A stretch of 64,000 bases of DNA, from contig JAFYOI010000055.1 in NCBI GenBank assembly GCA_017560255.1, positions 62,001 through 126,000 on the forward strand, read 5' to 3'. The first letter of the stretch is position 1. Every line of letters begins with the position of its first letter. The notes below the pieces were generated by a model. That model did no database searches, was not told the origin of the DNA, and saw only the letters and a program-made list of their open reading frames with translations. Source of the DNA: Clostridia bacterium (GTDB taxonomy: Bacteria > Bacillota > Clostridia > Oscillospirales > Acutalibacteraceae). Both the position numbers and the translations under genes were made by a program. Of this stretch, positions 1-64,000 are shown in pieces.

Positions 1-1
1 G

Positions 2-661
2 CTTGAAATTGCAGGACTTGAAGTCGGAGAGGTAACGGAGTCGAATAGTAATTACCCTAAGGGAATGGTAATCACTCAAGCGATAAAGGGTGATACTATG
101 GTTGAGAAAGGGGCAAAAATCGACCTTGTAATCAGTAATGGAGTTAAAGTACCCGTCATGGAGATTACATTGCCCAAATTCCCAACCAGAGTGGAGGGTG
201 ATATAGTTGTTTACTGTAACAGCCAGCGTCAGGATGATATGACTCTCAAAGGAATGCTTCTTGCGGGTAATAAGATAACAATCGATCTTACAAACGTTTC
301 AAATACAATTGACCCTGAAGCGGGTCCGTACAGATATGAGGTTCACGTTGTTTCTTCACGTATTGATAAGGTGATTTTTGTTTGTGACGTTGACTTTAAA
401 ACAGGTGAAATGGAGAATGCGGCTTCCTACGTTTATTCTTATATTCCCGATGTTACGGGTAGGGGAATTCAGGAGGCAAGAGATCTTCTTGAATCGTACG
501 GCTTCACTGTTGAAGTCGAAAGAGTTACCATTGAGGGTGCGGCGGCACCAATTGTTTCCGCGCAGTATCCTGAGTCTAGTGACGAAGTTTACCTGACAAG
601 CGATGTAACGGTTCGTCTTACAGTCGTATATGGTGAAGACTACTTATCAAGTTTGTCATAA
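2..661 (+). CDS. prkC: PASTA-domain C-terminus of PrkC-type Ser/Thr protein kinase (5' partial)
   Basis: The frame is open from the window edge, so only the last ~219 residues are present; the kinase domain and membrane segment lie upstream. One PASTA-like unit covers roughly the first 50 residues and a second one the last 65 (it begins IPDVTGRGIQEAR). Between them is a beta-rich stretch of about 90 residues that does not look like PASTA. PASTA domains of PrkC/Stk1 kinases sit outside the membrane and bind muropeptides or lipid II. The next gene is rsgA and spoVM follows, which matches the prkC-rsgA...spoVM order of Bacillus and supports the name. The alternative is a PASTA-only or PBP-type protein, less likely given the neighbours. 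Confidence 0.82.
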   Translation, partial: LEIAGLEVGEVTESNSNYPKGMVITQAIKGDTMVEKGAKIDLVISNGVKVPVMEITLPKFPTRVEGDIVVYCNSQRQDDMTLKGMLLAGNKITIDLTNVSNTIDPEAGPYRYEVHVVSSRIDKVIFVCDVDFKTGEMENAASYVYSYIPDVTGRGIQEARDLLESYGFTVEVERVTIEGAAAPIVSAQYPESSDEVYLTSDVTVRLTVVYGEDYLSSLS

Positions 662-709
662 TCTGGCAGTCTTGAAAACAATTAATACATTTTTGGAGAA
701 GTTTATTCT

Positions 710-1594
710 ATGCTTAGTGATTTGACAGAAAAATTTACAGGCAGAATAATCAAGGGTATAGGCGGTTTCTATTACGTAGAAGCCGCCGGCTCGCTTTATG
801 AGTGCAAGGCTAAGGGTATACTGCGGAAAAAGCGAATTACCCCGCTTGTAGGAGATTTTGTAACAATCTCTGTTAAGGAGCAGAGCGAAAATACCATTGA
901 CGATATATTGGAGCGTAAAAACAGCCTTGTAAGGCCCCCGCTTGCCAATATTGACGTATTAGCGATTGTTGTGTCTACTTGCTCACCGATGCCTAATTTT
1001 CTTGTTATTGATAAATTGATTTCAATCGCTGAAAATAAAGGTATTGAGCCGATAATTATCGTAACAAAAAACGATTTGGTCTGCGGTGAGGATATTCAAA
1101 AAATATACTCTGATTCGGGATTTAATGTTTTCTCAAACGACGAAGTCGATAAGATTAAAGAGTTTTTCAATGGAAAAGTTGTTGCTTTTACGGGTAATTC
1201 GGGCGTTGGAAAATCTACCTTGCTCAACAAAATCGATTCACGACTCGGTTTGTCAACCGGCGAAATCAGTGAAAAACTGGGCAGAGGTAGGCATACCACA
1301 CGTCACGTAGAACTTTTTAAAATTGGTGATGGGTATATTGCTGATACACCCGGTTTTTCTTCTGTAGATATGGAACGTTGCGAACAGGTTTTTAAGGCAG
1401 ACCTTGCATATTGTTTCAGGGAGTTTAAGCCGTTTTTGGGCAAATGTCGGTTTACTTCATGCGCTCATATTAATGATTTGGGTTGCGCAGTCACACAAGC
1501 ACTCAATGATGGTAAAATTGCAAAATCAAGATACAATAGTTATACTTCTCTCTATGAAGATGCTAAAAAAATAAAAGAATGGGAGAATAAATAA
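710..1594 (+). CDS. rsgA: Ribosome small-subunit-dependent GTPase A (RsgA/YloQ/CpgA)
   Basis: 294 aa, the usual family length. It is a circularly permuted GTPase that binds the 30S subunit during late maturation. An N-terminal OB-fold (~1-75) is followed by the permuted G domain: the NKxD-like element reads TKNDL (~120), then the P-loop GNSGVGKSTL (~162-171) and the switch DTPGFSS (~208). A C-terminal zinc-binding segment has the Cys/His pattern of CRFTSCAHINDLGC. GGAGAAG lies 9 bases before the ATG. It sits just downstream of the prkC-like gene and is probably co-transcribed with it; in Bacillus RsgA is a PrkC substrate. Confidence 0.95.
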   Translation: MLSDLTEKFTGRIIKGIGGFYYVEAAGSLYECKAKGILRKKRITPLVGDFVTISVKEQSENTIDDILERKNSLVRPPLANIDVLAIVVSTCSPMPNFLVIDKLISIAENKGIEPIIIVTKNDLVCGEDIQKIYSDSGFNVFSNDEVDKIKEFFNGKVVAFTGNSGVGKSTLLNKIDSRLGLSTGEISEKLGRGRHTTRHVELFKIGDGYIADTPGFSSVDMERCEQVFKADLAYCFREFKPFLGKCRFTSCAHINDLGCAVTQALNDGKIAKSRYNSYTSLYEDAKKIKEWENK

Positions 1595-1655
1595 TCACCT
1601 CTATTCAAAACGGTCATATATTGTATTATCAGACTGTTTTTCGGGGTGATACATA

Positions 1656-1808
1656 ATGCGTAAAACGGAATGTTTAAAAGGCGCTTTTTACGCGGCGTTT
1701 GGCATAGGCATACTTATCTCTTTCTGGCTTTCTGCTAAAATTTTGGTAATCATCTTGGCAATTGCATTAGTCTTAACGGGATTTAACCTGTTGACAAAGC
1801 ATAGTTAA
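1656..1808 (+). CDS. Small (50 aa) hydrophobic membrane protein between rsgA and spoVM
   Basis: A short ATG frame starting MRKTECLKGAFYA and ending TKHS. A basic N-terminus precedes two hydrophobic stretches (about 12-26 and 28-44) separated by a single lysine, so it could be a two-helix hairpin or one long helix. GGGGTGA lies about 6-12 bases before the ATG and is a plausible ribosome-binding site. The position between rsgA and spoVM, where Bacillus has rpe and thiN, suggests co-transcription and possibly a sporulation role, but nothing in the sequence gives a function. I do not recognise the family. Confidence 0.6.
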   Translation: MRKTECLKGAFYAAFGIGILISFWLSAKILVIILAIALVLTGFNLLTKHS

Positions 1809-1821
1809 AGGAGGGATATAT

Positions 1822-1911
1822 GTGAAAGTCGTCGTTGTAAAGAGTCCTAAATTTTTACGAGGAATATTGAGAATGATATTTGGGATAAAAAAAGAAACTG
1901 ACTGTGAATAA
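1822..1911 (+). CDS. spoVM: Stage V sporulation protein M (SpoVM)
   Basis: A 29-aa GTG-start frame with a strong Shine-Dalgarno site (AAAGGAGGG, 1807-1815) about 7 bases upstream. The product begins MKVVVVKSPKFLRGILRM. B. subtilis SpoVM is 26 aa, and its Pro9, Lys10-Phe11-Leu12, Arg17 and Gly21 all align here at the same positions. SpoVM is an amphipathic helix that recognises the positive curvature of the forespore membrane and anchors the SpoIVA coat base. The ATG two bases upstream is out of frame and meets TGA at once, so the GTG is used. A hairpin terminator follows 18 bases later. Presence of this gene implies an endospore former. Confidence 0.93.
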   Translation: MKVVVVKSPKFLRGILRMIFGIKKETDCE

Positions 1912-1928
1912 CGCTGGTAATAAATTTA

Positions 1929-1957
1929 ACGGCAGAGTTTTTGCTCTGCCGTTTTTA
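1929..1957 (+). terminator. Rho-independent terminator after spoVM
   Basis: Perfect 9-bp stem ACGGCAGAG/CTCTGCCGT around a 6-base loop, followed by a T run. It ends the rsgA-spoVM transcript and faces the 3' end of the minus-strand giant esterase gene. Confidence 0.85.
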
Positions 1958-2003
1958 TATGTAAAAAATGAAGCGCCATTCTGATGAATGGCGCTTCGAT
2001 TAA

Positions 2004-5000
2004 TTAAAGGGTTATAGTGAAAACGTAATAATCTTTGAGATATTTGCCGGTTGCCAATGAGCGTGCATCAATCGCATACTTAGTTGTTGAATCGGGTGCA
2101 TCGGCTTTGATAGTCCATACGTAGTCACCGTCAGCATTAATAGTGTATGTTGTGGAAACTGCAATGCTTCCGCCAAGATTATCTGCGGTTGTGAGTTTAA
2201 GTCTGCCGTAGTTTCCACTGCCTGTAACTACTGTGAAAATTATTTTGTCATTTGCTATTTCATAATTAACAGATTTGACAAAAGATGTCTGCGGTTCAAC
2301 GTCATAGTAGAAATACTCTTTGAGGTATTTTCCGGTTGCACCTGAACGAATATCAAACGCGTAGGTGGTTTCATATTCGGATGCGGCGATTTTTATAGTC
2401 CAAACGTAGTCACCGTTTGCATTAACAGTATAAGTTCCAATACCAAGACTTCCGCTGAGGTTGTCTTCGGTTGTAACTTTAATTCTGTTAAATTCGCCGG
2501 AAGCGGATACGATTGTAAATATAACCTTACCGTCAGCAAAAGTATGAGATACCGATTTAATCGGGTTAACGTTTACGGGAATTGTTACGTCGTAGTAGAA
2601 ATACTCTTTGAAGTATTTTCCCGTAATGGAAGAACGTAAATCAAAAGCGTAACTTGTATCTGCGGTCGGTGCTATAACTTTAACTGTCCATACGTAGTCA
2701 CCGTTTGCTGCTACCGTATAAGCACCAACTGCAAGACTTACTGCAAGATTGTCTGCAGACGAGAGTTTAATTCTGTTGTAGTTACCTGCGGAAGTTGTAA
2801 TTGTAAATATTAGTTTTTCATCAATAAACTCGTGTGTTACGGATTTGATAACGGGTTCGGGCGCTGCCTGAACTGCTACATCATAGTAGAAATATTCTTT
2901 GATGTATTTTCCTGTTTCGGCGGAACGAAGATCAAAAGCATAACTTGTATCTTCTGTGGGTGCTGTTATTTTAATGATCCATACGTAGTTTCCATCGGCA
3001 TTGACTGTTGATGATGCGCCAACGCCAAGACTACCGTTTGCATTATCCGCAGTAGATATTTTCACTCTGGTGAAATCATTTGTTGAAGTGATGACGGTGA
3101 AAATAAGTCTGTCATCAGAGAATTCATGACTAACCGAAACAATATTACTTGTTTCAGGAGCAGTTTCTTCAACTGTAACTGTTTTGTAGAAGTATTCTTT
3201 AACGTACTTTCCGGTTTCTGCGCTTCTGCCGTCAAATACGTATTTTGTTGTTCCGATTGTTACGGGGATATTGAGCGTAAATACATAGTCGCCGTCTTTG
3301 TTTACGGTGTATTTGCTTGAGTAAGCAAGGTAGGAAGAAAGCGCATCTTCTGTTGTTACCTTAACTCTGTTGAGTGTAGGAGCAGTTGTAACGGTAAATA
3401 CAACTTCATCACCCGAAACAACGTAATCAACGTTTTTGATTATGCCGTCTGTTTCTACGTCTTCACCAATTTTAACCTCAACTTCATAGTTTTCGCCTAC
3501 AAAAGCACCGTTTACATAAACGTCAACTGTATACGTGAGAGTGTGTGAAGGAGCGAATAAAGTTATCTTCCAGACGTTTGTTTCACCACTTGACGTGGGA
3601 TGTGTAGAAACTACTGTTGAGCCGTTACCGCTAACGGAGATTTTAGATACACCGGGGAGGGTTGTAACTGTAAATATCACGTTGTAGCCGCTTTTTGCAA
3701 CTGTTGCGGAGATAATATGATTTTCCGGTTGAGGTTGATTCTGAGTGTCAAAGTTTTTCTCAATGATATAATTGAGTGAATTGATTGCGTCTGTTGAAGC
3801 AATCTTGTTGCTTGAGAAATAAAGATGATTTACATAGGTGAGGGTAGAAAGAATTGAAATGTTTTCAATGTTACAACTTGTAAAGTCAAGTGTTCTGAGT
3901 GAAGTCATACCGCTAAGTGCAGAAATGTCAGAAACTTCATTTTCAGCGAAATCAACAGTATCGAGGTAATCGAGACCGCTGAGCGTTGAAATGTCAGCAA
4001 TACTATTATTTGAAGCAATAATCATATAAAGATTATCGGCATTGAGTGAATTGATGCTGCTGATCTTATTATTGCTTACGTTGAGATATCTGAGCGCTGT
4101 GCAACCCGAGAGAGAAGAAACGTCTGTGAGATCATTTGAACTAATGTCAAGGTATCTGAGGTTCACTGCGTATTCAAGTCCGCTGATGCTTGTAATTCCA
4201 AGATTGGAAGCATCCAAACCGTAGAGATTAGCGATTTCATTTGCACTGATATTACCGTCTCCGTTTGTATCAACGCCTGCATTAATAATTGCGTTTTTGA
4301 GTTTTGAGTCAGTAAATGTGATTGCATCGTCAGCGGCAGCAGTAACCGCTCTTGAAAGTGAAAACGTTGATGGCATGTTTGCTTTTGCATCGTAAGTGAT
4401 GATGAGTTTTGCGTTGCTGAAGGTCATAACTGCTTCGTTAATACCATTTGTTACAGTAGTGCAAACTCTGAACTCAACGTGACCATTGAGGTACTGATAT
4501 GCGCTTGACGGAATAACAAAATCGATATTACCCGATGTTTTCGGTGTTGCACTCGCTATTGCGGTTGCATCTGCCGCCTTGTTAAAGTCTGTCTGTTTAA
4601 CGCCCTGTGCATCACCGAAGTTGCCGTTCTTAACGTCGATACTAAGACCTGTAACCGCCTCGTTGTAGTTGCCTACTGTAAGGCGGAGTACAACGGATTG
4701 AATGCTGCTTACGGGTATACTGTTATCAAATGCGATAAAAGCTCTTACAGAATCGCCAAGCATATATCCGCCGAGACCTGCTTTAAGTTCACTGCCTGCG
4801 CCGAAGTTATAAATATAACCTGCGTAACCGCTGTTACTTGCATCGTAGGAAAGTTCTACTGTTGCAACTGAACTTGAAATGATTTCGTAAGTGTAGGTTT
4901 TAACACTCTCTTTGTTTCCCGCATTATCAACACTGAAGAATTTGAGTGTTGTGTTAGAGGTGAAAGTGAGGGGAGCAGTGTAAACGGCGGATGAAGTTGT

Positions 5001-7568
5001 GGGATTTGATCCGTTTGTTGTGTAATAGGTTGTTGCTTGCTCGTCAGTGCTGAGGGATACTGTAACGCTGTCAGCGTAAGTGCCGGAATCGTGTGACGGT
5101 GTTGTAACAGGTGCGGTTGTGTCCTCAATTACAGGTACGTCAGTGTTGATGTATTCTGAATCCTTGAAGAATTCATAGATAATAGCACTTGCATCGGGGC
5201 CGTTTGTACTTGCATAGTTGCCGCCAAGACTACCGCCCGACCAAGCATATCCAAGTCCGTGAATAATGTATTTTTCCATTACAACGTCGCCGTTGACATT
5301 CTTATACGATTCTTTTGTATAACGCAAGCCGTTTGCAGTTGCTGTAGAAGAGATATCTGCAACAGAGTCTACTGAACCATCTTCTTTTCCGTTATCAGCA
5401 ATGTCGTTTGCAGTTGCCCACTGGGCAATAATCTGTGAAGCGTTGTTTGCCGCAAAAACGTTGTCATTTTCGCCGTGGAAAACGATTACGGGAACGAATT
5501 CTTTATTGCTTCCCATAGCGGATGTGATGAGGCTTCCGGAGACATTGGCGCCTGTTGCTTTAACGTGTTCCGCCTGTGTCAAAGAGTTCGCACTACCAAA
5601 TGTTGTACCGGAAACGATGCCTACCGCAGCGATGAGTGACGGATTTGTAGCCGCTACCGCATTTGCCATTGCACCGCCTGAACCAAAGCCGAGAGCATAG
5701 ATTTTATCACTATTGATGTAGTATCTGCCAATAGCGGTGGTTATTGCCTGAGAAATATAAGCGGCATCACCTTTACCGTTTTGTGCTGATTGTGTATACC
5801 AACCCCATGCAATCATAGGATTGTTGCTTGCGGATTTAACATAAAGGACAAGGAAACCTTTTTCATCTGCGAGTTTATTCATGCCTGTTGATGCTGCCAA
5901 TTGTTCAGGAGTCTGACCATCGCCGTGAAGCATAACAAGGAGGGGCATAGAATAACCGCTACGATATTTACCCGAAATGTAAATGTTATGTTCAACTCCG
6001 TTTGAGGAGATTGTTTCATATTTGCCTTCTGAGCTGTCCGTTATTACAGTATATGTTGCAGTTTTAATGCTTTCCTTGTTGTTCGAAGCATCAACGCTGA
6101 AGTATTTGATTGTTGTATCGGATGAAACCGCGATAGGCCCTGTGTACTTTTTGGAGGCAGTTGTAGGTGTAGAGCCATCAGTTGTATAATATGTTGTCGC
6201 ATTCTCATTGGTTGAGAGTGTAACGTTGATTGTTTCGTAGTAAACGCCTGCCGCTGGAGTGTGTGTTGTCACAGGCGGTGTTGTATCTTTTTCAGGAATA
6301 TTGATTGTGTAGGTTACGGACTTAACCGCTTCTGTTCCGCCATCCTTGCTTACGCTGAAGAATTTAACGGTTGTGCTATGTGAAACCGTGAAAGGAGCGG
6401 TATAAACGGATGAAGATGTTGTAGGAGTTGTTCCGTTCGTCGTGTAGTAGGTTGTAGCCTCAATGTCCGTTGAGAAAGAAACAGTAACGGCGGATGTGTA
6501 TGTTCCTGAAGCGGGAGAAACAGTTGTAACAGGAGCCTGAACGTTTGCTTGTTCGCCGATGAACTGTTTGAAGAAGTTTATCATATATTCGGTTGCATTC
6601 GGACCGTTGGGTTCGGAGAAGTTGTAGCCATCACCGCCGGACCAGTTGTGACCCATTCCGTCAACGAGCAAGGATTCAATCATCCTGCGTCCGTTTGCAT
6701 CTGTGTAAACAGTTCTGGTGAATGCCTTGCCACCGCTTGTTGTTTCATTAGTTGTAGTAGGCGTTGTGTTGATGTTTGCACCCATCTTATTGTTAGCAAT
6801 AAGCCATGACTGAGCCTGAAGTTCTGCATTCTTCGGAACTACAGTGTAGTCGGAAGAACCTTGGAAAATAATAACGGGAACAGGACGCTTGTAAGAACCC
6901 ATTGCACTGATGATGTTATTTGCAATTGCATCAGCAGATACCGTGGGACCACTCATCATAGCGGAGAATGCACCCGTCATATCGGTAGCCGCTTTGTACG
7001 GCAGACCTGAGCCTACGCCGATAGCCTTAAATATATCGGGATATGTAGCCGCAAGAACAGGGGACATACCGCCACCTGCCGAGAAACCGTATGCAAAGAT
7101 ACTATCGTAATCAATCTTATAGGAGTTGTTAACGTGATTGATGATGTCAACAATATCTTTCGGCTCACCTGATCCTCTTTTCTGGTCACCTGATTCAAAC
7201 CAGTTGAAACAACTTGATGCGTTATTAGAGGAGGACTGCTGTACGTGGATAACGATGAATCCTTCTTTTTCTGCATAGGTGTCAATACGTGTTGTTGTTC
7301 CGAAAGAATCCATTTGTTGCATACAACCGTGCATAGAAACGATTGCGGGCATAGGTTTTGAAGCGGAATAACTCGAAGGAACAAATACCTTGTAACTAAT
7401 TCCGTTGAATGATTTTGTTCCCGAAACAGTCTGTCCGGCCGAAGCGGTCATCTCAATATCGAGAAGCGGAGAACTGAATGCTGAAAAAAGCATCACCAAG
7501 CACAAAGCGATCGCAAAAATCCTTGTACTTCGTTTTGATTCAGTAGATGTTCTTGTAAATATACCCAT
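2004..7568 (-). CDS. Giant secreted protein: active esterase + inactive esterase + beta-rich modules + LRR + five C-terminal repeats
   Basis: 1854 aa with GAGGGGG before the ATG. A basic N-terminus and hydrophobic core ending ASA (~44) form a signal peptide. Esterase domain 1 (~45-340) resembles the PHB depolymerase/LpqC or CE1 feruloyl-esterase group: GFSAGG with Ser163, GSSD as the probable Asp, and GMGHNW with His307. Two chitobiase-C-terminal-like Ig modules follow (~345-520). Esterase domain 2 (~525-810) has Gly629 where Ser belongs and Tyr774 where His belongs. Next come a third Ig module (~815-900), a DNRLRE/CBM96-like beta domain (~903-1061), one calcium loop DTNGDGNISANE, internalin-type LRRs (~1100-1265), a divergent repeat and five ~90-aa repeats to the C-terminus. 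No LPXTG or SLH motif. Likely plant cell-wall ester hydrolysis at the surface; substrate unknown. Paralogue at 27806-33145. Confidence 0.85.
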   Translation of the reverse strand: MGIFTRTSTESKRSTRIFAIALCLVMLFSAFSSPLLDIEMTASAGQTVSGTKSFNGISYKVFVPSSYSASKPMPAIVSMHGCMQQMDSFGTTTRIDTYAEKEGFIVIHVQQSSSNNASSCFNWFESGDQKRGSGEPKDIVDIINHVNNSYKIDYDSIFAYGFSAGGGMSPVLAATYPDIFKAIGVGSGLPYKAATDMTGAFSAMMSGPTVSADAIANNIISAMGSYKRPVPVIIFQGSSDYTVVPKNAELQAQSWLIANNKMGANINTTPTTTNETTSGGKAFTRTVYTDANGRRMIESLLVDGMGHNWSGGDGYNFSEPNGPNATEYMINFFKQFIGEQANVQAPVTTVSPASGTYTSAVTVSFSTDIEATTYYTTNGTTPTTSSSVYTAPFTVSHSTTVKFFSVSKDGGTEAVKSVTYTINIPEKDTTPPVTTHTPAAGVYYETINVTLSTNENATTYYTTDGSTPTTASKKYTGPIAVSSDTTIKYFSVDASNNKESIKTATYTVITDSSEGKYETISSNGVEHNIYISGKYRSGYSMPLLVMLHGDGQTPEQLAASTGMNKLADEKGFLVLYVKSASNNPMIAWGWYTQSAQNGKGDAAYISQAITTAIGRYYINSDKIYALGFGSGGAMANAVAATNPSLIAAVGIVSGTTFGSANSLTQAEHVKATGANVSGSLITSAMGSNKEFVPVIVFHGENDNVFAANNASQIIAQWATANDIADNGKEDGSVDSVADISSTATANGLRYTKESYKNVNGDVVMEKYIIHGLGYAWSGGSLGGNYASTNGPDASAIIYEFFKDSEYINTDVPVIEDTTAPVTTPSHDSGTYADSVTVSLSTDEQATTYYTTNGSNPTTSSAVYTAPLTFTSNTTLKFFSVDNAGNKESVKTYTYEIISSSVATVELSYDASNSGYAGYIYNFGAGSELKAGLGGYMLGDSVRAFIAFDNSIPVSSIQSVVLRLTVGNYNEAVTGLSIDVKNGNFGDAQGVKQTDFNKAADATAIASATPKTSGNIDFVIPSSAYQYLNGHVEFRVCTTVTNGINEAVMTFSNAKLIITYDAKANMPSTFSLSRAVTAAADDAITFTDSKLKNAIINAGVDTNGDGNISANEIANLYGLDASNLGITSISGLEYAVNLRYLDISSNDLTDVSSLSGCTALRYLNVSNNKISSINSLNADNLYMIIASNNSIADISTLSGLDYLDTVDFAENEVSDISALSGMTSLRTLDFTSCNIENISILSTLTYVNHLYFSSNKIASTDAINSLNYIIEKNFDTQNQPQPENHIISATVAKSGYNVIFTVTTLPGVSKISVSGNGSTVVSTHPTSSGETNVWKITLFAPSHTLTYTVDVYVNGAFVGENYEVEVKIGEDVETDGIIKNVDYVVSGDEVVFTVTTAPTLNRVKVTTEDALSSYLAYSSKYTVNKDGDYVFTLNIPVTIGTTKYVFDGRSAETGKYVKEYFYKTVTVEETAPETSNIVSVSHEFSDDRLIFTVITSTNDFTRVKISTADNANGSLGVGASSTVNADGNYVWIIKITAPTEDTSYAFDLRSAETGKYIKEYFYYDVAVQAAPEPVIKSVTHEFIDEKLIFTITTSAGNYNRIKLSSADNLAVSLAVGAYTVAANGDYVWTVKVIAPTADTSYAFDLRSSITGKYFKEYFYYDVTIPVNVNPIKSVSHTFADGKVIFTIVSASGEFNRIKVTTEDNLSGSLGIGTYTVNANGDYVWTIKIAASEYETTYAFDIRSGATGKYLKEYFYYDVEPQTSFVKSVNYEIANDKIIFTVVTGSGNYGRLKLTTADNLGGSIAVSTTYTINADGDYVWTIKADAPDSTTKYAIDARSLATGKYLKDYYVFTITL
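2007..3447 (-). repeat. Five tandem ~90-aa C-terminal repeats (copy set A)
   Basis: Coding repeats covering residues ~1374-1853. Each unit opens with a strand such as IKSVSHTF, continues with VIFTIV and RIKVTTEDNL, then DGDYVWTIK, and closes with YAFDIRS..TGKYLKEYF. The first unit is a distinct subtype with FTL..P and GRSAETGKY. A more divergent unit precedes the set (about 3450-3720). The same five-unit arrangement recurs at 31720-33142 and 41005-42426. Confidence 0.9.
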
Positions 7569-7582
7569 AAGAAAGCCCCCTC

Positions 7583-7600
7583 TGGTTCATTAGCGAACCA
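7583..7600 (-). promoter_or_regulatory. Inverted repeat in the 5' leader of the giant esterase gene
   Basis: TGGTTC-ATTAGC-GAACCA, perfect 6-bp arms, just upstream of the GAGGGGG ribosome-binding site. It could be an operator or an mRNA hairpin. The rest of the 146-base gap to the next gene is very A+T-rich; TATAAT- and TATAGT-like hexamers with TTTACA upstream can be read on the minus strand, but with 19-base spacers. Confidence 0.35.
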
Positions 7601-7714
7601 ATAATATAATAGGAAATTCTGATTGCCTATTATAACAATGATACTATATAAATTGTAAAAAAACTTGTGTAAATTGTATAGAATGTATTAATTTTTTGTA
7701 AACAAACATTGTCC

Positions 7715-8263
7715 CTATAATATTAATTTCTTTTTTAGCAAATTGCTGTCAGATAGGATCATGACGCATACTGTTGACAACAGTACGTAACCATCGCAAA
7801 AATGTTGCATTTTCACAGTGAATTCGCAGGGGTCAATTATATTTTGATGCATGTCGATTATGCTTCGCTGAATGCTGATGGTAGCATCCGTGTCACTCAG
7901 CGATGAAATTGTTATTGTATCGTTTGACGACATTCCACATGATACACAAGTGTTGCTGTTGCCACTGATTGCAGATATAGCGCATTTATTATGAGATTCA
8001 ATAATGGCTGTAATGTTTTGACATAATTTAAGTGGTGCGGTGTTTGATTGTTTGCTTTTGAATATTACAATTGAATCGGGTATTGATATTTCGTTTAAAT
8101 TATCACATTCATAAACACAATAAGATAAGTTGGAATCACAACCATATTTAACTGCTTTGGAGTTTGAAAAATATAAAACTCCGCCGTAGTCTGAAAGAAG
8201 ACGACAGAGTTTAGAAGTTATACTTTTGTCCTTGATATCACCATAAAGAATTATTGTTACCAT
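7715..8263 (-). CDS. Hypothetical protein, 182 aa
   Basis: I do not recognise this protein. It begins MVTIILYGDIKDK with a short hydrophobic strand and has no signal peptide. It carries scattered cysteines, including CVSC (~107-110). The C-terminal third contains a hydrophobic stretch (~158-170) and a basic end. An in-frame TAG two codons before the ATG fixes the earliest start; the ribosome-binding site there is weak, and the only strong GGAGGG upstream leads into another frame. It is 71 bases downstream of an FAD-dehydrogenase gene on the same strand and may be the last gene of that operon. The N-terminus (short strand, small residues, then helix) is loosely Rossmann-like, which is not enough for a call. 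Confidence 0.55.
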   Translation of the reverse strand: MVTIILYGDIKDKSITSKLCRLLSDYGGVLYFSNSKAVKYGCDSNLSYCVYECDNLNEISIPDSIVIFKSKQSNTAPLKLCQNITAIIESHNKCAISAISGNSNTCVSCGMSSNDTITISSLSDTDATISIQRSIIDMHQNIIDPCEFTVKMQHFCDGYVLLSTVCVMILSDSNLLKKKLIL

Positions 8264-8334
8264 AACCTAATGAGCGTTTTCGCTCCATCCCTCCGCAAAC
8301 CTATTTGATTAAATTGTTTGCAGTCGGAGTTGAA

Positions 8335-9936
8335 TTATACGGAATATTTTTCAATGAGAGCTTCCGCACAGCGTATGCCATCAACAGCGGAGGTCATAAT
8401 GCCACCCGCATATCCTGCTCCTTCTCCGCAAGGGAATAATCCGGTCGCGGAAGGAGATTCAAAATTTTCATCTCTAAGAATACGGACAGGTGATGAACTT
8501 CTTGTTTCAGGCGCGGTCAACACGGCATCGTATGCTGAAAAACCTTTTAAACGTTTATCCATATCAGTGATGGCGAGTTTCATTGATTGTGTTATAAAAT
8601 CAGGTAAACATTCGTTAAGATTACATAAAGTCACACCGGGTTTATACGTTGGCATAACATTACCAAGTGACTGTGATATACGTCCGTCCAAAAAGTCGCC
8701 TACAAGTTGAGCGGGGGCGTGATAATTCCCACCGCCGAGTATAAATGCCTTTTTTTCGATTTCTTCCTGTAATTTGATTGCTTCAAGAGGATGATTTCCC
8801 TCAAGGTCTTCCGGCATAATATTTACCAGTAGTGCAGAGTTTGCATTTTCACCGTTTCTTAGGAAATTGCTCATACCATTTGTGACAACACCGCCATTGA
8901 TTGATGTTGCAGCAACAACCTCTCCGCCCGGACACATACAGAAGGTGTAGGCGCTTTTGAATTTGTCAAAGTGAGAAACAAGTTTATATTCTGCAGACGG
9001 TATATTTTTGTGATTTGCAAATTGACCGAATTGCGCTAAGTTAACGTCTTTCTGTAAATGCTCAATTCTGGCACCTATTGCAAAAGGTTTTCTCTCCATT
9101 TTAACTTGTTTAGAATATAACATGCGGAAGGTGTCCCTTGCTGAATGACCTGTTGCAAGAATAACGGCACTGACATTTTTGGTTTCATATTTTCCGTTAT
9201 GAATGTATGAAATTTCGCTGATTTTACCGTTTTCAATAATGATATCGGTCATCTTTGCTTCAAAAAGTACACTACCGCCAAGAGATATGATTTCCTCTCG
9301 TATACTTTTTACTGTTTTCGGTAAATTATCCGTGCCGATATGGGGTTTTGCAATGTAGAGAATTTCCTCAGGTGCACCGTGCTCATAAAGAAGTTCGAGA
9401 ACAAGTCGGCAACGTTTGTCTTTTATTCCCGTTGTCAGTTTTCCATCGGAAAAGGTTCCTGCTCCTCCTTCACCGAATTGAACGTTCGTATTCTCATCAA
9501 GTATGGCATTTGTCCAGAAATTGTGTATTGCTTTCTGTCGCTTTTCTATTTCTGCGCCGCGTTCAAGAACAATCGGTTCAAGTCCCGCTCTTGCAAGAAT
9601 AAGCGCAGCAAACATACCCGCAGGACCAAAACCTATTACATACGGCCTTGATGATGGTTTGCTTTTTGCTTGTTTAAATTCGTAAGTATATTTTTCTGCT
9701 ATGGAAACATTTTTAATATTCTTCTTTGACAGTATGTTTTTTTCATCCACTGATGTTTCTATATCAACACAGTAGGTGTAAAATACGTTATCTTTTTTTC
9801 TTGCATCAATTGATTTTCTGACTATTGTCAGTTTATTTATTTTACTTACCTCAATGCCGATGACTTTTGCGGCTTTATACTTGAGCGAAGATTCTTTATC
9901 GTCCAATGACAGTTTAATTGAATTTATTCTAATCAT
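8335..9936 (-). CDS. FAD-dependent dehydrogenase (COG2509-type)
   Basis: 533 aa. An N-terminal ~90-residue basic alpha/beta domain precedes the dinucleotide-binding motif GFGPAGMFAALILARAG (~102-118), which ends in an acidic residue at VLERG. Further FAD-family signatures are FGEGGAGTFSDGK, VILATGHSARD and the C-terminal FPCGEGAGYAGGIMTSA. This architecture is the uncharacterised COG2509 group common in Firmicutes; substrate unknown. It overlaps the start region of the upstream HI0933-like gene by 8 bases (9929-9936), so the two are translationally coupled and probably act in related redox chemistry. Confidence 0.85.
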   Translation of the reverse strand: MIRINSIKLSLDDKESSLKYKAAKVIGIEVSKINKLTIVRKSIDARKKDNVFYTYCVDIETSVDEKNILSKKNIKNVSIAEKYTYEFKQAKSKPSSRPYVIGFGPAGMFAALILARAGLEPIVLERGAEIEKRQKAIHNFWTNAILDENTNVQFGEGGAGTFSDGKLTTGIKDKRCRLVLELLYEHGAPEEILYIAKPHIGTDNLPKTVKSIREEIISLGGSVLFEAKMTDIIIENGKISEISYIHNGKYETKNVSAVILATGHSARDTFRMLYSKQVKMERKPFAIGARIEHLQKDVNLAQFGQFANHKNIPSAEYKLVSHFDKFKSAYTFCMCPGGEVVAATSINGGVVTNGMSNFLRNGENANSALLVNIMPEDLEGNHPLEAIKLQEEIEKKAFILGGGNYHAPAQLVGDFLDGRISQSLGNVMPTYKPGVTLCNLNECLPDFITQSMKLAITDMDKRLKGFSAYDAVLTAPETRSSSPVRILRDENFESPSATGLFPCGEGAGYAGGIMTSAVDGIRCAEALIEKYSV

Positions 9937-11194
9937 TTTTTACGCTCCTTTTTGCAGCGCTTTCTCCGGCGATTCTTCCGCTTGACCAAGACCAATTGAG
10001 GTTGAAACCGCCGCAAGCGCCGACTACATCCAGCACTTCGCCGACAGCGTATAATCCTTCAACAACAGTTGACTCCATAGTGTACGGACTGAAGGTGTCG
10101 AGCATCACTCCACCACCCGTAACCTGAGAGTTTGAAAATCCCATTGTGCTTGTTACCTTAAAACGAAAATCTTTTATTGTTCTTGAAATATTTATAATCT
10201 GCTCTTGCGTAAGAAGGTTTGAGCGTTCAGGTAATCTTCCGTTCAGTGCTTTAATTGCGATTGCCCTGGCAAGCATTTTATGAAAAATTCCACAGAGTAA
10301 TTCAACAGTTAATGTTTCGGGAGAACGTTTTACGTTACTATTAATTATAGACATTATTTCGTCTTCTGTGTGTGACGGCATAAGATCAATTGAAACATCA
10401 AATTTGATTCTGTTATTTTGCACATTTCCACGTGAAACCCTCTGAGATAATTGCATTACCGCGATTCCGGAAATTCCGTGTTCTGTAAATTGAACCTCTC
10501 CGCTTTCGCTTTGAACTTTCTTTCCGTTTTCAAAAAGAGAAACAACGGCAGGGGAGCGGATTCCCTTCAAAGATTTAATCGGTGCATCTGTTTTCAATGC
10601 CACCAATGCGGGATACAGTTCTGTTGTTTTGTGACCGAAACTTTTTAAAATATCATATCCGCTGAGGCTTTTTTTGTTTATCAGATAGGACATTCCACCC
10701 GTTGCAACTATAAGTGAATTGCAGATTATTGTTGAATTATCGGAAGAAATTATAAAATTGTTTATATTCTTTTTTATCAAATTTGTTTTGAATGAACAAA
10801 TCGTTTCTACACCTAATCTGTCACATTCATTACGAAGACAGTCAAGAACGCTTGAAGCGTGTTGGCTGTATGGATAGATTCTACCTTCGTCATCGGTTCT
10901 GCAAACTAACCCAAGTTCACTGAAAAACTTCAGATTATCTTTGTAATTAATTTTTTCAAATACTTTTTCAATGAATGAAACATCATAACTAAAGTAATTG
11001 CTTTTAACGTCTTCATCGGTGTTTGCCAGATTGCATTTTCCGTTTCCCGTAGCAAGAATTTTTTTCCCGACACGATCGTTGCTTTCAAGCAAAACTACTT
11101 TGATTTTATCAGATGTCTGTGCGGCGGAAATTGCACTGACAAGACCTGCCGCGCCCGCTCCGATTATTGCTATATCATAGATTTTGGCAGTCAT
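9929..11194 (-). CDS. NAD(P)/FAD-dependent oxidoreductase, HI0933/BaiN-like family (copy 1)
   Basis: 421 aa. The FAD motif GAGAAGLVSAISAA (~11-24) is followed by the family signature KKILATGNGKCNLAN, an ATGG FAD-contact segment, and the C-terminal GEVLDVVGACGGFNLNWSWSSG. This is the flavoprotein family PF03486; one member, BaiN, has been assigned to bile-acid dehydroxylation, but most are uncharacterised, so no substrate is claimed. First gene of a minus-strand operon with the COG2509-type gene. A second family member lies at 51190-52422 beside cmk. Confidence 0.87.
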   Translation of the reverse strand: MTAKIYDIAIIGAGAAGLVSAISAAQTSDKIKVVLLESNDRVGKKILATGNGKCNLANTDEDVKSNYFSYDVSFIEKVFEKINYKDNLKFFSELGLVCRTDDEGRIYPYSQHASSVLDCLRNECDRLGVETICSFKTNLIKKNINNFIISSDNSTIICNSLIVATGGMSYLINKKSLSGYDILKSFGHKTTELYPALVALKTDAPIKSLKGIRSPAVVSLFENGKKVQSESGEVQFTEHGISGIAVMQLSQRVSRGNVQNNRIKFDVSIDLMPSHTEDEIMSIINSNVKRSPETLTVELLCGIFHKMLARAIAIKALNGRLPERSNLLTQEQIINISRTIKDFRFKVTSTMGFSNSQVTGGGVMLDTFSPYTMESTVVEGLYAVGEVLDVVGACGGFNLNWSWSSGRIAGESAAKRSVKND

Positions 11195-11292
11195 ATCGAG
11201 TCACTCCAAACACTAATTAGTTCGTATGTATTCATATTATCATAATACCAACAGAAATGGCAATGTTTTTTGTTATAATAGAGCAAAATTTC

Positions 11293-11321
11293 TTGATTTA
11301 CAAGCATATTTGTGGTATCAT
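11293..11321 (+). promoter_or_regulatory. Sigma-A-type promoter for the lipoprotein gene
   Basis: TTGATT (11293-11298), 17-base spacer, TATCAT (11316-11321), about 30 bases before the ATG at 11353. It lies in the divergent gap with the minus-strand flavoprotein operon, whose own promoter may be TTGCCA with a TAATAT-like -10 on the other strand. Confidence 0.55.
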
Positions 11322-11352
11322 ATACGACAAATGTTGAAATCGGGGTGTGAAT

Positions 11353-11937
11353 ATGAAAAATTATGTATTTCCTAAAAAGGTAATTGCAATATTTACTATA
11401 ATTTTTATGCTGTTCAGTTTTGCATCTTGTGGAGAGCCTACGGATTTTAACGATGATGATGAAAATATGATGCCAGAATTTAACTATATAATTTTCCCGC
11501 TTCTTACACAAGCGGAGGACGTATATAAAAAGGTGTTTTCTTCTGTAGAATACAGTAACAGATCTTTTACCGCTGAAAGCGGAACAATTTATTATTTTGT
11601 TGAGCCGTCCGAGTATGAAGTTGAGAGTTTTGAAACCTCGCTACGTGGAACGTTCACATCCGAATACGCTGACGAATATATTGAAATGATGTTCGGTGGG
11701 GACAATCCTCTTTATGTCGAGCATGAGGGATATTTATATGTTAACCCAGATAAACTTATTGATTATGAATTTAATCAGTATAATACAGAAACTTGCATTG
11801 TGAGAAACTATAACGGTATTTACGCAACAATTTCCGTTAATTTGATTGACGGCACTTTGGTTGATTACGACGTTGAGTGCATAGATGGTATCTGGTATCT
11901 TGGCGCTAATATCGGACAGGTTTTAAACAAATTGTAA
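11353..11937 (+). CDS. Putative lipoprotein, unknown function
   Basis: 194 aa from the ATG at 11353, chosen because GGGG lies 7 bases upstream; a GTG two codons earlier is possible. A lysine-containing N-terminus, hydrophobic core and lipobox FASC (Cys ~25 from the ATG) predict a lipid-anchored exported protein. The mature part is acidic, with an Asp/Glu-rich linker (FNDDDENM) followed by a beta-rich domain. I do not recognise the domain. Alone between divergent genes, it has its own promoter and no obvious terminator before the next promoter. Confidence 0.7.
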   Translation: MKNYVFPKKVIAIFTIIFMLFSFASCGEPTDFNDDDENMMPEFNYIIFPLLTQAEDVYKKVFSSVEYSNRSFTAESGTIYYFVEPSEYEVESFETSLRGTFTSEYADEYIEMMFGGDNPLYVEHEGYLYVNPDKLIDYEFNQYNTETCIVRNYNGIYATISVNLIDGTLVDYDVECIDGIWYLGANIGQVLNKL

Positions 11938-11965
11938 AATTTAGACTTATATAGTATAAAATAAC

Positions 11966-11994
11966 TTGCAAAAAGACAGATTTTGTAATAAAAT
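11966..11994 (+). promoter_or_regulatory. Promoter for the aspartate aminotransferase gene
   Basis: TTGCAA (11966-11971), exact 17-base spacer, TAAAAT (11989-11994), about 50 bases before the ATG at 12047. Confidence 0.6.
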
Positions 11995-12046
11995 CTACTT
12001 TTAGCAACAGTTTGTTGTTTTTGTGGTTAGGAAGGTTTATGATCGT

Positions 12047-13318
12047 ATGAAATATTGTGAACTTAGCAGGGAAGAACTTCTCGTCCTAAAGGATGAAACA
12101 GAAAAAAGATATATTGAGTTCAAGAGAAAAAATCTTGTTTTGGATATGTCCAGAGGTAAACCCAATAAAGAGCAACTTGATCTGACTATGGATATGCTTG
12201 ATTGTATGAAAATTGACAGTTACGATACAATCACCGGAATTGATAGCCGTAACTATGGTTGTTTTGAAGGTATTCCCGAAGCAAGAAAAATAATGGGTGA
12301 CTTGCTCGGTGTTGATAGTAATAACGTAATTATTGGCGGTGCATCAAGTCTTAATCTTATGTTTGACTACGTAACAACTGCAATGTTAAAAGGTGTCTGC
12401 GGTCATGAACCGTGGTCAAAGCAAGGAAAAGTTAAATTTCTTTGTCCCGTTCCGGGATACGATCGTCATTTTGCAATTTGTGAGTATCTTGGCATTGAAA
12501 TGATCAACATCCCTATGCTTGACAATGGACCTGACGTTGAACTTATTACCGAACTTGTAAAAGACAGCAGTGTCAAAGGTATGTTCTGCGTTCCAAAATA
12601 TTCAAATCCCGAAGGTAAAGTTTTTTCTGACAAAGTTGTAAAAGCCTTGGCAGAACTTAAACCTGCTGCACCGGATTTCAGAATAATTTGGGATAACGCG
12701 TACTGTGTTCACCATCTTGGTGAACATGATGATGAACTTTTGAATATTATTGAGTATTGCGCACAGGTGGGCAATCCCGATATTGTCATTGAAGTTACGT
12801 CCACTTCAAAGATAAGTTTCCCGGGTTCAGGTATTTCTTGTATTGCTGCTTCTGATAACAATATCAAGGATATTCTTAGTAGAATGAAGATTCAGACCAT
12901 TTGTAATAACAACATAAATCAGTTAAGACATGTTAAGTATTTTGGAAGTGCGCAGGGTATAAGAGAGCATATGAACAAACACGCTGCAATTCTTCGTCCA
13001 AGATTTGATATCGTTCTTGAAATGCTTGAAAACGAACTCGCTGAACTGGGAATTGCAAAATGGGGCAATCCTAAGGGCGGATATTTTATCAGTCTTGACG
13101 TAATGGATGGTTGTGCAAAGAGGGTTTGCCAACTCAGTCGTGAGGCGGGTGTGGTTCTGACAAATGCGGGCGCAACATTCCCATACGGAATCGACCCCAA
13201 TGATCGCAATATTCGTATTGCTCCGTCTTTCCCGAGCGTTGAGGATCTAAGACTTGCAAGCGAACTTTTGTGTATAAGCGTTAAACTTGCTGTGCTTGAA
13301 AAAATGTTGACAAAGTAA
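12047..13318 (+). CDS. PLP-dependent aspartate aminotransferase, class Ic type (PF12897)
   Basis: 423 aa from the ATG at 12047, which has AGGAAGG 11 bases upstream; a GTG at 12023 in the same frame lacks a ribosome-binding site. The N-terminal SRGKPNKEQLDL is characteristic of the 'Asp_aminotransf' family (Mycobacterium Rv3722c and relatives). The Schiff-base lysine is in TSTSKISFPGSG, the PLP-ring aspartate region is IIWDNAYCVHH, and the phosphate/carboxylate-binding arginine lies near RIAPSFPS. Expected reaction: aspartate + 2-oxoglutarate to oxaloacetate + glutamate. The next genes are branched-chain amino-acid biosynthesis, but a T-box leader separates them, so regulation differs. Confidence 0.88.
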   Translation: MKYCELSREELLVLKDETEKRYIEFKRKNLVLDMSRGKPNKEQLDLTMDMLDCMKIDSYDTITGIDSRNYGCFEGIPEARKIMGDLLGVDSNNVIIGGASSLNLMFDYVTTAMLKGVCGHEPWSKQGKVKFLCPVPGYDRHFAICEYLGIEMINIPMLDNGPDVELITELVKDSSVKGMFCVPKYSNPEGKVFSDKVVKALAELKPAAPDFRIIWDNAYCVHHLGEHDDELLNIIEYCAQVGNPDIVIEVTSTSKISFPGSGISCIAASDNNIKDILSRMKIQTICNNNINQLRHVKYFGSAQGIREHMNKHAAILRPRFDIVLEMLENELAELGIAKWGNPKGGYFISLDVMDGCAKRVCQLSREAGVVLTNAGATFPYGIDPNDRNIRIAPSFPSVEDLRLASELLCISVKLAVLEKMLTK

Positions 13319-13359
13319 GCGGTTTGTGCTATAAATTTTAATATAAAATTATGTAAAAA

Positions 13360-13618
13360 CGTTGACAAGGACGAGTAGAGAAGGTTAAGTTTTCAGAGAG
13401 CCGCTGTTTTGGTGCAAAGCGGTAATTTGCCCTCTTGAATATCACCTTGGAGTTTGTCGCTGAAAAGTAATTGATAGGCGATAACGGTCAACCCTCCGTT
13501 ATCGGGGTAGTATTCGGCTTTGTGCCTGATATGTAGAGTGACTCGATAACGAGTAATTAAAGTGGTACCGCGTAGGTTTTAAACCTTCGTCTTTAAGTTT
13601 TAAAGACGAAGATTTTTT
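13360..13618 (+). promoter_or_regulatory. T-box leader (tRNA-sensing) upstream of ilvB
   Basis: The hallmark T-box AAAGTGGTACCGCG sits at 13558-13571, between a stem-I region and a terminator. Stem I can be drawn from GACAAGG at its 5' foot to CCTTGGAGTTTGTC (~13444-13457), with AGTA in the 5' side of the specifier loop (GACGAGTAG). The opposite side of that loop reads GAATATCA, so the specifier is most simply ATC (Ile, 13441-13443). A TAT reading is the alternative from position alone but makes no sense for ilvB. Uncharged tRNA would stabilise the antiterminator and switch on ilvB-ilvN-leuC-leuD. Confidence 0.93.
13585..13618 (+). terminator. T-box-controlled terminator
   Basis: An 11-bp perfect stem CTTCGTCTTTA/TAAAGACGAAG (13585-13595/13601-13611) is followed by TTTTTT. 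It begins right after the T-box, so antiterminator and terminator are mutually exclusive folds. Confidence 0.9.
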
Positions 13619-13639
13619 ATTTTAAAGGAGGAAATACCA

Positions 13640-15301
13640 ATGCAAAAGAATGGTTCAGAAATCATAATGGAGGTTTTGCTTGAACAGGGTGTTGATACAG
13701 TGTTCGGTTATCCCGGTGGAACTGTACTTAATATTTACGATGCTTTGTATAAATATCAGGATAAGATTACACACGTTCTTACGTCACATGAACAGGGCGC
13801 TTCCCATGCGGCGGACGGATATGCAAGAGCAAGCGGAAAGGTTGGCGTATGTATTGCAACGTCAGGCCCAGGTGCAACAAACCTCGTAACAGGTCTTGCT
13901 ACCGCTTATATGGATTCTGTTCCTGTTGTTGCAATAACGGGTAACGTTCCCACTTCACTTTTGGGCAGGGATAGTTTTCAAGAGGTTGATATTGCGGGTG
14001 TAACAATGCCCATTACAAAACATAACTATATTGTTAAGGATGTAACAAAACTGGCTGATACACTTCGTGAAGCGTTTAGAATTGCTCAGAGCGGCAGAAA
14101 AGGTCCTGTTTTAGTTGACGTGCCGAAGGATGTATCTGCGCTTATGTGCGAATATGAACCGAAAGCAAAAATCCAACCTGACCCGATGCCGAAACTTCGT
14201 CTTGATAAGATTCAGACTGCCGCAGATTATATTAACGCCGCTAAACGCCCGATGATTTATATGGGCGGAGGAATTATCGCAGCAGGTGCACAGAAAGAAA
14301 TTCTTGCATTTGCTGAAAAACTTCAGATTCCTGTTGCTTCAACAAGTATGGGACTTGGTGGATTCCCGAGCGATCATACTCTTTTTACCGGTATGATCGG
14401 TATGCATGGTACGTATATGTCTAATAAAGCTGTTGACGACAGTGACGTTCTCATTGTTGTTGGCGCAAGATTTTCCGACCGTGTTGCAGGAAACAGAACC
14501 GGATTTGCTCATAACTCAAAGATTATCCATATTGACCTTGACCCTGCTGAACTTAATAAGAACGTTAACGTTGATCTTTATATAACAGGTGATATAAAAG
14601 AGGCTCTTTCTGCACTCCTTGAACTTACCAATGAAGTTAAGTCAAGACCGTGGACTGATGAAGTCAAGGCTTATGACAGAAGAAAAGCAATGACAACGGG
14701 CGGAATTGGTGTAAACCCGCAGAAAGTTATTGAAACAATCTCTAAGATGAATAGTAACGATTCCATTATGGTAACTGACGTTGGGCAGCATCAGATGTGG
14801 ACCGCTCAGTATTATAATTTCAGACAACCCAGAACATTCATCAGTTCGGGTGGACTTGGTACAATGGGTTATGGTATGGGCGCTGCTATCGGTTCGCAGT
14901 TCTCAATGCCTGATAAGAGAGTAGTACTTATCACGGGTGATGGTAGTTTCCATATGAATCTTAATGAACTTGCGACTGTTCAGTCTTACAATCTCCCTGT
15001 GGTTATTGTTGTAATGAATAACAGCGTTCTCGGAATGGTTCGTCAGTGGCAGAAGATATTCTACGGAAATAGATTTGCCGCAACAAGTCCGGGTCGAAAG
15101 ACGGATTTTGTAAAACTTGCTGAGGCATTTGGAATCAAGGGAATGAGGATAAGCAGTGATGATGAGATTGAAAGCGTGTTGAGCGAGGCGTTTGCTTATG
15201 GTAAAGGAGTACTTGTTGAGTGTGTAGTATCTCCTGACTGCAATGTTCTCCCGATGATACCGCCCGGTGGATCTGTAACAGATACTGTTGATGAAATGTA
15301 G
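13640..15301 (+). CDS. ilvB: Acetolactate synthase, large catalytic subunit
   Basis: 553 aa, full length, with AAAGGAGG 8 bases before the ATG. A ThDP-dependent enzyme that condenses two pyruvates to acetolactate (valine/leucine route) or pyruvate with 2-oxobutyrate (isoleucine). The catalytic glutamate region is SHEQGASHAADGYARASG. The FAD/central domain spans ~190-340. The ThDP-Mg motif starts at GDGSFHMNLNELATV (~431) and continues to VVMNNS. First gene after the T-box; the stop codon TAG is embedded in the GGAGGG site of ilvN. ilvC, ilvD, leuA and leuB are not in the window and must lie elsewhere. Confidence 0.97.
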   Translation: MQKNGSEIIMEVLLEQGVDTVFGYPGGTVLNIYDALYKYQDKITHVLTSHEQGASHAADGYARASGKVGVCIATSGPGATNLVTGLATAYMDSVPVVAITGNVPTSLLGRDSFQEVDIAGVTMPITKHNYIVKDVTKLADTLREAFRIAQSGRKGPVLVDVPKDVSALMCEYEPKAKIQPDPMPKLRLDKIQTAADYINAAKRPMIYMGGGIIAAGAQKEILAFAEKLQIPVASTSMGLGGFPSDHTLFTGMIGMHGTYMSNKAVDDSDVLIVVGARFSDRVAGNRTGFAHNSKIIHIDLDPAELNKNVNVDLYITGDIKEALSALLELTNEVKSRPWTDEVKAYDRRKAMTTGGIGVNPQKVIETISKMNSNDSIMVTDVGQHQMWTAQYYNFRQPRTFISSGGLGTMGYGMGAAIGSQFSMPDKRVVLITGDGSFHMNLNELATVQSYNLPVVIVVMNNSVLGMVRQWQKIFYGNRFAATSPGRKTDFVKLAEAFGIKGMRISSDDEIESVLSEAFAYGKGVLVECVVSPDCNVLPMIPPGGSVTDTVDEM

Positions 15302-15312
15302 GAGGGTTTAAA

Positions 15313-15819
15313 ATGGAAGATAAACTTATTATCTCAATACTTGTTAATAACTGCTCCGGTGTTCTTCTCCGTATTGCAGGACTTTTTTCGCGCCGCGTGT
15401 TCAATATCTCCAGTATTGCCGCGAGTGAAACTGAAGATAGCAAATTTACAAGAATAACTATCGTTACGGTTGCAAACAAGGATGAATTCAGACAGATACA
15501 AAAACAACTTCTTAAACTTGAGGATGTAAAGAAGGTTATCCTTCTTACTCAGGAGAATTCAACCGCTATTGAACTTCTTCTTATGAAGGTTAATGCGGAT
15601 GAAAGCACAAGACCATCCGTACTTAATACTATCGTTAAATACGGCGCAAGAGTAAGGGATATAGGTAGCACAACAATGACCGTTGAACTTACAGGGTTCC
15701 CGCTTGATATTGACAAATTCGTTGCCGATATGTCGGTACACGGAATTGCAGAACTTGCAAGAACTGGTATTACCGCCCTTGAAAGAGGCGACAATACAAT
15801 TAAATTATCCGAATTTTAA
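15313..15819 (+). CDS. ilvN: Acetolactate synthase, small regulatory subunit
   Basis: 168 aa. The N-terminal ACT domain starts ISILVNNCSGVLLRIAGLFSRR, the usual IlvN/IlvH opening, and the C-terminal ALS_ss_C-like domain covers ~85-160. It stimulates the catalytic subunit and gives valine feedback inhibition. It sits 11 bases after ilvB with GGAGGG upstream, so it is part of the same T-box-controlled transcript. Confidence 0.96.
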   Translation: MEDKLIISILVNNCSGVLLRIAGLFSRRVFNISSIAASETEDSKFTRITIVTVANKDEFRQIQKQLLKLEDVKKVILLTQENSTAIELLLMKVNADESTRPSVLNTIVKYGARVRDIGSTTMTVELTGFPLDIDKFVADMSVHGIAELARTGITALERGDNTIKLSEF

Positions 15820-15837
15820 TTGGGAGGATTATGAATT

Positions 15838-17097
15838 ATGGGTATGACGATGACTCAAAAAATACTTGCTTATCATGCCGGACTTGAAAGCGTAAGCGCA
15901 GGTCAGTTAATTGAAGCAAATCTCGATATGGTGCTTGGAAACGATGTTACCGCACCCGTCGCAATTAATGAGTTTGAAAAAGCAGGTGCAAGTCGAGTTT
16001 TTGACAAAACAAGAATTTCGCTTGTTATGGACCACTTTACTCCTAACAAGGATATTAAAGCGGCTGAACAGTGTAAGCAGGTTAGAGGCTTTGCTGACAA
16101 ATATGACATTCTTCATTATTATGATGTCGGAGATATGGGAATTGAACATGCACTCTTGCCCGAAAAGGGTATTGTGGTGCCCGGTGATGCAATCATCGGC
16201 GCAGATTCACATACGTGTACGTATGGTGCACTTGGTGCATTTTCTACAGGTATTGGTTCAACTGACCTTGCCGCTGCAATGGCTACTGGTAAAACCTGGT
16301 TCAAAGTTCCGTCCGCTATAAAAATTAACCTCACAGGCAAACTTAATGAGTTTGTTTCAGGTAAGGACGTAATTCTTCATTTTATTGGTATGATAGGTGT
16401 TGACGGTGCACTTTACCGTTCGCTTGAATTCTTCGGAGATGGCATCAAGAGTCTTTCAATGGATGACAGATTGTGTATTGCAAATATGGCAATCGAATGT
16501 GGTGCAAAAAACGGTATTTTCCCCGTCGATGAAACAACAATTGAGTACGTTACAGGCAGAGCGCTCAGACCTTTCAAGACCTTTGAAGCCGATGAGGATG
16601 CTGTTTATGATGAGGAGTACACAATTGATTTGTCAACTCTCCGTCCTGTTGTTGCTTTTCCGCACCTTCCTGAGAATACAAGAGTTATTGATGAAGTCGG
16701 TGAAGTAAAAATAGATCAGGTTGTAATCGGTTCTTGTACAAATGGCAGACTTGAGGATATGCGTGCCGCTGCGAAGGTGTTGGAGGGTAAAAAGGTTGCA
16801 AAATCCGTAAGATGTATTATAATTCCTGCAACACAGCAGATTTATAAGCAGTGTATTAAAGAAGGTCTTATGGATATTTTCCTTGATGCAGGTGCTGCTG
16901 TAAGTACTCCCACATGTGGCCCATGTCTTGGCGGTCATATGGGTATTCTCGCAAAAGGCGAGCGTGCGGTTGCTACAACTAATCGTAACTTTGTAGGCCG
17001 TATGGGACATCCCGAGTCAGAGGTTTACCTTTCAAATCCCTTTGTTGCTGCTGCAAGCGCAATTACAGGATACATCACTGACCCATCAAAGATATAA
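15838..17097 (+). CDS. leuC: 3-isopropylmalate dehydratase, large subunit (LeuC, archaeal/clostridial type)
   Basis: 419 aa, matching the shorter homoaconitase-like LeuC type. It interconverts 2- and 3-isopropylmalate through a [4Fe-4S] cluster. The three cluster cysteines are in VIGSCTNGR (~299-307) and TCGPCLGG (~359-366). The N-terminal substrate loop [15 protein letters not shown] and the [14 protein letters not shown] signature are present. TGGGAGGA precedes the ATG. It partners the LeuD product encoded directly downstream. Confidence 0.95.
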
Positions 17098-17110
17098 GGA
17101 GGAAGTAACG

Positions 17111-17602
17111 ATGAAAGCACAGGGTAGAGTACATAAATATGGAAGTAACATTGATACTGACGTTATCATTCCTGCAAGATATCTTAATACCGCAAACCAC
17201 AAAGAACTCGCTTCACATTGTATGGAAGACATCGATAAAGAGTTTGTAAATAAGGTTAAAGTTGGCGATATTATGGTTGCTGATAAAAATTTCGGTTGCG
17301 GTTCTTCAAGAGAGCACGCACCGATAGCAATCAAAGAGTCCGGTATTTCCTGCGTTATTGCAAGTACATTTGCAAGAATTTTTTACAGAAATGCTCTTAA
17401 CATCGGTTTAGCAATTCTTGAGAGTGATGCTGCAGCCAAGGATATCAAAGATGGTGATGAAGTTGCAGTTGATTTTACAACGGGCGTTATCAAAAATCTT
17501 ACAAATGGTAATGAATATCAGGCTGAGCCGTTCCCCGAATTTATTCAGAATATAATAGAAAAGGGCGGTTTGCTTAACTCTATTTCTGACAGACTTGAAT
17601 AA
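17111..17602 (+). CDS. leuD: 3-isopropylmalate dehydratase, small subunit
   Basis: 163 aa from the ATG at 17111, which follows AAGGAGGAAGTAACG; a longer in-frame start at 17042 would overlap leuC by 56 bases and add a sequence unlike LeuD. Family signatures are [16 protein letters not shown] at the N-terminus and [12 protein letters not shown], the mobile swivel-domain loop. It is the last gene of the ilv-leu operon; a strong hairpin follows 8 bases after the stop. Confidence 0.96.
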
Positions 17603-17610
17603 AAATAAAA

Positions 17611-17638
17611 ATCCGTATGGTTTACATACGGATTTTTT
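17611..17638. terminator. Bidirectional terminator between leuD and the CPBP-like gene
   Basis: A 9-bp perfect stem ATCCGTATG/CATACGGAT with a 5-base loop. T-rich on the plus side and A-rich before it, so it can end both converging transcripts. Confidence 0.88.
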
Positions 17639-17641
17639 ATT

Positions 17642-18577
17642 TTATAAATCATTTTCTTTCATTTGTTTTATGTATTTTTTGAGGGCGCGTGTTTTGAGCA
17701 ACTGATAATATATAATCATTACGATAAGTGATAAAATGTTGACTGCACAGATAAAAGCGATTGTAAGGTAATTTGAGTTTACGGAATTCGAAGTCAAAAA
17801 AACAAGAATTTTTTCAAGTGTATTTGATGGTATAAAATCAATAGGTAAATTAACCGTAAGCACAACGTTTCGAATTACAAATAGCGATATAAAGCAATCA
17901 AATATGCAATGCCATATAGATTGTGTTGCCCAGACATACAGACTTTTTCTTGCTGATGACGTGCCATAAATAATGCAAGTAAAAAGGATTGAAATGAGGA
18001 ACGTGGACGTTGACATATTTGTGAAGATAATACTGAAAATATATATCAGCATGTGCCACGTTATTGTCAGTGTAACGTTTAAAATGTTGGCAATGCAAAA
18101 TCCAAAATGTTCAGTTGCGACCCTGAGAATGAGCCCCCTGAGTAACGACTCAAGCATAAATGCAGAAATGGCTGCAACAAGTATGGAAATTATATAGGAG
18201 ATCACCGTGGTGTTAGTTTCGAGTTTTGAAGTGCTTATTCTGAAACTTATTTCCAAACTGAAACCATGCGCATAAATAAAATGCTTTATAGCAAATAAAG
18301 TAATTAACGCGCAAATTCCTAAAATAACAGTCGGTACAATTGCACCAACTGTTATTTTTGCCGGATTTTTAATGAAGCCTATTTGAAACGGGTTTACTCT
18401 AAGAACGCGTAGCGCAAAAAACACAGCAAATATTGTGAATACTGTACTTACAATCATTGAACCGAATAGTAAAACTATTTTGGAATACAAAAATTTATAT
18501 TCAATAAAGTAAACTATGACACAAATAAAGAAAGTGTTAAGAATTACGCTTAGCGGTGAAAAACGTGAGTCTTTCAT
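17642..18577 (-). CDS. CPBP (Abi)-like integral membrane protein with altered EExxxR motif
   Basis: 311 aa with about eight hydrophobic segments. The CPBP/Rce1-type protease core is recognisable: motif 1 reads MLESLLRG, with one glutamate where the family usually has EExxxR; motif 2 is TITWHMLIY; motif 3 is SIWHCIFDCF (HxxxD). Loss of the first glutamate may weaken or abolish proteolysis. It lies 15 bases downstream of the DHHW gene and is probably the third gene of the O-acetylation operon, so a link with cell-surface polysaccharide is possible but unproven. Confidence 0.7.
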   Translation of the reverse strand: MKDSRFSPLSVILNTFFICVIVYFIEYKFLYSKIVLLFGSMIVSTVFTIFAVFFALRVLRVNPFQIGFIKNPAKITVGAIVPTVILGICALITLFAIKHFIYAHGFSLEISFRISTSKLETNTTVISYIISILVAAISAFMLESLLRGLILRVATEHFGFCIANILNVTLTITWHMLIYIFSIIFTNMSTSTFLISILFTCIIYGTSSARKSLYVWATQSIWHCIFDCFISLFVIRNVVLTVNLPIDFIPSNTLEKILVFLTSNSVNSNYLTIAFICAVNILSLIVMIIYYQLLKTRALKKYIKQMKENDL

Positions 18578-18592
18578 AATTTAATGTTCCTT

Positions 18593-19915
18593 TTAATAAC
18601 CAACCAATTTGGAAAGTTCATTAACTCTTGCGCCTGTCGATGTTGCAGATATGTTATTGATGAAGATTACATCTGAAACGTTGTTTTCCTCGATGAAATT
18701 ATAGAAGTTTCCTTTGTAGTAGCGATAGTCAATAACATAAGCATACTGATAATGGTCAACAAGGAAAGGCACAAACGCATTACCAAATGATTCTTTGACA
18801 ACTACACAGGACGAACCGTCTGTAATTGTTGGGTTTTCGATTACAGAGAATGGATTGTCGCCGCCTATAAAGGTGTTATATTTACTACCTGAAACCCAAC
18901 TTGTTACGTCTGTAATAACGTTCCAACTCAACTGGTTACCCTTTACATCAGTAAATACCATATTGTTTGTGCCGTTGGGGATATAAGCGATTACTTCGTC
19001 CGGATTGTCACCCAATGCAGAGGAATTGTTTGTCTTCGTATACAGAGTGCCAAGGAAGCCATCAAACGTCTTGGTTTTATAACTAGATAATTCATTCGCA
19101 GTTATTCCTTTAACGTCTGCCCATTGTGTGTAGGTGTAGTATGCTGCAAGTGCCGTCCAGTGATGATCTGTTCGGAAATACAGATATTCATCACGATGCT
19201 CACGAAGTTTATCGAATATACTTACAGTTATCGTTTTGTTGAAACCGCTGTACATATAGTTTATAGCGGCTCTCTGATCGCTTGTGCTAAGATTTTTTCG
19301 TACAGAATCTTTAAGTACAATATCCGTGCTGAGAGGAATAATAATATCATAAACGTTTGCTATTCCATCAAGTTTCATTGCTGCCGTTTCAACTGCACCT
19401 ACGTATTTTTCTGACGTCGATTTGACAAAACTGTAATATGAATATGCCGCATCTTTATAAACGTAAAGTGCATTGATTGTCTCGCCTTTATCGTCATCCT
19501 CAATAGGGGGATCGGTTTCTTCAGGTTTTGTCGTAGTTGATGTGGAATTATTATTTTCATTGTTGTTAATTGGCGGTAAAATTGGCACAAATGTGTCCGG
19601 AATTTCATCGCCACCCGCTACGTTTCCTTGAATCTCACCGCCAACAGAAAGACCTTTTATACTCCATAATTTGCTGTTGAATGCAATGAGTGAGTCGCGG
19701 TTAGGCATTGTATCGGAGTACCACTTATCAATACCACTTGCATAGTTACCATTCAGAAGTGCAGAAAAACTGAATTTAGGAAATTCAGCAAGTTTGCGTT
19801 TTTCCGATTCGGATTCTGTAGGTCGTGTGAGAATCAATGAAAGCAGACCCACTGTACCGAGCACAACAAAAAAGAGGAATATTTTTAAGAAATTTACGAT
19901 TTTTGAGTTTTGCAT
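18593..19915 (-). CDS. DHHW-motif (AlgX/AlgJ-like) polysaccharide O-acetylation protein
   Basis: 440 aa, with AAGGAGGAA before the ATG. An N-terminal signal anchor (~8-28) is followed by a Ser/Thr/Pro- and Asn-rich linker (~110-145). The catalytic-like domain carries FRTDHHWTALAAYY (the DHHW motif; Asp-His of an SGNH-type triad) and VVKESFGNAFVPFLVDHY, which holds the probable serine. Such proteins act outside the membrane and pass acetyl groups delivered by an MBOAT to an exopolysaccharide. The MBOAT gene is 17 bases upstream on the same strand. Confidence 0.88.
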   Translation of the reverse strand: MQNSKIVNFLKIFLFFVVLGTVGLLSLILTRPTESESEKRKLAEFPKFSFSALLNGNYASGIDKWYSDTMPNRDSLIAFNSKLWSIKGLSVGGEIQGNVAGGDEIPDTFVPILPPINNNENNNSTSTTTKPEETDPPIEDDDKGETINALYVYKDAAYSYYSFVKSTSEKYVGAVETAAMKLDGIANVYDIIIPLSTDIVLKDSVRKNLSTSDQRAAINYMYSGFNKTITVSIFDKLREHRDEYLYFRTDHHWTALAAYYTYTQWADVKGITANELSSYKTKTFDGFLGTLYTKTNNSSALGDNPDEVIAYIPNGTNNMVFTDVKGNQLSWNVITDVTSWVSGSKYNTFIGGDNPFSVIENPTITDGSSCVVVKESFGNAFVPFLVDHYQYAYVIDYRYYKGNFYNFIEENNVSDVIFINNISATSTGARVNELSKLVGY

Positions 19916-19932
19916 TTTTATTCCTCCTTAAC

Positions 19933-21363
19933 TTAGAATTGAAAATATAAGAACGGGTTAAAACTATCACCTATGAGTGAAAGTGCTGAGAGAAGTACTA
20001 CTACAACGGGGAAAATTATTTCAAGAATACTACCCGTAGCACGTACAAGCGTATTTGTGTTTTCATTACGGAATATTTTTGAGTAGAGATTTTTGAAAAG
20101 GGGAGTGAAAGCGAACATTACTATAATTATGAAGAACAGATAACTTAGCAAATTAGTACGTGTTTCAAAACTGCTGAAAGTGTTTCCGTTTAGGCAGAAC
20201 ATACCTTTGAGTATTGAACCAATTGTGCCTAAATCTTCATATTTGAAGAGTATCCATCCAAAATAAACGATAACAAATGAGTATATGTAAGGAATTATTT
20301 TCGGGGTATTGTCAAGTGCTTTTTGTAGGAACAATCTCTCTAATACAATGAATACGAAGAAGTAAAGTCCCCATAAAACGAAGTTCCAACTTGCACCGTG
20401 CCAAAGTCCTGTTAAGAACCATACAACAAAAAGGTTAACGATAGTTCTTCCCATTCCTTTTTTATTTCCGCCCAATGGTATGTAAACATAATCTCTGAAG
20501 AATGAACCGAGAGAGATGTGCCATCTTCTCCAGAATTCAGAGATTGATTTTGATGTGTAGGGATAATTGAAGTTTTCTTTATAATGGAAACCAATCATAA
20601 GTCCCATGCCGATCGCCATATCTGAATATGCAGAGAAGTCAAAGTAAATTTGCATCATATACATAAGTACACTTAACCATATTGCCAGTGCAGGTACAGA
20701 ATCAATTGCACTTATGTCAGGGATAAACAAATCTGCGATTTTTGCACAAGTGTTCGCTATCAGAACCTTCTTGCCGAAACCTATTGCAAATCTTGTGACG
20801 CCCTTTGAAATTTCAGCAAGGTTTGTTGTTCTGTTATAGATTTCATTTGAAACGTCGCTGTAACGAACAATCGGGCCCGCAATACATTGATGGAACAATG
20901 AAGCGTAAAGGAAAACTGTAAAGAAGGAACGTTCGCCCTTCACATCGCCTCTGTAAACGTCCACTGTATAAGATAATAATTGGAAAGTGTAGAATGAAAT
21001 ACCGATCGGTAAGACGATTTTCGGCACTTCAAACGATAATCCGAAGATTGATTGTATATTAGTGAGAAAGAATCCGGTGTATTTGAGTATTCCAAGGAGC
21101 AATAAACTTGTTACAACCGCAGTAATTACTGCAAATTTTGCAAGGAATCTTCCTCGTTGTTGTTCTATGTATATACCAGCAAGCCAGTTGATCGCAACCA
21201 TTCCGACTAATAACAAAACGTATTTCAATCCCGTCCAGGAATAGAACAGTACTGAAAAACAAACAAGAACAACGTTTCTGCTATGATTAGTCTTCATCAG
21301 GCTGTAAACAAGCATACAGAGTGTGAAAAACAAGAATACAAATAAAAGATTTGAAAATACCAA
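19933..21363 (-). CDS. MBOAT-family membrane O-acyltransferase (AlgI/DltB-like)
   Basis: About 476 aa from a TTG at 21363, preferred because GGGTGG lies 8 bases upstream and the product then opens MVFSNLLFVFLFF, the usual AlgI opening; a GTG four codons earlier is open too. Around ten membrane segments are visible. Family landmarks are QIYFDFSAYSDMAIGMG, EFWRRWHISLGSFFRDYVYIPLGGN and the active-site histidine in GLWHGASWNFVLWG. It moves acyl groups across the membrane to the DHHW partner. The 160 bases upstream are A+T-rich, with no structured leader that I can see. Confidence 0.92.
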   Translation of the reverse strand: MVFSNLLFVFLFFTLCMLVYSLMKTNHSRNVVLVCFSVLFYSWTGLKYVLLLVGMVAINWLAGIYIEQQRGRFLAKFAVITAVVTSLLLLGILKYTGFFLTNIQSIFGLSFEVPKIVLPIGISFYTFQLLSYTVDVYRGDVKGERSFFTVFLYASLFHQCIAGPIVRYSDVSNEIYNRTTNLAEISKGVTRFAIGFGKKVLIANTCAKIADLFIPDISAIDSVPALAIWLSVLMYMMQIYFDFSAYSDMAIGMGLMIGFHYKENFNYPYTSKSISEFWRRWHISLGSFFRDYVYIPLGGNKKGMGRTIVNLFVVWFLTGLWHGASWNFVLWGLYFFVFIVLERLFLQKALDNTPKIIPYIYSFVIVYFGWILFKYEDLGTIGSILKGMFCLNGNTFSSFETRTNLLSYLFFIIIVMFAFTPLFKNLYSKIFRNENTNTLVRATGSILEIIFPVVVVLLSALSLIGDSFNPFLYFQF

Positions 21364-21483
21364 ACCAAAAACCACCCATTAATTATTGTAGAAAATAACT
21401 TTCATAATTATAACATATACATACCCAATAGTAAATACAAAATATAAAATAATAGAACAATTTGGTGAATAGTGACGACTTGA

Positions 21484-21530
21484 AATAAAAAAAGATTACG
21501 GGAGTAAACTGAATTAATCCCGTAATCTTT
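21484..21530 (-). terminator. Terminator of the pyruvate carboxylase gene
   Basis: A 13-bp stem AAAGATTACGGGA/TCCCGTAATCTTT (21491-21503/21518-21530). Read on the minus strand it is followed by a T run. Confidence 0.88.
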
Positions 21531-21541
21531 ATATATGATTA

Positions 21542-24500
21542 TTATTTCAATTTAATGAGCAATTCTCCGGCTTTTACATTCTGACCAACGTCGATGAGAA
21601 CTTCGCCAACAACACCATCCTGAAGTGCAACAACGCTTGTTTCCATCTTCATAGCCTCGATGATAGCCAATACCTGATTTTCCTTAACTTCATCGCCAAC
21701 TTTAACGTTAACTTTACTTACCATACCCGGGATGCTGGAGCCAACCTGTTTTGTATCATCCGGATCAGCAAGAACAACTTTTGCGGTTGTTTCAGCAGCG
21801 ACGTTATCAAGAATTTCAAGTTCACGGCGGATACCATTGAGTTCAAAGATGACCTGTCTTGTGCCGTTTTCGTTGAGGTCACCAAGACCAACGTAACGAA
21901 TAACAAGAGTTTTACCGTCTTCAATATCAACGTATGTTGTTTCACCGGGAACCATACCCTTGAAGAAGATCGGAGTATCCATATTCTGAAGTTTGCCGTA
22001 CTTCTTCTGAATCTTGAAGTAGTCTTCCATTACTTTCGGATACATAACGTAACTTACAAGATCTTGCATTGTGGGTTCTTTGATGTTCTTAGAAACGATT
22101 GCTCTGATATCATCCCAGTTAATCGGGTCAAGAAGTTCGCCGGGGCGGCAGGAGATCGGTTCTTCGCCTTTAAGTACAATTTTCTGGATATCTTCCGGGA
22201 AACCGCCCTCGGGCTGTCCCATCATACCCTTGAAGTAACTTACGGCTGAATCGGGGAAGTTGAGGTTTGCACCCTTTTCAACAATGTTCTCAGCAGTGAG
22301 GTTATTCTGCACCATAAAGATTGCAAGGTCGCCAACCATCTTGGAGGACGGTGTAACCTTAACTATGTCACCGAGCATATCGTTAACTTCTCTGTACTTC
22401 TCTTTAACCTCAAGGAACTTGTCGCCAAGACCAAGGCTTTCAACCTGAGGTTTAAGGTTTGTGTACTGTCCGCCGGGGATTTCGTAACGATAGATGTCAG
22501 TAGCAGGAGCAACCTGACCTGCTTCGTACTCTCTGTAGTATGTTCTTACTGCTTCCCAGTACTCTGTGAGTTTCTGGATAGCGTCAAGGTCAATACCAGT
22601 GTCGCGAGCATCGCCCTTGAGAGCGGCAACGAATGCGTTCATAGACGGCTGGCTGGTGAGTGAAGACATACTGGAAATAGCAGTATCAACAATATCAACG
22701 CCTGCTTCTGTTGCGAGGAGGAGCGCAGCAACCTGGTTACCACTTGTGTCATGTGTGTGGAAGTGAACAGGAATGCCAATTTCGTTTTTGAGCGCAGCAA
22801 CCAATTTCTTAGCAGCGTACGGCTTAACAAGACCAGCCATATCCTTGATACACAAGAGGTGAGCGCCTCTCTTTTCAATCTCTTTTGCGAGTTTTACGTA
22901 GTAGTTAAGGCTGTACTTATCTCTGTTTGTGTCGAGAATGTCGCCTGTGTAGCAGATTGTAGCCTCAACAAGTTTGTTTTGTTTGAGAGCCTCATCGATA
23001 GCAACTTCCATACCAGGCAACCAGTTGAGTGAGTCAAAGATTCTGAATACGTCAATACCTGCTACTGCAGCCTCTTTGATGAACTCTCTGATGAGATTGT
23101 CGGGGTAGTTTGCGTAACCTACGGCATTCGCGCCTCTGAGAAGCATCTGGAAAGGAATGTTCGGGATTGCTTTTCTGAGGATTTCAAGACGCTCCCACGG
23201 AGACTCGTGGAGGAATCTGTAAGCAACGTCAAATGTTGCTCCGCCCCACATTTCGAGTGAGAATGCATCAGCGAGAGTATCGGCTGTGTAACCTGCAATC
23301 TTCTGGAAATCGCGTGTTCTTACTCTTGTAGCAAGGAGGGACTGATGAGCGTCACGGAAGGTTGTGTCAGTAACAAGAACTTTCTTCTGATCAAGAACAA
23401 ACTTCTTAACTGCATCGGGACCTTCTTTAATGAGGAGTTGTCTGATACCGTCTCTCGGATTGCCTGAAGACTTCGGAACAACGGGTGTTTCGTATGTTTT
23501 AACTTCGATGGGAGCATTTACTGCTTTCTCACCGATGTATGTAAGAATCTTGTTTGCACGGTCTCTGGACTCGTCAAACTCAAAGAGTTGCGGGTTCTGG
23601 TCGATGAAACCTGTGTTACAGTTACCGGAAATAAATGTTTCGTTTGTAAGGATGTTCTTGAGGTAGGGGATGTTTGTTTTAACACCTCTTACACGTACTT
23701 CACTTACAGTTCTGAGAGCCTTCTTAACAGCGCCTTCGAACGTATTGTCACGTGTTGTAATCTTAACGAGGAGGCTATCGTAGTACGGAGAAATTACTGC
23801 GCCTGCGTAAGCGTTACCTGCGTCAAGTCTTACACCGTTACCACCGCCTGAACGGTAAACGGTAATCTTGCCGGTATCGGGAGCAAAGTTGTTTTTGGGA
23901 TCTTCAGTTGTAACACGGCACTGAACAGCAAAGCCGTTTACTCTTACGTCGTCCTGAGAATTTATACCGATTCTGGGATCGGAAAGCGGAATACCTGCAG
24001 CGATAAGGATCTGAGCACGAACGATATCAACGCCTGTAACTTCTTCTGTTACTGTGTGCTCAACCTGAATTCTCGGGTTCATCTCGATAAAGTAGTGGTC
24101 GCCGTTTTTATCAACGAGGAACTCTACTGTACCTGCACTTGCATAGTTAACTTCTTTAGCAATCTTTACAGCGTCTGCAAGGAGAGCCTGACGCTTGTCT
24201 TCGGGGATAGTGATGGAAGGAGTAAACTCAACAACCTTCTGATAACGTCTCTGGAGAGAACAGTCACGCTCGTAAAGGTGAACTACGTTTCCGTGTTCGT
24301 CGGCGAGAATCTGAACTTCAATATGTTTGGGTTCTTCGATGAATTTCTCCATGAAGATATCGCCGCAGCTGAAAGCTTTGATTGCTTCGCTCTTAACCAT
24401 CTCAAAAGCAGCGGGAAGTTCTTCGGAGTTATTAACTCTTCTCATACCACGTCCGCCGCCGCCTGCTGCAGCCTTGAGGATTACGGGGTAGCCGTAACTT

Positions 24501-24961
24501 TCCGCTCTTGTGATAGCATCCTGAACGCTTTCAAGCGGGTCGGTGCTGCCGGGAACTGTCGGAACGTTACATCTGAGAGCGAGTTCCTTTGCGTTGAGTT
24601 TGTCACCCATCTGATTGAGAACGTCGGAAGACGGACCAATGAATTTGATGCCGTTTGCTTCACATGCTCTTGCAAATTCAGCGTTCTCAGCAAGGAAACC
24701 GTATCCGGGGTGGATAGCATCAACGTTTCTTTCCTTTGCGATTTTAATAATTCCTTCGATGTCAAGATAAGCGCCAAGAGGAGTCTTATCTTCACCAACG
24801 AGATATGACTCGTCGGCTTTTGTACGGAAGAGGTTGCAAACATCCTCCTTGGAATAAATAGCAACGGTATTGAGAGAAAGGTCGTTACATGCTCTGAATA
24901 CGCGGATTGCGATTTCACCACGGTTAGCAACCAAAACTTTTTTGATCTCTTTGTTAGCCAC
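21542..24961 (-). CDS. pyc: Pyruvate carboxylase
   Basis: 1139 aa, the full single-chain length. Biotin carboxylase (~1-460) begins KKVLVANRGEIAIRVFRA and carries the glycine-rich ATP loop AAAGGGGRGMRR. The carboxyltransferase domain (~530-830) has VTDTTFRDAHQSLLATRVR and the zinc ligands in HFHTHD. The PYC_OADA-type domain follows, and the C-terminal biotinyl domain has EAMKMET with the biotinylated lysine. The reaction is ATP-dependent carboxylation of pyruvate to oxaloacetate, which could feed the aspartate aminotransferase at 12047. Start GTG, with GAGGTGA 7 bases upstream. Single-gene transcript with its own promoter and terminator. Confidence 0.98.
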   Translation of the reverse strand: MANKEIKKVLVANRGEIAIRVFRACNDLSLNTVAIYSKEDVCNLFRTKADESYLVGEDKTPLGAYLDIEGIIKIAKERNVDAIHPGYGFLAENAEFARACEANGIKFIGPSSDVLNQMGDKLNAKELALRCNVPTVPGSTDPLESVQDAITRAESYGYPVILKAAAGGGGRGMRRVNNSEELPAAFEMVKSEAIKAFSCGDIFMEKFIEEPKHIEVQILADEHGNVVHLYERDCSLQRRYQKVVEFTPSITIPEDKRQALLADAVKIAKEVNYASAGTVEFLVDKNGDHYFIEMNPRIQVEHTVTEEVTGVDIVRAQILIAAGIPLSDPRIGINSQDDVRVNGFAVQCRVTTEDPKNNFAPDTGKITVYRSGGGNGVRLDAGNAYAGAVISPYYDSLLVKITTRDNTFEGAVKKALRTVSEVRVRGVKTNIPYLKNILTNETFISGNCNTGFIDQNPQLFEFDESRDRANKILTYIGEKAVNAPIEVKTYETPVVPKSSGNPRDGIRQLLIKEGPDAVKKFVLDQKKVLVTDTTFRDAHQSLLATRVRTRDFQKIAGYTADTLADAFSLEMWGGATFDVAYRFLHESPWERLEILRKAIPNIPFQMLLRGANAVGYANYPDNLIREFIKEAAVAGIDVFRIFDSLNWLPGMEVAIDEALKQNKLVEATICYTGDILDTNRDKYSLNYYVKLAKEIEKRGAHLLCIKDMAGLVKPYAAKKLVAALKNEIGIPVHFHTHDTSGNQVAALLLATEAGVDIVDTAISSMSSLTSQPSMNAFVAALKGDARDTGIDLDAIQKLTEYWEAVRTYYREYEAGQVAPATDIYRYEIPGGQYTNLKPQVESLGLGDKFLEVKEKYREVNDMLGDIVKVTPSSKMVGDLAIFMVQNNLTAENIVEKGANLNFPDSAVSYFKGMMGQPEGGFPEDIQKIVLKGEEPISCRPGELLDPINWDDIRAIVSKNIKEPTMQDLVSYVMYPKVMEDYFKIQKKYGKLQNMDTPIFFKGMVPGETTYVDIEDGKTLVIRYVGLGDLNENGTRQVIFELNGIRRELEILDNVAAETTAKVVLADPDDTKQVGSSIPGMVSKVNVKVGDEVKENQVLAIIEAMKMETSVVALQDGVVGEVLIDVGQNVKAGELLIKLK

Positions 24962-25008
24962 TTTAATATCACCTCATATATAAAATTATGAAATTAACAT
25001 TGTATTTA

Positions 25009-25037
25009 ATTGTACGATATTCGGACAATTTTTTCAA
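25009..25037 (-). promoter_or_regulatory. Promoter of pyc
   Basis: On the minus strand TTGAAA (25037-25032), exact 17-base spacer, TACAAT (25014-25009), about 45 bases before the GTG start. Confidence 0.7.
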
Positions 25038-25165
25038 GCAAAATTATTAAAAAATACGTTTAAAAACGGAAATACGCCAAAATTTATTAGTTTTGCCCAA
25101 TCAATATGTTGTGTGTCATACAAAATATATAATATTACACGAAAAAACACTCATGGACAATAATT

Positions 25166-27517
25166 TTAAATTTCAATATCAACGCAAGAACTGAGTTTAT
25201 CTCCGTTTTCATTCACGGCAATTGATTTTACTCTGAAACTACCATCAGAGGAGAAAGTGCATTTGAATGAATCGTCTGTTGTTTCGCTTGATTTATAGAT
25301 GTTTTTCCATCTACCGTCAATTTTTTTCAATACAGACCAGAAATATTTAATGCCGGATGTGTCACATTCGTTGACAAAGGTAAATGTTTTACCTTCGTTT
25401 GTATAGGTTATTTCCGTGATGTTGTTTGTCACTTTATCCAAAACCTGACCGTTAAATCCTTTAACGGGTTCACGATACACCTGACCGTTTGAGTCAATCA
25501 TTATTGCATAAACCTTGAAAGCATCTTTTGTTTTGAATACGTATTTGAACGAGTTGTTGTTTGTTAATGGTTCTGAATGGAGCAAAGAACCATCCTCGTT
25601 ATATATTTCCCAACCAAATTTTGAATTAACATCAGTTGTTGAACGGTTGATAAAATTTATAACGTTATTGTTTTGTTCCGTAACTATTGAAAGATTACGG
25701 ATTCTGTTGGAAGGGCTAAGTCTGATTGTGAACTTTTCGTTGTTATAACAAGTAATATCAAATGAATATGTACTTTGTGTAAACTTGATTTTCCTTGTGC
25801 AATCAAGTTTTTCGGAGTTTTTAAGAACGGAAATTTGTGTAATTATATCAACATTTGAACCGGAAACATCAAACTTCAGAGTGTTAATGGGAGCAAGTGT
25901 ATTCATTTTATTTGAAATAATACCAAATTTACACTCTTTGTTTTCTCCATAATATTGTGAGAGAGTAGTGTTACCAAGATGTTGCGTTATAAGTACGTGA
26001 TAGTCTGTATCAGCAATCTTAAGTAAAACCTCTGTATCGCTTACACTGACAATCGACATATTTTCTCCAAGGTGGAAAAGTTGTGAGTAGGTGTGGGTAT
26101 CATCTGAACGTATGTTGTCAAAAAGTATTATAGTTTCATCAAATGAATAAAAATGTCTGTCGATTTCGACTCCGCTGTACGCGTTGTTGAAACCACCCGC
26201 ATAATTATAAAATCCATTGCTGACATTGTGCGCGAAAAATCCCGTTGTATTAAAATGAGATGGAGAAACGGGGTAGGAATGATTATCAACGATTACGGTG
26301 TTGTGTGCCAAAGCGGAAATGAAATAGTTCCTGTATTTGCTGGCAAAAGAGTATGAGAAAACACCGGTATCAACGAATACATCGTGTCCTTTACAATGCA
26401 TCATAAACGACAGGTCATCGGCGTGTTTGTGATTCATTGAAGTGTAACCCGATTTGAACATACACCACATAGCGTCAGTCATTCTTTTCTTACCGGTAAA
26501 ACTATCTTCTCTTGCCCAATACTGTCTTGATGCCATATAGCCGGATTTTGGGAAAACAGCGGCTTTTTCAGTGGGTTTTTCTCCCTCTCTGGAACGTGTA
26601 ACAGCGTATAGCAACGGCCCACCGAGCGTTCTTGCTTCTGCTTTGGAAACTCTATGCAATTTAGAGTCGCCAATCATTGGAGCGTATCCATCGGGCTTTA
26701 ATAAATACGCGAGGTACTTTGTTGCTTTATCAAAATTATTAAGCAATGTTTTACCGTATTCATCACCGATCCAGTTGAGTAAATTGGCGATTTCTCTGAA
26801 TAATCTTAATGCGATTATATGGTAATCATAAGAGTTTTCAACAGAAATCATTTCCTCGCTAAATGCATAGTTATACTGAACCATAAGCCTTTTTTTTGCA
26901 AGGTCAATGAGTTTTTGCTTTTTTGACCCGTCAAAGAACCAAGCAAGGTATATGAGCGCTCTGTCCTGAAAGACTCCATGGTTATGGTTGTAAGCATAGA
27001 GGTCGGGATCGCAAAGATAATCAATGTGGAGTTCAAGATGTTTGAGGATTGTTTTTCTGAAATCGTTAGAAAGAAGCCCGGCTTCACTTGTTACCAGAAT
27101 GTAATAAATCAATGTTTCTGCTCTGAGCGCGATACAATGCTTACCCATCATAGCGGGACATTTTCTGAATGATATAGGATCTGAGAAAAATTTAAGCCAA
27201 CTTTTAAGGAGTTTATCTGCAAAAAGAACGTATTTTTCATCTCCGGTCAATTCGTACGCTTTTATTGCATATCCGATAGGGTAGAGCGAAAAAAGATACA
27301 TCTGATAGGTTTCTTTAGAGTCGTCGGGCGGTATGCGTGTCCAATCAAAAGTATCCAACGTGTACCCGGTGTAAAGAGGAGCCGCCTTAATCACTAACAT
27401 TCTTCCGTTAAGCATTTCATCAGCAACTGAAACGACATCTTCTCCCGTAGGTCCGGGCGGAGTATGTAATGAAAGAAATTCATCTTTTGTAAATCCAAAT
27501 TTGTGTGTCCTGCTCAC
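25166..27517 (-). CDS. Heparinase II/III-family protein without a signal peptide
   Basis: 783 aa, GTG start after AAGGATG. No signal peptide or membrane segment is visible, so it is predicted cytoplasmic or non-classically exported. The N-terminal half is an all-helical toroid of the alginate/heparin-lyase type (AYNHNHGVFQDRALIYLAWFF; NSYDYHI). The central beta-sandwich opens KSGYTSMNHKHADDLSFMMH and contains ALAHNTVIVDNHSYP, both typical of heparinase II/III-like lyases. The last ~190 residues look like two Ig-like beta modules. It probably cleaves uronic-acid-containing glycans by beta-elimination; substrate unknown. Alone on its transcript, between pyc and a promoter region. Confidence 0.8.
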   Translation of the reverse strand: MSRTHKFGFTKDEFLSLHTPPGPTGEDVVSVADEMLNGRMLVIKAAPLYTGYTLDTFDWTRIPPDDSKETYQMYLFSLYPIGYAIKAYELTGDEKYVLFADKLLKSWLKFFSDPISFRKCPAMMGKHCIALRAETLIYYILVTSEAGLLSNDFRKTILKHLELHIDYLCDPDLYAYNHNHGVFQDRALIYLAWFFDGSKKQKLIDLAKKRLMVQYNYAFSEEMISVENSYDYHIIALRLFREIANLLNWIGDEYGKTLLNNFDKATKYLAYLLKPDGYAPMIGDSKLHRVSKAEARTLGGPLLYAVTRSREGEKPTEKAAVFPKSGYMASRQYWAREDSFTGKKRMTDAMWCMFKSGYTSMNHKHADDLSFMMHCKGHDVFVDTGVFSYSFASKYRNYFISALAHNTVIVDNHSYPVSPSHFNTTGFFAHNVSNGFYNYAGGFNNAYSGVEIDRHFYSFDETIILFDNIRSDDTHTYSQLFHLGENMSIVSVSDTEVLLKIADTDYHVLITQHLGNTTLSQYYGENKECKFGIISNKMNTLAPINTLKFDVSGSNVDIITQISVLKNSEKLDCTRKIKFTQSTYSFDITCYNNEKFTIRLSPSNRIRNLSIVTEQNNNVINFINRSTTDVNSKFGWEIYNEDGSLLHSEPLTNNNSFKYVFKTKDAFKVYAIMIDSNGQVYREPVKGFNGQVLDKVTNNITEITYTNEGKTFTFVNECDTSGIKYFWSVLKKIDGRWKNIYKSSETTDDSFKCTFSSDGSFRVKSIAVNENGDKLSSCVDIEI

Positions 27518-27559
27518 TTGAATAGCACATCCTTATATAAGTAAACATAGTTATATTTC

Positions 27560-27588
27560 ATTATATACTATATTTTGCGTCAATTCAA
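27560..27588 (-). promoter_or_regulatory. Promoter of the heparinase II/III-like gene
   Basis: Minus strand TTGAAT (27588-27583), 17-base spacer, TATAAT (27565-27560), 42 bases before the GTG. The remaining 215 bases up to the plus-strand giant gene are A+T-rich; a TATAAT at 27736-27741 could serve that gene but has no convincing -35. Confidence 0.65.
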
Positions 27589-27805
27589 GAATTAAATTAA
27601 ATAAAACATTATTACACGGGATAACAAAAAAATAAATGTTGATAATGCGGTGATAAACAAATTATTTAATAATTTTTTAATAATATCGTGTATAAAATTC
27701 ATAAAAAATACAAGATTTATTGAACCTGGGTTGTGTATAATTATGTAAACTGAAGAATGATGTCTTACGTTCTTAGGTTAGGTATTTTTAGGAGGTAAAC
27801 GTATT

Positions 27806-30800
27806 ATGGAAAAAACATTTGTCCGTTCAAGAGGCGGAAAAGCGATTGCGGTTTTTATGAGCCTTATAATCGCCTTGTCCGTAATTCTTGTTCCGCTTTC
27901 CGAAGTTACAACGGCAAGCGCAGGATCTTCCGTTTCGGGTAGTACCGTAAGCGGAATCAGTTCCTCAATTTACATCCCCTCAAGTTATAAAGAGGGAACG
28001 AAAGTTCCGCTTTATGTAGCGATGCACGGATGTACGCAATCTGCAAGTCAGTTTGCAACATCCACTGGTATCAATACATTAGCGGATCAGAAGGGTTTTA
28101 TCGTACTTCATCTTCAGCAGTCATCATCCAACAATATGATGACTTGTTTCAAATGGTATAGTGACCAGTCAAGAACAAGTACAGAACCTAAGGCAATTGT
28201 ATCAATTATTGATAGCGTTAAATCAAAATATTCCATTGATGCAGATAAGGTTTACTGCTTCGGTTTCTCTGCAGGTGCCGCTATGGCACACCTTCTCTGC
28301 GCTTGTTACCCCGACGTATTTTCGGGTGGTTGCGTAGGCTCGGGTATTCCTTATAAAGGTGCTTCCAGTATGAACTACTCCAGTGCAATGTCCAGTGGTA
28401 CAAGTGTGAGCAATTCTAATTTGGCAAGTTACATCGTAAGCGCGATGGGTAACTATAAAAAGGTTATGCCGATGATTGTGTTCCAGGGAACATCTGACTA
28501 CACTGTAAATCAAAATAATGGCGCTGCCTGTGCTATGTCATGGGTTCTTGCTATGAATCAGATTGGCGCTAACATTAACACAACACCCAACAAGACAAGT
28601 GGAAACAGTTATACAATTGAATCCTATGTTGACTCCACAACAGGCAAGACAGTTGTTCAGTATTATCTTGTATCGGGTATGGGTCACGCATGGTCCGGTG
28701 GTTCAGGTACAAGTTACGCTTACGCATCAGGCCCGAAAGCAACTCAAATTATGTATGATTTCTTCGAGGATTATTGGGCAGGCGAATCTGTTGAACCTTC
28801 CGATACAACTGCACCCGTAACAACAGTTACACCCGCTGCAGGCACTTACACAAGTGAGATCACTGTTTCTTTCTCCGTAAATGAAGCAGCAACAACTTAC
28901 TATACAACAAATGGTACAAATCCCACAACAAACTCAACTGTATACACAGGTCCTTTCAAAGTTTCTGCAGATACAACTGTTAAATATTTTAGTGTTGATA
29001 CCGCAGGAAACAAGGAAGATGTAAAATCGGTTACATACGATATTAATATCCCTGTTGTTGATACAGTTGCACCTGTGACAACGGTTACACCTGTTGGTGG
29101 CGTTTATTATGAGCCTATCAACGTTACACTTTCCGTTAACGAGAATGCTACAACGTATTACACAATTGACGGATCAACTCCTACAACAAATTCACCTGTT
29201 TACACAGGCACATTTGTCGTAAGTTCCGACACAACAGTTAATTTCTTCAGCGTTGATAATGCAGGCAATGCAGAAAGCGTAAAATCTGTTGATTATACAA
29301 TTGTTACTAGCATCGCTGAAGGCGAATCCATTGAACTTTCAATCGCAGGCAGGGATGCAAAACTCTTCGTTTCCGGTAAATACCGCGAAGGCGTTTCAAT
29401 GCCTTTGATTGTTATGCTCCATGGTGACGGTCAGACCGCTGAACAGTTTGAACTTCTCACAGGCATGAACGATATTGCCGATTCAAAAGGATTTCTCGTT
29501 CTCTACCTTTCTGCAGAATCCACAAGCCCGCTCACATCTTGGGAGTGGTACAGCACTGCTGCACAGACAGGTGCAGGTGATACTGCTTATATAATCAATG
29601 CAATCAATACAATCAAGTCCACTTATACAATAGATAGTGATAAAGTTTATGCTGTTGGTTTTGGTGCGGGCGCTGCTATGGCAAATACCGTTGCGGCAAC
29701 TAACCCGAACGTAATTCAGGCAATTGCAGTTGTTTCCGGTACACAGTATGCATCCGCAGACAGCCTTAACGGTTCTTTCAACGCTAAGGTAAACGGCGGT
29801 ACTGAAGCCGGAGATGCAATCGTTAACGCTATGGGCACAAATGGTAAAGTTACTCCCGTAATCGTAATCCATGGTGCTATGGATGAAACGTTTGCTCCTG
29901 TAAACGCTGATATTACAATTTCTCAGTGGGCAGATGCAAACGACATTCTTGACAATGAAGTTGGCGACAACTCTGTAACAGCAAATTATTCTGATAAAGA
30001 AACATTCACAGGCTACAGCAAATACGTTTACAAAAACACAAACGGTTTGACCGTTATGGAGAAATATATTGTAGACGATATGGGCTATGCTTGGGCGGGC
30101 GGCAATGTTGCCGGTGATTACACATATCCGGCAGGTCCGAATGCAAGTGAACTTATCTGCACTTTCTTTGCAAGCACAGCGGGTCTTGATTACTACGTTG
30201 AGCCTGGTGAGATTGACATTACTGCTCCCATTACGTCAACACTTCCCGAGGGCGGTACGTATGACCAAACCTTATTAGTCTTTATTTCTACAAACGAAAC
30301 GGCAACAACTTACTACACACTCGATGGCTCTACTCCTACAACCGCTTCTACTATATACACAGCACCCATCGAGATTACAGAAACAACAACACTTAAATTC
30401 TTCAGCGTGGATACTGCAGGTAACGTTGAAGATGTTAAGACAAGAGAATATGTAATCGTAGAAAATGAGTATACGTCAAAAGACATTTCCTACGATAAAT
30501 CCAACAGTGGATACGCTGGAAGTATCAATATATTCGGATATGGTACAGATACAATCAAAGCCGGTCTTGCAGGTATGTACAACGGCGAATCTATCAGAGG
30601 TTTCGTGTCATTTGATACAAGCAGCGTTGACCTTTCAAATGCAAGCAGTGTTGTGCTCAGACTCCACGTCAGCAGTTGGGGTTCTGCAGTAAATTCAATC
30701 AGCATCGACGTTGCGAATGGTTATTTCGGTTCAGCGGGTATCCAACTTTCTGACTACAGAGCATCCGCAAGTGCAACCGGTATTGCGACCGCTTCTCCGG

Positions 30801-33145
30801 TATCCTCTGGTTACGTTGATCTTGTAATCCCCGAATCTGCATATCAGTATCTCAACAATCATGTTGAGTTCAGAATCTGTTCAACCGTAACAAACGGATT
30901 CAGCGAAAATGTTGTTGAGTTTTCTAACGCAACACTTATTGTAACTTCTGCTACACCCGCTGCCGCATCAACATTTGCTCTTACAAGAGAGGCTGTTGTT
31001 TATGCTGCGGACGATGCAGTTGCTTTTGCAGACTGGAACCTTAAGAACGCTCTTGTCAATGCCGGTTATGATAAGAATAATGACGGCGAACTTAGCGAGA
31101 GCGAGATGGCTATGATTTACGGTATCGACCTTTCCGGTCTTGGCATTACAAACATATCCGGCCTTGAATATGCGACAAACCTTAAGTTTGTTGACCTCAG
31201 CAATAACGCACTTACAAGCATTGATGCTTTGGCTTCTTGTGCAGAACTCCAGTATGTTGATGTAAGCGATAATAAACTTACAAGCATCGTTGCTCTTGCA
31301 AATGCAACAAAGATCTTCATTCTTGCTGCTGATAATAACGATATTACAAGCATTTCCGCAGTTGCTGGCCTTGAAAATGTTGTTACATTGTCTTTTGCAG
31401 GTAATGAAATAAAAGACATTTCTGCGCTTCAGAATATGTCAAGCATCAGAAAAGTTAACTTTGCAAGCAACTCAATTGAAGATATCAATGCTATCAGCAC
31501 ACTTACTTACGTAAACTATCTCTACTTCTCCGATAACGAGATTACGTCACTCGCCGCTATTGCAGATCTCGAATATCTTTTTGATGCACAATTTGATAAG
31601 AACCGCATTGACATAACTGATGACGTTAACGCTGGTATCATTGCTGATTTGACATCTAAGGGTGTTGAAATCGTAGTAGGTGAGCAGAAAGAAGATGAAG
31701 AGAAGATTCCCACGGGTATCTACGACGTTACTTACGTTATTGATGGTGACAAAGTTGTATTCACAGTGAAGACTTCTCCCGATTACAACAGAGTTAAGGT
31801 AACTACAGAAGATGACCTCAAGGGATACATCAAGTACACATCCAACTTCACAACCGATGCTGATGGATATTACATTTCCACACTTACAGTTCCGGCTGTT
31901 AACGGCACAACAAGATACGCTTTCAATGGTAGAGATGCCGAAACAGGTGTTTACTCAAATGACTATTACTATGAAGAAGTAACAGTTGAAATTAAGGATG
32001 AAAATCCGATTAAGTCAATTTCCTATAACGTTAACGATGATAAGGTTGAGTTTACAGTAGTAACCGATGCAGGTGAGTATAACCGAATCAAGGTAACAAC
32101 TGCCGATAACCTCGGTAGCAGCATTGCAGTAGGTACAACTTACACAATCGATGCTAACGGTGACTATGTATGGACAATCAAAACAAATGCTCCTTCTGAA
32201 ACAACAACATTTGCATTTGACGTTCGTTCTTCTGAAACAGGTAAGTACTTGAAGAAGTACGTTATGCAGGAAGTTGAAATTATCGACATTGAAATTGTTA
32301 AGTCTGTAAGTTATACAATTGAAGATGACAAGATTATCTTCACTGTAACAACAATCGCTGGTGAATATAACAGAATCAAGGTAACAACCGCTGATAATCT
32401 TGGTGGAAGCCTTGGCGTAGGTAACTACAAGATTGATGCAAACGGTGATTATGTATGGACTGTTAAGGCTGACGCTCCTACATCTGCTACAGAGTATGCA
32501 TTTGATATCCGCTCCTCTGTAACAGGTAAATATATTAAGGATTACTATATCTTTACTGCAGAACCGATTGTTGAAACAAATGACATTAAGTCCGTAACAT
32601 ACGTTGTTGAGGATGATAAACTCATCTTCACAGTTGTATCTGCCGCAGGTGCTTATAACAGAATAAAGGTATCGTTCGCTGATAACCTTGGTGGAAGTCT
32701 TGGTGTAGGTAACTATACAGTTGCGGCAAACGGCGACTACGTATGGACGGTTAAGGTTGATGCTCCCGATGATATAGCAACATATGCTTTCGATCTTCGC
32801 TCATCTGAAACAGGAAAGTACACAAAGAACTACTTTATAGTTGAATTTGACGGCTATGAGAAGGTTGAAATCATTAAATCCGCAACTTACACAATCGAAG
32901 ACGGTAAACTTGTATTTACAGTTGTTTCGTCTGCCGGTGAGTACAACAGAATTAAGGTGACAACAGAGGATAACCTCGGTGGAAGCCTTGGTGTTGGAAC
33001 ATACAAAGTAGCAGATAATGGTGATTACGTATGGACGGTTAAGACCGCTATTCCTAGCGAAACAACAACATATGCGTTCGATCTTCGTTCTTCCGAAACA
33101 GGTAAATACCTCAAAGAATACTTCATTCTTAACGTTGCTATGTAA
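27806..33145 (+). CDS. Giant secreted protein, paralogue of 2004-7568: active esterase + inactive esterase + LRR + five C-terminal repeats
   Basis: 1779 aa with GGAGGT 9 bases before the ATG. Signal peptide to about residue 40 (TTASA). Esterase 1 (~45-335) keeps GFSAG with Ser155, GTSD and GMGHAW with His294. Two Ig modules like the chitobiase C-terminus follow. Esterase 2 (~515-800) has Gly620 at the nucleophile position and Tyr761 at the histidine position, the same two losses as its paralogue. Then come a third Ig module, a DNRLRE/CBM96-like domain (~895-1055), a calcium loop DKNNDGELSESE (~1090), about seven internalin-type LRRs and five ~90-aa repeats (~1305-1778). No sortase, SLH or second dockerin loop. 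Probably a secreted carbohydrate esterase; substrate unknown. A terminator follows. Confidence 0.85.
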   Translation: MEKTFVRSRGGKAIAVFMSLIIALSVILVPLSEVTTASAGSSVSGSTVSGISSSIYIPSSYKEGTKVPLYVAMHGCTQSASQFATSTGINTLADQKGFIVLHLQQSSSNNMMTCFKWYSDQSRTSTEPKAIVSIIDSVKSKYSIDADKVYCFGFSAGAAMAHLLCACYPDVFSGGCVGSGIPYKGASSMNYSSAMSSGTSVSNSNLASYIVSAMGNYKKVMPMIVFQGTSDYTVNQNNGAACAMSWVLAMNQIGANINTTPNKTSGNSYTIESYVDSTTGKTVVQYYLVSGMGHAWSGGSGTSYAYASGPKATQIMYDFFEDYWAGESVEPSDTTAPVTTVTPAAGTYTSEITVSFSVNEAATTYYTTNGTNPTTNSTVYTGPFKVSADTTVKYFSVDTAGNKEDVKSVTYDINIPVVDTVAPVTTVTPVGGVYYEPINVTLSVNENATTYYTIDGSTPTTNSPVYTGTFVVSSDTTVNFFSVDNAGNAESVKSVDYTIVTSIAEGESIELSIAGRDAKLFVSGKYREGVSMPLIVMLHGDGQTAEQFELLTGMNDIADSKGFLVLYLSAESTSPLTSWEWYSTAAQTGAGDTAYIINAINTIKSTYTIDSDKVYAVGFGAGAAMANTVAATNPNVIQAIAVVSGTQYASADSLNGSFNAKVNGGTEAGDAIVNAMGTNGKVTPVIVIHGAMDETFAPVNADITISQWADANDILDNEVGDNSVTANYSDKETFTGYSKYVYKNTNGLTVMEKYIVDDMGYAWAGGNVAGDYTYPAGPNASELICTFFASTAGLDYYVEPGEIDITAPITSTLPEGGTYDQTLLVFISTNETATTYYTLDGSTPTTASTIYTAPIEITETTTLKFFSVDTAGNVEDVKTREYVIVENEYTSKDISYDKSNSGYAGSINIFGYGTDTIKAGLAGMYNGESIRGFVSFDTSSVDLSNASSVVLRLHVSSWGSAVNSISIDVANGYFGSAGIQLSDYRASASATGIATASPVSSGYVDLVIPESAYQYLNNHVEFRICSTVTNGFSENVVEFSNATLIVTSATPAAASTFALTREAVVYAADDAVAFADWNLKNALVNAGYDKNNDGELSESEMAMIYGIDLSGLGITNISGLEYATNLKFVDLSNNALTSIDALASCAELQYVDVSDNKLTSIVALANATKIFILAADNNDITSISAVAGLENVVTLSFAGNEIKDISALQNMSSIRKVNFASNSIEDINAISTLTYVNYLYFSDNEITSLAAIADLEYLFDAQFDKNRIDITDDVNAGIIADLTSKGVEIVVGEQKEDEEKIPTGIYDVTYVIDGDKVVFTVKTSPDYNRVKVTTEDDLKGYIKYTSNFTTDADGYYISTLTVPAVNGTTRYAFNGRDAETGVYSNDYYYEEVTVEIKDENPIKSISYNVNDDKVEFTVVTDAGEYNRIKVTTADNLGSSIAVGTTYTIDANGDYVWTIKTNAPSETTTFAFDVRSSETGKYLKKYVMQEVEIIDIEIVKSVSYTIEDDKIIFTVTTIAGEYNRIKVTTADNLGGSLGVGNYKIDANGDYVWTVKADAPTSATEYAFDIRSSVTGKYIKDYYIFTAEPIVETNDIKSVTYVVEDDKLIFTVVSAAGAYNRIKVSFADNLGGSLGVGNYTVAANGDYVWTVKVDAPDDIATYAFDLRSSETGKYTKNYFIVEFDGYEKVEIIKSATYTIEDGKLVFTVVSSAGEYNRIKVTTEDNLGGSLGVGTYKVADNGDYVWTVKTAIPSETTTYAFDLRSSETGKYLKEYFILNVAM
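31720..33142 (+). repeat. Five tandem ~90-aa C-terminal repeats (copy set B)
   Basis: Residues ~1305-1778. Units 2-5 are very alike (for example YNRIKVTTADNLGGSLGVG, NGDYVWTVK, YAFDLRSSETGKY). Unit 1 is the divergent subtype with NRVKVTTEDDL, STLTVP and FNGRDAETG. Same unit number, order and subtype placement as sets A and C. Confidence 0.92.
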
Positions 33146-33157
33146 TTAATTAAAAAA

Positions 33158-33199
33158 ACGGCAGGAGATTCCTATTGCGGATTCTCCTGTCGTTTTTAT
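33158..33199 (+). terminator. Terminator of the giant esterase gene (copy B)
   Basis: ACGGCAGGAGA.. pairs with ..TTCTCCTGTCGT (one G-T pair) and is followed by TTTTTATT. Confidence 0.85.
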
Positions 33200-33210
33200 T
33201 TGTTAATAAT

Positions 33211-33240
33211 AAAAAAACGGTGCAGATAAAATCCGCACCG
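33211..33240 (-). terminator. Terminator of the SPFH gene
   Basis: CGGTGC/GCACCG outer stem extended by GAT/ATC with one mismatch. The minus-strand transcript ends in seven U. Confidence 0.8.
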
Positions 33241-33254
33241 CATTAAATTTTTAA

Positions 33255-34202
33255 TTAGTCACAACAAACGTCGTTTTTTGAGGGTTCTTGGGGCTTCTCA
33301 GCGGGTTTTGTTGTATCTCCCAGTCCTGATGTTTCGGAGAAGATAACGTTCTTCTTTGTCATTTCAACCGCATCTGTCGGGATGATAATTTTTGATGCTG
33401 TTCCGTTTGACATAGCAACCAATGCCTCAAATTTTTTAAGTTCAAGTACCGCTTCGTCAACGCATGCTTCTTTGAGCGCCGCAAGACCGTCTGCTTCCGC
33501 TTTTTTTGCGAGGTAGATTGCCTTTGCCTCACCTTCCGCTCTTGCAATTCTTGCATCACGTTCACCCTCTGCAGCAAGAATCATTGCTTGTTTGTCGCCT
33601 TCTGCTCTTGTGATAACGGCCGCTTTGTGACCTTCAGCTTCCAAGAGAGTTTCACGCCTGTCGCGTTCTGCTTTCATCTGCTTTTCCATTGCATTCTGGA
33701 TTTCAGCGGGAGGAATAATATTTTTAAGTTCAACACGATTTACTTTAATACCCCACTGATCTGTAGCACTGTCAAGAATTTCTGTCATTTTACCATTGAT
33801 AGTGTCGCGCGAAGTAAGTGTATCATCAAGTTCAAGTTCACCAACAAGGTTACGTAAAGTTGTTGCGGTAAGGTTTTCAAGTGCACTCAACGGGTTAACT
33901 GCACCGTATGTGTAAAGATTTGAGTCAAAAACTCTGAAATAAACAACGGTGTCAATTCTCATTGTAACGTTGTCTTTTGTAATAACGGGCTGGGGTGGGG
34001 AGTCGATAACCTGTTCTTTAAGCGTTACTTTTTTAGCAACTCTATCAATTACAGGAATGAGGAAATGTAATCCCGCACTCCAGGTCTTTTTGTACTTTCC
34101 AAGACGTTCAATAACGTATTCAGTGGCCTGAGGAACGATTTTTAAATTTGAAACCAGTATAATGAATACAATTATTGCCAAAACGATAAAAAATATCTCC
34201 AT
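33255..34202 (-). CDS. SPFH/band-7 (stomatin/prohibitin-like, QmcA-type) membrane protein
   Basis: 315 aa from the ATG at 34202, which has AAAGGTGA upstream; a TTG five codons earlier overlaps that site. One N-terminal membrane segment (~3-20) is followed by the SPFH domain (VPQATEYVIERLGKYKKTW; FLIPVIDRVAKKV) and a long Ala/Glu-rich coiled coil (EAEGHKAAVITRAEGDKQA) to ~265. Such proteins form oligomeric cages or microdomain scaffolds in the membrane. A linked NfeD gene, often found with SPFH genes, is not present here. Short Pro- and Cys-ended tail (DVCCD). Confidence 0.92.
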   Translation of the reverse strand: MEIFFIVLAIIVFIILVSNLKIVPQATEYVIERLGKYKKTWSAGLHFLIPVIDRVAKKVTLKEQVIDSPPQPVITKDNVTMRIDTVVYFRVFDSNLYTYGAVNPLSALENLTATTLRNLVGELELDDTLTSRDTINGKMTEILDSATDQWGIKVNRVELKNIIPPAEIQNAMEKQMKAERDRRETLLEAEGHKAAVITRAEGDKQAMILAAEGERDARIARAEGEAKAIYLAKKAEADGLAALKEACVDEAVLELKKFEALVAMSNGTASKIIIPTDAVEMTKKNVIFSETSGLGDTTKPAEKPQEPSKNDVCCD

Positions 34203-34354
34203 AAAATCACCTTTCAATTTAATGTTATTTACAATAGTATAATACCAATGTTATAATTGTGTCAAGAAAAATGTTGTATACGGTCGGTTGAACGGTTTAA
34301 TATGAATTGATAATGCATAAGAATAATTTGAAATAATAATTAATTAAAAATAGG

Positions 34355-34384
34355 TTGAAAAAGTAAAAAAAATCTGCATAATAT
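34355..34384 (+). promoter_or_regulatory. Promoter of mntP
   Basis: TTGAAA (34355-34360), 18-base spacer, TAATAT (34379-34384), 33 bases before the ATG. No yybP-ykoY-type Mn leader fits in this space. Confidence 0.5.
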
Positions 34385-34416
34385 TATATGATAGTTATAA
34401 GGATGGAGGAAAACGT

Positions 34417-34992
34417 ATGGGAATAGTTGAATTGTTTGTGTTAGCCGTTGGTTTGGCTATGGATGCCTTTGCGGTATCAATTTGTAAAGGCCTTTCGGTA
34501 ACTAAAGTAAGTTTTAAGCATTCCGCTATTGTTGGTTTGTATTTTGGTGGGTTTCAGGCGGCTATGCCCTTGATAGGATATTTTCTTGGTGCATCGTTCA
34601 GAGATTACATAGAGAGTGTTGACCATTGGATCGCTTTTGGTTTGTTGCTCATAATCGGTGCAAATATGATCAGGGAAGCGTTTTCCAAGGATGATGACGA
34701 AGAACTTGATGGTTCATTTTCCGTTAAGTCGATGTTGCCGATTGCGGTTGCAACAAGTATAGACGCTCTTGCAGTGGGTGTAACATTTGCATTTTTGAAT
34801 GTTCGGATTGTACCTGCGATCAGTTTTATCGGTGTGATAACATTTGTACTTTCTGCGGTGGGCGTTAAACTCGGAAATGTTGTGGGTGCTAAGTATAAGT
34901 CAAAGGCCGAATTCGTTGGCGGTGTTGTGCTAATTATAATGGGTATTAAAATCCTCTTGGAACATACGGGAATTCTTGATAAGATTTTTTAG
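34417..34992 (+). CDS. mntP: Manganese efflux pump MntP
   Basis: 191 aa, six membrane helices in two homologous halves. Conserved acidic residues in [14 protein letters not shown] (helix 1) and [12 protein letters not shown] (helix 4) are the paired metal-binding motifs of the family. It exports Mn(II) across the cytoplasmic membrane. GGATGGAGG precedes the ATG. It has its own promoter and a strong terminator, so it is monocistronic. Confidence 0.95.
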
Positions 34993-35023
34993 TTATAAGT
35001 ACAATGATAAAACAATTGCGTAT

Positions 35024-35062
35024 AAACAACTCTTTGCTTTATGTCAAGGGGTTGTTTTTGTT
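35024..35062 (+). terminator. Terminator of mntP
   Basis: A 13-bp stem (AAACAACTCTTTG/CAAGGGGTTGTTT, two G-T pairs) followed by TTTTGTTTT. Confidence 0.85.
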
Positions 35063-35111
35063 TTATGTCGTGGTATATAATATTCGTATGTAACGAATGG
35101 GGGATGTAATT

Positions 35112-36020
35112 ATGGATTACAAAGGCAATAAAGCGTTTCGTTTACTTAATATTTATGAGAGACTCAATAAAGGCGAAAATGTAAGCAAGCGTAAACTGGC
35201 TGATGAATTCGGCGTTTCGCTTAAAACAGTGCAAAGGGATATTGATGATTTGCGCGCGTATATATCCGAAAATCATTTTGATGAAGTTGAAATTTCAATA
35301 GTATATAATAAGGCTGACAATAATTATCGCCTTGTTCGTTTTGCACGTGAGTGGCTAACCAATGAGGAAGCGCTTGCCCTTTGTAAAATAATACTTGAAA
35401 GTCGCGCGTTCAGCAAAAAAGAAATTTCCGTTCTTATAGAAAAACTTATAATGCAAATTTCTCCAAATGATCGAAAAATTGCGGAGGAAATAATTCGCAG
35501 TGAACATCATAAATATTTGCCGTTGCAACATGGAAAAGAACTTTTATCGTCGATATGGAACTTGTCGCGTATTATAACCGAGAGAAAGGTGATTGAGTTC
35601 GACTACGTTCGTCAGGATAAGAAGCATACCCACAAAATTGTCAAACCCGTTTCAATACTGTTCTCGGAGTTTTATTTTTATCTTATTGTGTATGATGCCA
35701 ACAGTACCACAGATACTCCGATTGTCTTCCGAATTGACAGAATACATAATTTGAAATTAACGGGTGAAACCTTTGATATTCCGTACAGAGATCGTTTTGA
35801 CGACGGTGAATTCAGAAAACGCACACAGTTTATGTATATGGGTGCACTTAACAAGGTAACCTTTGAGTATACCGGAGTTCTTGAAGCGATTCTTGACCGT
35901 TTGCCAACAGCAAAGATACTCTCGCAGGACGGCGGAAAGTACGTTATTTCAGCCGAAGCGTATGGCGAGGGAATATATATGTGGCTGCGTTCACAGGGCG
36001 ATAAGGTGAAAATTCTTTAA
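35112..36020 (+). CDS. HTH/WYL-domain transcriptional regulator
   Basis: 302 aa from the ATG at 35112, which has GGGGGA 7 bases upstream; an ATG five codons earlier overlaps that site. The N-terminal winged helix (~1-62; ADEFGVSLKTVQRDIDDLRAY) is DeoR-like. The WYL domain (~150-235) includes VIEFDYVRQDK and SEFYFYLIVYDA, and a WCX-like C-terminal part follows. WYL domains are thought to sense nucleotides or other ligands. No obvious target gene is adjacent; the next genes are small membrane proteins. Confidence 0.88.
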   Translation: MDYKGNKAFRLLNIYERLNKGENVSKRKLADEFGVSLKTVQRDIDDLRAYISENHFDEVEISIVYNKADNNYRLVRFAREWLTNEEALALCKIILESRAFSKKEISVLIEKLIMQISPNDRKIAEEIIRSEHHKYLPLQHGKELLSSIWNLSRIITERKVIEFDYVRQDKKHTHKIVKPVSILFSEFYFYLIVYDANSTTDTPIVFRIDRIHNLKLTGETFDIPYRDRFDDGEFRKRTQFMYMGALNKVTFEYTGVLEAILDRLPTAKILSQDGGKYVISAEAYGEGIYMWLRSQGDKVKIL

Positions 36021-36205
36021 AAATTTAATAAAAATGATTGATGCCCACTATATGACCATCATCTTAACTATAATTGCAGAAGGAAGGATCGAAAGTCGTA
36101 TGGTGGGTTGTTTTTTGTGGAACTATACAAGGAAAAAATCTTTGACCGCGCTAACTATGAACTTCCGTATCGGTAAATTATAATTGTGCAAGGAGGATTG
36201 ACAAT

Positions 36206-36490
36206 ATGAGAGGTATGAGACTATTGGGCAGCGGTAAAGATATCAAGAGCGAGAATTTAAATGGAGTTTATAGCGAGATTGCCGATTTGCTTGGTGTGGA
36301 GTGCGCGTTACAGATACATTCGAAATACAGAGGTACGCAAATGTTTTTTCCTGTACAACTTTATGGTAAAGAGTTTATAGTAGATCAGATTATAAGTGAG
36401 TATGATGGCAAAAATATACGTCATCTTGCTACAAAATATGGTTATACGGAGAAGTGGATAAGAAAAATTTTAAAAGATCATATCGGTTGA
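36206..36490 (+). CDS. Mor-family (phage Mu Mor-like) transcription activator
   Basis: 94 aa, with AGGAGG 9 bases before the ATG. The pattern VYSEIADLLGVECALQIHSKY, then YDGKNIRHLATKYGYTEKWIRKIL, is the Mor/C-protein fold: an N-terminal dimerisation helix and a C-terminal helix-turn-helix with LATKYGYTEKWI as the recognition unit. Mor activates middle promoters in phage Mu; chromosomal homologues without a prophage occur in Clostridia with unknown targets. No phage genes are nearby. The 185 bases upstream carry no convincing gene. The next two small membrane-protein genes may be co-transcribed. Confidence 0.78.
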   Translation: MRGMRLLGSGKDIKSENLNGVYSEIADLLGVECALQIHSKYRGTQMFFPVQLYGKEFIVDQIISEYDGKNIRHLATKYGYTEKWIRKILKDHIG

Positions 36491-36526
36491 AAAAATGTTT
36501 ACAAACATCAAGGGGGTGACGTGAAT

Positions 36527-36823
36527 ATGGATGCAATTATTGTGCTTATCGGTCTTGCAATAGGTGTTGCGATCTTCCTTGCGCTGATGAACAGCATTAC
36601 TGCTATTGTCTACAACTGCACAAGCGTTGCTATAACGTTTGGAATATGTTGGGCTATCGGTATTGTTTTGGCGTGGATTGCTTGGAAGATTGCGCTGATT
36701 ATAGGTATTATCGCTCTCATTATTTTCATTATAGGCAAAGTTACGGGAGCGGGAAAAAAGAGTGATAATAAAACCGAAGAAACTCAGTGTGAATGTGAGC
36801 GGCAAACCGAAGAAAATGAATAA
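36527..36823 (+). CDS. Small membrane protein, 98 aa
   Basis: The ATG at 36527 is preferred over the GTG at 36521 by its spacing from AGGGGGTGA. Three hydrophobic segments (~3-20, 26-46, 50-70) rich in Ile/Ala/Gly are followed by an acidic, hydrophilic tail with a CEC motif. No family recognised. It follows the Mor-like gene by 36 bases and precedes the next gene by 19, so the three look like one transcript. Confidence 0.65.
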   Translation: MDAIIVLIGLAIGVAIFLALMNSITAIVYNCTSVAITFGICWAIGIVLAWIAWKIALIIGIIALIIFIIGKVTGAGKKSDNKTEETQCECERQTEENE

Positions 36824-36842
36824 AACAGATGGAGGATGCAAA

Positions 36843-37304
36843 ATGTCAAAAATTGAAACTAACAACGTTATTTCCGATGCAAAAGGGAAAATCGAAAACA
36901 GTGAAATACTACAAAAGATACGCGGAAACAAAAATTACAAATGGATAAAAATCGGCGCAATTGCTCTGGTGATAATAATCTTGATTGTCGTTATTTTTGG
37001 CGGCGGTGATGCAAGAAAAGCAAAGAATGAATACATACGCACAGAAACTTATGACCTTGAATATCGTGAGTGTGAGGATGTCACAGTTAAGGCAAAGGTT
37101 GTTGGAAAGGCTGATGACGGTGAACATTTCTTGCTTGATGCTTACCAGGAATATACGTACATTGAGTATAATGAAAAATATATGTTTGTAATCGTTCGTC
37201 TGACACCAGAACGCCTTGTTATTATTGAAGAATATGAGTATGACGAACAGACAGAAGACTTAGTTAAAGAACTTGCTCTCAACATGCTTGAAATGTATAA
37301 ATAA
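36843..37304 (+). CDS. Single-pass membrane protein, 153 aa
   Basis: The ATG at 36843 has GGAGG 7 bases upstream; a longer frame start at 36762 overlaps the previous gene and is less likely. A charged N-terminal region (~1-38) is followed by one membrane helix (~40-56; ALVIIILIVVIF) and an acidic, beta-rich extracytoplasmic or cytoplasmic domain. No family recognised. It ends the putative Mor-like/membrane-protein operon; a terminator follows. Confidence 0.68.
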   Translation: MSKIETNNVISDAKGKIENSEILQKIRGNKNYKWIKIGAIALVIIILIVVIFGGGDARKAKNEYIRTETYDLEYRECEDVTVKAKVVGKADDGEHFLLDAYQEYTYIEYNEKYMFVIVRLTPERLVIIEEYEYDEQTEDLVKELALNMLEMYK

Positions 37305-37313
37305 TATTTAAAA

Positions 37314-37357
37314 ACAAAAGCCCTTGTCTGTATTGTCAGGGGCCTTTTGTTTTGTTT
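37314..37357 (+). terminator. Terminator after the 153-aa membrane protein gene
   Basis: ACAAAAG/CTTTTGT outer stem plus CCCTTG/CAGGGG inner pairs, followed by TTTGTTT. Confidence 0.8.
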
Positions 37358-37367
37358 AATACACTCA

Positions 37368-37470
37368 TTTTTTATATTTATACAATATAAAACTCCCGAA
37401 ACATATAGTTTCGAGAGTTGATTGGTGCCGGAAGCGGAGGCGACCATCTGCTTCACATACTTTTGGTTTG
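37368..37470. repeat. Island repeat R1, left copy, with tRNA-Leu 3' fragment
   Basis: Matches 42898-43007. An exactly shared 31-base block lies at 37389-37419 (= 42925-42955) and forms a near-perfect 12-bp hairpin. It is followed by TGGTGCCGGAAGCGG (37423-37437), identical to the 3' end of the tRNA-Leu gene read on this strand, and then by a related CTGCTTC.CATACTTTTGG stretch. The rest of the tRNA is absent. Confidence 0.85.
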
Positions 37471-37506
37471 CTCAACTATAAAGTATGACCACCATTGGCT
37501 TGGTGG

Positions 37507-37896
37507 TTATGCTTTGTTTTTACTTCGTTTTCTTTTTAATATTAACTTTACGATTGAAACGATGACAGTGCTTGCTATAATAAAAGCTATTTCAATTTGC
37601 GTAAAAAGTTGACTAATTAAAAGAGACTCATAGTCATCACTTATAAAGAAATGAAAAAGGATTGTTCTGATTGAGTCGGAGATTACAAGTGAACCCAACA
37701 TGATGAGCTGTGTGATGATAAATAAGTAAATTTTGTTAAAAACACGATAATTGTTAATTGTTAGCCATATAATTGTGAGGATTATAAACGGAGTTTGATA
37801 AAAACCTAAAAAGTAAAAAACAGCAATTGCGAGGAGTGGACAAATGTTGATTAAAACAGTCCGTAAATTAATTTTTTCATTCGATGAATTACTCAT
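37507..37896 (-). CDS. Hypothetical four-helix membrane protein, 129 aa
   Basis: GGAGGTAA lies before the ATG. Four hydrophobic segments (~12-28, 32-50, 56-75, 98-120) and a strongly basic C-terminus (KLILKRKRSKNKA) suggest a small integral membrane protein with its tail inside. No family recognised. It sits inside the tRNA-fragment-bounded island, between repeats R1 and R2, and may be accessory DNA. Confidence 0.65.
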   Translation of the reverse strand: MSNSSNEKINLRTVLINICPLLAIAVFYFLGFYQTPFIILTIIWLTINNYRVFNKIYLFIITQLIMLGSLVISDSIRTILFHFFISDDYESLLISQLFTQIEIAFIIASTVIVSIVKLILKRKRSKNKA

Positions 37897-38052
37897 AAAA
37901 TTACCTCCGATAACTAATCTTTATTGTATGAATAAAAGAAAATAACCTTTCTTCTTTGGATATCTTTTTTCAAACTCCTTTTATGCATTATATAAAAAAT
38001 ATAAATTATTTTCAATAGTTAAATAGATTGTATCATATTACGAACAATTATG

Positions 38053-38114
38053 AACAAAAATTAAAGAGGAAACATAACATTGCGGTCACATTTCCTCTTT
38101 AATGGTGCCGGAAG
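38053..38114. repeat. Island repeat R2, left copy, with tRNA-Leu 3' fragment
   Basis: AAAGAGGAAA...TTTCCTCTTT hairpin followed by TGGTGCCGGAAG (38103-38114). The same arrangement at 43121-43182 is the terminator plus 3' end of the intact tRNA-Leu gene, so this is a displaced copy without the tRNA body. The gap 37897-38328 holds only this repeat, the hairpin at 38205 and the promoter at 38271. Confidence 0.82.
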
Positions 38115-38204
38115 AACGTGACCACCAGAGTTCTCGTTGGGAGTTAATTTTTACCCGACCTGCTTATTGTGACTATTCAAAAATATGATGTAATTTATAA
38201 ATAT

Positions 38205-38258
38205 AAAAACTCCAAGTCCGTTTACTTCTGGAAAAACGGATTTTTGAAGTTTTTTTTA
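38205..38258 (+). terminator. Hairpin with T run upstream of the BspA-like gene
   Basis: AAAAACT...TCCGTTT pairs with AAACGGA...AGTTTTT and is followed by a T run. It looks like a terminator that insulates the promoter at 38271; no plus-strand gene precedes it, so its origin is unclear. Confidence 0.6.
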
Positions 38259-38270
38259 TTTTACAACGCA

Positions 38271-38299
38271 TTGACAATATTGATTTAAATCAGTAAAAT
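38271..38299 (+). promoter_or_regulatory. Strong sigma-A-type promoter of the BspA-like gene
   Basis: Consensus TTGACA (38271-38276), exact 17-base spacer, TAAAAT (38294-38299), 29 bases before the ATG. AAGGGGG is 7 bases before the start codon. Confidence 0.82.
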
Positions 38300-38328
38300 T
38301 ATTATATAAACATTAAGGGGGCATTATT

Positions 38329-41300
38329 ATGTCAATCTTACGCAAGTCAAGGATTTTATGTATAGCATTGGTTATTGCAATTATTGCAACGATCATTGCG
38401 CCCATCGGAACGTTCACCGTTTCAGCGACTGAAATAGAGGGGTATTATACATACACCATTTCGGATGGAAAGGCAACAATAACCGATGTTGATACATCGA
38501 TATCGGGTGATATCACCATTCCCTCAACCCTTGGTGGCTATCCTGTAACAAGCATTGGTGATGGTGCGTTCGATAGTTGCAGCAACCTTACAAGCGTTAC
38601 AATTGGTGACAGTGTAACAAGCATTGGTTCATGGGCGTTCTATAAGTGCAGTAGCCTTAAAAGCATTACAATTGGTGACAGTGTAACAAGCATTGGCGAT
38701 TTTGCGTTCGAGTATTGTAGCAACCTTACAAGCGTTACAATTCCCGACAGTGTAACAAGCATTGGTGATCATGCGTTCTTTAATTGCAATAGTCTTACAA
38801 GCGTTACAATTGGTGACAGTGTAACAAGCATTGGCAGTTATGCGTTCTATGATTGTAGCAGCCTTACAAGCGTTACAATTGGTGACAGTGTAACAAGCAT
38901 TGGTGGTCATGCGTTCTTTAATTGCAATAGTCTTACAAGCATCACAATTCCTGATAGTGTTATAAGCATTGGCGAGTATGCGTTTGAATTTGCTAATCTC
39001 CGTTGTGTTTGGTACACAGGAAGTGTTTCTGATAAGGCAAACATATCGGTTTCATCATATAATGATACATTAAATAGTGCTACTTGGTTTTATGATTATA
39101 AATATTGTGAGGATAAACACTATGTTGATAGTTATTACTTTGAGAATTCAGCTACATACCCTTTTGAATTAACTAATGGTGTTTATTCATCTACAAACAA
39201 AGTTAATGGCGCATGGGCAACTGCTACATTTACAATTTTAAAGGATGGTCAAATAAGGATTTTATTTACCACTTCAACTGAAGAGAATGGAGATTGGTTT
39301 GGAATAAGACATGAAAAATATAACTCCAGTGTTGTTATGAGTCGTTCGGGAGAAGTTCCGTGGTCTTGTAGGGTATGGGATGTTGCTGTTGGAGATAAAA
39401 TATGTATATTTTACAACAAAAATGGAAGTGTTTCAAGCGGCGATGATGAAGTCAAATTTATAGTAGATGATGTTTCTTGCGGAGAACATGTTACTTGTAA
39501 TGCATGTGGCGTTGTGGTTGAGGAGGTCTTGGGACATAACTACATCATCAACGGCGGATATACTTGTGCGTATTGCATGCATAGTCTTACCCCTGACAAG
39601 CCTGTTGTTGAAAACAAAACACACAACAGCATTACCTTGGGTTATACCGAAGGCTTTGAATATTCAAACGATAGTATAAATTGGCAGGATAGCAATGTGT
39701 TTACAGATATTGCGCCTAACACGACGCATACTTTCTATCAGAGGGTAAAGGCGTCTGACTTGGCGCTTGAAAGCGAAATTAGTGATGGCTTGACAGTTGC
39801 GTTTAAATCTGTCCAGACATCTGTTCCCTCTGCACCGATTATTTTAAGCTTTACAGATACAACCGTAACACTTATGGCGGTTGAAGATTGTGAGTATTCC
39901 TGTGATGGCGTAAATTGGCAGTCAAGCAATGTGTTTACGGGGCTTAATCCAGGTACAGAATATACCTTCTATCAAAGATATGCTGAAAATGATGAGTTTG
40001 AACCGAGCGATAAGAGCACTGGAATGAGCATAACTACTGATAAATCAAAGCAGACTCTTATTCCGAGCGCACCCACTGTAGAAAGCGTTACTTCACATAG
40101 TATCACTATCAACAAGGTTGATGGCTGTGAATATTCTATGGATGGTAAAACATGGCAGTCAAGCAATGTTTTTGATAATCTTGACTATGCAACGGAATAT
40201 ACGTTCTATCAAAGATATGCTGAAACCGATACCACCTATGTTGGTAAAAAGAGTGCAGCGTTGACAACAAGAACTGATAAGGGAACTCAGACTTATGTTC
40301 CGTCTGCACCCATACATTCAAGCAAGACCTTTGATTCCGTAACTCTTCTTGAAGCAGAAGGCTGTGAATATTCCATTGACGGTGTGAACTGGCAGAAGAG
40401 TACTGTGTTTACAGGACTTGAGCCTGGAACAACGTATACATTCTATCAGCGCTATGCGGAGACCGATACATTAAAACCGAGTAGTGCAAGTGAGTGTATA
40501 ATTGTTACAACGGACAAGGCGGTTCAAACGCTTGTGCCTGATGCACCGACCGTAAAGAGTGTTACTTCAAGCATGGTTGTTCTTAATGCAGTAGATGGCT
40601 GTGAATATTCAATTGATGGTGTAATCTGGCAGTCAAGCAATGTTTTTGATAATCTTGATTATGCAACGGAATATACGTTCTATCAGAGATACGCTGAAAC
40701 AAGTACAACACTTGCTGGGCAGAGTAGTACTGCTATTGTTGTGAAAACGGATAAGGGCAGCCAGTCTGCACCGAACGCACCAACGCTTTCGGGTAAGTCA
40801 TATGACACGGTAATACTTAATGCAATTGATGGATACGAATATTCAAAAGACACAATAAATTGGCAGTCAAGCAATGTGTTCATGGGACTTGAATCAGAAA
40901 CTAACTATATGTTCTATCAGCGCAAGGCAGAAACTGATACTTGCTATGCGAGCAATACAAGTAGTTTTTTGATAGTTAGGACCGAAGAAGCACCTGAACC
41001 AACATTTGAGATAAAGTCTGTTTCTAGCGAGGTTATAGATGACAAAGTAATCTTTACAGTTATAACTACATCTGATTTTAACAGAGTTAAGGTGACAACA
41101 GCAGACAATCTTTCTTCACATATCGCATATACGAATAATTACACAATTAATTCGAATGGAGATTATGTGTTTACGCTCTCTGTTCCTGCGGTTGTTGGCG
41201 TGACAAAGTATGCGTTTGACGGTCGACGAGTTGATACTAAAATGTATGCTAAAAACTACTATTACAGCACTGTTGAGGTAGAGGAGCAGACACCCACAAT

Positions 41301-42843
41301 TATTAATGTAAGTCACGAGTTTTCTGATGACAAAATTATCTTTACTGTTGTTACAAAATCTGGAAACTTCAGCAGAATCAAGGTAACAACTGCAGATAAT
41401 CTCGGAGGTAGTTTGGGTGTTGGTAGTAAATATACTATAAATTCCGATGGCAACTATGTATGGACAATCAAGGCAACAGAGCCGACGGAAAACACAACCT
41501 ACGCTTTTGATTTGAGAAATGGTACAACGGGAAAATACCTCAAGGAGTATTTTTATTCTGATGTAGAGCCTGCAACACCTACAATCATTAGCGCAACTCA
41601 TTCGTTCTCAGACGGAAAAATAATCTTTACGGTTGTTACGAAATCAGGTGATTTCAACAGGATTAAGGTAACAACTGCAGATAATCTCGGCAGTAGCCTT
41701 GGTGTTGCAAGCACGTACATAGTAAACGCTGAGGGTAATTATGTGTGGACAATCAAGGCGGCTGAACCTAATGAAAATACAACCTACGCATTTGATTTGA
41801 GAAATGGTACAACCGGGAAATATCTCAAGGAATATTTTAACTATGAGGTAGAAGCGGCTACACCTTCAATTATCAGTGTTACTCACCGTGTTTCTGGTGA
41901 TAAGATAATATTTACAGTAGTTACTAAACCTGGTAATTATAGCAGAATCAAGGTCACAACTGCAGATAATCTTAAGGGTAGTCTTGGTATAGCTAAGGAT
42001 TACACAATAGATGAAAATGGTAACTATGTATGGGATATAAGATCAAACGCAATTCCTACCGAAACAACAAAATACGCATTTGACTTGTGCTCTGCAGAAA
42101 CTACAAAATACATAAAGGACTATGGTTACTATGACTGTGTAATAGAGAATACCATCAAGTCTGTCACATGTGAAGAATCAGAGGATAAATTGGTGTTTAC
42201 AGTAGTGACAAAAGCAGGGGACTATAACCGTCTGCGTTGCGGTACTTCAGAATCTATTGTTGATAACATTGCGAATACCAATACCTACATGGTAAATGCA
42301 GATGGCGACTATGTATGGACAATAACTATTGCAAAGCCAACAGAGAGCACAGCACTCTATTTTGATCTTCGTAGTAGCTCGACCGGTAAATTCATAAAGG
42401 CATTTTATGTTTATGATTACACTGCAACAGAATCAGAGCCTGTAGTTGTTTCTCCTACAAATATAAGGGATAGAAAATATGGTTGTTATGAGCCTGGGGG
42501 AGAAATGGAATTAGACGTAGGAAAGTGTCCTACTGTGCACTGTGATTACTTGCGGATTGATTTGAATGCAAAACGATGTTTTTATGGAGATGTGGTGTTG
42601 GTTTCATCAAAATATCTTGGTGAGAGAGAAACAAGTGATAGTGATTTTTTCTATGAAGGTGAGATTTATTATAATGTTGCCGGATCCGGTGATGGCACGG
42701 ACAAGATTTCGGTTTCAGACAACTCTATTGTCATTACATGGTACAGCGGTGAGGTTATAGAGTTAGAAGTTCTCTCAAATGATACCTTGAGAGTAGTTTC
42801 ATCAACGTTTACCGTGTTTTCTGCAGGAGATATTTTGGTTTAA
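38329..42843 (+). CDS. Giant secreted BspA-like LRR protein with six Fn3-like and five C-terminal repeats
   Basis: 1504 aa. Signal peptide ending VSA (~35). BspA/LRR_5-type repeats of 23 aa (~70-225; core FxxCSSLTSVTIGDSVTSIG). A unique domain (~225-430), then six ~79-aa Fn3-like modules (~430-885), each with CEYSxDG.xWQSSNVF and YTFYQRYAETDT. Five ~90-aa repeats of the giant-esterase type follow (~894-1365), then a C-terminal domain of about 135 aa with CYEPGGEME, unlike the rest. No enzyme domain, LPXTG, SLH or dockerin. BspA-like LRR proteins usually mediate adhesion. The shared repeats tie it to the two esterases. It lies within the tRNA-fragment-bounded island. Confidence 0.87.
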   Translation: MSILRKSRILCIALVIAIIATIIAPIGTFTVSATEIEGYYTYTISDGKATITDVDTSISGDITIPSTLGGYPVTSIGDGAFDSCSNLTSVTIGDSVTSIGSWAFYKCSSLKSITIGDSVTSIGDFAFEYCSNLTSVTIPDSVTSIGDHAFFNCNSLTSVTIGDSVTSIGSYAFYDCSSLTSVTIGDSVTSIGGHAFFNCNSLTSITIPDSVISIGEYAFEFANLRCVWYTGSVSDKANISVSSYNDTLNSATWFYDYKYCEDKHYVDSYYFENSATYPFELTNGVYSSTNKVNGAWATATFTILKDGQIRILFTTSTEENGDWFGIRHEKYNSSVVMSRSGEVPWSCRVWDVAVGDKICIFYNKNGSVSSGDDEVKFIVDDVSCGEHVTCNACGVVVEEVLGHNYIINGGYTCAYCMHSLTPDKPVVENKTHNSITLGYTEGFEYSNDSINWQDSNVFTDIAPNTTHTFYQRVKASDLALESEISDGLTVAFKSVQTSVPSAPIILSFTDTTVTLMAVEDCEYSCDGVNWQSSNVFTGLNPGTEYTFYQRYAENDEFEPSDKSTGMSITTDKSKQTLIPSAPTVESVTSHSITINKVDGCEYSMDGKTWQSSNVFDNLDYATEYTFYQRYAETDTTYVGKKSAALTTRTDKGTQTYVPSAPIHSSKTFDSVTLLEAEGCEYSIDGVNWQKSTVFTGLEPGTTYTFYQRYAETDTLKPSSASECIIVTTDKAVQTLVPDAPTVKSVTSSMVVLNAVDGCEYSIDGVIWQSSNVFDNLDYATEYTFYQRYAETSTTLAGQSSTAIVVKTDKGSQSAPNAPTLSGKSYDTVILNAIDGYEYSKDTINWQSSNVFMGLESETNYMFYQRKAETDTCYASNTSSFLIVRTEEAPEPTFEIKSVSSEVIDDKVIFTVITTSDFNRVKVTTADNLSSHIAYTNNYTINSNGDYVFTLSVPAVVGVTKYAFDGRRVDTKMYAKNYYYSTVEVEEQTPTIINVSHEFSDDKIIFTVVTKSGNFSRIKVTTADNLGGSLGVGSKYTINSDGNYVWTIKATEPTENTTYAFDLRNGTTGKYLKEYFYSDVEPATPTIISATHSFSDGKIIFTVVTKSGDFNRIKVTTADNLGSSLGVASTYIVNAEGNYVWTIKAAEPNENTTYAFDLRNGTTGKYLKEYFNYEVEAATPSIISVTHRVSGDKIIFTVVTKPGNYSRIKVTTADNLKGSLGIAKDYTIDENGNYVWDIRSNAIPTETTKYAFDLCSAETTKYIKDYGYYDCVIENTIKSVTCEESEDKLVFTVVTKAGDYNRLRCGTSESIVDNIANTNTYMVNADGDYVWTITIAKPTESTALYFDLRSSSTGKFIKAFYVYDYTATESEPVVVSPTNIRDRKYGCYEPGGEMELDVGKCPTVHCDYLRIDLNAKRCFYGDVVLVSSKYLGERETSDSDFFYEGEIYYNVAGSGDGTDKISVSDNSIVITWYSGEVIELEVLSNDTLRVVSSTFTVFSAGDILV
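38545..38995 (+). repeat. 69-bp tandem DNA repeats encoding 23-aa LRRs
   Basis: Six to seven copies, near-identical at the DNA level, with exact 69-base spacing (AGCGTTACAATTGGTGACAG at 38593, related copies every 69 bases). Low divergence suggests recent expansion and possible copy-number change by slippage. Confidence 0.88.
41005..42426 (+). repeat. Five tandem ~90-aa C-terminal repeats (copy set C)
   Basis: Residues ~894-1365. Unit 1 is the FTLSVP/FDGRRVDTKMY subtype. Units 2-4 are close to each other (RIKVTTADNLGGSLGVG; YVWTIK; YAFDLRNGTTGKYLKEYF). Unit 5 is divergent. Same five-unit order as sets A and B, but followed here by an extra C-terminal domain. Confidence 0.9.
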
Positions 42844-42867
42844 ACGTTGTAATTAAATTATAAAATT

Positions 42868-42902
42868 ACAAGCAGGGGCTCAACGCTCTTGCTTGTGTTT
42901 TT
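42868..42902 (+). terminator. Terminator of the BspA-like gene
   Basis: ACAAGCAGGGG/CTCTTGCTTGT stem (two G-T pairs) with a 7-base loop, followed by GTTTTTT. Confidence 0.83.
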
Positions 42903-43007
42903 TATATTTATATCCGCATAATACAAAACTCCCGAAACATATAGTTTCGAGAGTTCCGTGGTGCCGGAAGCGGGGGTCGACCGTCTGCTTCGCATACTTT
43001 TGGCTTG
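42898..43007. repeat. Island repeat R1, right copy, with tRNA-Leu 3' fragment
   Basis: Partner of 37368-37470. The tRNA-derived part TGGTGCCGGAAGCGGGGGTC (42959-42978) matches the intact tRNA-Leu for 22 bases, further than the left copy. The pair flanks the 37507 and 38329 genes as direct repeats about 5.5 kb apart. Confidence 0.85.
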
Positions 43008-43112
43008 ACGACCCAAAGGCGTTACCTTTCGGTACCCGTCTTCGCCGCTTTGCCTGAAAAACAGTTCACCGAACTGTTTTCTTAATCGGCAAACCCTCTC
43101 GGGTTCGCCCCC
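42959..43112. other. Highly structured non-coding element between R1' and R2'
   Basis: No gene. Three local hairpins in a row: AAAGG/CCTTT (43015-43029), a perfect 10-bp AAAACAGTTC/GAACTGTTTT with a 3-base loop (43058-43080), and AACCC/GGGTT (43092-43105). The ends are imperfect inverted repeats: GGGGGTCGACC near the left and GGGTTCGCCCCC near the right. Its G+C content is clearly above that of the flanks. It could be a small RNA, a palindromic mobile repeat or a decayed tRNA-derived element. Confidence 0.5.
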
Positions 43113-43120
43113 ACAACTAC

Positions 43121-43182
43121 AACAAAAAATAAAGAGGAAACACAGTCTTGCGACTATATTTCCTCTTTATTGGTGCCGGAAG
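43121..43182 (-). terminator. tRNA-Leu terminator; island repeat R2, right copy
   Basis: AAAGAGGAAA...TTTCCTCTTT stem (43131-43140/43159-43168) directly after the CCA end of tRNA-Leu on the minus strand, followed by a T-rich run. It duplicates 38053-38114. Confidence 0.8.
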
Positions 43183-43258
43183 CGGGGGTCGAACCCGCAC
43201 GGTATCGCTACCACTGGATTTTGAGTCCAGCACGTCTGCCAATTCCATCATTCCGGCA
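43171..43258 (-). tRNA. tRNA-Leu (anticodon CAA)
   Basis: 88 nt including an encoded CCA. Acceptor stem TGCCGGAA/TTCCGGCA, anticodon arm CTGGA-CTCAAAA-TCCAG (CAA reads UUG), a long variable arm with GGTA/TACC as expected for a class II tRNA, and T arm GCGGG-TTCGACC-CCCGC. Three partial copies of its 3' end lie at 42959, 38103 and 37423. Confidence 0.97.
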
Positions 43259-43429
43259 TATTCAATTTTTCACAGCCATTATATTTTACCAAAAAAATTT
43301 AAAAAGTCAATACCTAAAACCAAGATACTTTATAAAAAATATAAAAAAAACTATTTCTTTTTTTTACAATATTTGTTATAATTATTAAGATCAAAAATAA
43401 AACTGTTATTTAGGATGGTGACAGAACTT

Positions 43430-44116
43430 ATGAAAAAGAAAATTCTTGTAGTTGATGACGATTCCAATATTGCTGAACTTTTAAGATTCTATCTTGAAAA
43501 AGAGGATTTTGAAGTCAACGTTAAATCAAACGGTAAGGATGCTGTAAAGGCATTCTCCGAATGGTCTCCCGACCTTATGCTTCTTGATATTATGCTTCCA
43601 AAAATGGACGGCTGGCAGGTTTGCCGTGAAATCAGACGTTTCTCCTCAAAGCCGATTATTATGTTGTCCGCTAAGGGTGAAACTGTCGATAAGGTTCTCG
43701 GTCTTGAACTCGGCGCTGATGACTATATTTCAAAACCTTTTGAAATTAAAGAGGTTATTGCAAGAATTAAGGCAGTTTTCAGAAGATACGGCACTGACGA
43801 GAATGAGGATGTTCGTGAGGTTAAGTATGAAAACCTTTCAATTAATCTTGAAAATTACGAACTTCGCGTAAGAGGTGTTCAGGTGGATACTCCGCCCAAA
43901 GAAATGGAACTTATATATCATCTTGCATGCAATCCCAACAGAGTATTTACAAGAGATCAGCTTCTTGACGAAGTATGGGGGTTTGACTACTACGGCGATT
44001 CAAGAACCGTTGACGTTCACGTAAAACGACTTCGTGAGAAACTTGACGGAGTATCCGACAAATGGAGTTTGAAAACTGTTTGGGGAGTAGGATATAAGTT
44101 TGAAGTTAGGGAATAA
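43430..44116 (+). CDS. OmpR/PhoB-family response regulator
   Basis: 228 aa from the ATG at 43430 (GGTGA 8 bases upstream; an ATG five codons earlier touches the AGG and is unlikely). Receiver domain: VVDDDSN acidic pocket, LLDIMLPKMDG with the phospho-accepting Asp, SAKGE and ISKPF lysine. The C-terminal winged helix (~130-228) has FTRDQLLDEVWGFDYYGDSRTVDVHV and ends in GVGYKF. It overlaps the histidine kinase gene by 17 bases, so the two are translationally coupled partners. Regulated genes unknown; the next gene is an HtrA-like protein. Confidence 0.93.
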   Translation: MKKKILVVDDDSNIAELLRFYLEKEDFEVNVKSNGKDAVKAFSEWSPDLMLLDIMLPKMDGWQVCREIRRFSSKPIIMLSAKGETVDKVLGLELGADDYISKPFEIKEVIARIKAVFRRYGTDENEDVREVKYENLSINLENYELRVRGVQVDTPPKEMELIYHLACNPNRVFTRDQLLDEVWGFDYYGDSRTVDVHVKRLREKLDGVSDKWSLKTVWGVGYKFEVRE

Positions 44117-45632
44117 AAAGGAAAAATCCAAAGAAAAAAATCAAAATAGAAAAAAACGCGCCGGCGATAGTTTGTTTATAAAATTTTTTGCTCTCGCTTC
44201 GGCTGTTGTTGTGTTGGCTATTTTCTTCGGAGGTAGTATGCAAATCAACGCTATTGTGCGCCAAAACCAAAAAAATACGGTCTCGACACTTCAACAAAGC
44301 GTTGAGACCGTTTCGGTTGTTTTAAATCAAGTGCTCGAGGACAGAACCGTTCAGGAATTGCTTATTCTGGAGCGTCAGGAAATGTCAAAAATGTTGCTCG
44401 GTTTGTCCGATAATCTTCAATCAAATATCTTTGTTTGTGACGTTGATGGCAATGTCGTTTTAGGTTCATCTCTATATCGAGGCGCAAAAGACGAGACGAT
44501 TGACAGAAGTGCTTATGAGCGTTTTGATAAAGTGCCGCTATCCGACGTTATTCTCACTGGTGTAAAAATCAGCGTTGGCATCTGCGACCAGACCGACGTT
44601 TACTCTGCAAACGTTGAGCAGGTAGACTGTTGTTATGCAACCACAGTAAGAGACGGTAATGGTTTCGTAACTGCACTTGTTGTCGTAATTTCTCCCAATG
44701 GTACGTTAAGTTCACAGTTTTTTGAAACGATAAAGATATTTGTTGCCAGCGCATTCTTTGCTCTGGGTATAGTTTTTATCGGTTTGTATATCATTACGTA
44801 CAAATTACTCAAGCCGATTTCTAATATGTCAAAAGCGGTTTACAAGTTTGCTCAGGGAGATTACTCTTACCGTGTGAAAGTTACAACTGATGATGAATTC
44901 GGTCAGCTTGGAAATGCGTTTAACTCAATGGCTGCGGAAATTGCAAACTCAGAGCATTCAAGGCGGAGTTTCGTTGCCAACGTTTCGCATGAATTTAAAA
45001 CTCCGATGACAACAATCGGTGGATTTGTCAACGGTATTATAGACGGAACAATTCCCGAAGATAAACAGAAAGAGTATCTTGAACTTGTCTCCGATGAAGT
45101 TAAACGTTTGACAAAACTTATTACAATTTTACTTAATCTTTCTCGAATTGAATCGGGAAGTTTGCAACTTAAAAAACAGCCCTATGATATTGCTCAACAA
45201 GTGTTTACAATCGCTTTGTCCTTTGAACAACTTATTGATAAAAAGGGAATTGAAGTGCTTGGACTGGACACAATAGAGAAAACTATGGTTGTTGCCGACT
45301 ATGACCTATTATATCAAGTTATTTATAATCTTGTTGATAATGCTGTTAAGTTTACAAATAATGACGGATATATGAAATTTTCCGTTACCGTAAAAAACGA
45401 GCGAATGTATTTCAGTTTGCAAAATAGCGGTACTGGAATTCCCGCAGGTGATTTGCCGATGGTTTTCGACCGTTTTTATAAGGTCGATAAATCAAGAGGT
45501 ATGAATGCAAAAAGTACAGGACTCGGTTTGTTCCTTGTCCGTAGCATTGTTGAAATGCACGGTGGTGAGGTTTCCGTTAAGAGTGAAGCGGGACAATATT
45601 GTGAGTTCTCTTTTTGGATTCCTTGTGCATAA
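44100..45632 (+). CDS. Sensor histidine kinase (HAMP-HisKA-HATPase)
   Basis: 510 aa, TTG start inside the regulator gene with a GGGGAGTAGGA site upstream; no nearer ATG gives a complete N-terminus. Two membrane helices (~27-45 and ~209-232) flank an extracytoplasmic sensor domain of about 165 aa with no recognised fold. A HAMP linker (~235-285) and HisKA (SHEFKTPMTTIGGF, phospho-His) follow, and the ATPase has N box NLVDNAVKFT, G1 NSGTGIP, F box FDRFYKVDKSR and G2 GLGLFLV. Probably senses an envelope signal and phosphorylates the coupled regulator. Confidence 0.93.
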   Translation: MKLGNKKEKSKEKNQNRKKRAGDSLFIKFFALASAVVVLAIFFGGSMQINAIVRQNQKNTVSTLQQSVETVSVVLNQVLEDRTVQELLILERQEMSKMLLGLSDNLQSNIFVCDVDGNVVLGSSLYRGAKDETIDRSAYERFDKVPLSDVILTGVKISVGICDQTDVYSANVEQVDCCYATTVRDGNGFVTALVVVISPNGTLSSQFFETIKIFVASAFFALGIVFIGLYIITYKLLKPISNMSKAVYKFAQGDYSYRVKVTTDDEFGQLGNAFNSMAAEIANSEHSRRSFVANVSHEFKTPMTTIGGFVNGIIDGTIPEDKQKEYLELVSDEVKRLTKLITILLNLSRIESGSLQLKKQPYDIAQQVFTIALSFEQLIDKKGIEVLGLDTIEKTMVVADYDLLYQVIYNLVDNAVKFTNNDGYMKFSVTVKNERMYFSLQNSGTGIPAGDLPMVFDRFYKVDKSRGMNAKSTGLGLFLVRSIVEMHGGEVSVKSEAGQYCEFSFWIPCA

Positions 45633-45661
45633 AAATTACTTAGATTTAGTTAGGAGTATTT

Positions 45662-46963
45662 ATGAGAGAGTTTGATAACAATAATGAGTTTATCCCAAAA
45701 ATTAATAATGCTCCTTCACGTCAGAATTATTATTGCCATCAAAAAATGCCGCGAAAAAATTTTTCAGGTGATTCTTTTTTTGATACTAAATTCACAGCGT
45801 ATCCAAAAACACCCAAGACACAGAACGGATTTTTGGTGTTTATCATTTTGTTGGCAATTATTGGTCTGATTTCGGTTTTATCTATAGTTATGATGTTGTT
45901 TGAGGGAGGCGTGACAGGTGCTGATATAACAGCAACAACGACAACAAGACCTGTTACACCTACGACCAGACCTTATGATGAAAATCGTCCACAAATTGTT
46001 ATCTCGGGAATGGCAACAGGTGATGGCTATACTGCCGAAGAAATTGTGGAACGACTAACACCGAGCATTGTTTCTGTGATTGTTTACCGGAATGGTCAGA
46101 TTTATGCCCTTGGTTCAGGCGTTATAATGACGGAAGATGGTTATATATTGACTTGCGCTCACCTGATAAACAATGAAAGTGACTCTGTTTATTATCGCGT
46201 ACGACTGAGTAATAATATGGAATATGATGCGCAGATTATTGGTTATGATAATAAGACAGATATAGGTGTTGTAAAAATTAACCTTAGTGGTTTGCGGCCC
46301 GCTGAGTTTGCAGATTCGTCTTATTTGAAAAGTGGACAGGATATATGGGCAATCGGGACATCTGTGGGTTTTGAATTTGTGTATTCAATTACCGATGGAA
46401 TCATATCTTCCCCGAACCGTTATATTACAAATGGGGAGAATTCGGATTTTAGAGTTATTCAGCACACTGCGGTTATAAATTCCGAAAATTTTGGAGGCGC
46501 ACTTGTTAATAAATACGGACAGGTTGTTGGTATTAATTCGGTAAAAACGACTTCCAACGAATATGAAGGAATGGAGTTTGCCGTTTCTGTTTCAAACGCA
46601 AAGAACGTTATTGATGATATCATACAGTATGGAACGGTCGTAAGACGTGCCAGACTTGGTATTAGTTATTTACAGTTTGAACCATTATCGGAATACGGCA
46701 ATATAGTTGCTGAAAACAATCTACCTTCTTCAAGTGTTCTTATAATTGAGATAAGCGCGAAAAGTGATTTGGCAAATTATGACGTACGTGAAGGTGATCT
46801 TTTAATCGGAATCAACGGAAAAGATTTAGTTGCTATGGAATTAATGTATGATGCATTCAATTCTTCTGTTGCGGGTGATAAAATTACGCTTGAATTTTTC
46901 CGCTGTGAAACAAAAGAGACTTTTGAAGTAACGTGTTATCTGATTAGTGAATATGAATTTTAA
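45662..46963 (+). CDS. HtrA/DegP-like membrane protein with PDZ domain, catalytic serine replaced by Phe
   Basis: 433 aa. A cytoplasmic N-terminus (~1-57) and one membrane anchor (~58-80) lead into a Thr/Pro-rich linker, a trypsin-like domain (~125-325) and a PDZ domain (~330-425). His167 (CAHLI) and Asp200 (TDIGVV) of the triad are in place, but the GNSGG motif reads ENFGG with Phe277 (codon TTT) at the nucleophile. The frame is intact and the PDZ conserved, so it is probably a non-proteolytic HtrA acting as chaperone, binder or sensor partner. It follows the two-component genes by 29 bases and may be in their operon. A single-base sequencing error (TCT to TTT) would be the simple alternative. 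Confidence 0.85.
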   Translation: MREFDNNNEFIPKINNAPSRQNYYCHQKMPRKNFSGDSFFDTKFTAYPKTPKTQNGFLVFIILLAIIGLISVLSIVMMLFEGGVTGADITATTTTRPVTPTTRPYDENRPQIVISGMATGDGYTAEEIVERLTPSIVSVIVYRNGQIYALGSGVIMTEDGYILTCAHLINNESDSVYYRVRLSNNMEYDAQIIGYDNKTDIGVVKINLSGLRPAEFADSSYLKSGQDIWAIGTSVGFEFVYSITDGIISSPNRYITNGENSDFRVIQHTAVINSENFGGALVNKYGQVVGINSVKTTSNEYEGMEFAVSVSNAKNVIDDIIQYGTVVRRARLGISYLQFEPLSEYGNIVAENNLPSSSVLIIEISAKSDLANYDVREGDLLIGINGKDLVAMELMYDAFNSSVAGDKITLEFFRCETKETFEVTCYLISEYEF

Positions 46964-47002
46964 AAAATATCGCCGAATATAATCTTTCGGCGATATTTTT
47001 AT
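46963..47002 (+). terminator. Terminator of the two-component/HtrA-like operon
   Basis: AAAAATATCGCCGAA pairs with TTCGGCGATATTTTT around a short loop, followed by a T run. Confidence 0.9.
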
Positions 47003-47115
47003 TTACTTTAAGTCGAGAATATGTTAAAATACAATTTAAAATATTATTTGTATAATACATAGTAGGTGTTTTAATAACATATAACTTTATCGATTGAATT
47101 TTAAGAGGTGGTTAT

Positions 47116-47844
47116 ATGTTAAAGAAAAATATTGCTATGTATAGTGTGCTTGCAGTTTTACTCATTATTTCAATTGTCAGTGCTCAAAGGATAACTTATA
47201 CATCTGTCCCCGTAAACGTTGCTACTCCATCAAAATCCCGCTTGCCCGTTATTGTGATCGATGCGGGACACGGAGGTGTTGATGGAGGTTCAGTGGGGAT
47301 GGATGGTACATTGGAAAAAGAAATAAATTTAAAAATTGCATTAAAGTTGCGTGATACGCTTGAGTTATATGGCTATGAAACCGTTATGATAAGAGAGGAA
47401 GATAAGTCTATTCACAATGCGGATGCGAACACAATACGAGAGAAAAAAGTGTCCGATTTACATAATCGATTGAATATTATTAATTCGACTGACAACTGTG
47501 TTTATATCAGTATTCATCAAAATTATTTTGAACAATCAAAATACAGCGGTACACAGGTTTTTTATTCACCCAACAACGAGGAAAGCGAAATGCTGGCGCA
47601 GATTATGCAACAAACCATTGTTGAAACGTTGCAAAACGACAACACCCGTCAGATAAAATGCGCTGATAAAACACTATATCTTCTCTATAACTCCAACAAG
47701 CCATCTGTAATGATTGAATGTGGCTTTTTATCAAATGTAAACGAACTATCTTTGCTTAAAACCGATGAATATCAGCAACAAATGGCACTATGTATTGCCA
47801 ATGGGATTTTAAAATATACAGAAAAGATAAATTCAGGAGAATAG
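47116..47844 (+). CDS. cwlD: N-acetylmuramoyl-L-alanine amidase, CwlD-like
   Basis: 242 aa, about the length of CwlD. An N-terminal signal anchor (~6-23) precedes an Amidase_3 domain with the zinc ligands: His in VIDAGHGGVDGG, Glu in GTLEKEINL, His in ISIHQNYF, and the catalytic Glu in MIECGFLSN. CwlD cleaves the peptide side chain so that muramic lactam can form in spore cortex; single-domain size, the anchor and the presence of spoVM support that assignment over a vegetative amidase. AAGAGGTGG precedes the ATG. The radA gene starts two bases after its stop. Confidence 0.8.
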   Translation: MLKKNIAMYSVLAVLLIISIVSAQRITYTSVPVNVATPSKSRLPVIVIDAGHGGVDGGSVGMDGTLEKEINLKIALKLRDTLELYGYETVMIREEDKSIHNADANTIREKKVSDLHNRLNIINSTDNCVYISIHQNYFEQSKYSGTQVFYSPNNEESEMLAQIMQQTIVETLQNDNTRQIKCADKTLYLLYNSNKPSVMIECGFLSNVNELSLLKTDEYQQQMALCIANGILKYTEKINSGE

Positions 47845-47846
47845 TT

Positions 47847-49220
47847 ATGGCTACTAAATCAAAACTTGTTTACGTCTGTACGCAATGTGGCAAAGAGAAT
47901 ACTAAATGGTACGGTCAATGCCCCGGATGCGGAGAGTGGAACACTTTGGTTGAAGAATTTCAATCAAAGGAGTCGTTCTCAAAAAAACAGTCGACAAATG
48001 CGGTTCATATAGTCTCAAATGTTAAACAACTTTCCGGTATTGAAAGTGAAACGATGCAGCGTTTCGGCACGGGAATGAAGGAACTTGACCGAGTACTCGG
48101 CGGGGGAATTGTTCGCGGCTCGATTGTTCTGCTTGGTGGTGATCCCGGTATAGGAAAATCTACTATTTTTCTTCAGATTTGTGAATATCTCGGTAATAAT
48201 ATGAAAATTCTATACGTTTCAGGTGAGGAGTCTGCTCATCAGATAAAAATGAGGGCAAAAAGGCTTGGCGTAAACACTGAAAATCTCTATATTCTAGCGG
48301 AAACCGATATACTTGGGATTTCAGAATATGTTAAGAGTGAAAACTATGATATGGTTATAGTGGACTCCATTCAGACAATGAATCTTACCGAACTCACTTC
48401 AAGCCCCGGCAGTGTTTCTCAAATCAGAGAATGTACATCAGTTCTTATGCAACTCGGAAAAAGTCTTGATATACCGATTTTTGTAATTGGTCACGTTAAT
48501 AAAGACGGTGCTATTGCGGGGCCTAAAGTTCTTGAACATATTGTTGATACTGTTCTTTATTTTGAAGGCGAGCGACATTTATCTTACAGAATATTGAGAG
48601 CGGTAAAAAATCGTTTTGGCTCGACCAATGAGATTGGTGTTTTTGAAATGGCAAATGATGGATTACGTGAAGTTGAAAATCCCTCATTGATGTTGATTTC
48701 AGGCAGACCGCAAAGTTCGTCCGGTACTTGCATAGCGTGTATAAACGAAGGGTCGCGGATCATTCTTTCCGAGGTACAGGGTTTGGTTACACCTACGGGA
48801 TTCGGTACACCCAGAAGAATGGCAACGGGTTTTGACTATAACCGTTTATCAATGATTATAGCCGTTTTGGAAAAGCGTTGCGGCTATTTCTTTGGTAATA
48901 TGGATGCATACGTTAACGTTATCGGTGGAATAAAATTGAACGAGCCTGCCGCTGATCTTACCGTAGCGGTTACATTGATTTCAAGCCTTAAAGACCTTGT
49001 TGTGCCCGATGACGTTATCGCTTTTGGTGAAGTTGGACTTGCAGGTGAAATCAGAGCGGTCAATAACTGTGATATGAGAGTTACTGAAGCGGCTCGTCTT
49101 GGGTTTAGAAAATGTATTATTCCGTACAATAATCTTAAATCGATACCAAATGAAATTAAGAAAGATATAGAGATCGTGGGTGTTAAAACGATAAGACAAG
49201 CCTTTGAAAGTCTTGTTTAA
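47847..49220 (+). CDS. radA: DNA repair protein RadA
   Basis: 457 aa from the ATG at 47847 (CAGGAGA upstream; a longer frame start overlaps the amidase gene by 55 bases). N-terminal zinc finger CTQCG...CPGCG, Walker A GGDPGIGKST (~96-105), Walker B MVIVDSIQT, the RadA-specific KNRFGS motif and a C-terminal Lon-protease-like domain (~280-455). RadA/Sms is a RecA-like helicase that extends recombination intermediates. Its close coupling to cwlD suggests one transcript. Confidence 0.96.
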   Translation: MATKSKLVYVCTQCGKENTKWYGQCPGCGEWNTLVEEFQSKESFSKKQSTNAVHIVSNVKQLSGIESETMQRFGTGMKELDRVLGGGIVRGSIVLLGGDPGIGKSTIFLQICEYLGNNMKILYVSGEESAHQIKMRAKRLGVNTENLYILAETDILGISEYVKSENYDMVIVDSIQTMNLTELTSSPGSVSQIRECTSVLMQLGKSLDIPIFVIGHVNKDGAIAGPKVLEHIVDTVLYFEGERHLSYRILRAVKNRFGSTNEIGVFEMANDGLREVENPSLMLISGRPQSSSGTCIACINEGSRIILSEVQGLVTPTGFGTPRRMATGFDYNRLSMIIAVLEKRCGYFFGNMDAYVNVIGGIKLNEPAADLTVAVTLISSLKDLVVPDDVIAFGEVGLAGEIRAVNNCDMRVTEAARLGFRKCIIPYNNLKSIPNEIKKDIEIVGVKTIRQAFESLV

Positions 49221-49234
49221 ATGGGGTATAGTAA

Positions 49235-50101
49235 TTGTTTGGTTATTTGAAGGTGCACAAACCGGAACTTAAATTTAAAGAGTTTGAAACGTATAAAGCG
49301 GTGTATTGTACCCTTTGTAAGAATCTGAAAAAGAATTATGGGCTATTTTCAACTTTTGCACTTAATTATGAATGCACTTTTCTTGCGCTTTTTGAACTTG
49401 CGATTGATAGTGGGTGTCCTGGGTTTGAAAAGTGCAGATGTACCGTTAATCCACTTAAAAAGTGTAACAGGTGCATAGGTAAGGATAATAAATTTGATTT
49501 TGCCGCTGCTGTTACGATTATACTGACTTATTACAAGTTTGTTGATGCAATTGATGATAACGGATTTTTTAAAGGTCTTGTATTCAGATTTGTAAAATTG
49601 TTTTTCAATCGTAAATTTAAAAAGGCGTGCAAAAAATATCCCGAGGTTAAACGTGTAGCGGAAATTTACATTGAAGAACAACGAATAGTTGAAAAAGAAT
49701 CAAGTGTAAGCATTGATATGGCGGCAAATCCAACCGCTAAAATGCTTGAATCGTTGTTCACTGGTCTGGATAATGATAACGTCGATGAATTATCAAGATT
49801 GGGTTATTGTCTTGGTAGATGGATATATCTTATAGATGCATTTGACGATATTGATAAAGATGCGAAAAAAGGCAATTTTAATGTGTTCTTAAAAAATGCA
49901 AACAGTAAAAATATATCTGAATTAAAAGAATATGCCTTTGGTGTTCTTAATTTTACGTTGGGAGAAATCATTGGTGCATTTGAAAAAATCAAAATATATC
50001 ATTTCAATTCGATTTTATTGAACATAATAAGAGATGGGATGAGTAATGCGCAAGAAAGCGCAAAAGTAGAAGAGGGGAATAAAAATGAAAAATCCGTATG
50101 A
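49235..50101 (+). CDS. DUF5685-family protein with two Asp-rich motifs and Cys clusters
   Basis: 288 aa, TTG start with GGGG 8 bases upstream. No signal peptide. It opens MFGYLKVHKPELKFKEFETY, as DUF5685 proteins do. Two cysteine groups (YCTLC ~24-28; CPGFEKCRC...KCNRC ~61-80) could hold a metal. Helix-rich body with VDAIDD (~103-108) and LIDAFDDIDKDAKKGNFN (~199-216); the second resembles the DxxxD/EDxxxG motif of squalene/phytoene-synthase-like enzymes, so a helical prenyl-synthase-like fold is possible (inference). It overlaps the J-like gene downstream by 17 bases, suggesting a functional pair. Confidence 0.82.
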   Translation: MFGYLKVHKPELKFKEFETYKAVYCTLCKNLKKNYGLFSTFALNYECTFLALFELAIDSGCPGFEKCRCTVNPLKKCNRCIGKDNKFDFAAAVTIILTYYKFVDAIDDNGFFKGLVFRFVKLFFNRKFKKACKKYPEVKRVAEIYIEEQRIVEKESSVSIDMAANPTAKMLESLFTGLDNDNVDELSRLGYCLGRWIYLIDAFDDIDKDAKKGNFNVFLKNANSKNISELKEYAFGVLNFTLGEIIGAFEKIKIYHFNSILLNIIRDGMSNAQESAKVEEGNKNEKSV

Positions 50102-50612
50102 GATTCTTGGAGTTTCAACAGACGCAAGCGTTGAGGAAGTAAAAGAGGCATACAAGATACTTTCAAAGCAATATTACGGCAATGCTGACGAGTATTCTCA
50201 AGGTAAACTCAAGGAACTTGACGATGCGTACGATGCTATAATCGGTACGTTTGATTACGGCAACGTTACAAAAGAAATAAGAATGCATATAAGAAACGGC
50301 GATTTGATGAAAGCGGAGGAAATGCTTAATGGTATTCCTAACGCCAACAGAAATGCAGAATGGTATTTTTTAAGCGGTAATATTAATCAAAAAAGAGGAT
50401 ATTTTGAAAACGCATCAAATGATTTTACAACTGCTTACAATATGGATTCAAACAATGCCGAATATCGCGCGGCGTACGAAAACATAAATCGAAGAAGAAG
50501 TGCAAATTACCGCACCACCGATCCGTCAAATAACGTTGGATGTACGGCTTGTGATGTTTGTCAGGCGCTTATTTGTGCTGATTGTCTTTGCTCTTGCTGC
50601 GATTGTTGCTGA
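50085..50612 (+). CDS. Degenerate J-domain protein with TPR-like middle and Cys-rich tail
   Basis: 175 aa with GAGGGG upstream. Residues 3-60 match a J domain (NPYEILGVSTDASVEEVKEAY), but the HPD tripeptide essential for stimulating DnaK is replaced: the loop reads QYYGNADEY. Residues ~65-135 are helical and TPR-like. The last 23 residues contain ten cysteines (CTACDVC...CSCCDCC), suggesting metal binding or a palmitoylation-like or disulfide cluster. It overlaps the DUF5685 gene and precedes a membrane-protein gene by two bases. Probably not a DnaK co-chaperone; role unknown. Confidence 0.83.
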   Translation: MKNPYEILGVSTDASVEEVKEAYKILSKQYYGNADEYSQGKLKELDDAYDAIIGTFDYGNVTKEIRMHIRNGDLMKAEEMLNGIPNANRNAEWYFLSGNINQKRGYFENASNDFTTAYNMDSNNAEYRAAYENINRRRSANYRTTDPSNNVGCTACDVCQALICADCLCSCCDCC

Positions 50613-50614
50613 TT

Positions 50615-51169
50615 ATGAATAGAAGGAATCATAGAAATAACACAAGCAAACGCGTCGCAGTTGGTGGAATGATTACTGCGCTGTCAATATGTCTTATGAT
50701 GCTAACCGGTGTCATACCCGTTTTGGTTTATTCAACTCCGATTATCGTTGGGTTATTGCTGATAATTATGGTTGTTGAAATGGGCAAAAAATGGGCGTTT
50801 ATGGTTTATCTGGCCGTTTCTGTTTTGTCAATGTTGTTTGTCGCAAAAAAAGAATCGGCAGTTATTTATGTTGCATTTTTTGGATATTATCCGATTTTGA
50901 AACCCGTTCTTGAGAGCATCAAAGTTCGTGCTGTTGAATGGATAATCAAGTTCTTTATTTTTAATGTTTCGGTTGTTGCTGCATATCTTGTTCTGATTAA
51001 GTTTTTTGGAATTGATATTTCTTCTGAATATGTTTCAATGAAAATCAGTGTTATTATTTTACTGGCACTCGGAAATGTTTTGTTTTTTGTTTACGACCTT
51101 GCATTCACACGCATCGTTACTGTTTACACAAAAGTATGGAGCAGACTTATCCGTAAATTTTTAAGATAA
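50615..51169 (+). CDS. Integral membrane protein, ECF S-component-like
   Basis: 184 aa from the ATG at 50615, two bases after the J-like gene's stop; translational coupling would explain the weak ribosome-binding site. A basic N-terminus (MNRRNHRNNTSKR) precedes five to six hydrophobic helices. The pattern VAVGGMITALSICLMMLTGVIP followed by closely packed helices resembles ECF-transporter S components or related small membrane proteins, but no substrate motif is visible, so this is tentative. Confidence 0.68.
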   Translation: MNRRNHRNNTSKRVAVGGMITALSICLMMLTGVIPVLVYSTPIIVGLLLIIMVVEMGKKWAFMVYLAVSVLSMLFVAKKESAVIYVAFFGYYPILKPVLESIKVRAVEWIIKFFIFNVSVVAAYLVLIKFFGIDISSEYVSMKISVIILLALGNVLFFVYDLAFTRIVTVYTKVWSRLIRKFLR

Positions 51170-51189
51170 ACTCAAAGGGAGTAAGTTTA

Positions 51190-52422
51190 ATGAAAATCAT
51201 CATTGTCGGTGCAGGTGCGGCTGGTCTTATGGCCGCTGGTGTTGCAGCGGAGAATAATGAAAATGAAATACTATTGATTGAACGAAATGCGCGCCCTGCA
51301 AGGAAACTTATGATAACGGGAAAGGGCAGATGCAACGTTACAAATGCTTGTTCAAATGAAGAGTTGGTCGGGGCTACGTATGAAAACGGACGTTTTCTTT
51401 ACAGTGCATTTAATGCGTTTTCTTCTTGGGATACTATGGATTTATTGGATAAACTTGGCGTACCGCTTAAAATCGAGCGTGGACAAAGGGTTTTTCCCGT
51501 TAGCGACAAGGCGGTTGATATTGTAGATGCCCTTGTAAAATATGCTTTAAAGAAAAATGTAAAACTTATAAACGACCGTGTTGAAGCGCTTATAATTGAT
51601 GGGGGCAAGGTGCTTGGCGTAAAAACAGAAAGTAAAAAAGAGTTTTTCGCTGATAAAGTTATAGTTGCTACAGGAGGAAAATCCTATCCGCTTACAGGCT
51701 CTACGGGTGACGGTTACATACTTGCTAAACAGGCAGGGCACACAATTGTTCCTTTACGCCCTTCGTTAGTTCCGTTTGAAGTTAAAGAAAATTGTTGTGC
51801 CGAGATGCAGGGACTTTCATTAAAAAATGTTGCAATCAAAGTTATTGACAGTTATAATAAAAAAAATATATATACTGATTTTGGAGAAATGTTGTTTACA
51901 CATTTTGGTATATCAGGGCCCGTTGTACTCAGTGCGAGTTCGCATATCAAGGATATGGTGCCGGATCGTTATGAATTTGTAATTGATCTTAAGCCTGCAC
52001 TTGACGAGCAACAACTTGATGCACGGATAAGGCGTGATTTTGAGGAACAGTCAAACAAGATTATTTCAAATTCACTCAATAAACTCTTGCCGCTGAAAAT
52101 GATACCCGCTGTAATTGAACAATCGGGCATATCGCCGGATTGCAGAATTAACCAGGTTACAAAAGAAATGCGTCTTTCATTATTGAAAGCAATAAAGGAG
52201 TTTAAACTCACTATTCAGGGATTTCGACCGATTAAGGAAGCTATTATCACTTCAGGTGGAGTTAAAGTTACAGAAATAAATCCAAAAACGATGGGATCAA
52301 AACTCGTTTCGGGATTATATTTCGCAGGTGAGGTTATTGATGTTTCCGCATATACGGGCGGATTTAATCTGCAGATAGCATTTTCTACCGGCTATTTAGC
52401 CGGAAAATCGTTAATGTATTAA
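51190..52422 (+). CDS. NAD(P)/FAD-dependent oxidoreductase, HI0933/BaiN-like family (copy 2)
   Basis: 410 aa, with AAAGGGAG before the ATG. FAD motif IIVGAGAAGLMAAGVAAE, family signature KLMITGKGRCNVTNAC, ATGGKSYPLTGSTGDGY, and C-terminal GEVIDVSAYTGGFNLQIAFSTG. Same family as 9929-11194. Here it is followed by cmk and plsC, a common Clostridia gene order, so this may be the ancestral copy. Substrate unknown. Confidence 0.9.
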   Translation: MKIIIVGAGAAGLMAAGVAAENNENEILLIERNARPARKLMITGKGRCNVTNACSNEELVGATYENGRFLYSAFNAFSSWDTMDLLDKLGVPLKIERGQRVFPVSDKAVDIVDALVKYALKKNVKLINDRVEALIIDGGKVLGVKTESKKEFFADKVIVATGGKSYPLTGSTGDGYILAKQAGHTIVPLRPSLVPFEVKENCCAEMQGLSLKNVAIKVIDSYNKKNIYTDFGEMLFTHFGISGPVVLSASSHIKDMVPDRYEFVIDLKPALDEQQLDARIRRDFEEQSNKIISNSLNKLLPLKMIPAVIEQSGISPDCRINQVTKEMRLSLLKAIKEFKLTIQGFRPIKEAIITSGGVKVTEINPKTMGSKLVSGLYFAGEVIDVSAYTGGFNLQIAFSTGYLAGKSLMY

Positions 52423-52436
52423 AGGAGAGATTGATT

Positions 52437-53099
52437 ATGATAAATATTGCTATTGATGGACCTGCAGGTGCAGGAAAAAGTACGATCGCAAAGGCGGCTG
52501 CCGCAAATCTTGGATTTGTTTACGTTGATACGGGTGCGCTTTACAGAGCGATCGGATTATACATCATCGGATGCGGTATCGGTACAAAAGATGCCGCAAA
52601 GATTGAAACAGCACTTAGTGGAATAAATATTAAATTGAAGTTCGTTGACGGTGAACAGAGGGTTATCCTCAATGATGTTGACGTTTCACTGAAAATAAGA
52701 ACACCCGAAGTGTCAATGGCGGCTTCCGACGTATCCGCTATTCCTTGTGTACGTGCATTCTTGTTTGATTTACAGAGAAGTATCGCGAGTGAGAACAACT
52801 GCATTATGGATGGCAGAGATATAGGAACGGTTGTTTTGCCTAATGCAGATATTAAAATTTTCCTTACAGCACTTCCCGAAGAAAGAGCCAGACGCAGGTA
52901 TGATGAATTCATTTTAAAAGGTGTAGAAACAACTTTTGATGAAGTAATGAAAGATATTTCTCAGAGAGATTACAATGATGCCAATAGACCGATTGCTCCT
53001 CTTAAACCGGCTGAAAATGCAATTATCATTGACACAACAGGCAATGATCTGGAGCAGTCCGTAAACATTATTATTAACACAATAAGGGAAAGAATATAA
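52437..53099 (+). CDS. cmk: Cytidylate kinase
   Basis: 220 aa from the ATG at 52437, with AAAGGAG 9 bases upstream; a TTG two codons earlier is less likely. P-loop IDGPAGAGKST, YVDTGALYRAIG, and the CMP-binding DGRDIGTVVLPNADIKIFLTA region; the lid RARRRYDEF is in place. It phosphorylates CMP/dCMP with ATP. It sits 14 bases after the flavoprotein gene, and plsC begins directly at its stop codon. Confidence 0.96.
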   Translation: MINIAIDGPAGAGKSTIAKAAAANLGFVYVDTGALYRAIGLYIIGCGIGTKDAAKIETALSGINIKLKFVDGEQRVILNDVDVSLKIRTPEVSMAASDVSAIPCVRAFLFDLQRSIASENNCIMDGRDIGTVVLPNADIKIFLTALPEERARRRYDEFILKGVETTFDEVMKDISQRDYNDANRPIAPLKPAENAIIIDTTGNDLEQSVNIIINTIRERI

Positions 53100-53738
53100 A
53101 TGGCAAAAGGATTCGACTATTCAAAAATAAGATATTATAAACTTTATCCGATAGCGCGTGCGATTGCAAAAATTGTTGTAAAACTTTTGTTTCGTGTGAA
53201 GTACGTCGGTAAGGAAAATATTCCGCAATCACAGGGATATATCCTTGCAAGTAATCATATTTCACTTCTTGATCCGGTTGTCAGTGCAATTGCGGTAAAA
53301 GACAGAATTTTCTATATGGGTAAGGCGGAATTGTTTGACAATAAATTAGTAGGTTATTTTATGACGCATTTTCAAGGCTTTCCCGTTAACAGAAACAGGG
53401 GCGATTTATCTGCTATTGAATATGCAATAAACGTTGTAAAAGAAAACAACGTGCTTGGCATTTTTCCTGAGGGAACAAGATCCAAAGATGGAAAACCGTT
53501 GTCGCCCAAAGCGGGTATTGCTATGATTGCAAATAAAACCGGTGCGGACGTTTTACCCGTCAGTGTATATTGTGAGGGAAAAGTTCGTCCGTTTAAAAAA
53601 ATAACTGTTCGTTTTGGTGAACTGATAAAGAACGATGAACTTGTTATTGAAAACGGCAAAGCGAGCGAACTTAAACGTGCAACTCACATCGTTATGGATA
53701 AAATTGTAGATATGTGGGAGGAAGGGCATTGCAAATAA
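53100..53738 (+). CDS. plsC: 1-acyl-sn-glycerol-3-phosphate acyltransferase
   Basis: 212 aa; the ATG abuts the cmk stop. Acyltransferase motif I NHISLLDP (HxxxxD), the GFPVNRNRGD region, motif III FPEGTRSKDG, and a final VLPVSVYCEG. A hydrophobic N-terminal segment places it at the membrane. It makes phosphatidic acid from lysophosphatidate. The 3' end overlaps the start of ispH by 10 bases, and its last codons contain the ispH ribosome-binding site. Confidence 0.94.
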   Translation: MAKGFDYSKIRYYKLYPIARAIAKIVVKLLFRVKYVGKENIPQSQGYILASNHISLLDPVVSAIAVKDRIFYMGKAELFDNKLVGYFMTHFQGFPVNRNRGDLSAIEYAINVVKENNVLGIFPEGTRSKDGKPLSPKAGIAMIANKTGADVLPVSVYCEGKVRPFKKITVRFGELIKNDELVIENGKASELKRATHIVMDKIVDMWEEGHCK

Positions 53739-55798
53739 AATTGGCGGAAACTGCTGGCTTTTGTTTTGGTGTAAACAGAGCAGTTGAATTGGTTGAGAAT
53801 CTGCTTAATGATGGGAATAAAGTTTACACTCTTGGCCCGATCATACATAATCCGCAATTTGTTGAAAGCCTTTCACAAAGAGGAGCGGTAATAATCGACG
53901 CTCCCTTGCAGGCAGCAAATGACGGTGTTGTTGTTTTACGCTCACACGGTGTTACAAAAAGTATCAAGGAAGAAATTCAAAGACTTTCTTTGAATTTTGT
54001 TGATGCTACTTGTCCTTTTGTTGAAAAAATACATAATATTGTTCGCGAAAATTCAAGCGAAGATAACGTTGTTTTTATAGCGGGTGATAAAAATCATCCC
54101 GAAGTTCAGGGCATCCGTAGCTATGCAAAGGGTAAATCCTATGTTTTTAAAAACGCTGACGAGCTGATAACACTTTGCTCAGATGAGGAAAAAAATAGCG
54201 AAAAGGAAAAAATCTTTGTAGCACAGACCACTTTTAACACAAAAGAGTGGAAAAAATGCAAAAAAAATATAAATTTGCTGTATACAAATGCAAAAATATT
54301 TGATACAATATGTATTGCGACTGAAAAAAGGCAAAAAGAAGCGATTGAACTTTCCAAAAAATCTGATATAATGATTGTTATTGGCGGAAAGAAAAGTTCA
54401 AACACAGCAAAGTTGCGCAGTGTGTGCGCGGATAATTGCCCGTCGTATTTAATTGAAACGGCATCGGAACTAAAAAATATTGATTTTTCCGGTGTTAAAT
54501 CAGTTGGTTTTACCGCAGGGGCATCAACCCCTGATGGAATAATTAAGGAGGTACTTAAAACTATGTCTGAAATTCAGAACGAAAAAACGGAGCTTGTGAA
54601 CGAGGAATTGACCGACAAGTGCGAAAAAGTCACGGAGGAGGTCGCTTCGCAGAAGCCCGTTGCAGATGTAGCGGAAGAGGCTCCGACGAAGTCTTTTGAC
54701 GAAATGACCTTTGAAGAGGCACTTGAGGCATCCCTCAAAAATATGTCCTCTGACCAGAAGGTTAAGGGCATCGTTGTGGGCGTAACACCCACAGAGGTAC
54801 AGGTTGATATCGGCAGAAAGCAGGCTGGATTTGTTCCTTATGATGAGTTCACCGCTACACCGAACGTTAACCTCAAAGAGGCTGTAAAGATCGGCGATGA
54901 ACTTGACCTTATCATCATGAGAACGAACGATCAGGAGGGCACAATGATGCTTTCCAAGCGTCGTTTTGATGCAATCAAGTGCTGGGACGATATTACAAAG
55001 GCCGTTGAGGAAAACACTGTATTCGAAGGCGTTGTTACAGACATCATCCGTGGTGGTGTTCTTGTTGCAACAAACGACTGTGTAAAGGTATTCGTTCCTG
55101 CTTCTCTCGCAACAGCAAGCAGAAACGATAACATCGAGGATCTTAAGGGCAAGAGCGTTAAGTTCAAGATTATCGAAGTAAACCGTCAGAGAAAACGTGC
55201 GGTAGGTTCTATCAAAGCAACTCTTTCCGAGGAGCGCAAGAAGAATCGTGAACTCTTCTGGGCAAATATTCAGGAGGGACAGGTTTTCACAGGTATGGTT
55301 AAGTCCATCACTGCTTACGGCGCATTTGTTGATCTTGGCGGCGTTGATGGTATGGTTCACGTATCCGAACTCTCTTGGAACAGAATCAAGCATCCGTCCG
55401 AGATTGTAAAGGTTGGCGATTACATTGAGGTAACCGTTAAGGCTATCGACAGAGAGAAGAAGACAGTTTCTCTCGGCTACCGCAAGGATGCAGATAATCC
55501 GTGGGTTATCCTCAAGGATAAGTATCAGGTTGGCGACGTTGCAAAGGTTAAGATTGTTGGTATGACAGCATTCGGTGCTTTCGCAAGCCTTATCGATGGA
55601 ATTGACGGTCTTATCCACATTTCTCAGATCACAAACCGCAGAATCGACAAGCCGCAGGATGTTCTTTCTGTTGGTGATGAGGTTGAAGCAAAGATCACTG
55701 AGATTGATTATGACAGAAAGCGCGTTAGCCTTTCTATCAGAGCGCTTATCGAACCTGAGACCGTTGCTGAGGAAGCACCGGCTGAGGATGCTGAATAA
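53729..55798 (+). CDS. ispH: IspH-ribosomal protein S1 fusion (HMBPP reductase / S1)
   Basis: 689 aa from a TTG at 53729, which has GGAGG 7 bases upstream and gives the typical IspH opening MQIKLAETAGFCFGVNRAV; a GTG at 53714 would overlap that site. IspH (~1-278) has its three cluster cysteines in GFCFGV, DATCPFV and DTICIAT and the SxN motif SSNTAKL; it makes IPP/DMAPP in the MEP pathway. The S1 part (~290-689) has four S1 RNA-binding repeats, e.g. TGMVKSITAYGAFVDLGG, and an acidic tail. The fusion is known in Clostridia. A strong internal ribosome-binding site at the junction may give separate S1 (~411 aa). Confidence 0.95.
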   Translation: MQIKLAETAGFCFGVNRAVELVENLLNDGNKVYTLGPIIHNPQFVESLSQRGAVIIDAPLQAANDGVVVLRSHGVTKSIKEEIQRLSLNFVDATCPFVEKIHNIVRENSSEDNVVFIAGDKNHPEVQGIRSYAKGKSYVFKNADELITLCSDEEKNSEKEKIFVAQTTFNTKEWKKCKKNINLLYTNAKIFDTICIATEKRQKEAIELSKKSDIMIVIGGKKSSNTAKLRSVCADNCPSYLIETASELKNIDFSGVKSVGFTAGASTPDGIIKEVLKTMSEIQNEKTELVNEELTDKCEKVTEEVASQKPVADVAEEAPTKSFDEMTFEEALEASLKNMSSDQKVKGIVVGVTPTEVQVDIGRKQAGFVPYDEFTATPNVNLKEAVKIGDELDLIIMRTNDQEGTMMLSKRRFDAIKCWDDITKAVEENTVFEGVVTDIIRGGVLVATNDCVKVFVPASLATASRNDNIEDLKGKSVKFKIIEVNRQRKRAVGSIKATLSEERKKNRELFWANIQEGQVFTGMVKSITAYGAFVDLGGVDGMVHVSELSWNRIKHPSEIVKVGDYIEVTVKAIDREKKTVSLGYRKDADNPWVILKDKYQVGDVAKVKIVGMTAFGAFASLIDGIDGLIHISQITNRRIDKPQDVLSVGDEVEAKITEIDYDRKRVSLSIRALIEPETVAEEAPAEDAE
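54545..54565 (+). promoter_or_regulatory. rpsA: Internal Shine-Dalgarno site and ATG for a separate S1 protein
   Basis: AAGGAGGT (54545-54552), a perfect anti-SD match, then 10 bases, then in-frame ATG at 54563, whose product would begin MSEIQNEKTEL and run to 55798 as a normal-length S1 (411 aa). IspH homology ends just before this ATG (STPDGIIKEVLKT). Confidence 0.7.
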
Positions 55799-55837
55799 TT
55801 CAGTATTTCGCGCTTAAAATTTATTTATGTTTTATGA

Positions 55838-55874
55838 AATCTTGGGCGGGTTAACCTATCCGTCCAAGATTTTG
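55838..55874 (+). terminator. Terminator after ispH-rpsA
   Basis: AATCTTGGGCGG/CCGTCCAAGATT stem with a short T tract (TTTTG). It separates S1 from lepB. Confidence 0.65.
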
Positions 55875-55919
55875 TAAATATAGGCATCGGTAAAATTTTC
55901 TGCAGGAGGAAGAATATTT

Positions 55920-56453
55920 ATGAAAACATCAGGAAAAACCAAGAGTTTTCTTTACGAACTTTCTGACGTGTTTGCGGTTGCAATGTTGATTATTCTTATT
56001 GTTACGGCATTCTTTATAAGAGTAATAAATGTAAGCGGTACTTCAATGGAACCAACTCTTCATGAGGCTGACCGTTTGGTGCTTTCTTCTTTCTGTTTCA
56101 CTCCCGAAAGGGGAGATATCATCGTTTCATCACAGCCCAATTCGAAAGAACGTTTGCTTATTAAGCGTATTGTTGCTGTTGAGGGTGATACGATTGATAT
56201 TAATTGGAGCACAGGTGACGTTTCTATTAACGGTGTAGTCATTGATGAGGAATTTGTCAGTGATACTTATTTCAATACTTTTTGTGACCATAAAAATGAC
56301 TTTCCTTTAACCGTCCCGGAGGGTTATTCGTTCGTAATGGGTGACAACCGTCTTGTTTCGTGGGACAGCAGATATAAAGAAGTTGGTTTGATAAGAAACG
56401 ATTACATTATGGGTAGTGTTTCACTCAGATTAAACGACTTTAAAAGTTTTTAA
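55920..56453 (+). CDS. lepB: Signal peptidase I
   Basis: 177 aa, Gram-positive SipS-type with one N-terminal membrane helix (~18-37). Catalytic Ser in SGTSMEPTL (~41) and Lys in IKRIVAVEGD (~81), plus box E MGDNRLVSWDSR. It cleaves type I signal peptides, which would include those of the giant secreted proteins here. GCAGGAGGAAG precedes the ATG. In the last box SWDSR replaces the usual SxDSR spacing normally. Confidence 0.93.
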   Translation: MKTSGKTKSFLYELSDVFAVAMLIILIVTAFFIRVINVSGTSMEPTLHEADRLVLSSFCFTPERGDIIVSSQPNSKERLLIKRIVAVEGDTIDINWSTGDVSINGVVIDEEFVSDTYFNTFCDHKNDFPLTVPEGYSFVMGDNRLVSWDSRYKEVGLIRNDYIMGSVSLRLNDFKSF

Positions 56454-56517
56454 TTTTTGAATAGTACGATTTTATAGCAAATACTATAAAACAGAATATA
56501 AATCAGTTGGTTGTTTT

Positions 56518-56565
56518 AAAAGCACTTTTATCTTTAAATAAAAATTGAGAAAAAGTGCTTTTACT
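56518..56565 (+). terminator. Terminator after lepB
   Basis: AAAAGCACTTTT (56518-56529) and AAAAGTGCTTTT (56551-56562) form a 12-bp stem. Confidence 0.75.
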
Positions 56566-56600
56566 ATTTATAAACAAACCAATATGTGAGGTGTGCTGAT

Positions 56601-57161
56601 ATGGAAAAGTATAATAATGTGTTAATTTTTTATAAAGAGTTCATAAAAATTGAACAGATTATGAGAAAAGGCTGGATAATATCCAATGTTCCTGCTGAAA
56701 GACTTGAATCCGTTGGTGACCATACTTTACAACTTATAATGTTAGCGAGCGTTATTACAAAAGAATTTGGTATATCGTTTGATAATAAAAAACTTATTGA
56801 TATGTTGTTGATGCACGATATTGGTGAAATAGTGATTGGTGATATATCCGACACAGAAGTTGATGTGCATGATAAAAAATCAAAAGAGGCTGCCGCAGTA
56901 AAATCACTTTTGAGTAATCTCAGTGCTGAAAATGCAGAGTATTATTATGCTTTGTGGGCTGAATTAAAAGCCCGTGATACCGAAATGGCAAAGTTTGCGT
57001 ATATGCTTGACAAAATTGATGCCGTAATTAAATCAAGAATATATGAGGATGAATATAACGTTGACGGTCTTTTTGATGAGTTTGTAACCTTTCAAAGAAC
57101 AAAAGGAACGTTTGACAACGGTGTTTTAGAGGATTTTTTCAGTTATTTAACAAATGAATAG
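56601..57161 (+). CDS. HD-domain hydrolase (YfbR/HDDC2-like nucleotidase)
   Basis: 186 aa from the ATG at 56601 (GAGGTG 7 bases upstream; a GTG five codons earlier overlaps it). Metal-binding HD residues: His in SVGDHTLQL, HD in LLMHDIGEIVIGD, and Asp in YMLDKIDAVI. The segment RKGWIISNVPAERLESVGDH is typical of HDDC2/YfbR-type 5'-deoxynucleotidases. Likely a cytoplasmic nucleotide monophosphatase; precise substrate not deducible. It starts a run of closely spaced genes reaching thrC. Confidence 0.85.
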   Translation: MEKYNNVLIFYKEFIKIEQIMRKGWIISNVPAERLESVGDHTLQLIMLASVITKEFGISFDNKKLIDMLLMHDIGEIVIGDISDTEVDVHDKKSKEAAAVKSLLSNLSAENAEYYYALWAELKARDTEMAKFAYMLDKIDAVIKSRIYEDEYNVDGLFDEFVTFQRTKGTFDNGVLEDFFSYLTNE

Positions 57162-57176
57162 GAAGTATTTTATAAA

Positions 57177-57659
57177 ATGAAGAAATATTATCTGATTTTT
57201 AAATTAACATTTATATTTGATGTTTTGTTTGCATTTGCGTGGCTGGATTTTTCCGCTGCACTCTGGGCTGATTGGGCTGTAATATTATGTATACCTGCTT
57301 TGATATATCAATTGGTCTATCTGTTTATACTAAGGAAAAAGGATAATAAAAAGTTTTTTGAGATATTGCTGATGATTATCCTGTTCTTTATCACGTCGTT
57401 AAGTGTGTTTTTATTTACTTGTTGTGTAGATACATATATAAACGGATATACTCCACATGACATTTTGGGTCACAAAACCGGTGATACAATTTACGGTATG
57501 CAGGCGATTTCAAGAAGTCTTGAGTGCGTGTTAGCAATTGCTTATATGATAGCTAACGCATTGATTTTAATTATTTATCATTTTATTGTTATATTGTTGA
57601 AAAAAAGAAAAGCAAGGAGTGTTGACAATGGGAATGGAAAAAGGATTCGAAAAGGGTAA
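57177..57659 (+). CDS. Hypothetical membrane protein, 160 aa
   Basis: Four hydrophobic segments (~7-25, 32-52, 62-84, 113-140) and a basic C-terminal tail. No family recognised. The ribosome-binding site is weak (AGGAAG about 11 bases upstream). Its end overlaps rbgA by 32 bases, and the rbgA AAGGAG site lies within its last codons, so translation is coupled. Confidence 0.7.
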   Translation: MKKYYLIFKLTFIFDVLFAFAWLDFSAALWADWAVILCIPALIYQLVYLFILRKKDNKKFFEILLMIILFFITSLSVFLFTCCVDTYINGYTPHDILGHKTGDTIYGMQAISRSLECVLAIAYMIANALILIIYHFIVILLKKRKARSVDNGNGKRIRKG

Positions 57660-58500
57660 TATCAACTGGTTTCCCGGTCATATGGCAAAAACAAGACGAC
57701 AGATTAAAGAAAGTCTTAAACTTGTTGATGCCGTTGTAGAAATTATTGATTCAAGAATTCCCGTCAGCAGTCGAAACCCCGAAATTGATGCGCTTGTTTC
57801 AAAGAAACCGAGAATAATTCTTCTTAATAAGTGTGACGTTTCAGATGAAAAGCTTACAAAGCAGTGGATTTCATATTTTGAAGGACAAAATATGACGGCG
57901 CTTGCCGTTGATTGCAGAAGTGGTAGGGGGCTTTCAAGTTTTTTGCCAACTGTAAGACAAGTGCTTGCAGAAAAGATACGAATAAATATCGAAAAGGGCA
58001 TGAAAGGCAAACCTCTTCGCCTGATGATTGTGGGTATTCCTAACACGGGAAAATCTTCATTTATCAACCGAATGGCAAAGAAAAATCGTGCTCAGGTTGC
58101 TGACCGCCCCGGTGTAACGCGCCAAAATCAATGGTTTGCAATTGGTGACGGAATCGAACTTCTTGATACTCCCGGTGTCCTTTGGCCCAAGTTCGAAGAT
58201 CCCGAAGTTGGCAGAAATCTTGCATATACGGGCGCTATTAAAGATGAAATAATGGACATTGAAACGCTTGCGTATAATCTTTTGGAAGTGCTTGTTAAAG
58301 ATCATACGGATAAACTTGCAAAAAGATATGAAATCGCTGATATATCAGATAAATCTCCGCTTGATATAATGGATGAAATCGGGAAAAAAAGAGGTATGCT
58401 CCTGCGCGGGGGAGAAATTAATTACGAGCGTGTTTCTGTAATGCTTCTCGATGAATTCAGAGCGGGTACAATCGGAAAAATAACGCTTGAAAAACCTTAA
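57628..58500 (+). CDS. rbgA: Ribosome biogenesis GTPase YlqF/RbgA
   Basis: 290 aa from the ATG at 57628, with AAGGAG 8 bases upstream; a GTG at 57619 overlaps that site. Opening NINWFPGHMAKTRRQI is diagnostic. Circularly permuted GTPase order: G4 LNKCDV (~70), G5-like VDCRSG (~97), G1 GIPNTGKSSFINR (~135), G2/T PGVTRQ, G3 DTPGVLWPKF. C-terminal ANTAR-like helices. Needed for late 50S assembly. rnhB follows, as in many Firmicutes. Confidence 0.95.
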   Translation: MGMEKGFEKGNINWFPGHMAKTRRQIKESLKLVDAVVEIIDSRIPVSSRNPEIDALVSKKPRIILLNKCDVSDEKLTKQWISYFEGQNMTALAVDCRSGRGLSSFLPTVRQVLAEKIRINIEKGMKGKPLRLMIVGIPNTGKSSFINRMAKKNRAQVADRPGVTRQNQWFAIGDGIELLDTPGVLWPKFEDPEVGRNLAYTGAIKDEIMDIETLAYNLLEVLVKDHTDKLAKRYEIADISDKSPLDIMDEIGKKRGMLLRGGEINYERVSVMLLDEFRAGTIGKITLEKP

Positions 58501-58512
58501 AAGAGGTGCATT

Positions 58513-59115
58513 ATGAACTGGTTTGAATATGAACACAACGCCATAGCAAATGGATTTAATGTAGTATGCGGAGTCGATGAAGCGGGGAGAGGACCGCTTG
58601 CAGGACCTGTTTTTGCCGCCGCTGTTATATTACCCATTGATAAAACAATTGACGGCTTAGATGATTCAAAAAAACTCACTGAAAAGAAGAGAGATATTCT
58701 CTTTGATAAAATAATTGAAGAAGCAGTTGATTATTGTATTGCAAGTGTTGATGAAAAAACAATTGATGATATCAATATTCTTCAGGCTACTTTTCTTGCA
58801 ATGAGAAATGCAGTTAACGGACTTAAGGTAAAGCCCGATATTGCTCTTATTGACGGTAATCAATCTCCACATCTTTCTATTGCCGAAAAAACGATTATAA
58901 AAGGCGACAGTCTCAGCGCATCTATTGCCGCCGCATCTATTCTGGCAAAGGTTAGCAGGGACAGATTTCTGTTGGAACTTGACAAGGAATATCCGCAATA
59001 TTGCTTTGCAAAGCATAAGGGATATGGCACAAAACTTCATTATGAAATGCTTGATAAATACGGTGTTTCACCTGTACATAGATTGAGTTTTCTTAAAAAA
59101 TATCTTGGTAAATAA
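58513..59115 (+). CDS. rnhB: Ribonuclease HII
   Basis: 200 aa. Catalytic DEAGRGPLAGPV (Asp-Glu) near residue 22, ALIDGNQSP (third acidic residue) and the AAASILAKVSRDR region with the fourth. It removes RNA from RNA-DNA hybrids and single ribonucleotides from DNA. AAGAGGTG lies before the ATG. yraN starts two bases after its stop. Confidence 0.96.
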   Translation: MNWFEYEHNAIANGFNVVCGVDEAGRGPLAGPVFAAAVILPIDKTIDGLDDSKKLTEKKRDILFDKIIEEAVDYCIASVDEKTIDDINILQATFLAMRNAVNGLKVKPDIALIDGNQSPHLSIAEKTIIKGDSLSASIAAASILAKVSRDRFLLELDKEYPQYCFAKHKGYGTKLHYEMLDKYGVSPVHRLSFLKKYLGK

Positions 59116-59117
59116 TT

Positions 59118-59471
59118 ATGAGCAAAGATAAAATAGGTAAAATGGGTGAAATTGAATCAACCAGATTTTTTCGTGATAACGGCTATAAAATTCTTAACGT
59201 TAATTTCAGGACAAGATTTGGCGAAATTGATATAATTTGTACAAAGGGTAATTATATAATTTTTGCTGAGGTAAAAACGCGATGTGAAGACAGTATAGCA
59301 AAGCCGAGGGAGTTTGTTGATTATAATAAACAATCAAAGATTGTTAATACAGCGATGATATATCTGTCGTCAAATAAATTCAAGCTTCAACCTCGTTTTG
59401 ATGTTGTTGAGGTTGTCCACAGCAAAAGCGGAGTTAAAATTAACCATATTAAAAATGCATTTGGAGGATGA
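59118..59471 (+). CDS. yraN: YraN-family (UPF0102) endonuclease-like protein
   Basis: 117 aa. The nuclease-fold signature FGEIDIICTKGNYIIFAEVKTR contains the D-(x)n-ExK residues. It usually follows rnhB, as here, with a 2-base gap. Biochemical role is not settled; the family resembles Holliday-junction/restriction-type nucleases. Confidence 0.92.
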   Translation: MSKDKIGKMGEIESTRFFRDNGYKILNVNFRTRFGEIDIICTKGNYIIFAEVKTRCEDSIAKPREFVDYNKQSKIVNTAMIYLSSNKFKLQPRFDVVEVVHSKSGVKINHIKNAFGG

Positions 59472-59474
59472 AGT

Positions 59475-60404
59475 ATGCGTCTGTTTGATTTGCATTGTGA
59501 TACCATAACCGAGTGTTATTTAAGAGGATGCGGATTGAAAAATAATGATTTATCAATCTCTTTAGAAAAAGGAAAATATATTAAAAATTGGTGTCAGGTA
59601 TTTGCGCTATGGATGAAAAATGAGTACAGATGTCAGGCGGCGTGCGATTATTTTGACGGATTGTATAATTGCTTTTTGCAGGAAATAGATAAAAATAAGA
59701 ATATGGTATCGTTTTGTACAACATCCGATGACATTAAAAAAGCGATTGAGAATAACAAAATTGCTGCCATTTTATCTGTAGAGGGTGGAGCAGCAACTGC
59801 GGGTAAAATTGAACGACTTCGTTATATGTATGATTGCGGTGTACGCCTTATGACGCTGACGTGGAACGGACAGTGTGAGGTTGCATGCGGCAGTGACATT
59901 GAGGGCGGGCAGGGTATTACTCCGTTCGGTTTTGAAGTTATTAGAGAGATGGAAAATCTCAATATGATTATCGACGTTTCACATTTGAATGATATTGGTT
60001 TTTACGAGGTCGCAGAAAACACGACAAAACCTTTTATTGCGACCCATTCAAATTCCAGAACGATAAAAAATCATTATAGAAATTTAACCGATGATCAATT
60101 TAAAATAATTCGTGACAGAAAAGGTATTGTTGGACTTAATTTCTACGATGCTTTTCTTCCTGACAACCGTGAGAATGGTTGTGACGGTGCGTTCCGTAAT
60201 CTTTATCATTTTCTTGAATTAGGCGGAGAAGATGTCGTTGCAATTGGCGCTGATTTCGATGGTGCCACAATGTGTGATGATTTAAGCGGAATTGATAAAA
60301 TGGGTGCACTTTATGAGCATTTTCTCCGTATGGGAATATCGGAATCTAATGTTAAAAAGGTATTTTTTGATAACAGCATGGAGTTTTTTGCACGAGTTTT
60401 ATAA
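59475..60404 (+). CDS. Membrane dipeptidase (peptidase M19, renal-dipeptidase-like)
   Basis: 309 aa; three bases after yraN, with TTGGAGGATGA upstream. No signal peptide, so probably cytoplasmic despite the family name. Binuclear zinc site: LHCDTITE (His, Asp), Glu in LSVEGGA, DVSHLND (His), ATHSNSR (His) and IGADFDGA (Asp). Cleaves dipeptides, including those with D-residues; a role in peptide or cell-wall turnover is possible. Confidence 0.92.
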   Translation: MRLFDLHCDTITECYLRGCGLKNNDLSISLEKGKYIKNWCQVFALWMKNEYRCQAACDYFDGLYNCFLQEIDKNKNMVSFCTTSDDIKKAIENNKIAAILSVEGGAATAGKIERLRYMYDCGVRLMTLTWNGQCEVACGSDIEGGQGITPFGFEVIREMENLNMIIDVSHLNDIGFYEVAENTTKPFIATHSNSRTIKNHYRNLTDDQFKIIRDRKGIVGLNFYDAFLPDNRENGCDGAFRNLYHFLELGGEDVVAIGADFDGATMCDDLSGIDKMGALYEHFLRMGISESNVKKVFFDNSMEFFARVL

Positions 60405-60413
60405 ATTTTATTA

Positions 60414-60442
60414 TAGACAAGACGTGAAATATATGGTAAACT
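60414..60442 (+). promoter_or_regulatory. Candidate promoter of thrC
   Basis: TAGACA (60414-60419), 17-base spacer, TAAACT (60437-60442), 30 bases before the ATG. Confidence 0.5.
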
Positions 60443-60472
60443 GAAATTTAGATTTTTATAAGGGGTGTAACT

Positions 60473-61969
60473 ATGAATTACACAAGTACAAGAGACAATT
60501 CAATTTCTGTGTCTTCCGCACAGGCAATAACAATGGGACTTTCAAAAAACGGTGGCCTTTTTATTCCGACAGAAATCCCGGAAGTTACTATGGACGAAAT
60601 TAAAGATATGATTGGTATGTCATATATCGAGCGCGCTAAAAAAGTGCTTTCTTTATATTTGACAGATTTCACAGAGGACGAACTCAACTACTGTGTGAAC
60701 GGTGCTTATAACGGCACCTTTGCATCTAAGTCAGTCGCCCCCGTTGTTAATATTGATGAAACAATGAATATTCTTGAACTTTGGCACGGACCGACGTGTG
60801 CGTTCAAGGATATGGCGCTTCAGCTTCTTCCGTATTTGCTTACTGTTTCTGCTAAAAAGACGTCTGATGGAAAAACAATCGTAATTCTTGTTGCTACTTC
60901 CGGTGATACCGGAAAGGCAGCGCTTGAAGGATTTAAAGACGTTGAAAATACAAAAATCATTGTTTTCTATCCTGATGACGGTGTAAGTCCAATGCAGAAA
61001 TTCCAGATGATTACGCAGGAAGGTCAGAATGTTAACGTAAGCGCTATCAAAGGCAACTTTGACGATGCACAGAATGGCGTTAAGAAAATCTTCGGTGATG
61101 CCGCTATGGCGGAAAAACTCGCTGAGGCAAATATGATGTTTTCCAGCGCAAACTCAATCAACTGGGGTCGTCTTGTTCCTCAGATTGTTTATTATTTTTC
61201 TGCTTACTGTGATTTGATTAAGCAGGGCAGAATCGAGTTGGGTGAAAAGGTTAATTTTGTTGTACCTACCGGAAACTTCGGTAATATTCTTGCTGCTTAT
61301 TATGCAAAACTTATGGGTTTACCCGTAAATAAACTTATTTGTGCATCCAATAAAAACAAGGTTTTGACTGATTTTATCACAAACGGTATTTACAACAGAA
61401 ACAGAGAGTTCTTTACTACTAACTCTCCGTCAATGGATATTTTGATTTCCAGCAATCTTGAAAGACTTCTTTATCATCTCCAGGGTAATGATTCGGATAA
61501 GACTTCCGCTCTTATGAAGTCGCTTTCCGAAACAGGTACATACACTGTGGATGCCGACACTCTTGCAAAAATTAAAGAATTGTTTGAATGTGGTTTCTGT
61601 GATGATGAAGGAACAAATGCAACAATTAAAAATGTTTTTAATTCCAATAAATATCTTTGTGATACTCATACTGCTGTTGCAATTAGCGTATACGAGAATT
61701 ATCGTAAAGCAACCGGTGATAAAACTCCCACTGTTATCGATTCAACTGCAAGCCCGTATAAATTCTGCGCAAGCGTACTTGATGCAGTAAAAGGCGATTG
61801 CGGTGATGCTGATGAGTTTACAATGGTTGATGAATTGTCAGCGTATACAGGTGCTGCAATTCCTTCTCCGATTGCAAATCTTAAGGGTAAAACTCCCAGA
61901 TTTGATAAGAACATCTGCGGTAAAGATGAAATGGCAGGCACCGTACTTTCAATGCTTGGAATAAAATAA
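60473..61969 (+). CDS. thrC: Threonine synthase
   Basis: 498 aa, the longer (yeast/E. coli-type) form. It opens MNYTSTRDNSISVSSAQAI. The PLP lysine is in GPTCAFKDMALQLLPY (~112), the phosphate loop is VATSGDTGKAALEGF, and VPTGNFGNILAAYYAK lies mid-protein. Converts O-phosphohomoserine to threonine, the precursor of 2-oxobutyrate used by the IlvBN enzyme encoded at 13640. Own promoter and terminator. Confidence 0.96.
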   Translation: MNYTSTRDNSISVSSAQAITMGLSKNGGLFIPTEIPEVTMDEIKDMIGMSYIERAKKVLSLYLTDFTEDELNYCVNGAYNGTFASKSVAPVVNIDETMNILELWHGPTCAFKDMALQLLPYLLTVSAKKTSDGKTIVILVATSGDTGKAALEGFKDVENTKIIVFYPDDGVSPMQKFQMITQEGQNVNVSAIKGNFDDAQNGVKKIFGDAAMAEKLAEANMMFSSANSINWGRLVPQIVYYFSAYCDLIKQGRIELGEKVNFVVPTGNFGNILAAYYAKLMGLPVNKLICASNKNKVLTDFITNGIYNRNREFFTTNSPSMDILISSNLERLLYHLQGNDSDKTSALMKSLSETGTYTVDADTLAKIKELFECGFCDDEGTNATIKNVFNSNKYLCDTHTAVAISVYENYRKATGDKTPTVIDSTASPYKFCASVLDAVKGDCGDADEFTMVDELSAYTGAAIPSPIANLKGKTPRFDKNICGKDEMAGTVLSMLGIK

Positions 61970-61982
61970 GATAATAAAACAA

Positions 61983-62030
61983 CAGGGATCAACACAATGC
62001 GTAACATTGAGCTGTTCCCTGCATTTTCTT
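61983..62030 (+). terminator. Terminator of thrC
   Basis: A 17-position stem with three mismatches, from CAGGGA..CAATG to CATTG..TCCCTG, around a 5-base loop, followed by TTTTCTT. Confidence 0.72.
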
Positions 62031-62046
62031 GTATTAAAGTATTTTT

Positions 62047-62229
62047 TTATCTGTCACTCTTGCATTTGAACGTTGCGCAGATTGTTTCAGAAGAACTGGT
62101 TGCATTGTTTGTTCCGATAGCAATTCTGCCTGCATCACATATATTTCCTTCGCGATTGTAGATGCAGTGCTTAGCATCGCAACTTACGCCGTCAATCTTG
62201 CTTGAATTATATTTCTTATCCATATTCAC
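62047..62229 (-). CDS. DUF1540 cysteine-rich small protein
   Basis: 60 aa from a GTG at 62229 (GGGGTGA 7 bases upstream) or 58 aa from the ATG at 62223. The C-x4-C-x7-C...C-x4-C pattern (VSCDAKHC, GNICDAG, ICATFKC) is the DUF1540 domain, probably a small metal-binding fold, common in spore-forming Clostridia. The remaining upstream part of the frame is not needed. Divergent from the metallophosphoesterase gene 80 bases away. Confidence 0.85.
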   Translation of the reverse strand: MNMDKKYNSSKIDGVSCDAKHCIYNREGNICDAGRIAIGTNNATSSSETICATFKCKSDR

Positions 62230-62309
62230 CTTTGTTTCACCCCTTTTATTTTTATATTTTATTTTTTGCAAACAAGGGTAATAAAATTCGTTAGGGTGGT
62301 GAATTCTAT

Positions 62310-63002
62310 ATGTCAATTTTTGGTATTGCAGATACTCATTTATCGCTTTCTTGTAACAAGCCGATGGATATTTTTTCAGGTTGGGCTGATTACGAAAAAC
62401 GACTTGAAAAACATTGGAGAGATATTGTAAATCCCGAAGATATAGTTGTTATTGCGGGAGATATATCGTGGGCGATGTCCTTGGAAGAAGCAAAAGCGGA
62501 TTTTGAATTTTTGAATAATTTACCGGGTACAAAATTGATTTCAAAAGGTAACCACGATTATTGGTGGACAACAAAAAAGAAAATGGATGAGTTTCTCGTT
62601 GCAAATAATTTTGACACAATAAAATTTATTCATAACAATTCATATACAGTTGGTAATTTTTCAATTTGCGCAACAAGAGGTTGGTTTTTTGATTGTACGG
62701 AAGAAAATGACAAAAAAGTTCTCAATCGTGAAATAGGACGTTTGGTAGCATCTATTGAAGACGGTATAAAAGACGGAAAAGAACCTATCGTTTTTCTTCA
62801 TTATCCACCGATTTATGAAGAACAGATATGTGAGGGTATTTACAACGTGCTAGTTGAATACGGAATTAAGCGTTGTTATTATGGTCATTTGCATGGCCCA
62901 TCATGCAAAAGAGCGCTCAACGGGGTGTCTGACGGTATTAAATTTTCGTTAATTTCATGTGATTCCGTTGATTTTACCCCTGTTTTAATAGAAAAACTTT
63001 AA
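62310..63002 (+). CDS. Calcineurin-like metallophosphoesterase
   Basis: 230 aa, with AGGGTGGTG upstream. The five metal-binding blocks are present: DTHL, GDISWAM, GNHDYWW, LHYPP and YGHLHG. No signal peptide. The broader family hydrolyses phosphomono- or diesters; this small cytoplasmic type is widespread in Clostridia and unassigned. Confidence 0.9.
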   Translation: MSIFGIADTHLSLSCNKPMDIFSGWADYEKRLEKHWRDIVNPEDIVVIAGDISWAMSLEEAKADFEFLNNLPGTKLISKGNHDYWWTTKKKMDEFLVANNFDTIKFIHNNSYTVGNFSICATRGWFFDCTEENDKKVLNREIGRLVASIEDGIKDGKEPIVFLHYPPIYEEQICEGIYNVLVEYGIKRCYYGHLHGPSCKRALNGVSDGIKFSLISCDSVDFTPVLIEKL

Positions 63003-63030
63003 ATTTTGTTATTAAATCTAAAAAAATATA

Positions 63031-63059
63031 TGGAAATTTATAACTTTATCTGCTATAAT
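63031..63059 (+). promoter_or_regulatory. Extended -10 promoter of tig
   Basis: TGGAAA (63031-63036), 17-base spacer, TGC-TATAAT (-10 at 63054-63059), 40 bases before the ATG. Confidence 0.68.
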
Positions 63060-63099
63060 ATTAAGGTTTAAATGGTTCAAATTTTAGGAGGATTTAGAA

Positions 63100-64000
63100 A
63101 TGAGCTTGAAATCAGTAAAAAATCTTGAAACAAACGTCTACGAATTGACAGTTGAAATTTCCGCTGAGAAATTTAACGATGCAGTAAATAAGGCGTATTT
63201 GAAGGAAAAGGGAAAGATTGCAATTCCTGGCTTCAGAAAGGGTAAGGCACCCAAATCTTTCATTGAGAAAGTATATGGTGAGGGAGTATTTTTTGAAACT
63301 GCACTTGACAGCATTTATCCTGAGGAAGTTGAGAGCGCTATCGCTGAGTCAAAACTCGACGTTGTTGCTGCTCCGTACGATGCAGAAGTTCAGAATATGA
63401 GCAAAGAAGAAGGTGTAACAATCACACTTAAAGTGACAGTTAAACCCGAAGTAGAAGTTGGCGAGTACAAGGGCATTGAACTTACAAAGAAGTCTACCGT
63501 TGTAACTGACGAAGAGATTAATCGTGAAATTGATCAGTACAAAGAGAGAGCTGCTACTTACGAAGAAGTAGAGGGCAGACCCGCTGCTGACGGCGATATG
63601 GCAGTTATCGATTTTGAAGGTTTCGTTGACGGAGTTGCTTTTGAGGGTGGTAAGGCTGAAAACCACAACCTTACTCTTGGCTCACATAGTTTTATCGATA
63701 CTTTTGAAGAGCAAATCGTTGGCCACAACGTTGGTGATGAGTTTGACGTTAACGTTACTTTCCCCGAGGAATATCACGCTGAAGAACTCAAAGGTAAGCC
63801 TGCTGTATTCAAAGTAAAACTTAACGAACTTAAGCAGAAAGTTTATCCCGAACTCGATGATGAGTTTGCAATGGATGTAAGTGAGTTTGATACTTTCGAT
63901 GCGTTCAAAGCGGACCTTGTTAAGAAAATTGAGGACAGAAAAGAAAAGGCTGCTGAGGCTGATTTGGAAAATCAGATTGCCGAGAAACTTGCCGAAGGAC
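63100..64000 (+). CDS. tig: Trigger factor (3' partial)
   Basis: The first 300 residues of an open frame that runs off the window. TTAGGAGGA lies about 7 bases before the ATG. The ribosome-binding domain holds the signature PGFRKGKAPKSFIEKVYG, and the FKBP-type PPIase domain covers ~150-240 (GDMAVIDFEGFVDG; LGSHSFIDTFEEQIVG). The C-terminal chaperone arms are cut at the end of the window. It binds nascent chains at the exit tunnel; clpP/clpX usually follow. Confidence 0.96.
   Translation, partial: MSLKSVKNLETNVYELTVEISAEKFNDAVNKAYLKEKGKIAIPGFRKGKAPKSFIEKVYGEGVFFETALDSIYPEEVESAIAESKLDVVAAPYDAEVQNMSKEEGVTITLKVTVKPEVEVGEYKGIELTKKSTVVTDEEINREIDQYKERAATYEEVEGRPAADGDMAVIDFEGFVDGVAFEGGKAENHNLTLGSHSFIDTFEEQIVGHNVGDEFDVNVTFPEEYHAEELKGKPAVFKVKLNELKQKVYPELDDEFAMDVSEFDTFDAFKADLVKKIEDRKEKAAEADLENQIAEKLAEG

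Follow-up and report, generated by a model that had tools for sequence, protein, structure and literature searches.

The window analysed here, a whole stretch of 64,000 nucleotides from a member of the Clostridia, carries a gene in which ispH, encoding an isoprenoid enzyme, is joined in frame to rpsA, encoding ribosomal protein S1, which helps ribosomes to start on mRNA (Table 1). The frame is open from TTG 53729, the best start for ispH, through to a stop codon at 55796-55798. Its product scores 689.8 bits with the family NF000907 (cut-off 624), the match extending over residues 6-683 and both domains, as expected of an IspH-S1 fusion. In a 693-aa query, the match to the IspH model TIGR00216 ends at residue 285 and the S1 models begin at 309-332. 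The inner product alone matches PF00575 in four stretches, corresponding to four S1 domains, and is assigned to free 30S ribosomal protein S1 by NF005208 with 369.2 bits, barely above the cut-off of 368. In a search of the same genome, the fused gene was both the sole IspH match and the sole full S1 match, and no relative was found in the viral contigs searched.

Table 1. Features of the fused ispH-rpsA locus (window coordinates; SD, Shine-Dalgarno sequence).
Feature	Position	Strand	Remarks
GGAGG, SD of ispH itself	53717..53721	+	in plsC 3' end; anti-SD energy -10.3
Fused ispH-rpsA ORF	53729..55798	+	TTG start, 689 aa, 76.2 kDa; NCBIfam NF000907
IspH (LytB) part, 278 aa	53729..54562	+	TIGR00216 and PF02401 matches
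Candidate -35, TATACA	54281..54286	+	17-nt spacer; conserved at 16-18 nt spacing
Candidate extended -10, TGATACAAT	54301..54309	+	TGnTACAAT conservation; synonymous constraint
Hairpin CAGGGG-CATCAA-CCCCTG, just upstream of SD	54516..54533	+	excess stability, third-base covariation
Internal SD, AAGGAGGT	54545..54552	+	GGAGG kept in 162/163 fused genes
Internal start codon ATG, candidate for free S1	54563..54565	+	in 162/163, ATG or (two cases) GTG; usual distance from GGAGG 8 or 11 nt
Predicted free ribosomal protein S1	54563..55798	+	411 aa, 45.6 kDa; PF00575 x4; NF005208

At the junction, near the end of the IspH homology, the sequence reads ATT AAG GAG GTA CTT AAA ACT ATG TCT GAA. Here, the first-pass annotation had noticed an SD, AAGGAGGT, followed after 10 nt by an in-frame ATG from which an S1 of normal length would start, and both the site and the length of the predicted protein are borne out. 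The spacing is rather long, which counts against use of the ATG as a start. The window contains a single motif of the form AAGGAGGT-N5-12-ATG, and such a motif is present in 19 of 100 shuffles; because 0.19 occurrences are expected per shuffled window, the lone site is weak evidence by itself, suggestive at most. Pairing of the anti-SD with the sequence before ATG 54563 amounts to -12.5 kcal/mol, the strongest among 256 internal in-frame ATGs of the long ORFs in the window and on par with the top 10% among the best start sites of these ORFs. The anti-SD CACCTCCTT is present in all eight relatives checked; these were used because a search for the 16S 3' end in the genome's own assembly gave no match. 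A further GGAGG, followed by ATGATG, is found within the S1 part at 54934-54948 (anti-SD -11.5) and is probably due to chance.

The first-pass annotation had proposed that the site be sought in other ispH-rpsA fusions, its absence from relatives being taken to speak against internal initiation. Fused genes, mostly from Clostridia, were gathered from the same family and order, from the wider class and from named genomes, and those from the wider class were picked on purpose among fusions missing a strict DNA pattern of the site. This pattern matched 150 of 391 class genomes, and its reversed control gave none among the matches listed for the same genomes. In effect, SD codons of the form NNG-GAG-G (containing GGAGG), followed by an in-frame start, are present in 162 of the 163 fused genes, which come from many families of the class, and since SD and start are conserved in this way, chance is ruled out as an explanation of the site. 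In the first 112 fusions, the Glu codon is always GAG, flanked by a codon ending in G and by a following G. The preceding codon is AAG in 77, GAG in 16, AGG in 11, TTG in 3, CAG in 2, GGG in 2 and ATG in 1, so the residue varies among Lys, Glu, Arg, Leu, Gln, Gly and Met. The start codon in this set is ATG in 111 and GTG in one, and it lies 11 nt from GGAGG in 102 and 8 nt in nine. Over all fusions, the ATG was lost in three cases and replaced by GTG in two of them (L055 and L230). The sole exception among the 163 is L215, which has AAA GAA GTT and no ATG at that place. In this gene, a GGTGAGG followed by an ATG is found a few codons downstream.

The conservation of these codons goes beyond what the protein would demand. 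Of 256 conserved columns of the gene, none is under stronger synonymous constraint than the two SD codons (z 15.5 and 14.4): GAG is observed in 162 of 163 genes with 69.6 expected, and AAG in 117 of 118 with 44.6 expected, raw counts that are not independent because the genomes are related. Codon changes were therefore also counted on a FastTree phylogeny, which addresses kinship by parsimony alone; on this tree, GAA and GAG are exchanged once at the SD Glu vs 16-46 times at 21 other Glu columns. The codon before GAG shows 28 residue changes and a single third-base change, compared with 13-85 third-base changes (median 69) at comparable IspH columns. Among ispH genes without a fused S1, GGAGG is found at that place in only 1 of 57. 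A Ser AGT column at -62 also had a high constraint score and was discounted, given that a change between AGY and TCN serine codons takes more than one step. Fused genes of this class are characterized, then, by an SD and an in-frame start within a longer ORF, both kept beyond the need of coding.

Additional information comes from relatives in which the two genes are separate. In genomes of the Lachnospiraceae type and some others (L057, L154 and L158), ispH ends shortly past the site and S1 is encoded in a separate frame. When such split genes overlap, the S1 ATG lies in frame +1 or +2 directly after the same GGAGG in 14 of 14 cases. In [Ruminococcus] torques (L245), for instance, S1 begins ATG TCA GAA TTA TCT TTT GAA. 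These overlaps resemble the fusion in having GGAGG inside ispH followed by the S1 start; they are not fused because ispH stops and S1 is read in one of the two other frames. Here, GGAGG must serve to start S1, since the S1 frame has no other sensible start upstream. Conversely, where split genes have an intergenic SD for S1 (L157, L213, L218, L220, L221 and L229), the ispH codons lack GGAGG. As the same SD is used in the other two phases, the fusion looks like an in-phase overlap of ispH and rpsA. The unit of SD and start is thus constant, with its phase relative to ispH alone varying, and the fusion is the phase-0 case. The sharing of the SD by split genes also means that the site may predate the fusion, and it could consequently be a relic of once separate genes, disused since they were joined. 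This is highly improbable, as relics decay, and the tree that shows dozens of changes for third bases elsewhere in ispH shows one at the site.

The predicted structure of the RNA around the site is also informative. At the internal ATG, the RNA is less folded than in synonymous shuffles (by up to +1.6 kcal/mol, t up to 7.5), and in the windows directly before it folding is stronger than in the shuffles (-2.2, t -9.4). The upstream structure corresponds to a hairpin that is more stable than synonymous shuffles by 2.65 kcal/mol in the 163 fusions and by 3.4 in the split overlaps vs 0.56 in standalone ispH. It pairs the third bases of Ala/Pro and Gly/Thr codons in the motif AGASTP, and these covary with z of 6.2 and 4.0, compared with -1.8 to 2.7 for 25 other third-base pairs. 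In sister sequences where both bases have changed, pairing is kept in 7 of 17 and 6 of 18 cases vs 0-3 of 10-17 in controls. A search of the region against Rfam gave no match at the gathering score, and two weak matches, to a miRNA and a fungal snoRNA, were rejected as chance. Given that the SD-like site lies exactly at the domain border, it might be thought to pause elongation there and aid folding instead of serving initiation. A mere pause hardly fits a start codon that is kept at fixed spacing and usually becomes GTG when lost, RNA that is unstructured after the ATG as at a real start, or split genes whose S1 starts there, and this explanation has very little to recommend it.

Codon usage changes at the same point. 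When scored for codon adaptation against EF-Tu loci, the IspH part averages 0.34 and the S1 part 0.56, S1 exceeds IspH in 28 of 28 genomes (p 7e-9), and the rise comes at the internal ATG; this jump is not what equal translation of both halves would predict. The published view of the fusion is that of a 'Rosetta stone' protein, a single polypeptide with a possible sensor role (Rao 2015, PMC4746011), in organisms where no other IspH or full S1 was found (PMC4746011). If so, the fusion would be the sole product and the functional S1, and the SD-like site would be unused. In agreement with this, the frame is open in most of the Clostridia sampled, and the Clostridium thermocellum fusion, made in E. 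coli, was a full-length 81-kDa protein, active as IspH, with free S1 unreported (PMC4746011). Nevertheless, the purified protein carried an N-terminal tag (PMC4746011), and free S1 would have been lost in that purification because of the position of the tag; a 46-kDa protein that co-purified was E. coli Rho by fingerprinting (PMC4746011). The words 'internal', 'start codon' and 'Shine' are absent from the main text of that paper (PMC4746011). The single-product view leaves unexplained the synonymous constraint on the SD codons, the use of the same SD by split relatives, the absence of the SD from standalone ispH and the jump in codon usage at the ATG, and it is very unlikely, if marginally less so than the relic or the pause.

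A further element lies within ispH, some 250 nt upstream of where S1 starts. After the SD, the next highest synonymous constraint falls on the Ile ATA and Thr ACA codons of the FDTIC motif, which read TTTGATACAATATG (z 13 at ACA ATA). In the window, the element is TATACA-N17-TACAAT (54281-54309). Of 139 fused genes, 95 have the pattern TGnTACAAT, as do 1 of 50 standalone ispH genes and 2 of 12 split genes, and a -35 hexamer matching in at least four of six positions stands at 16-18 nt in 100 of the 139 fused genes vs 24 and 7 at control spacings. These -35 and -10 hexamers, spaced by 16-18 nt and conserved beyond the expectation from codon use, constitute a predicted sigma-A-like promoter in the ispH of about two thirds of the fusions. 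It is absent in GC-rich cases such as L026, L040 and L050; AT content does not explain it, because the loci that carry it are GC-richer. In a scan of the region overall, promoter-like sites were about as frequent as in shuffles. Two other promoter-like sites, at 53823 and 54345, have nominal scores above that of the element at 54281-54309; the second, at 54345-54372 within ispH, reads TTGAAC-N16-TGATATAAT.

Taken together, two genes very probably share one frame at this locus, one yielding the IspH-S1 fusion from TTG 53729 and the other free S1 from ATG 54563. The idea that a single frame gives both products had been put forward in the first-pass annotation, and it gains strong support from conservation of the SD and start, the split relatives, an accessible start and the codon-usage jump. 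The candidate internal promoter and the hairpin are additions to what that annotation had noticed. The same annotation had suggested that the fusion might be a by-product of stop loss, which is compatible with split relatives sharing the SD in other phases. At the level of sequence, the SD, start, hairpin and promoter-like elements are demonstrably conserved beyond the need of protein coding, and the best reading is that ispH contains, in phase, a nested cassette for S1 expression. Ribosomes starting at TTG 53729 would run on to the end of S1 without encountering a stop, producing the fusion. Independently, other ribosomes would bind AAGGAGGT and start at ATG 54563, producing a free S1 of 45.6 kDa. 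In the genome of the window, as in about two thirds of its relatives, the internal promoter would probably give rise to a shorter mRNA, with a start expected near 54316 in the window. Its leader, about 250 nt long, would contain the hairpin just upstream of the SD, and this hairpin may have a role of its own. Free S1 is probably the main cellular S1, and IspH is most likely made solely as part of the fusion. A bolder proposal, falling somewhat short of probable, is that the full cassette (promoter, leader of about 250 nt with conserved hairpin, SD and start) operates in ispH across Clostridia, with free S1 as the main product, the hairpin regulating S1, possibly through S1 itself, and the fusion resulting chiefly from the in-phase overlap.

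What is known already is the fusion and, as a kind, internal in-frame starts. The gene and domain order of the published NF000907 family, which occurs across Clostridia, is the same as here (PMC4746011); the difference is that the product was presented as a single polypeptide, whereas an internal S1 start is proposed here. C. acetobutylicum is another carrier of the fusion, and fusions in Fusobacterium, which have six S1 repeats, may have arisen independently. Phage endolysins (PMC9430671, PMC3111421), Cas11b (PMC11899642) and SpaO (PMC13059759) likewise have one frame with an internal start that gives a full-length and a C-terminal product. In contrast to those cases, the inner product here is a whole ribosomal protein within the gene of an isoprenoid enzyme. 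The arrangement is conserved, moreover, in much of a bacterial class, where a promoter-like element of its own often accompanies it. A partial search of the literature found no account of an internal S1 start in ispH-rpsA, of its class-wide conservation or of the nested promoter-like and hairpin elements. In another sampled genome, an IspH match (G465:C1:1155647-1156423) lies in a 739-aa open frame, while the other sampled IspHs of its family are standalone; it may represent another fusion.

S1 is annotated solely within an IspH fusion of about 76 kDa in many Clostridia, gut and industrial species among them. If the arrangement proposed here is true, a ribosomal protein lies concealed in hundreds of database entries, and the reading of a published 'Rosetta stone' protein would change. 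In addition, how one gene supplies both an abundant and a scarce protein would become directly testable.
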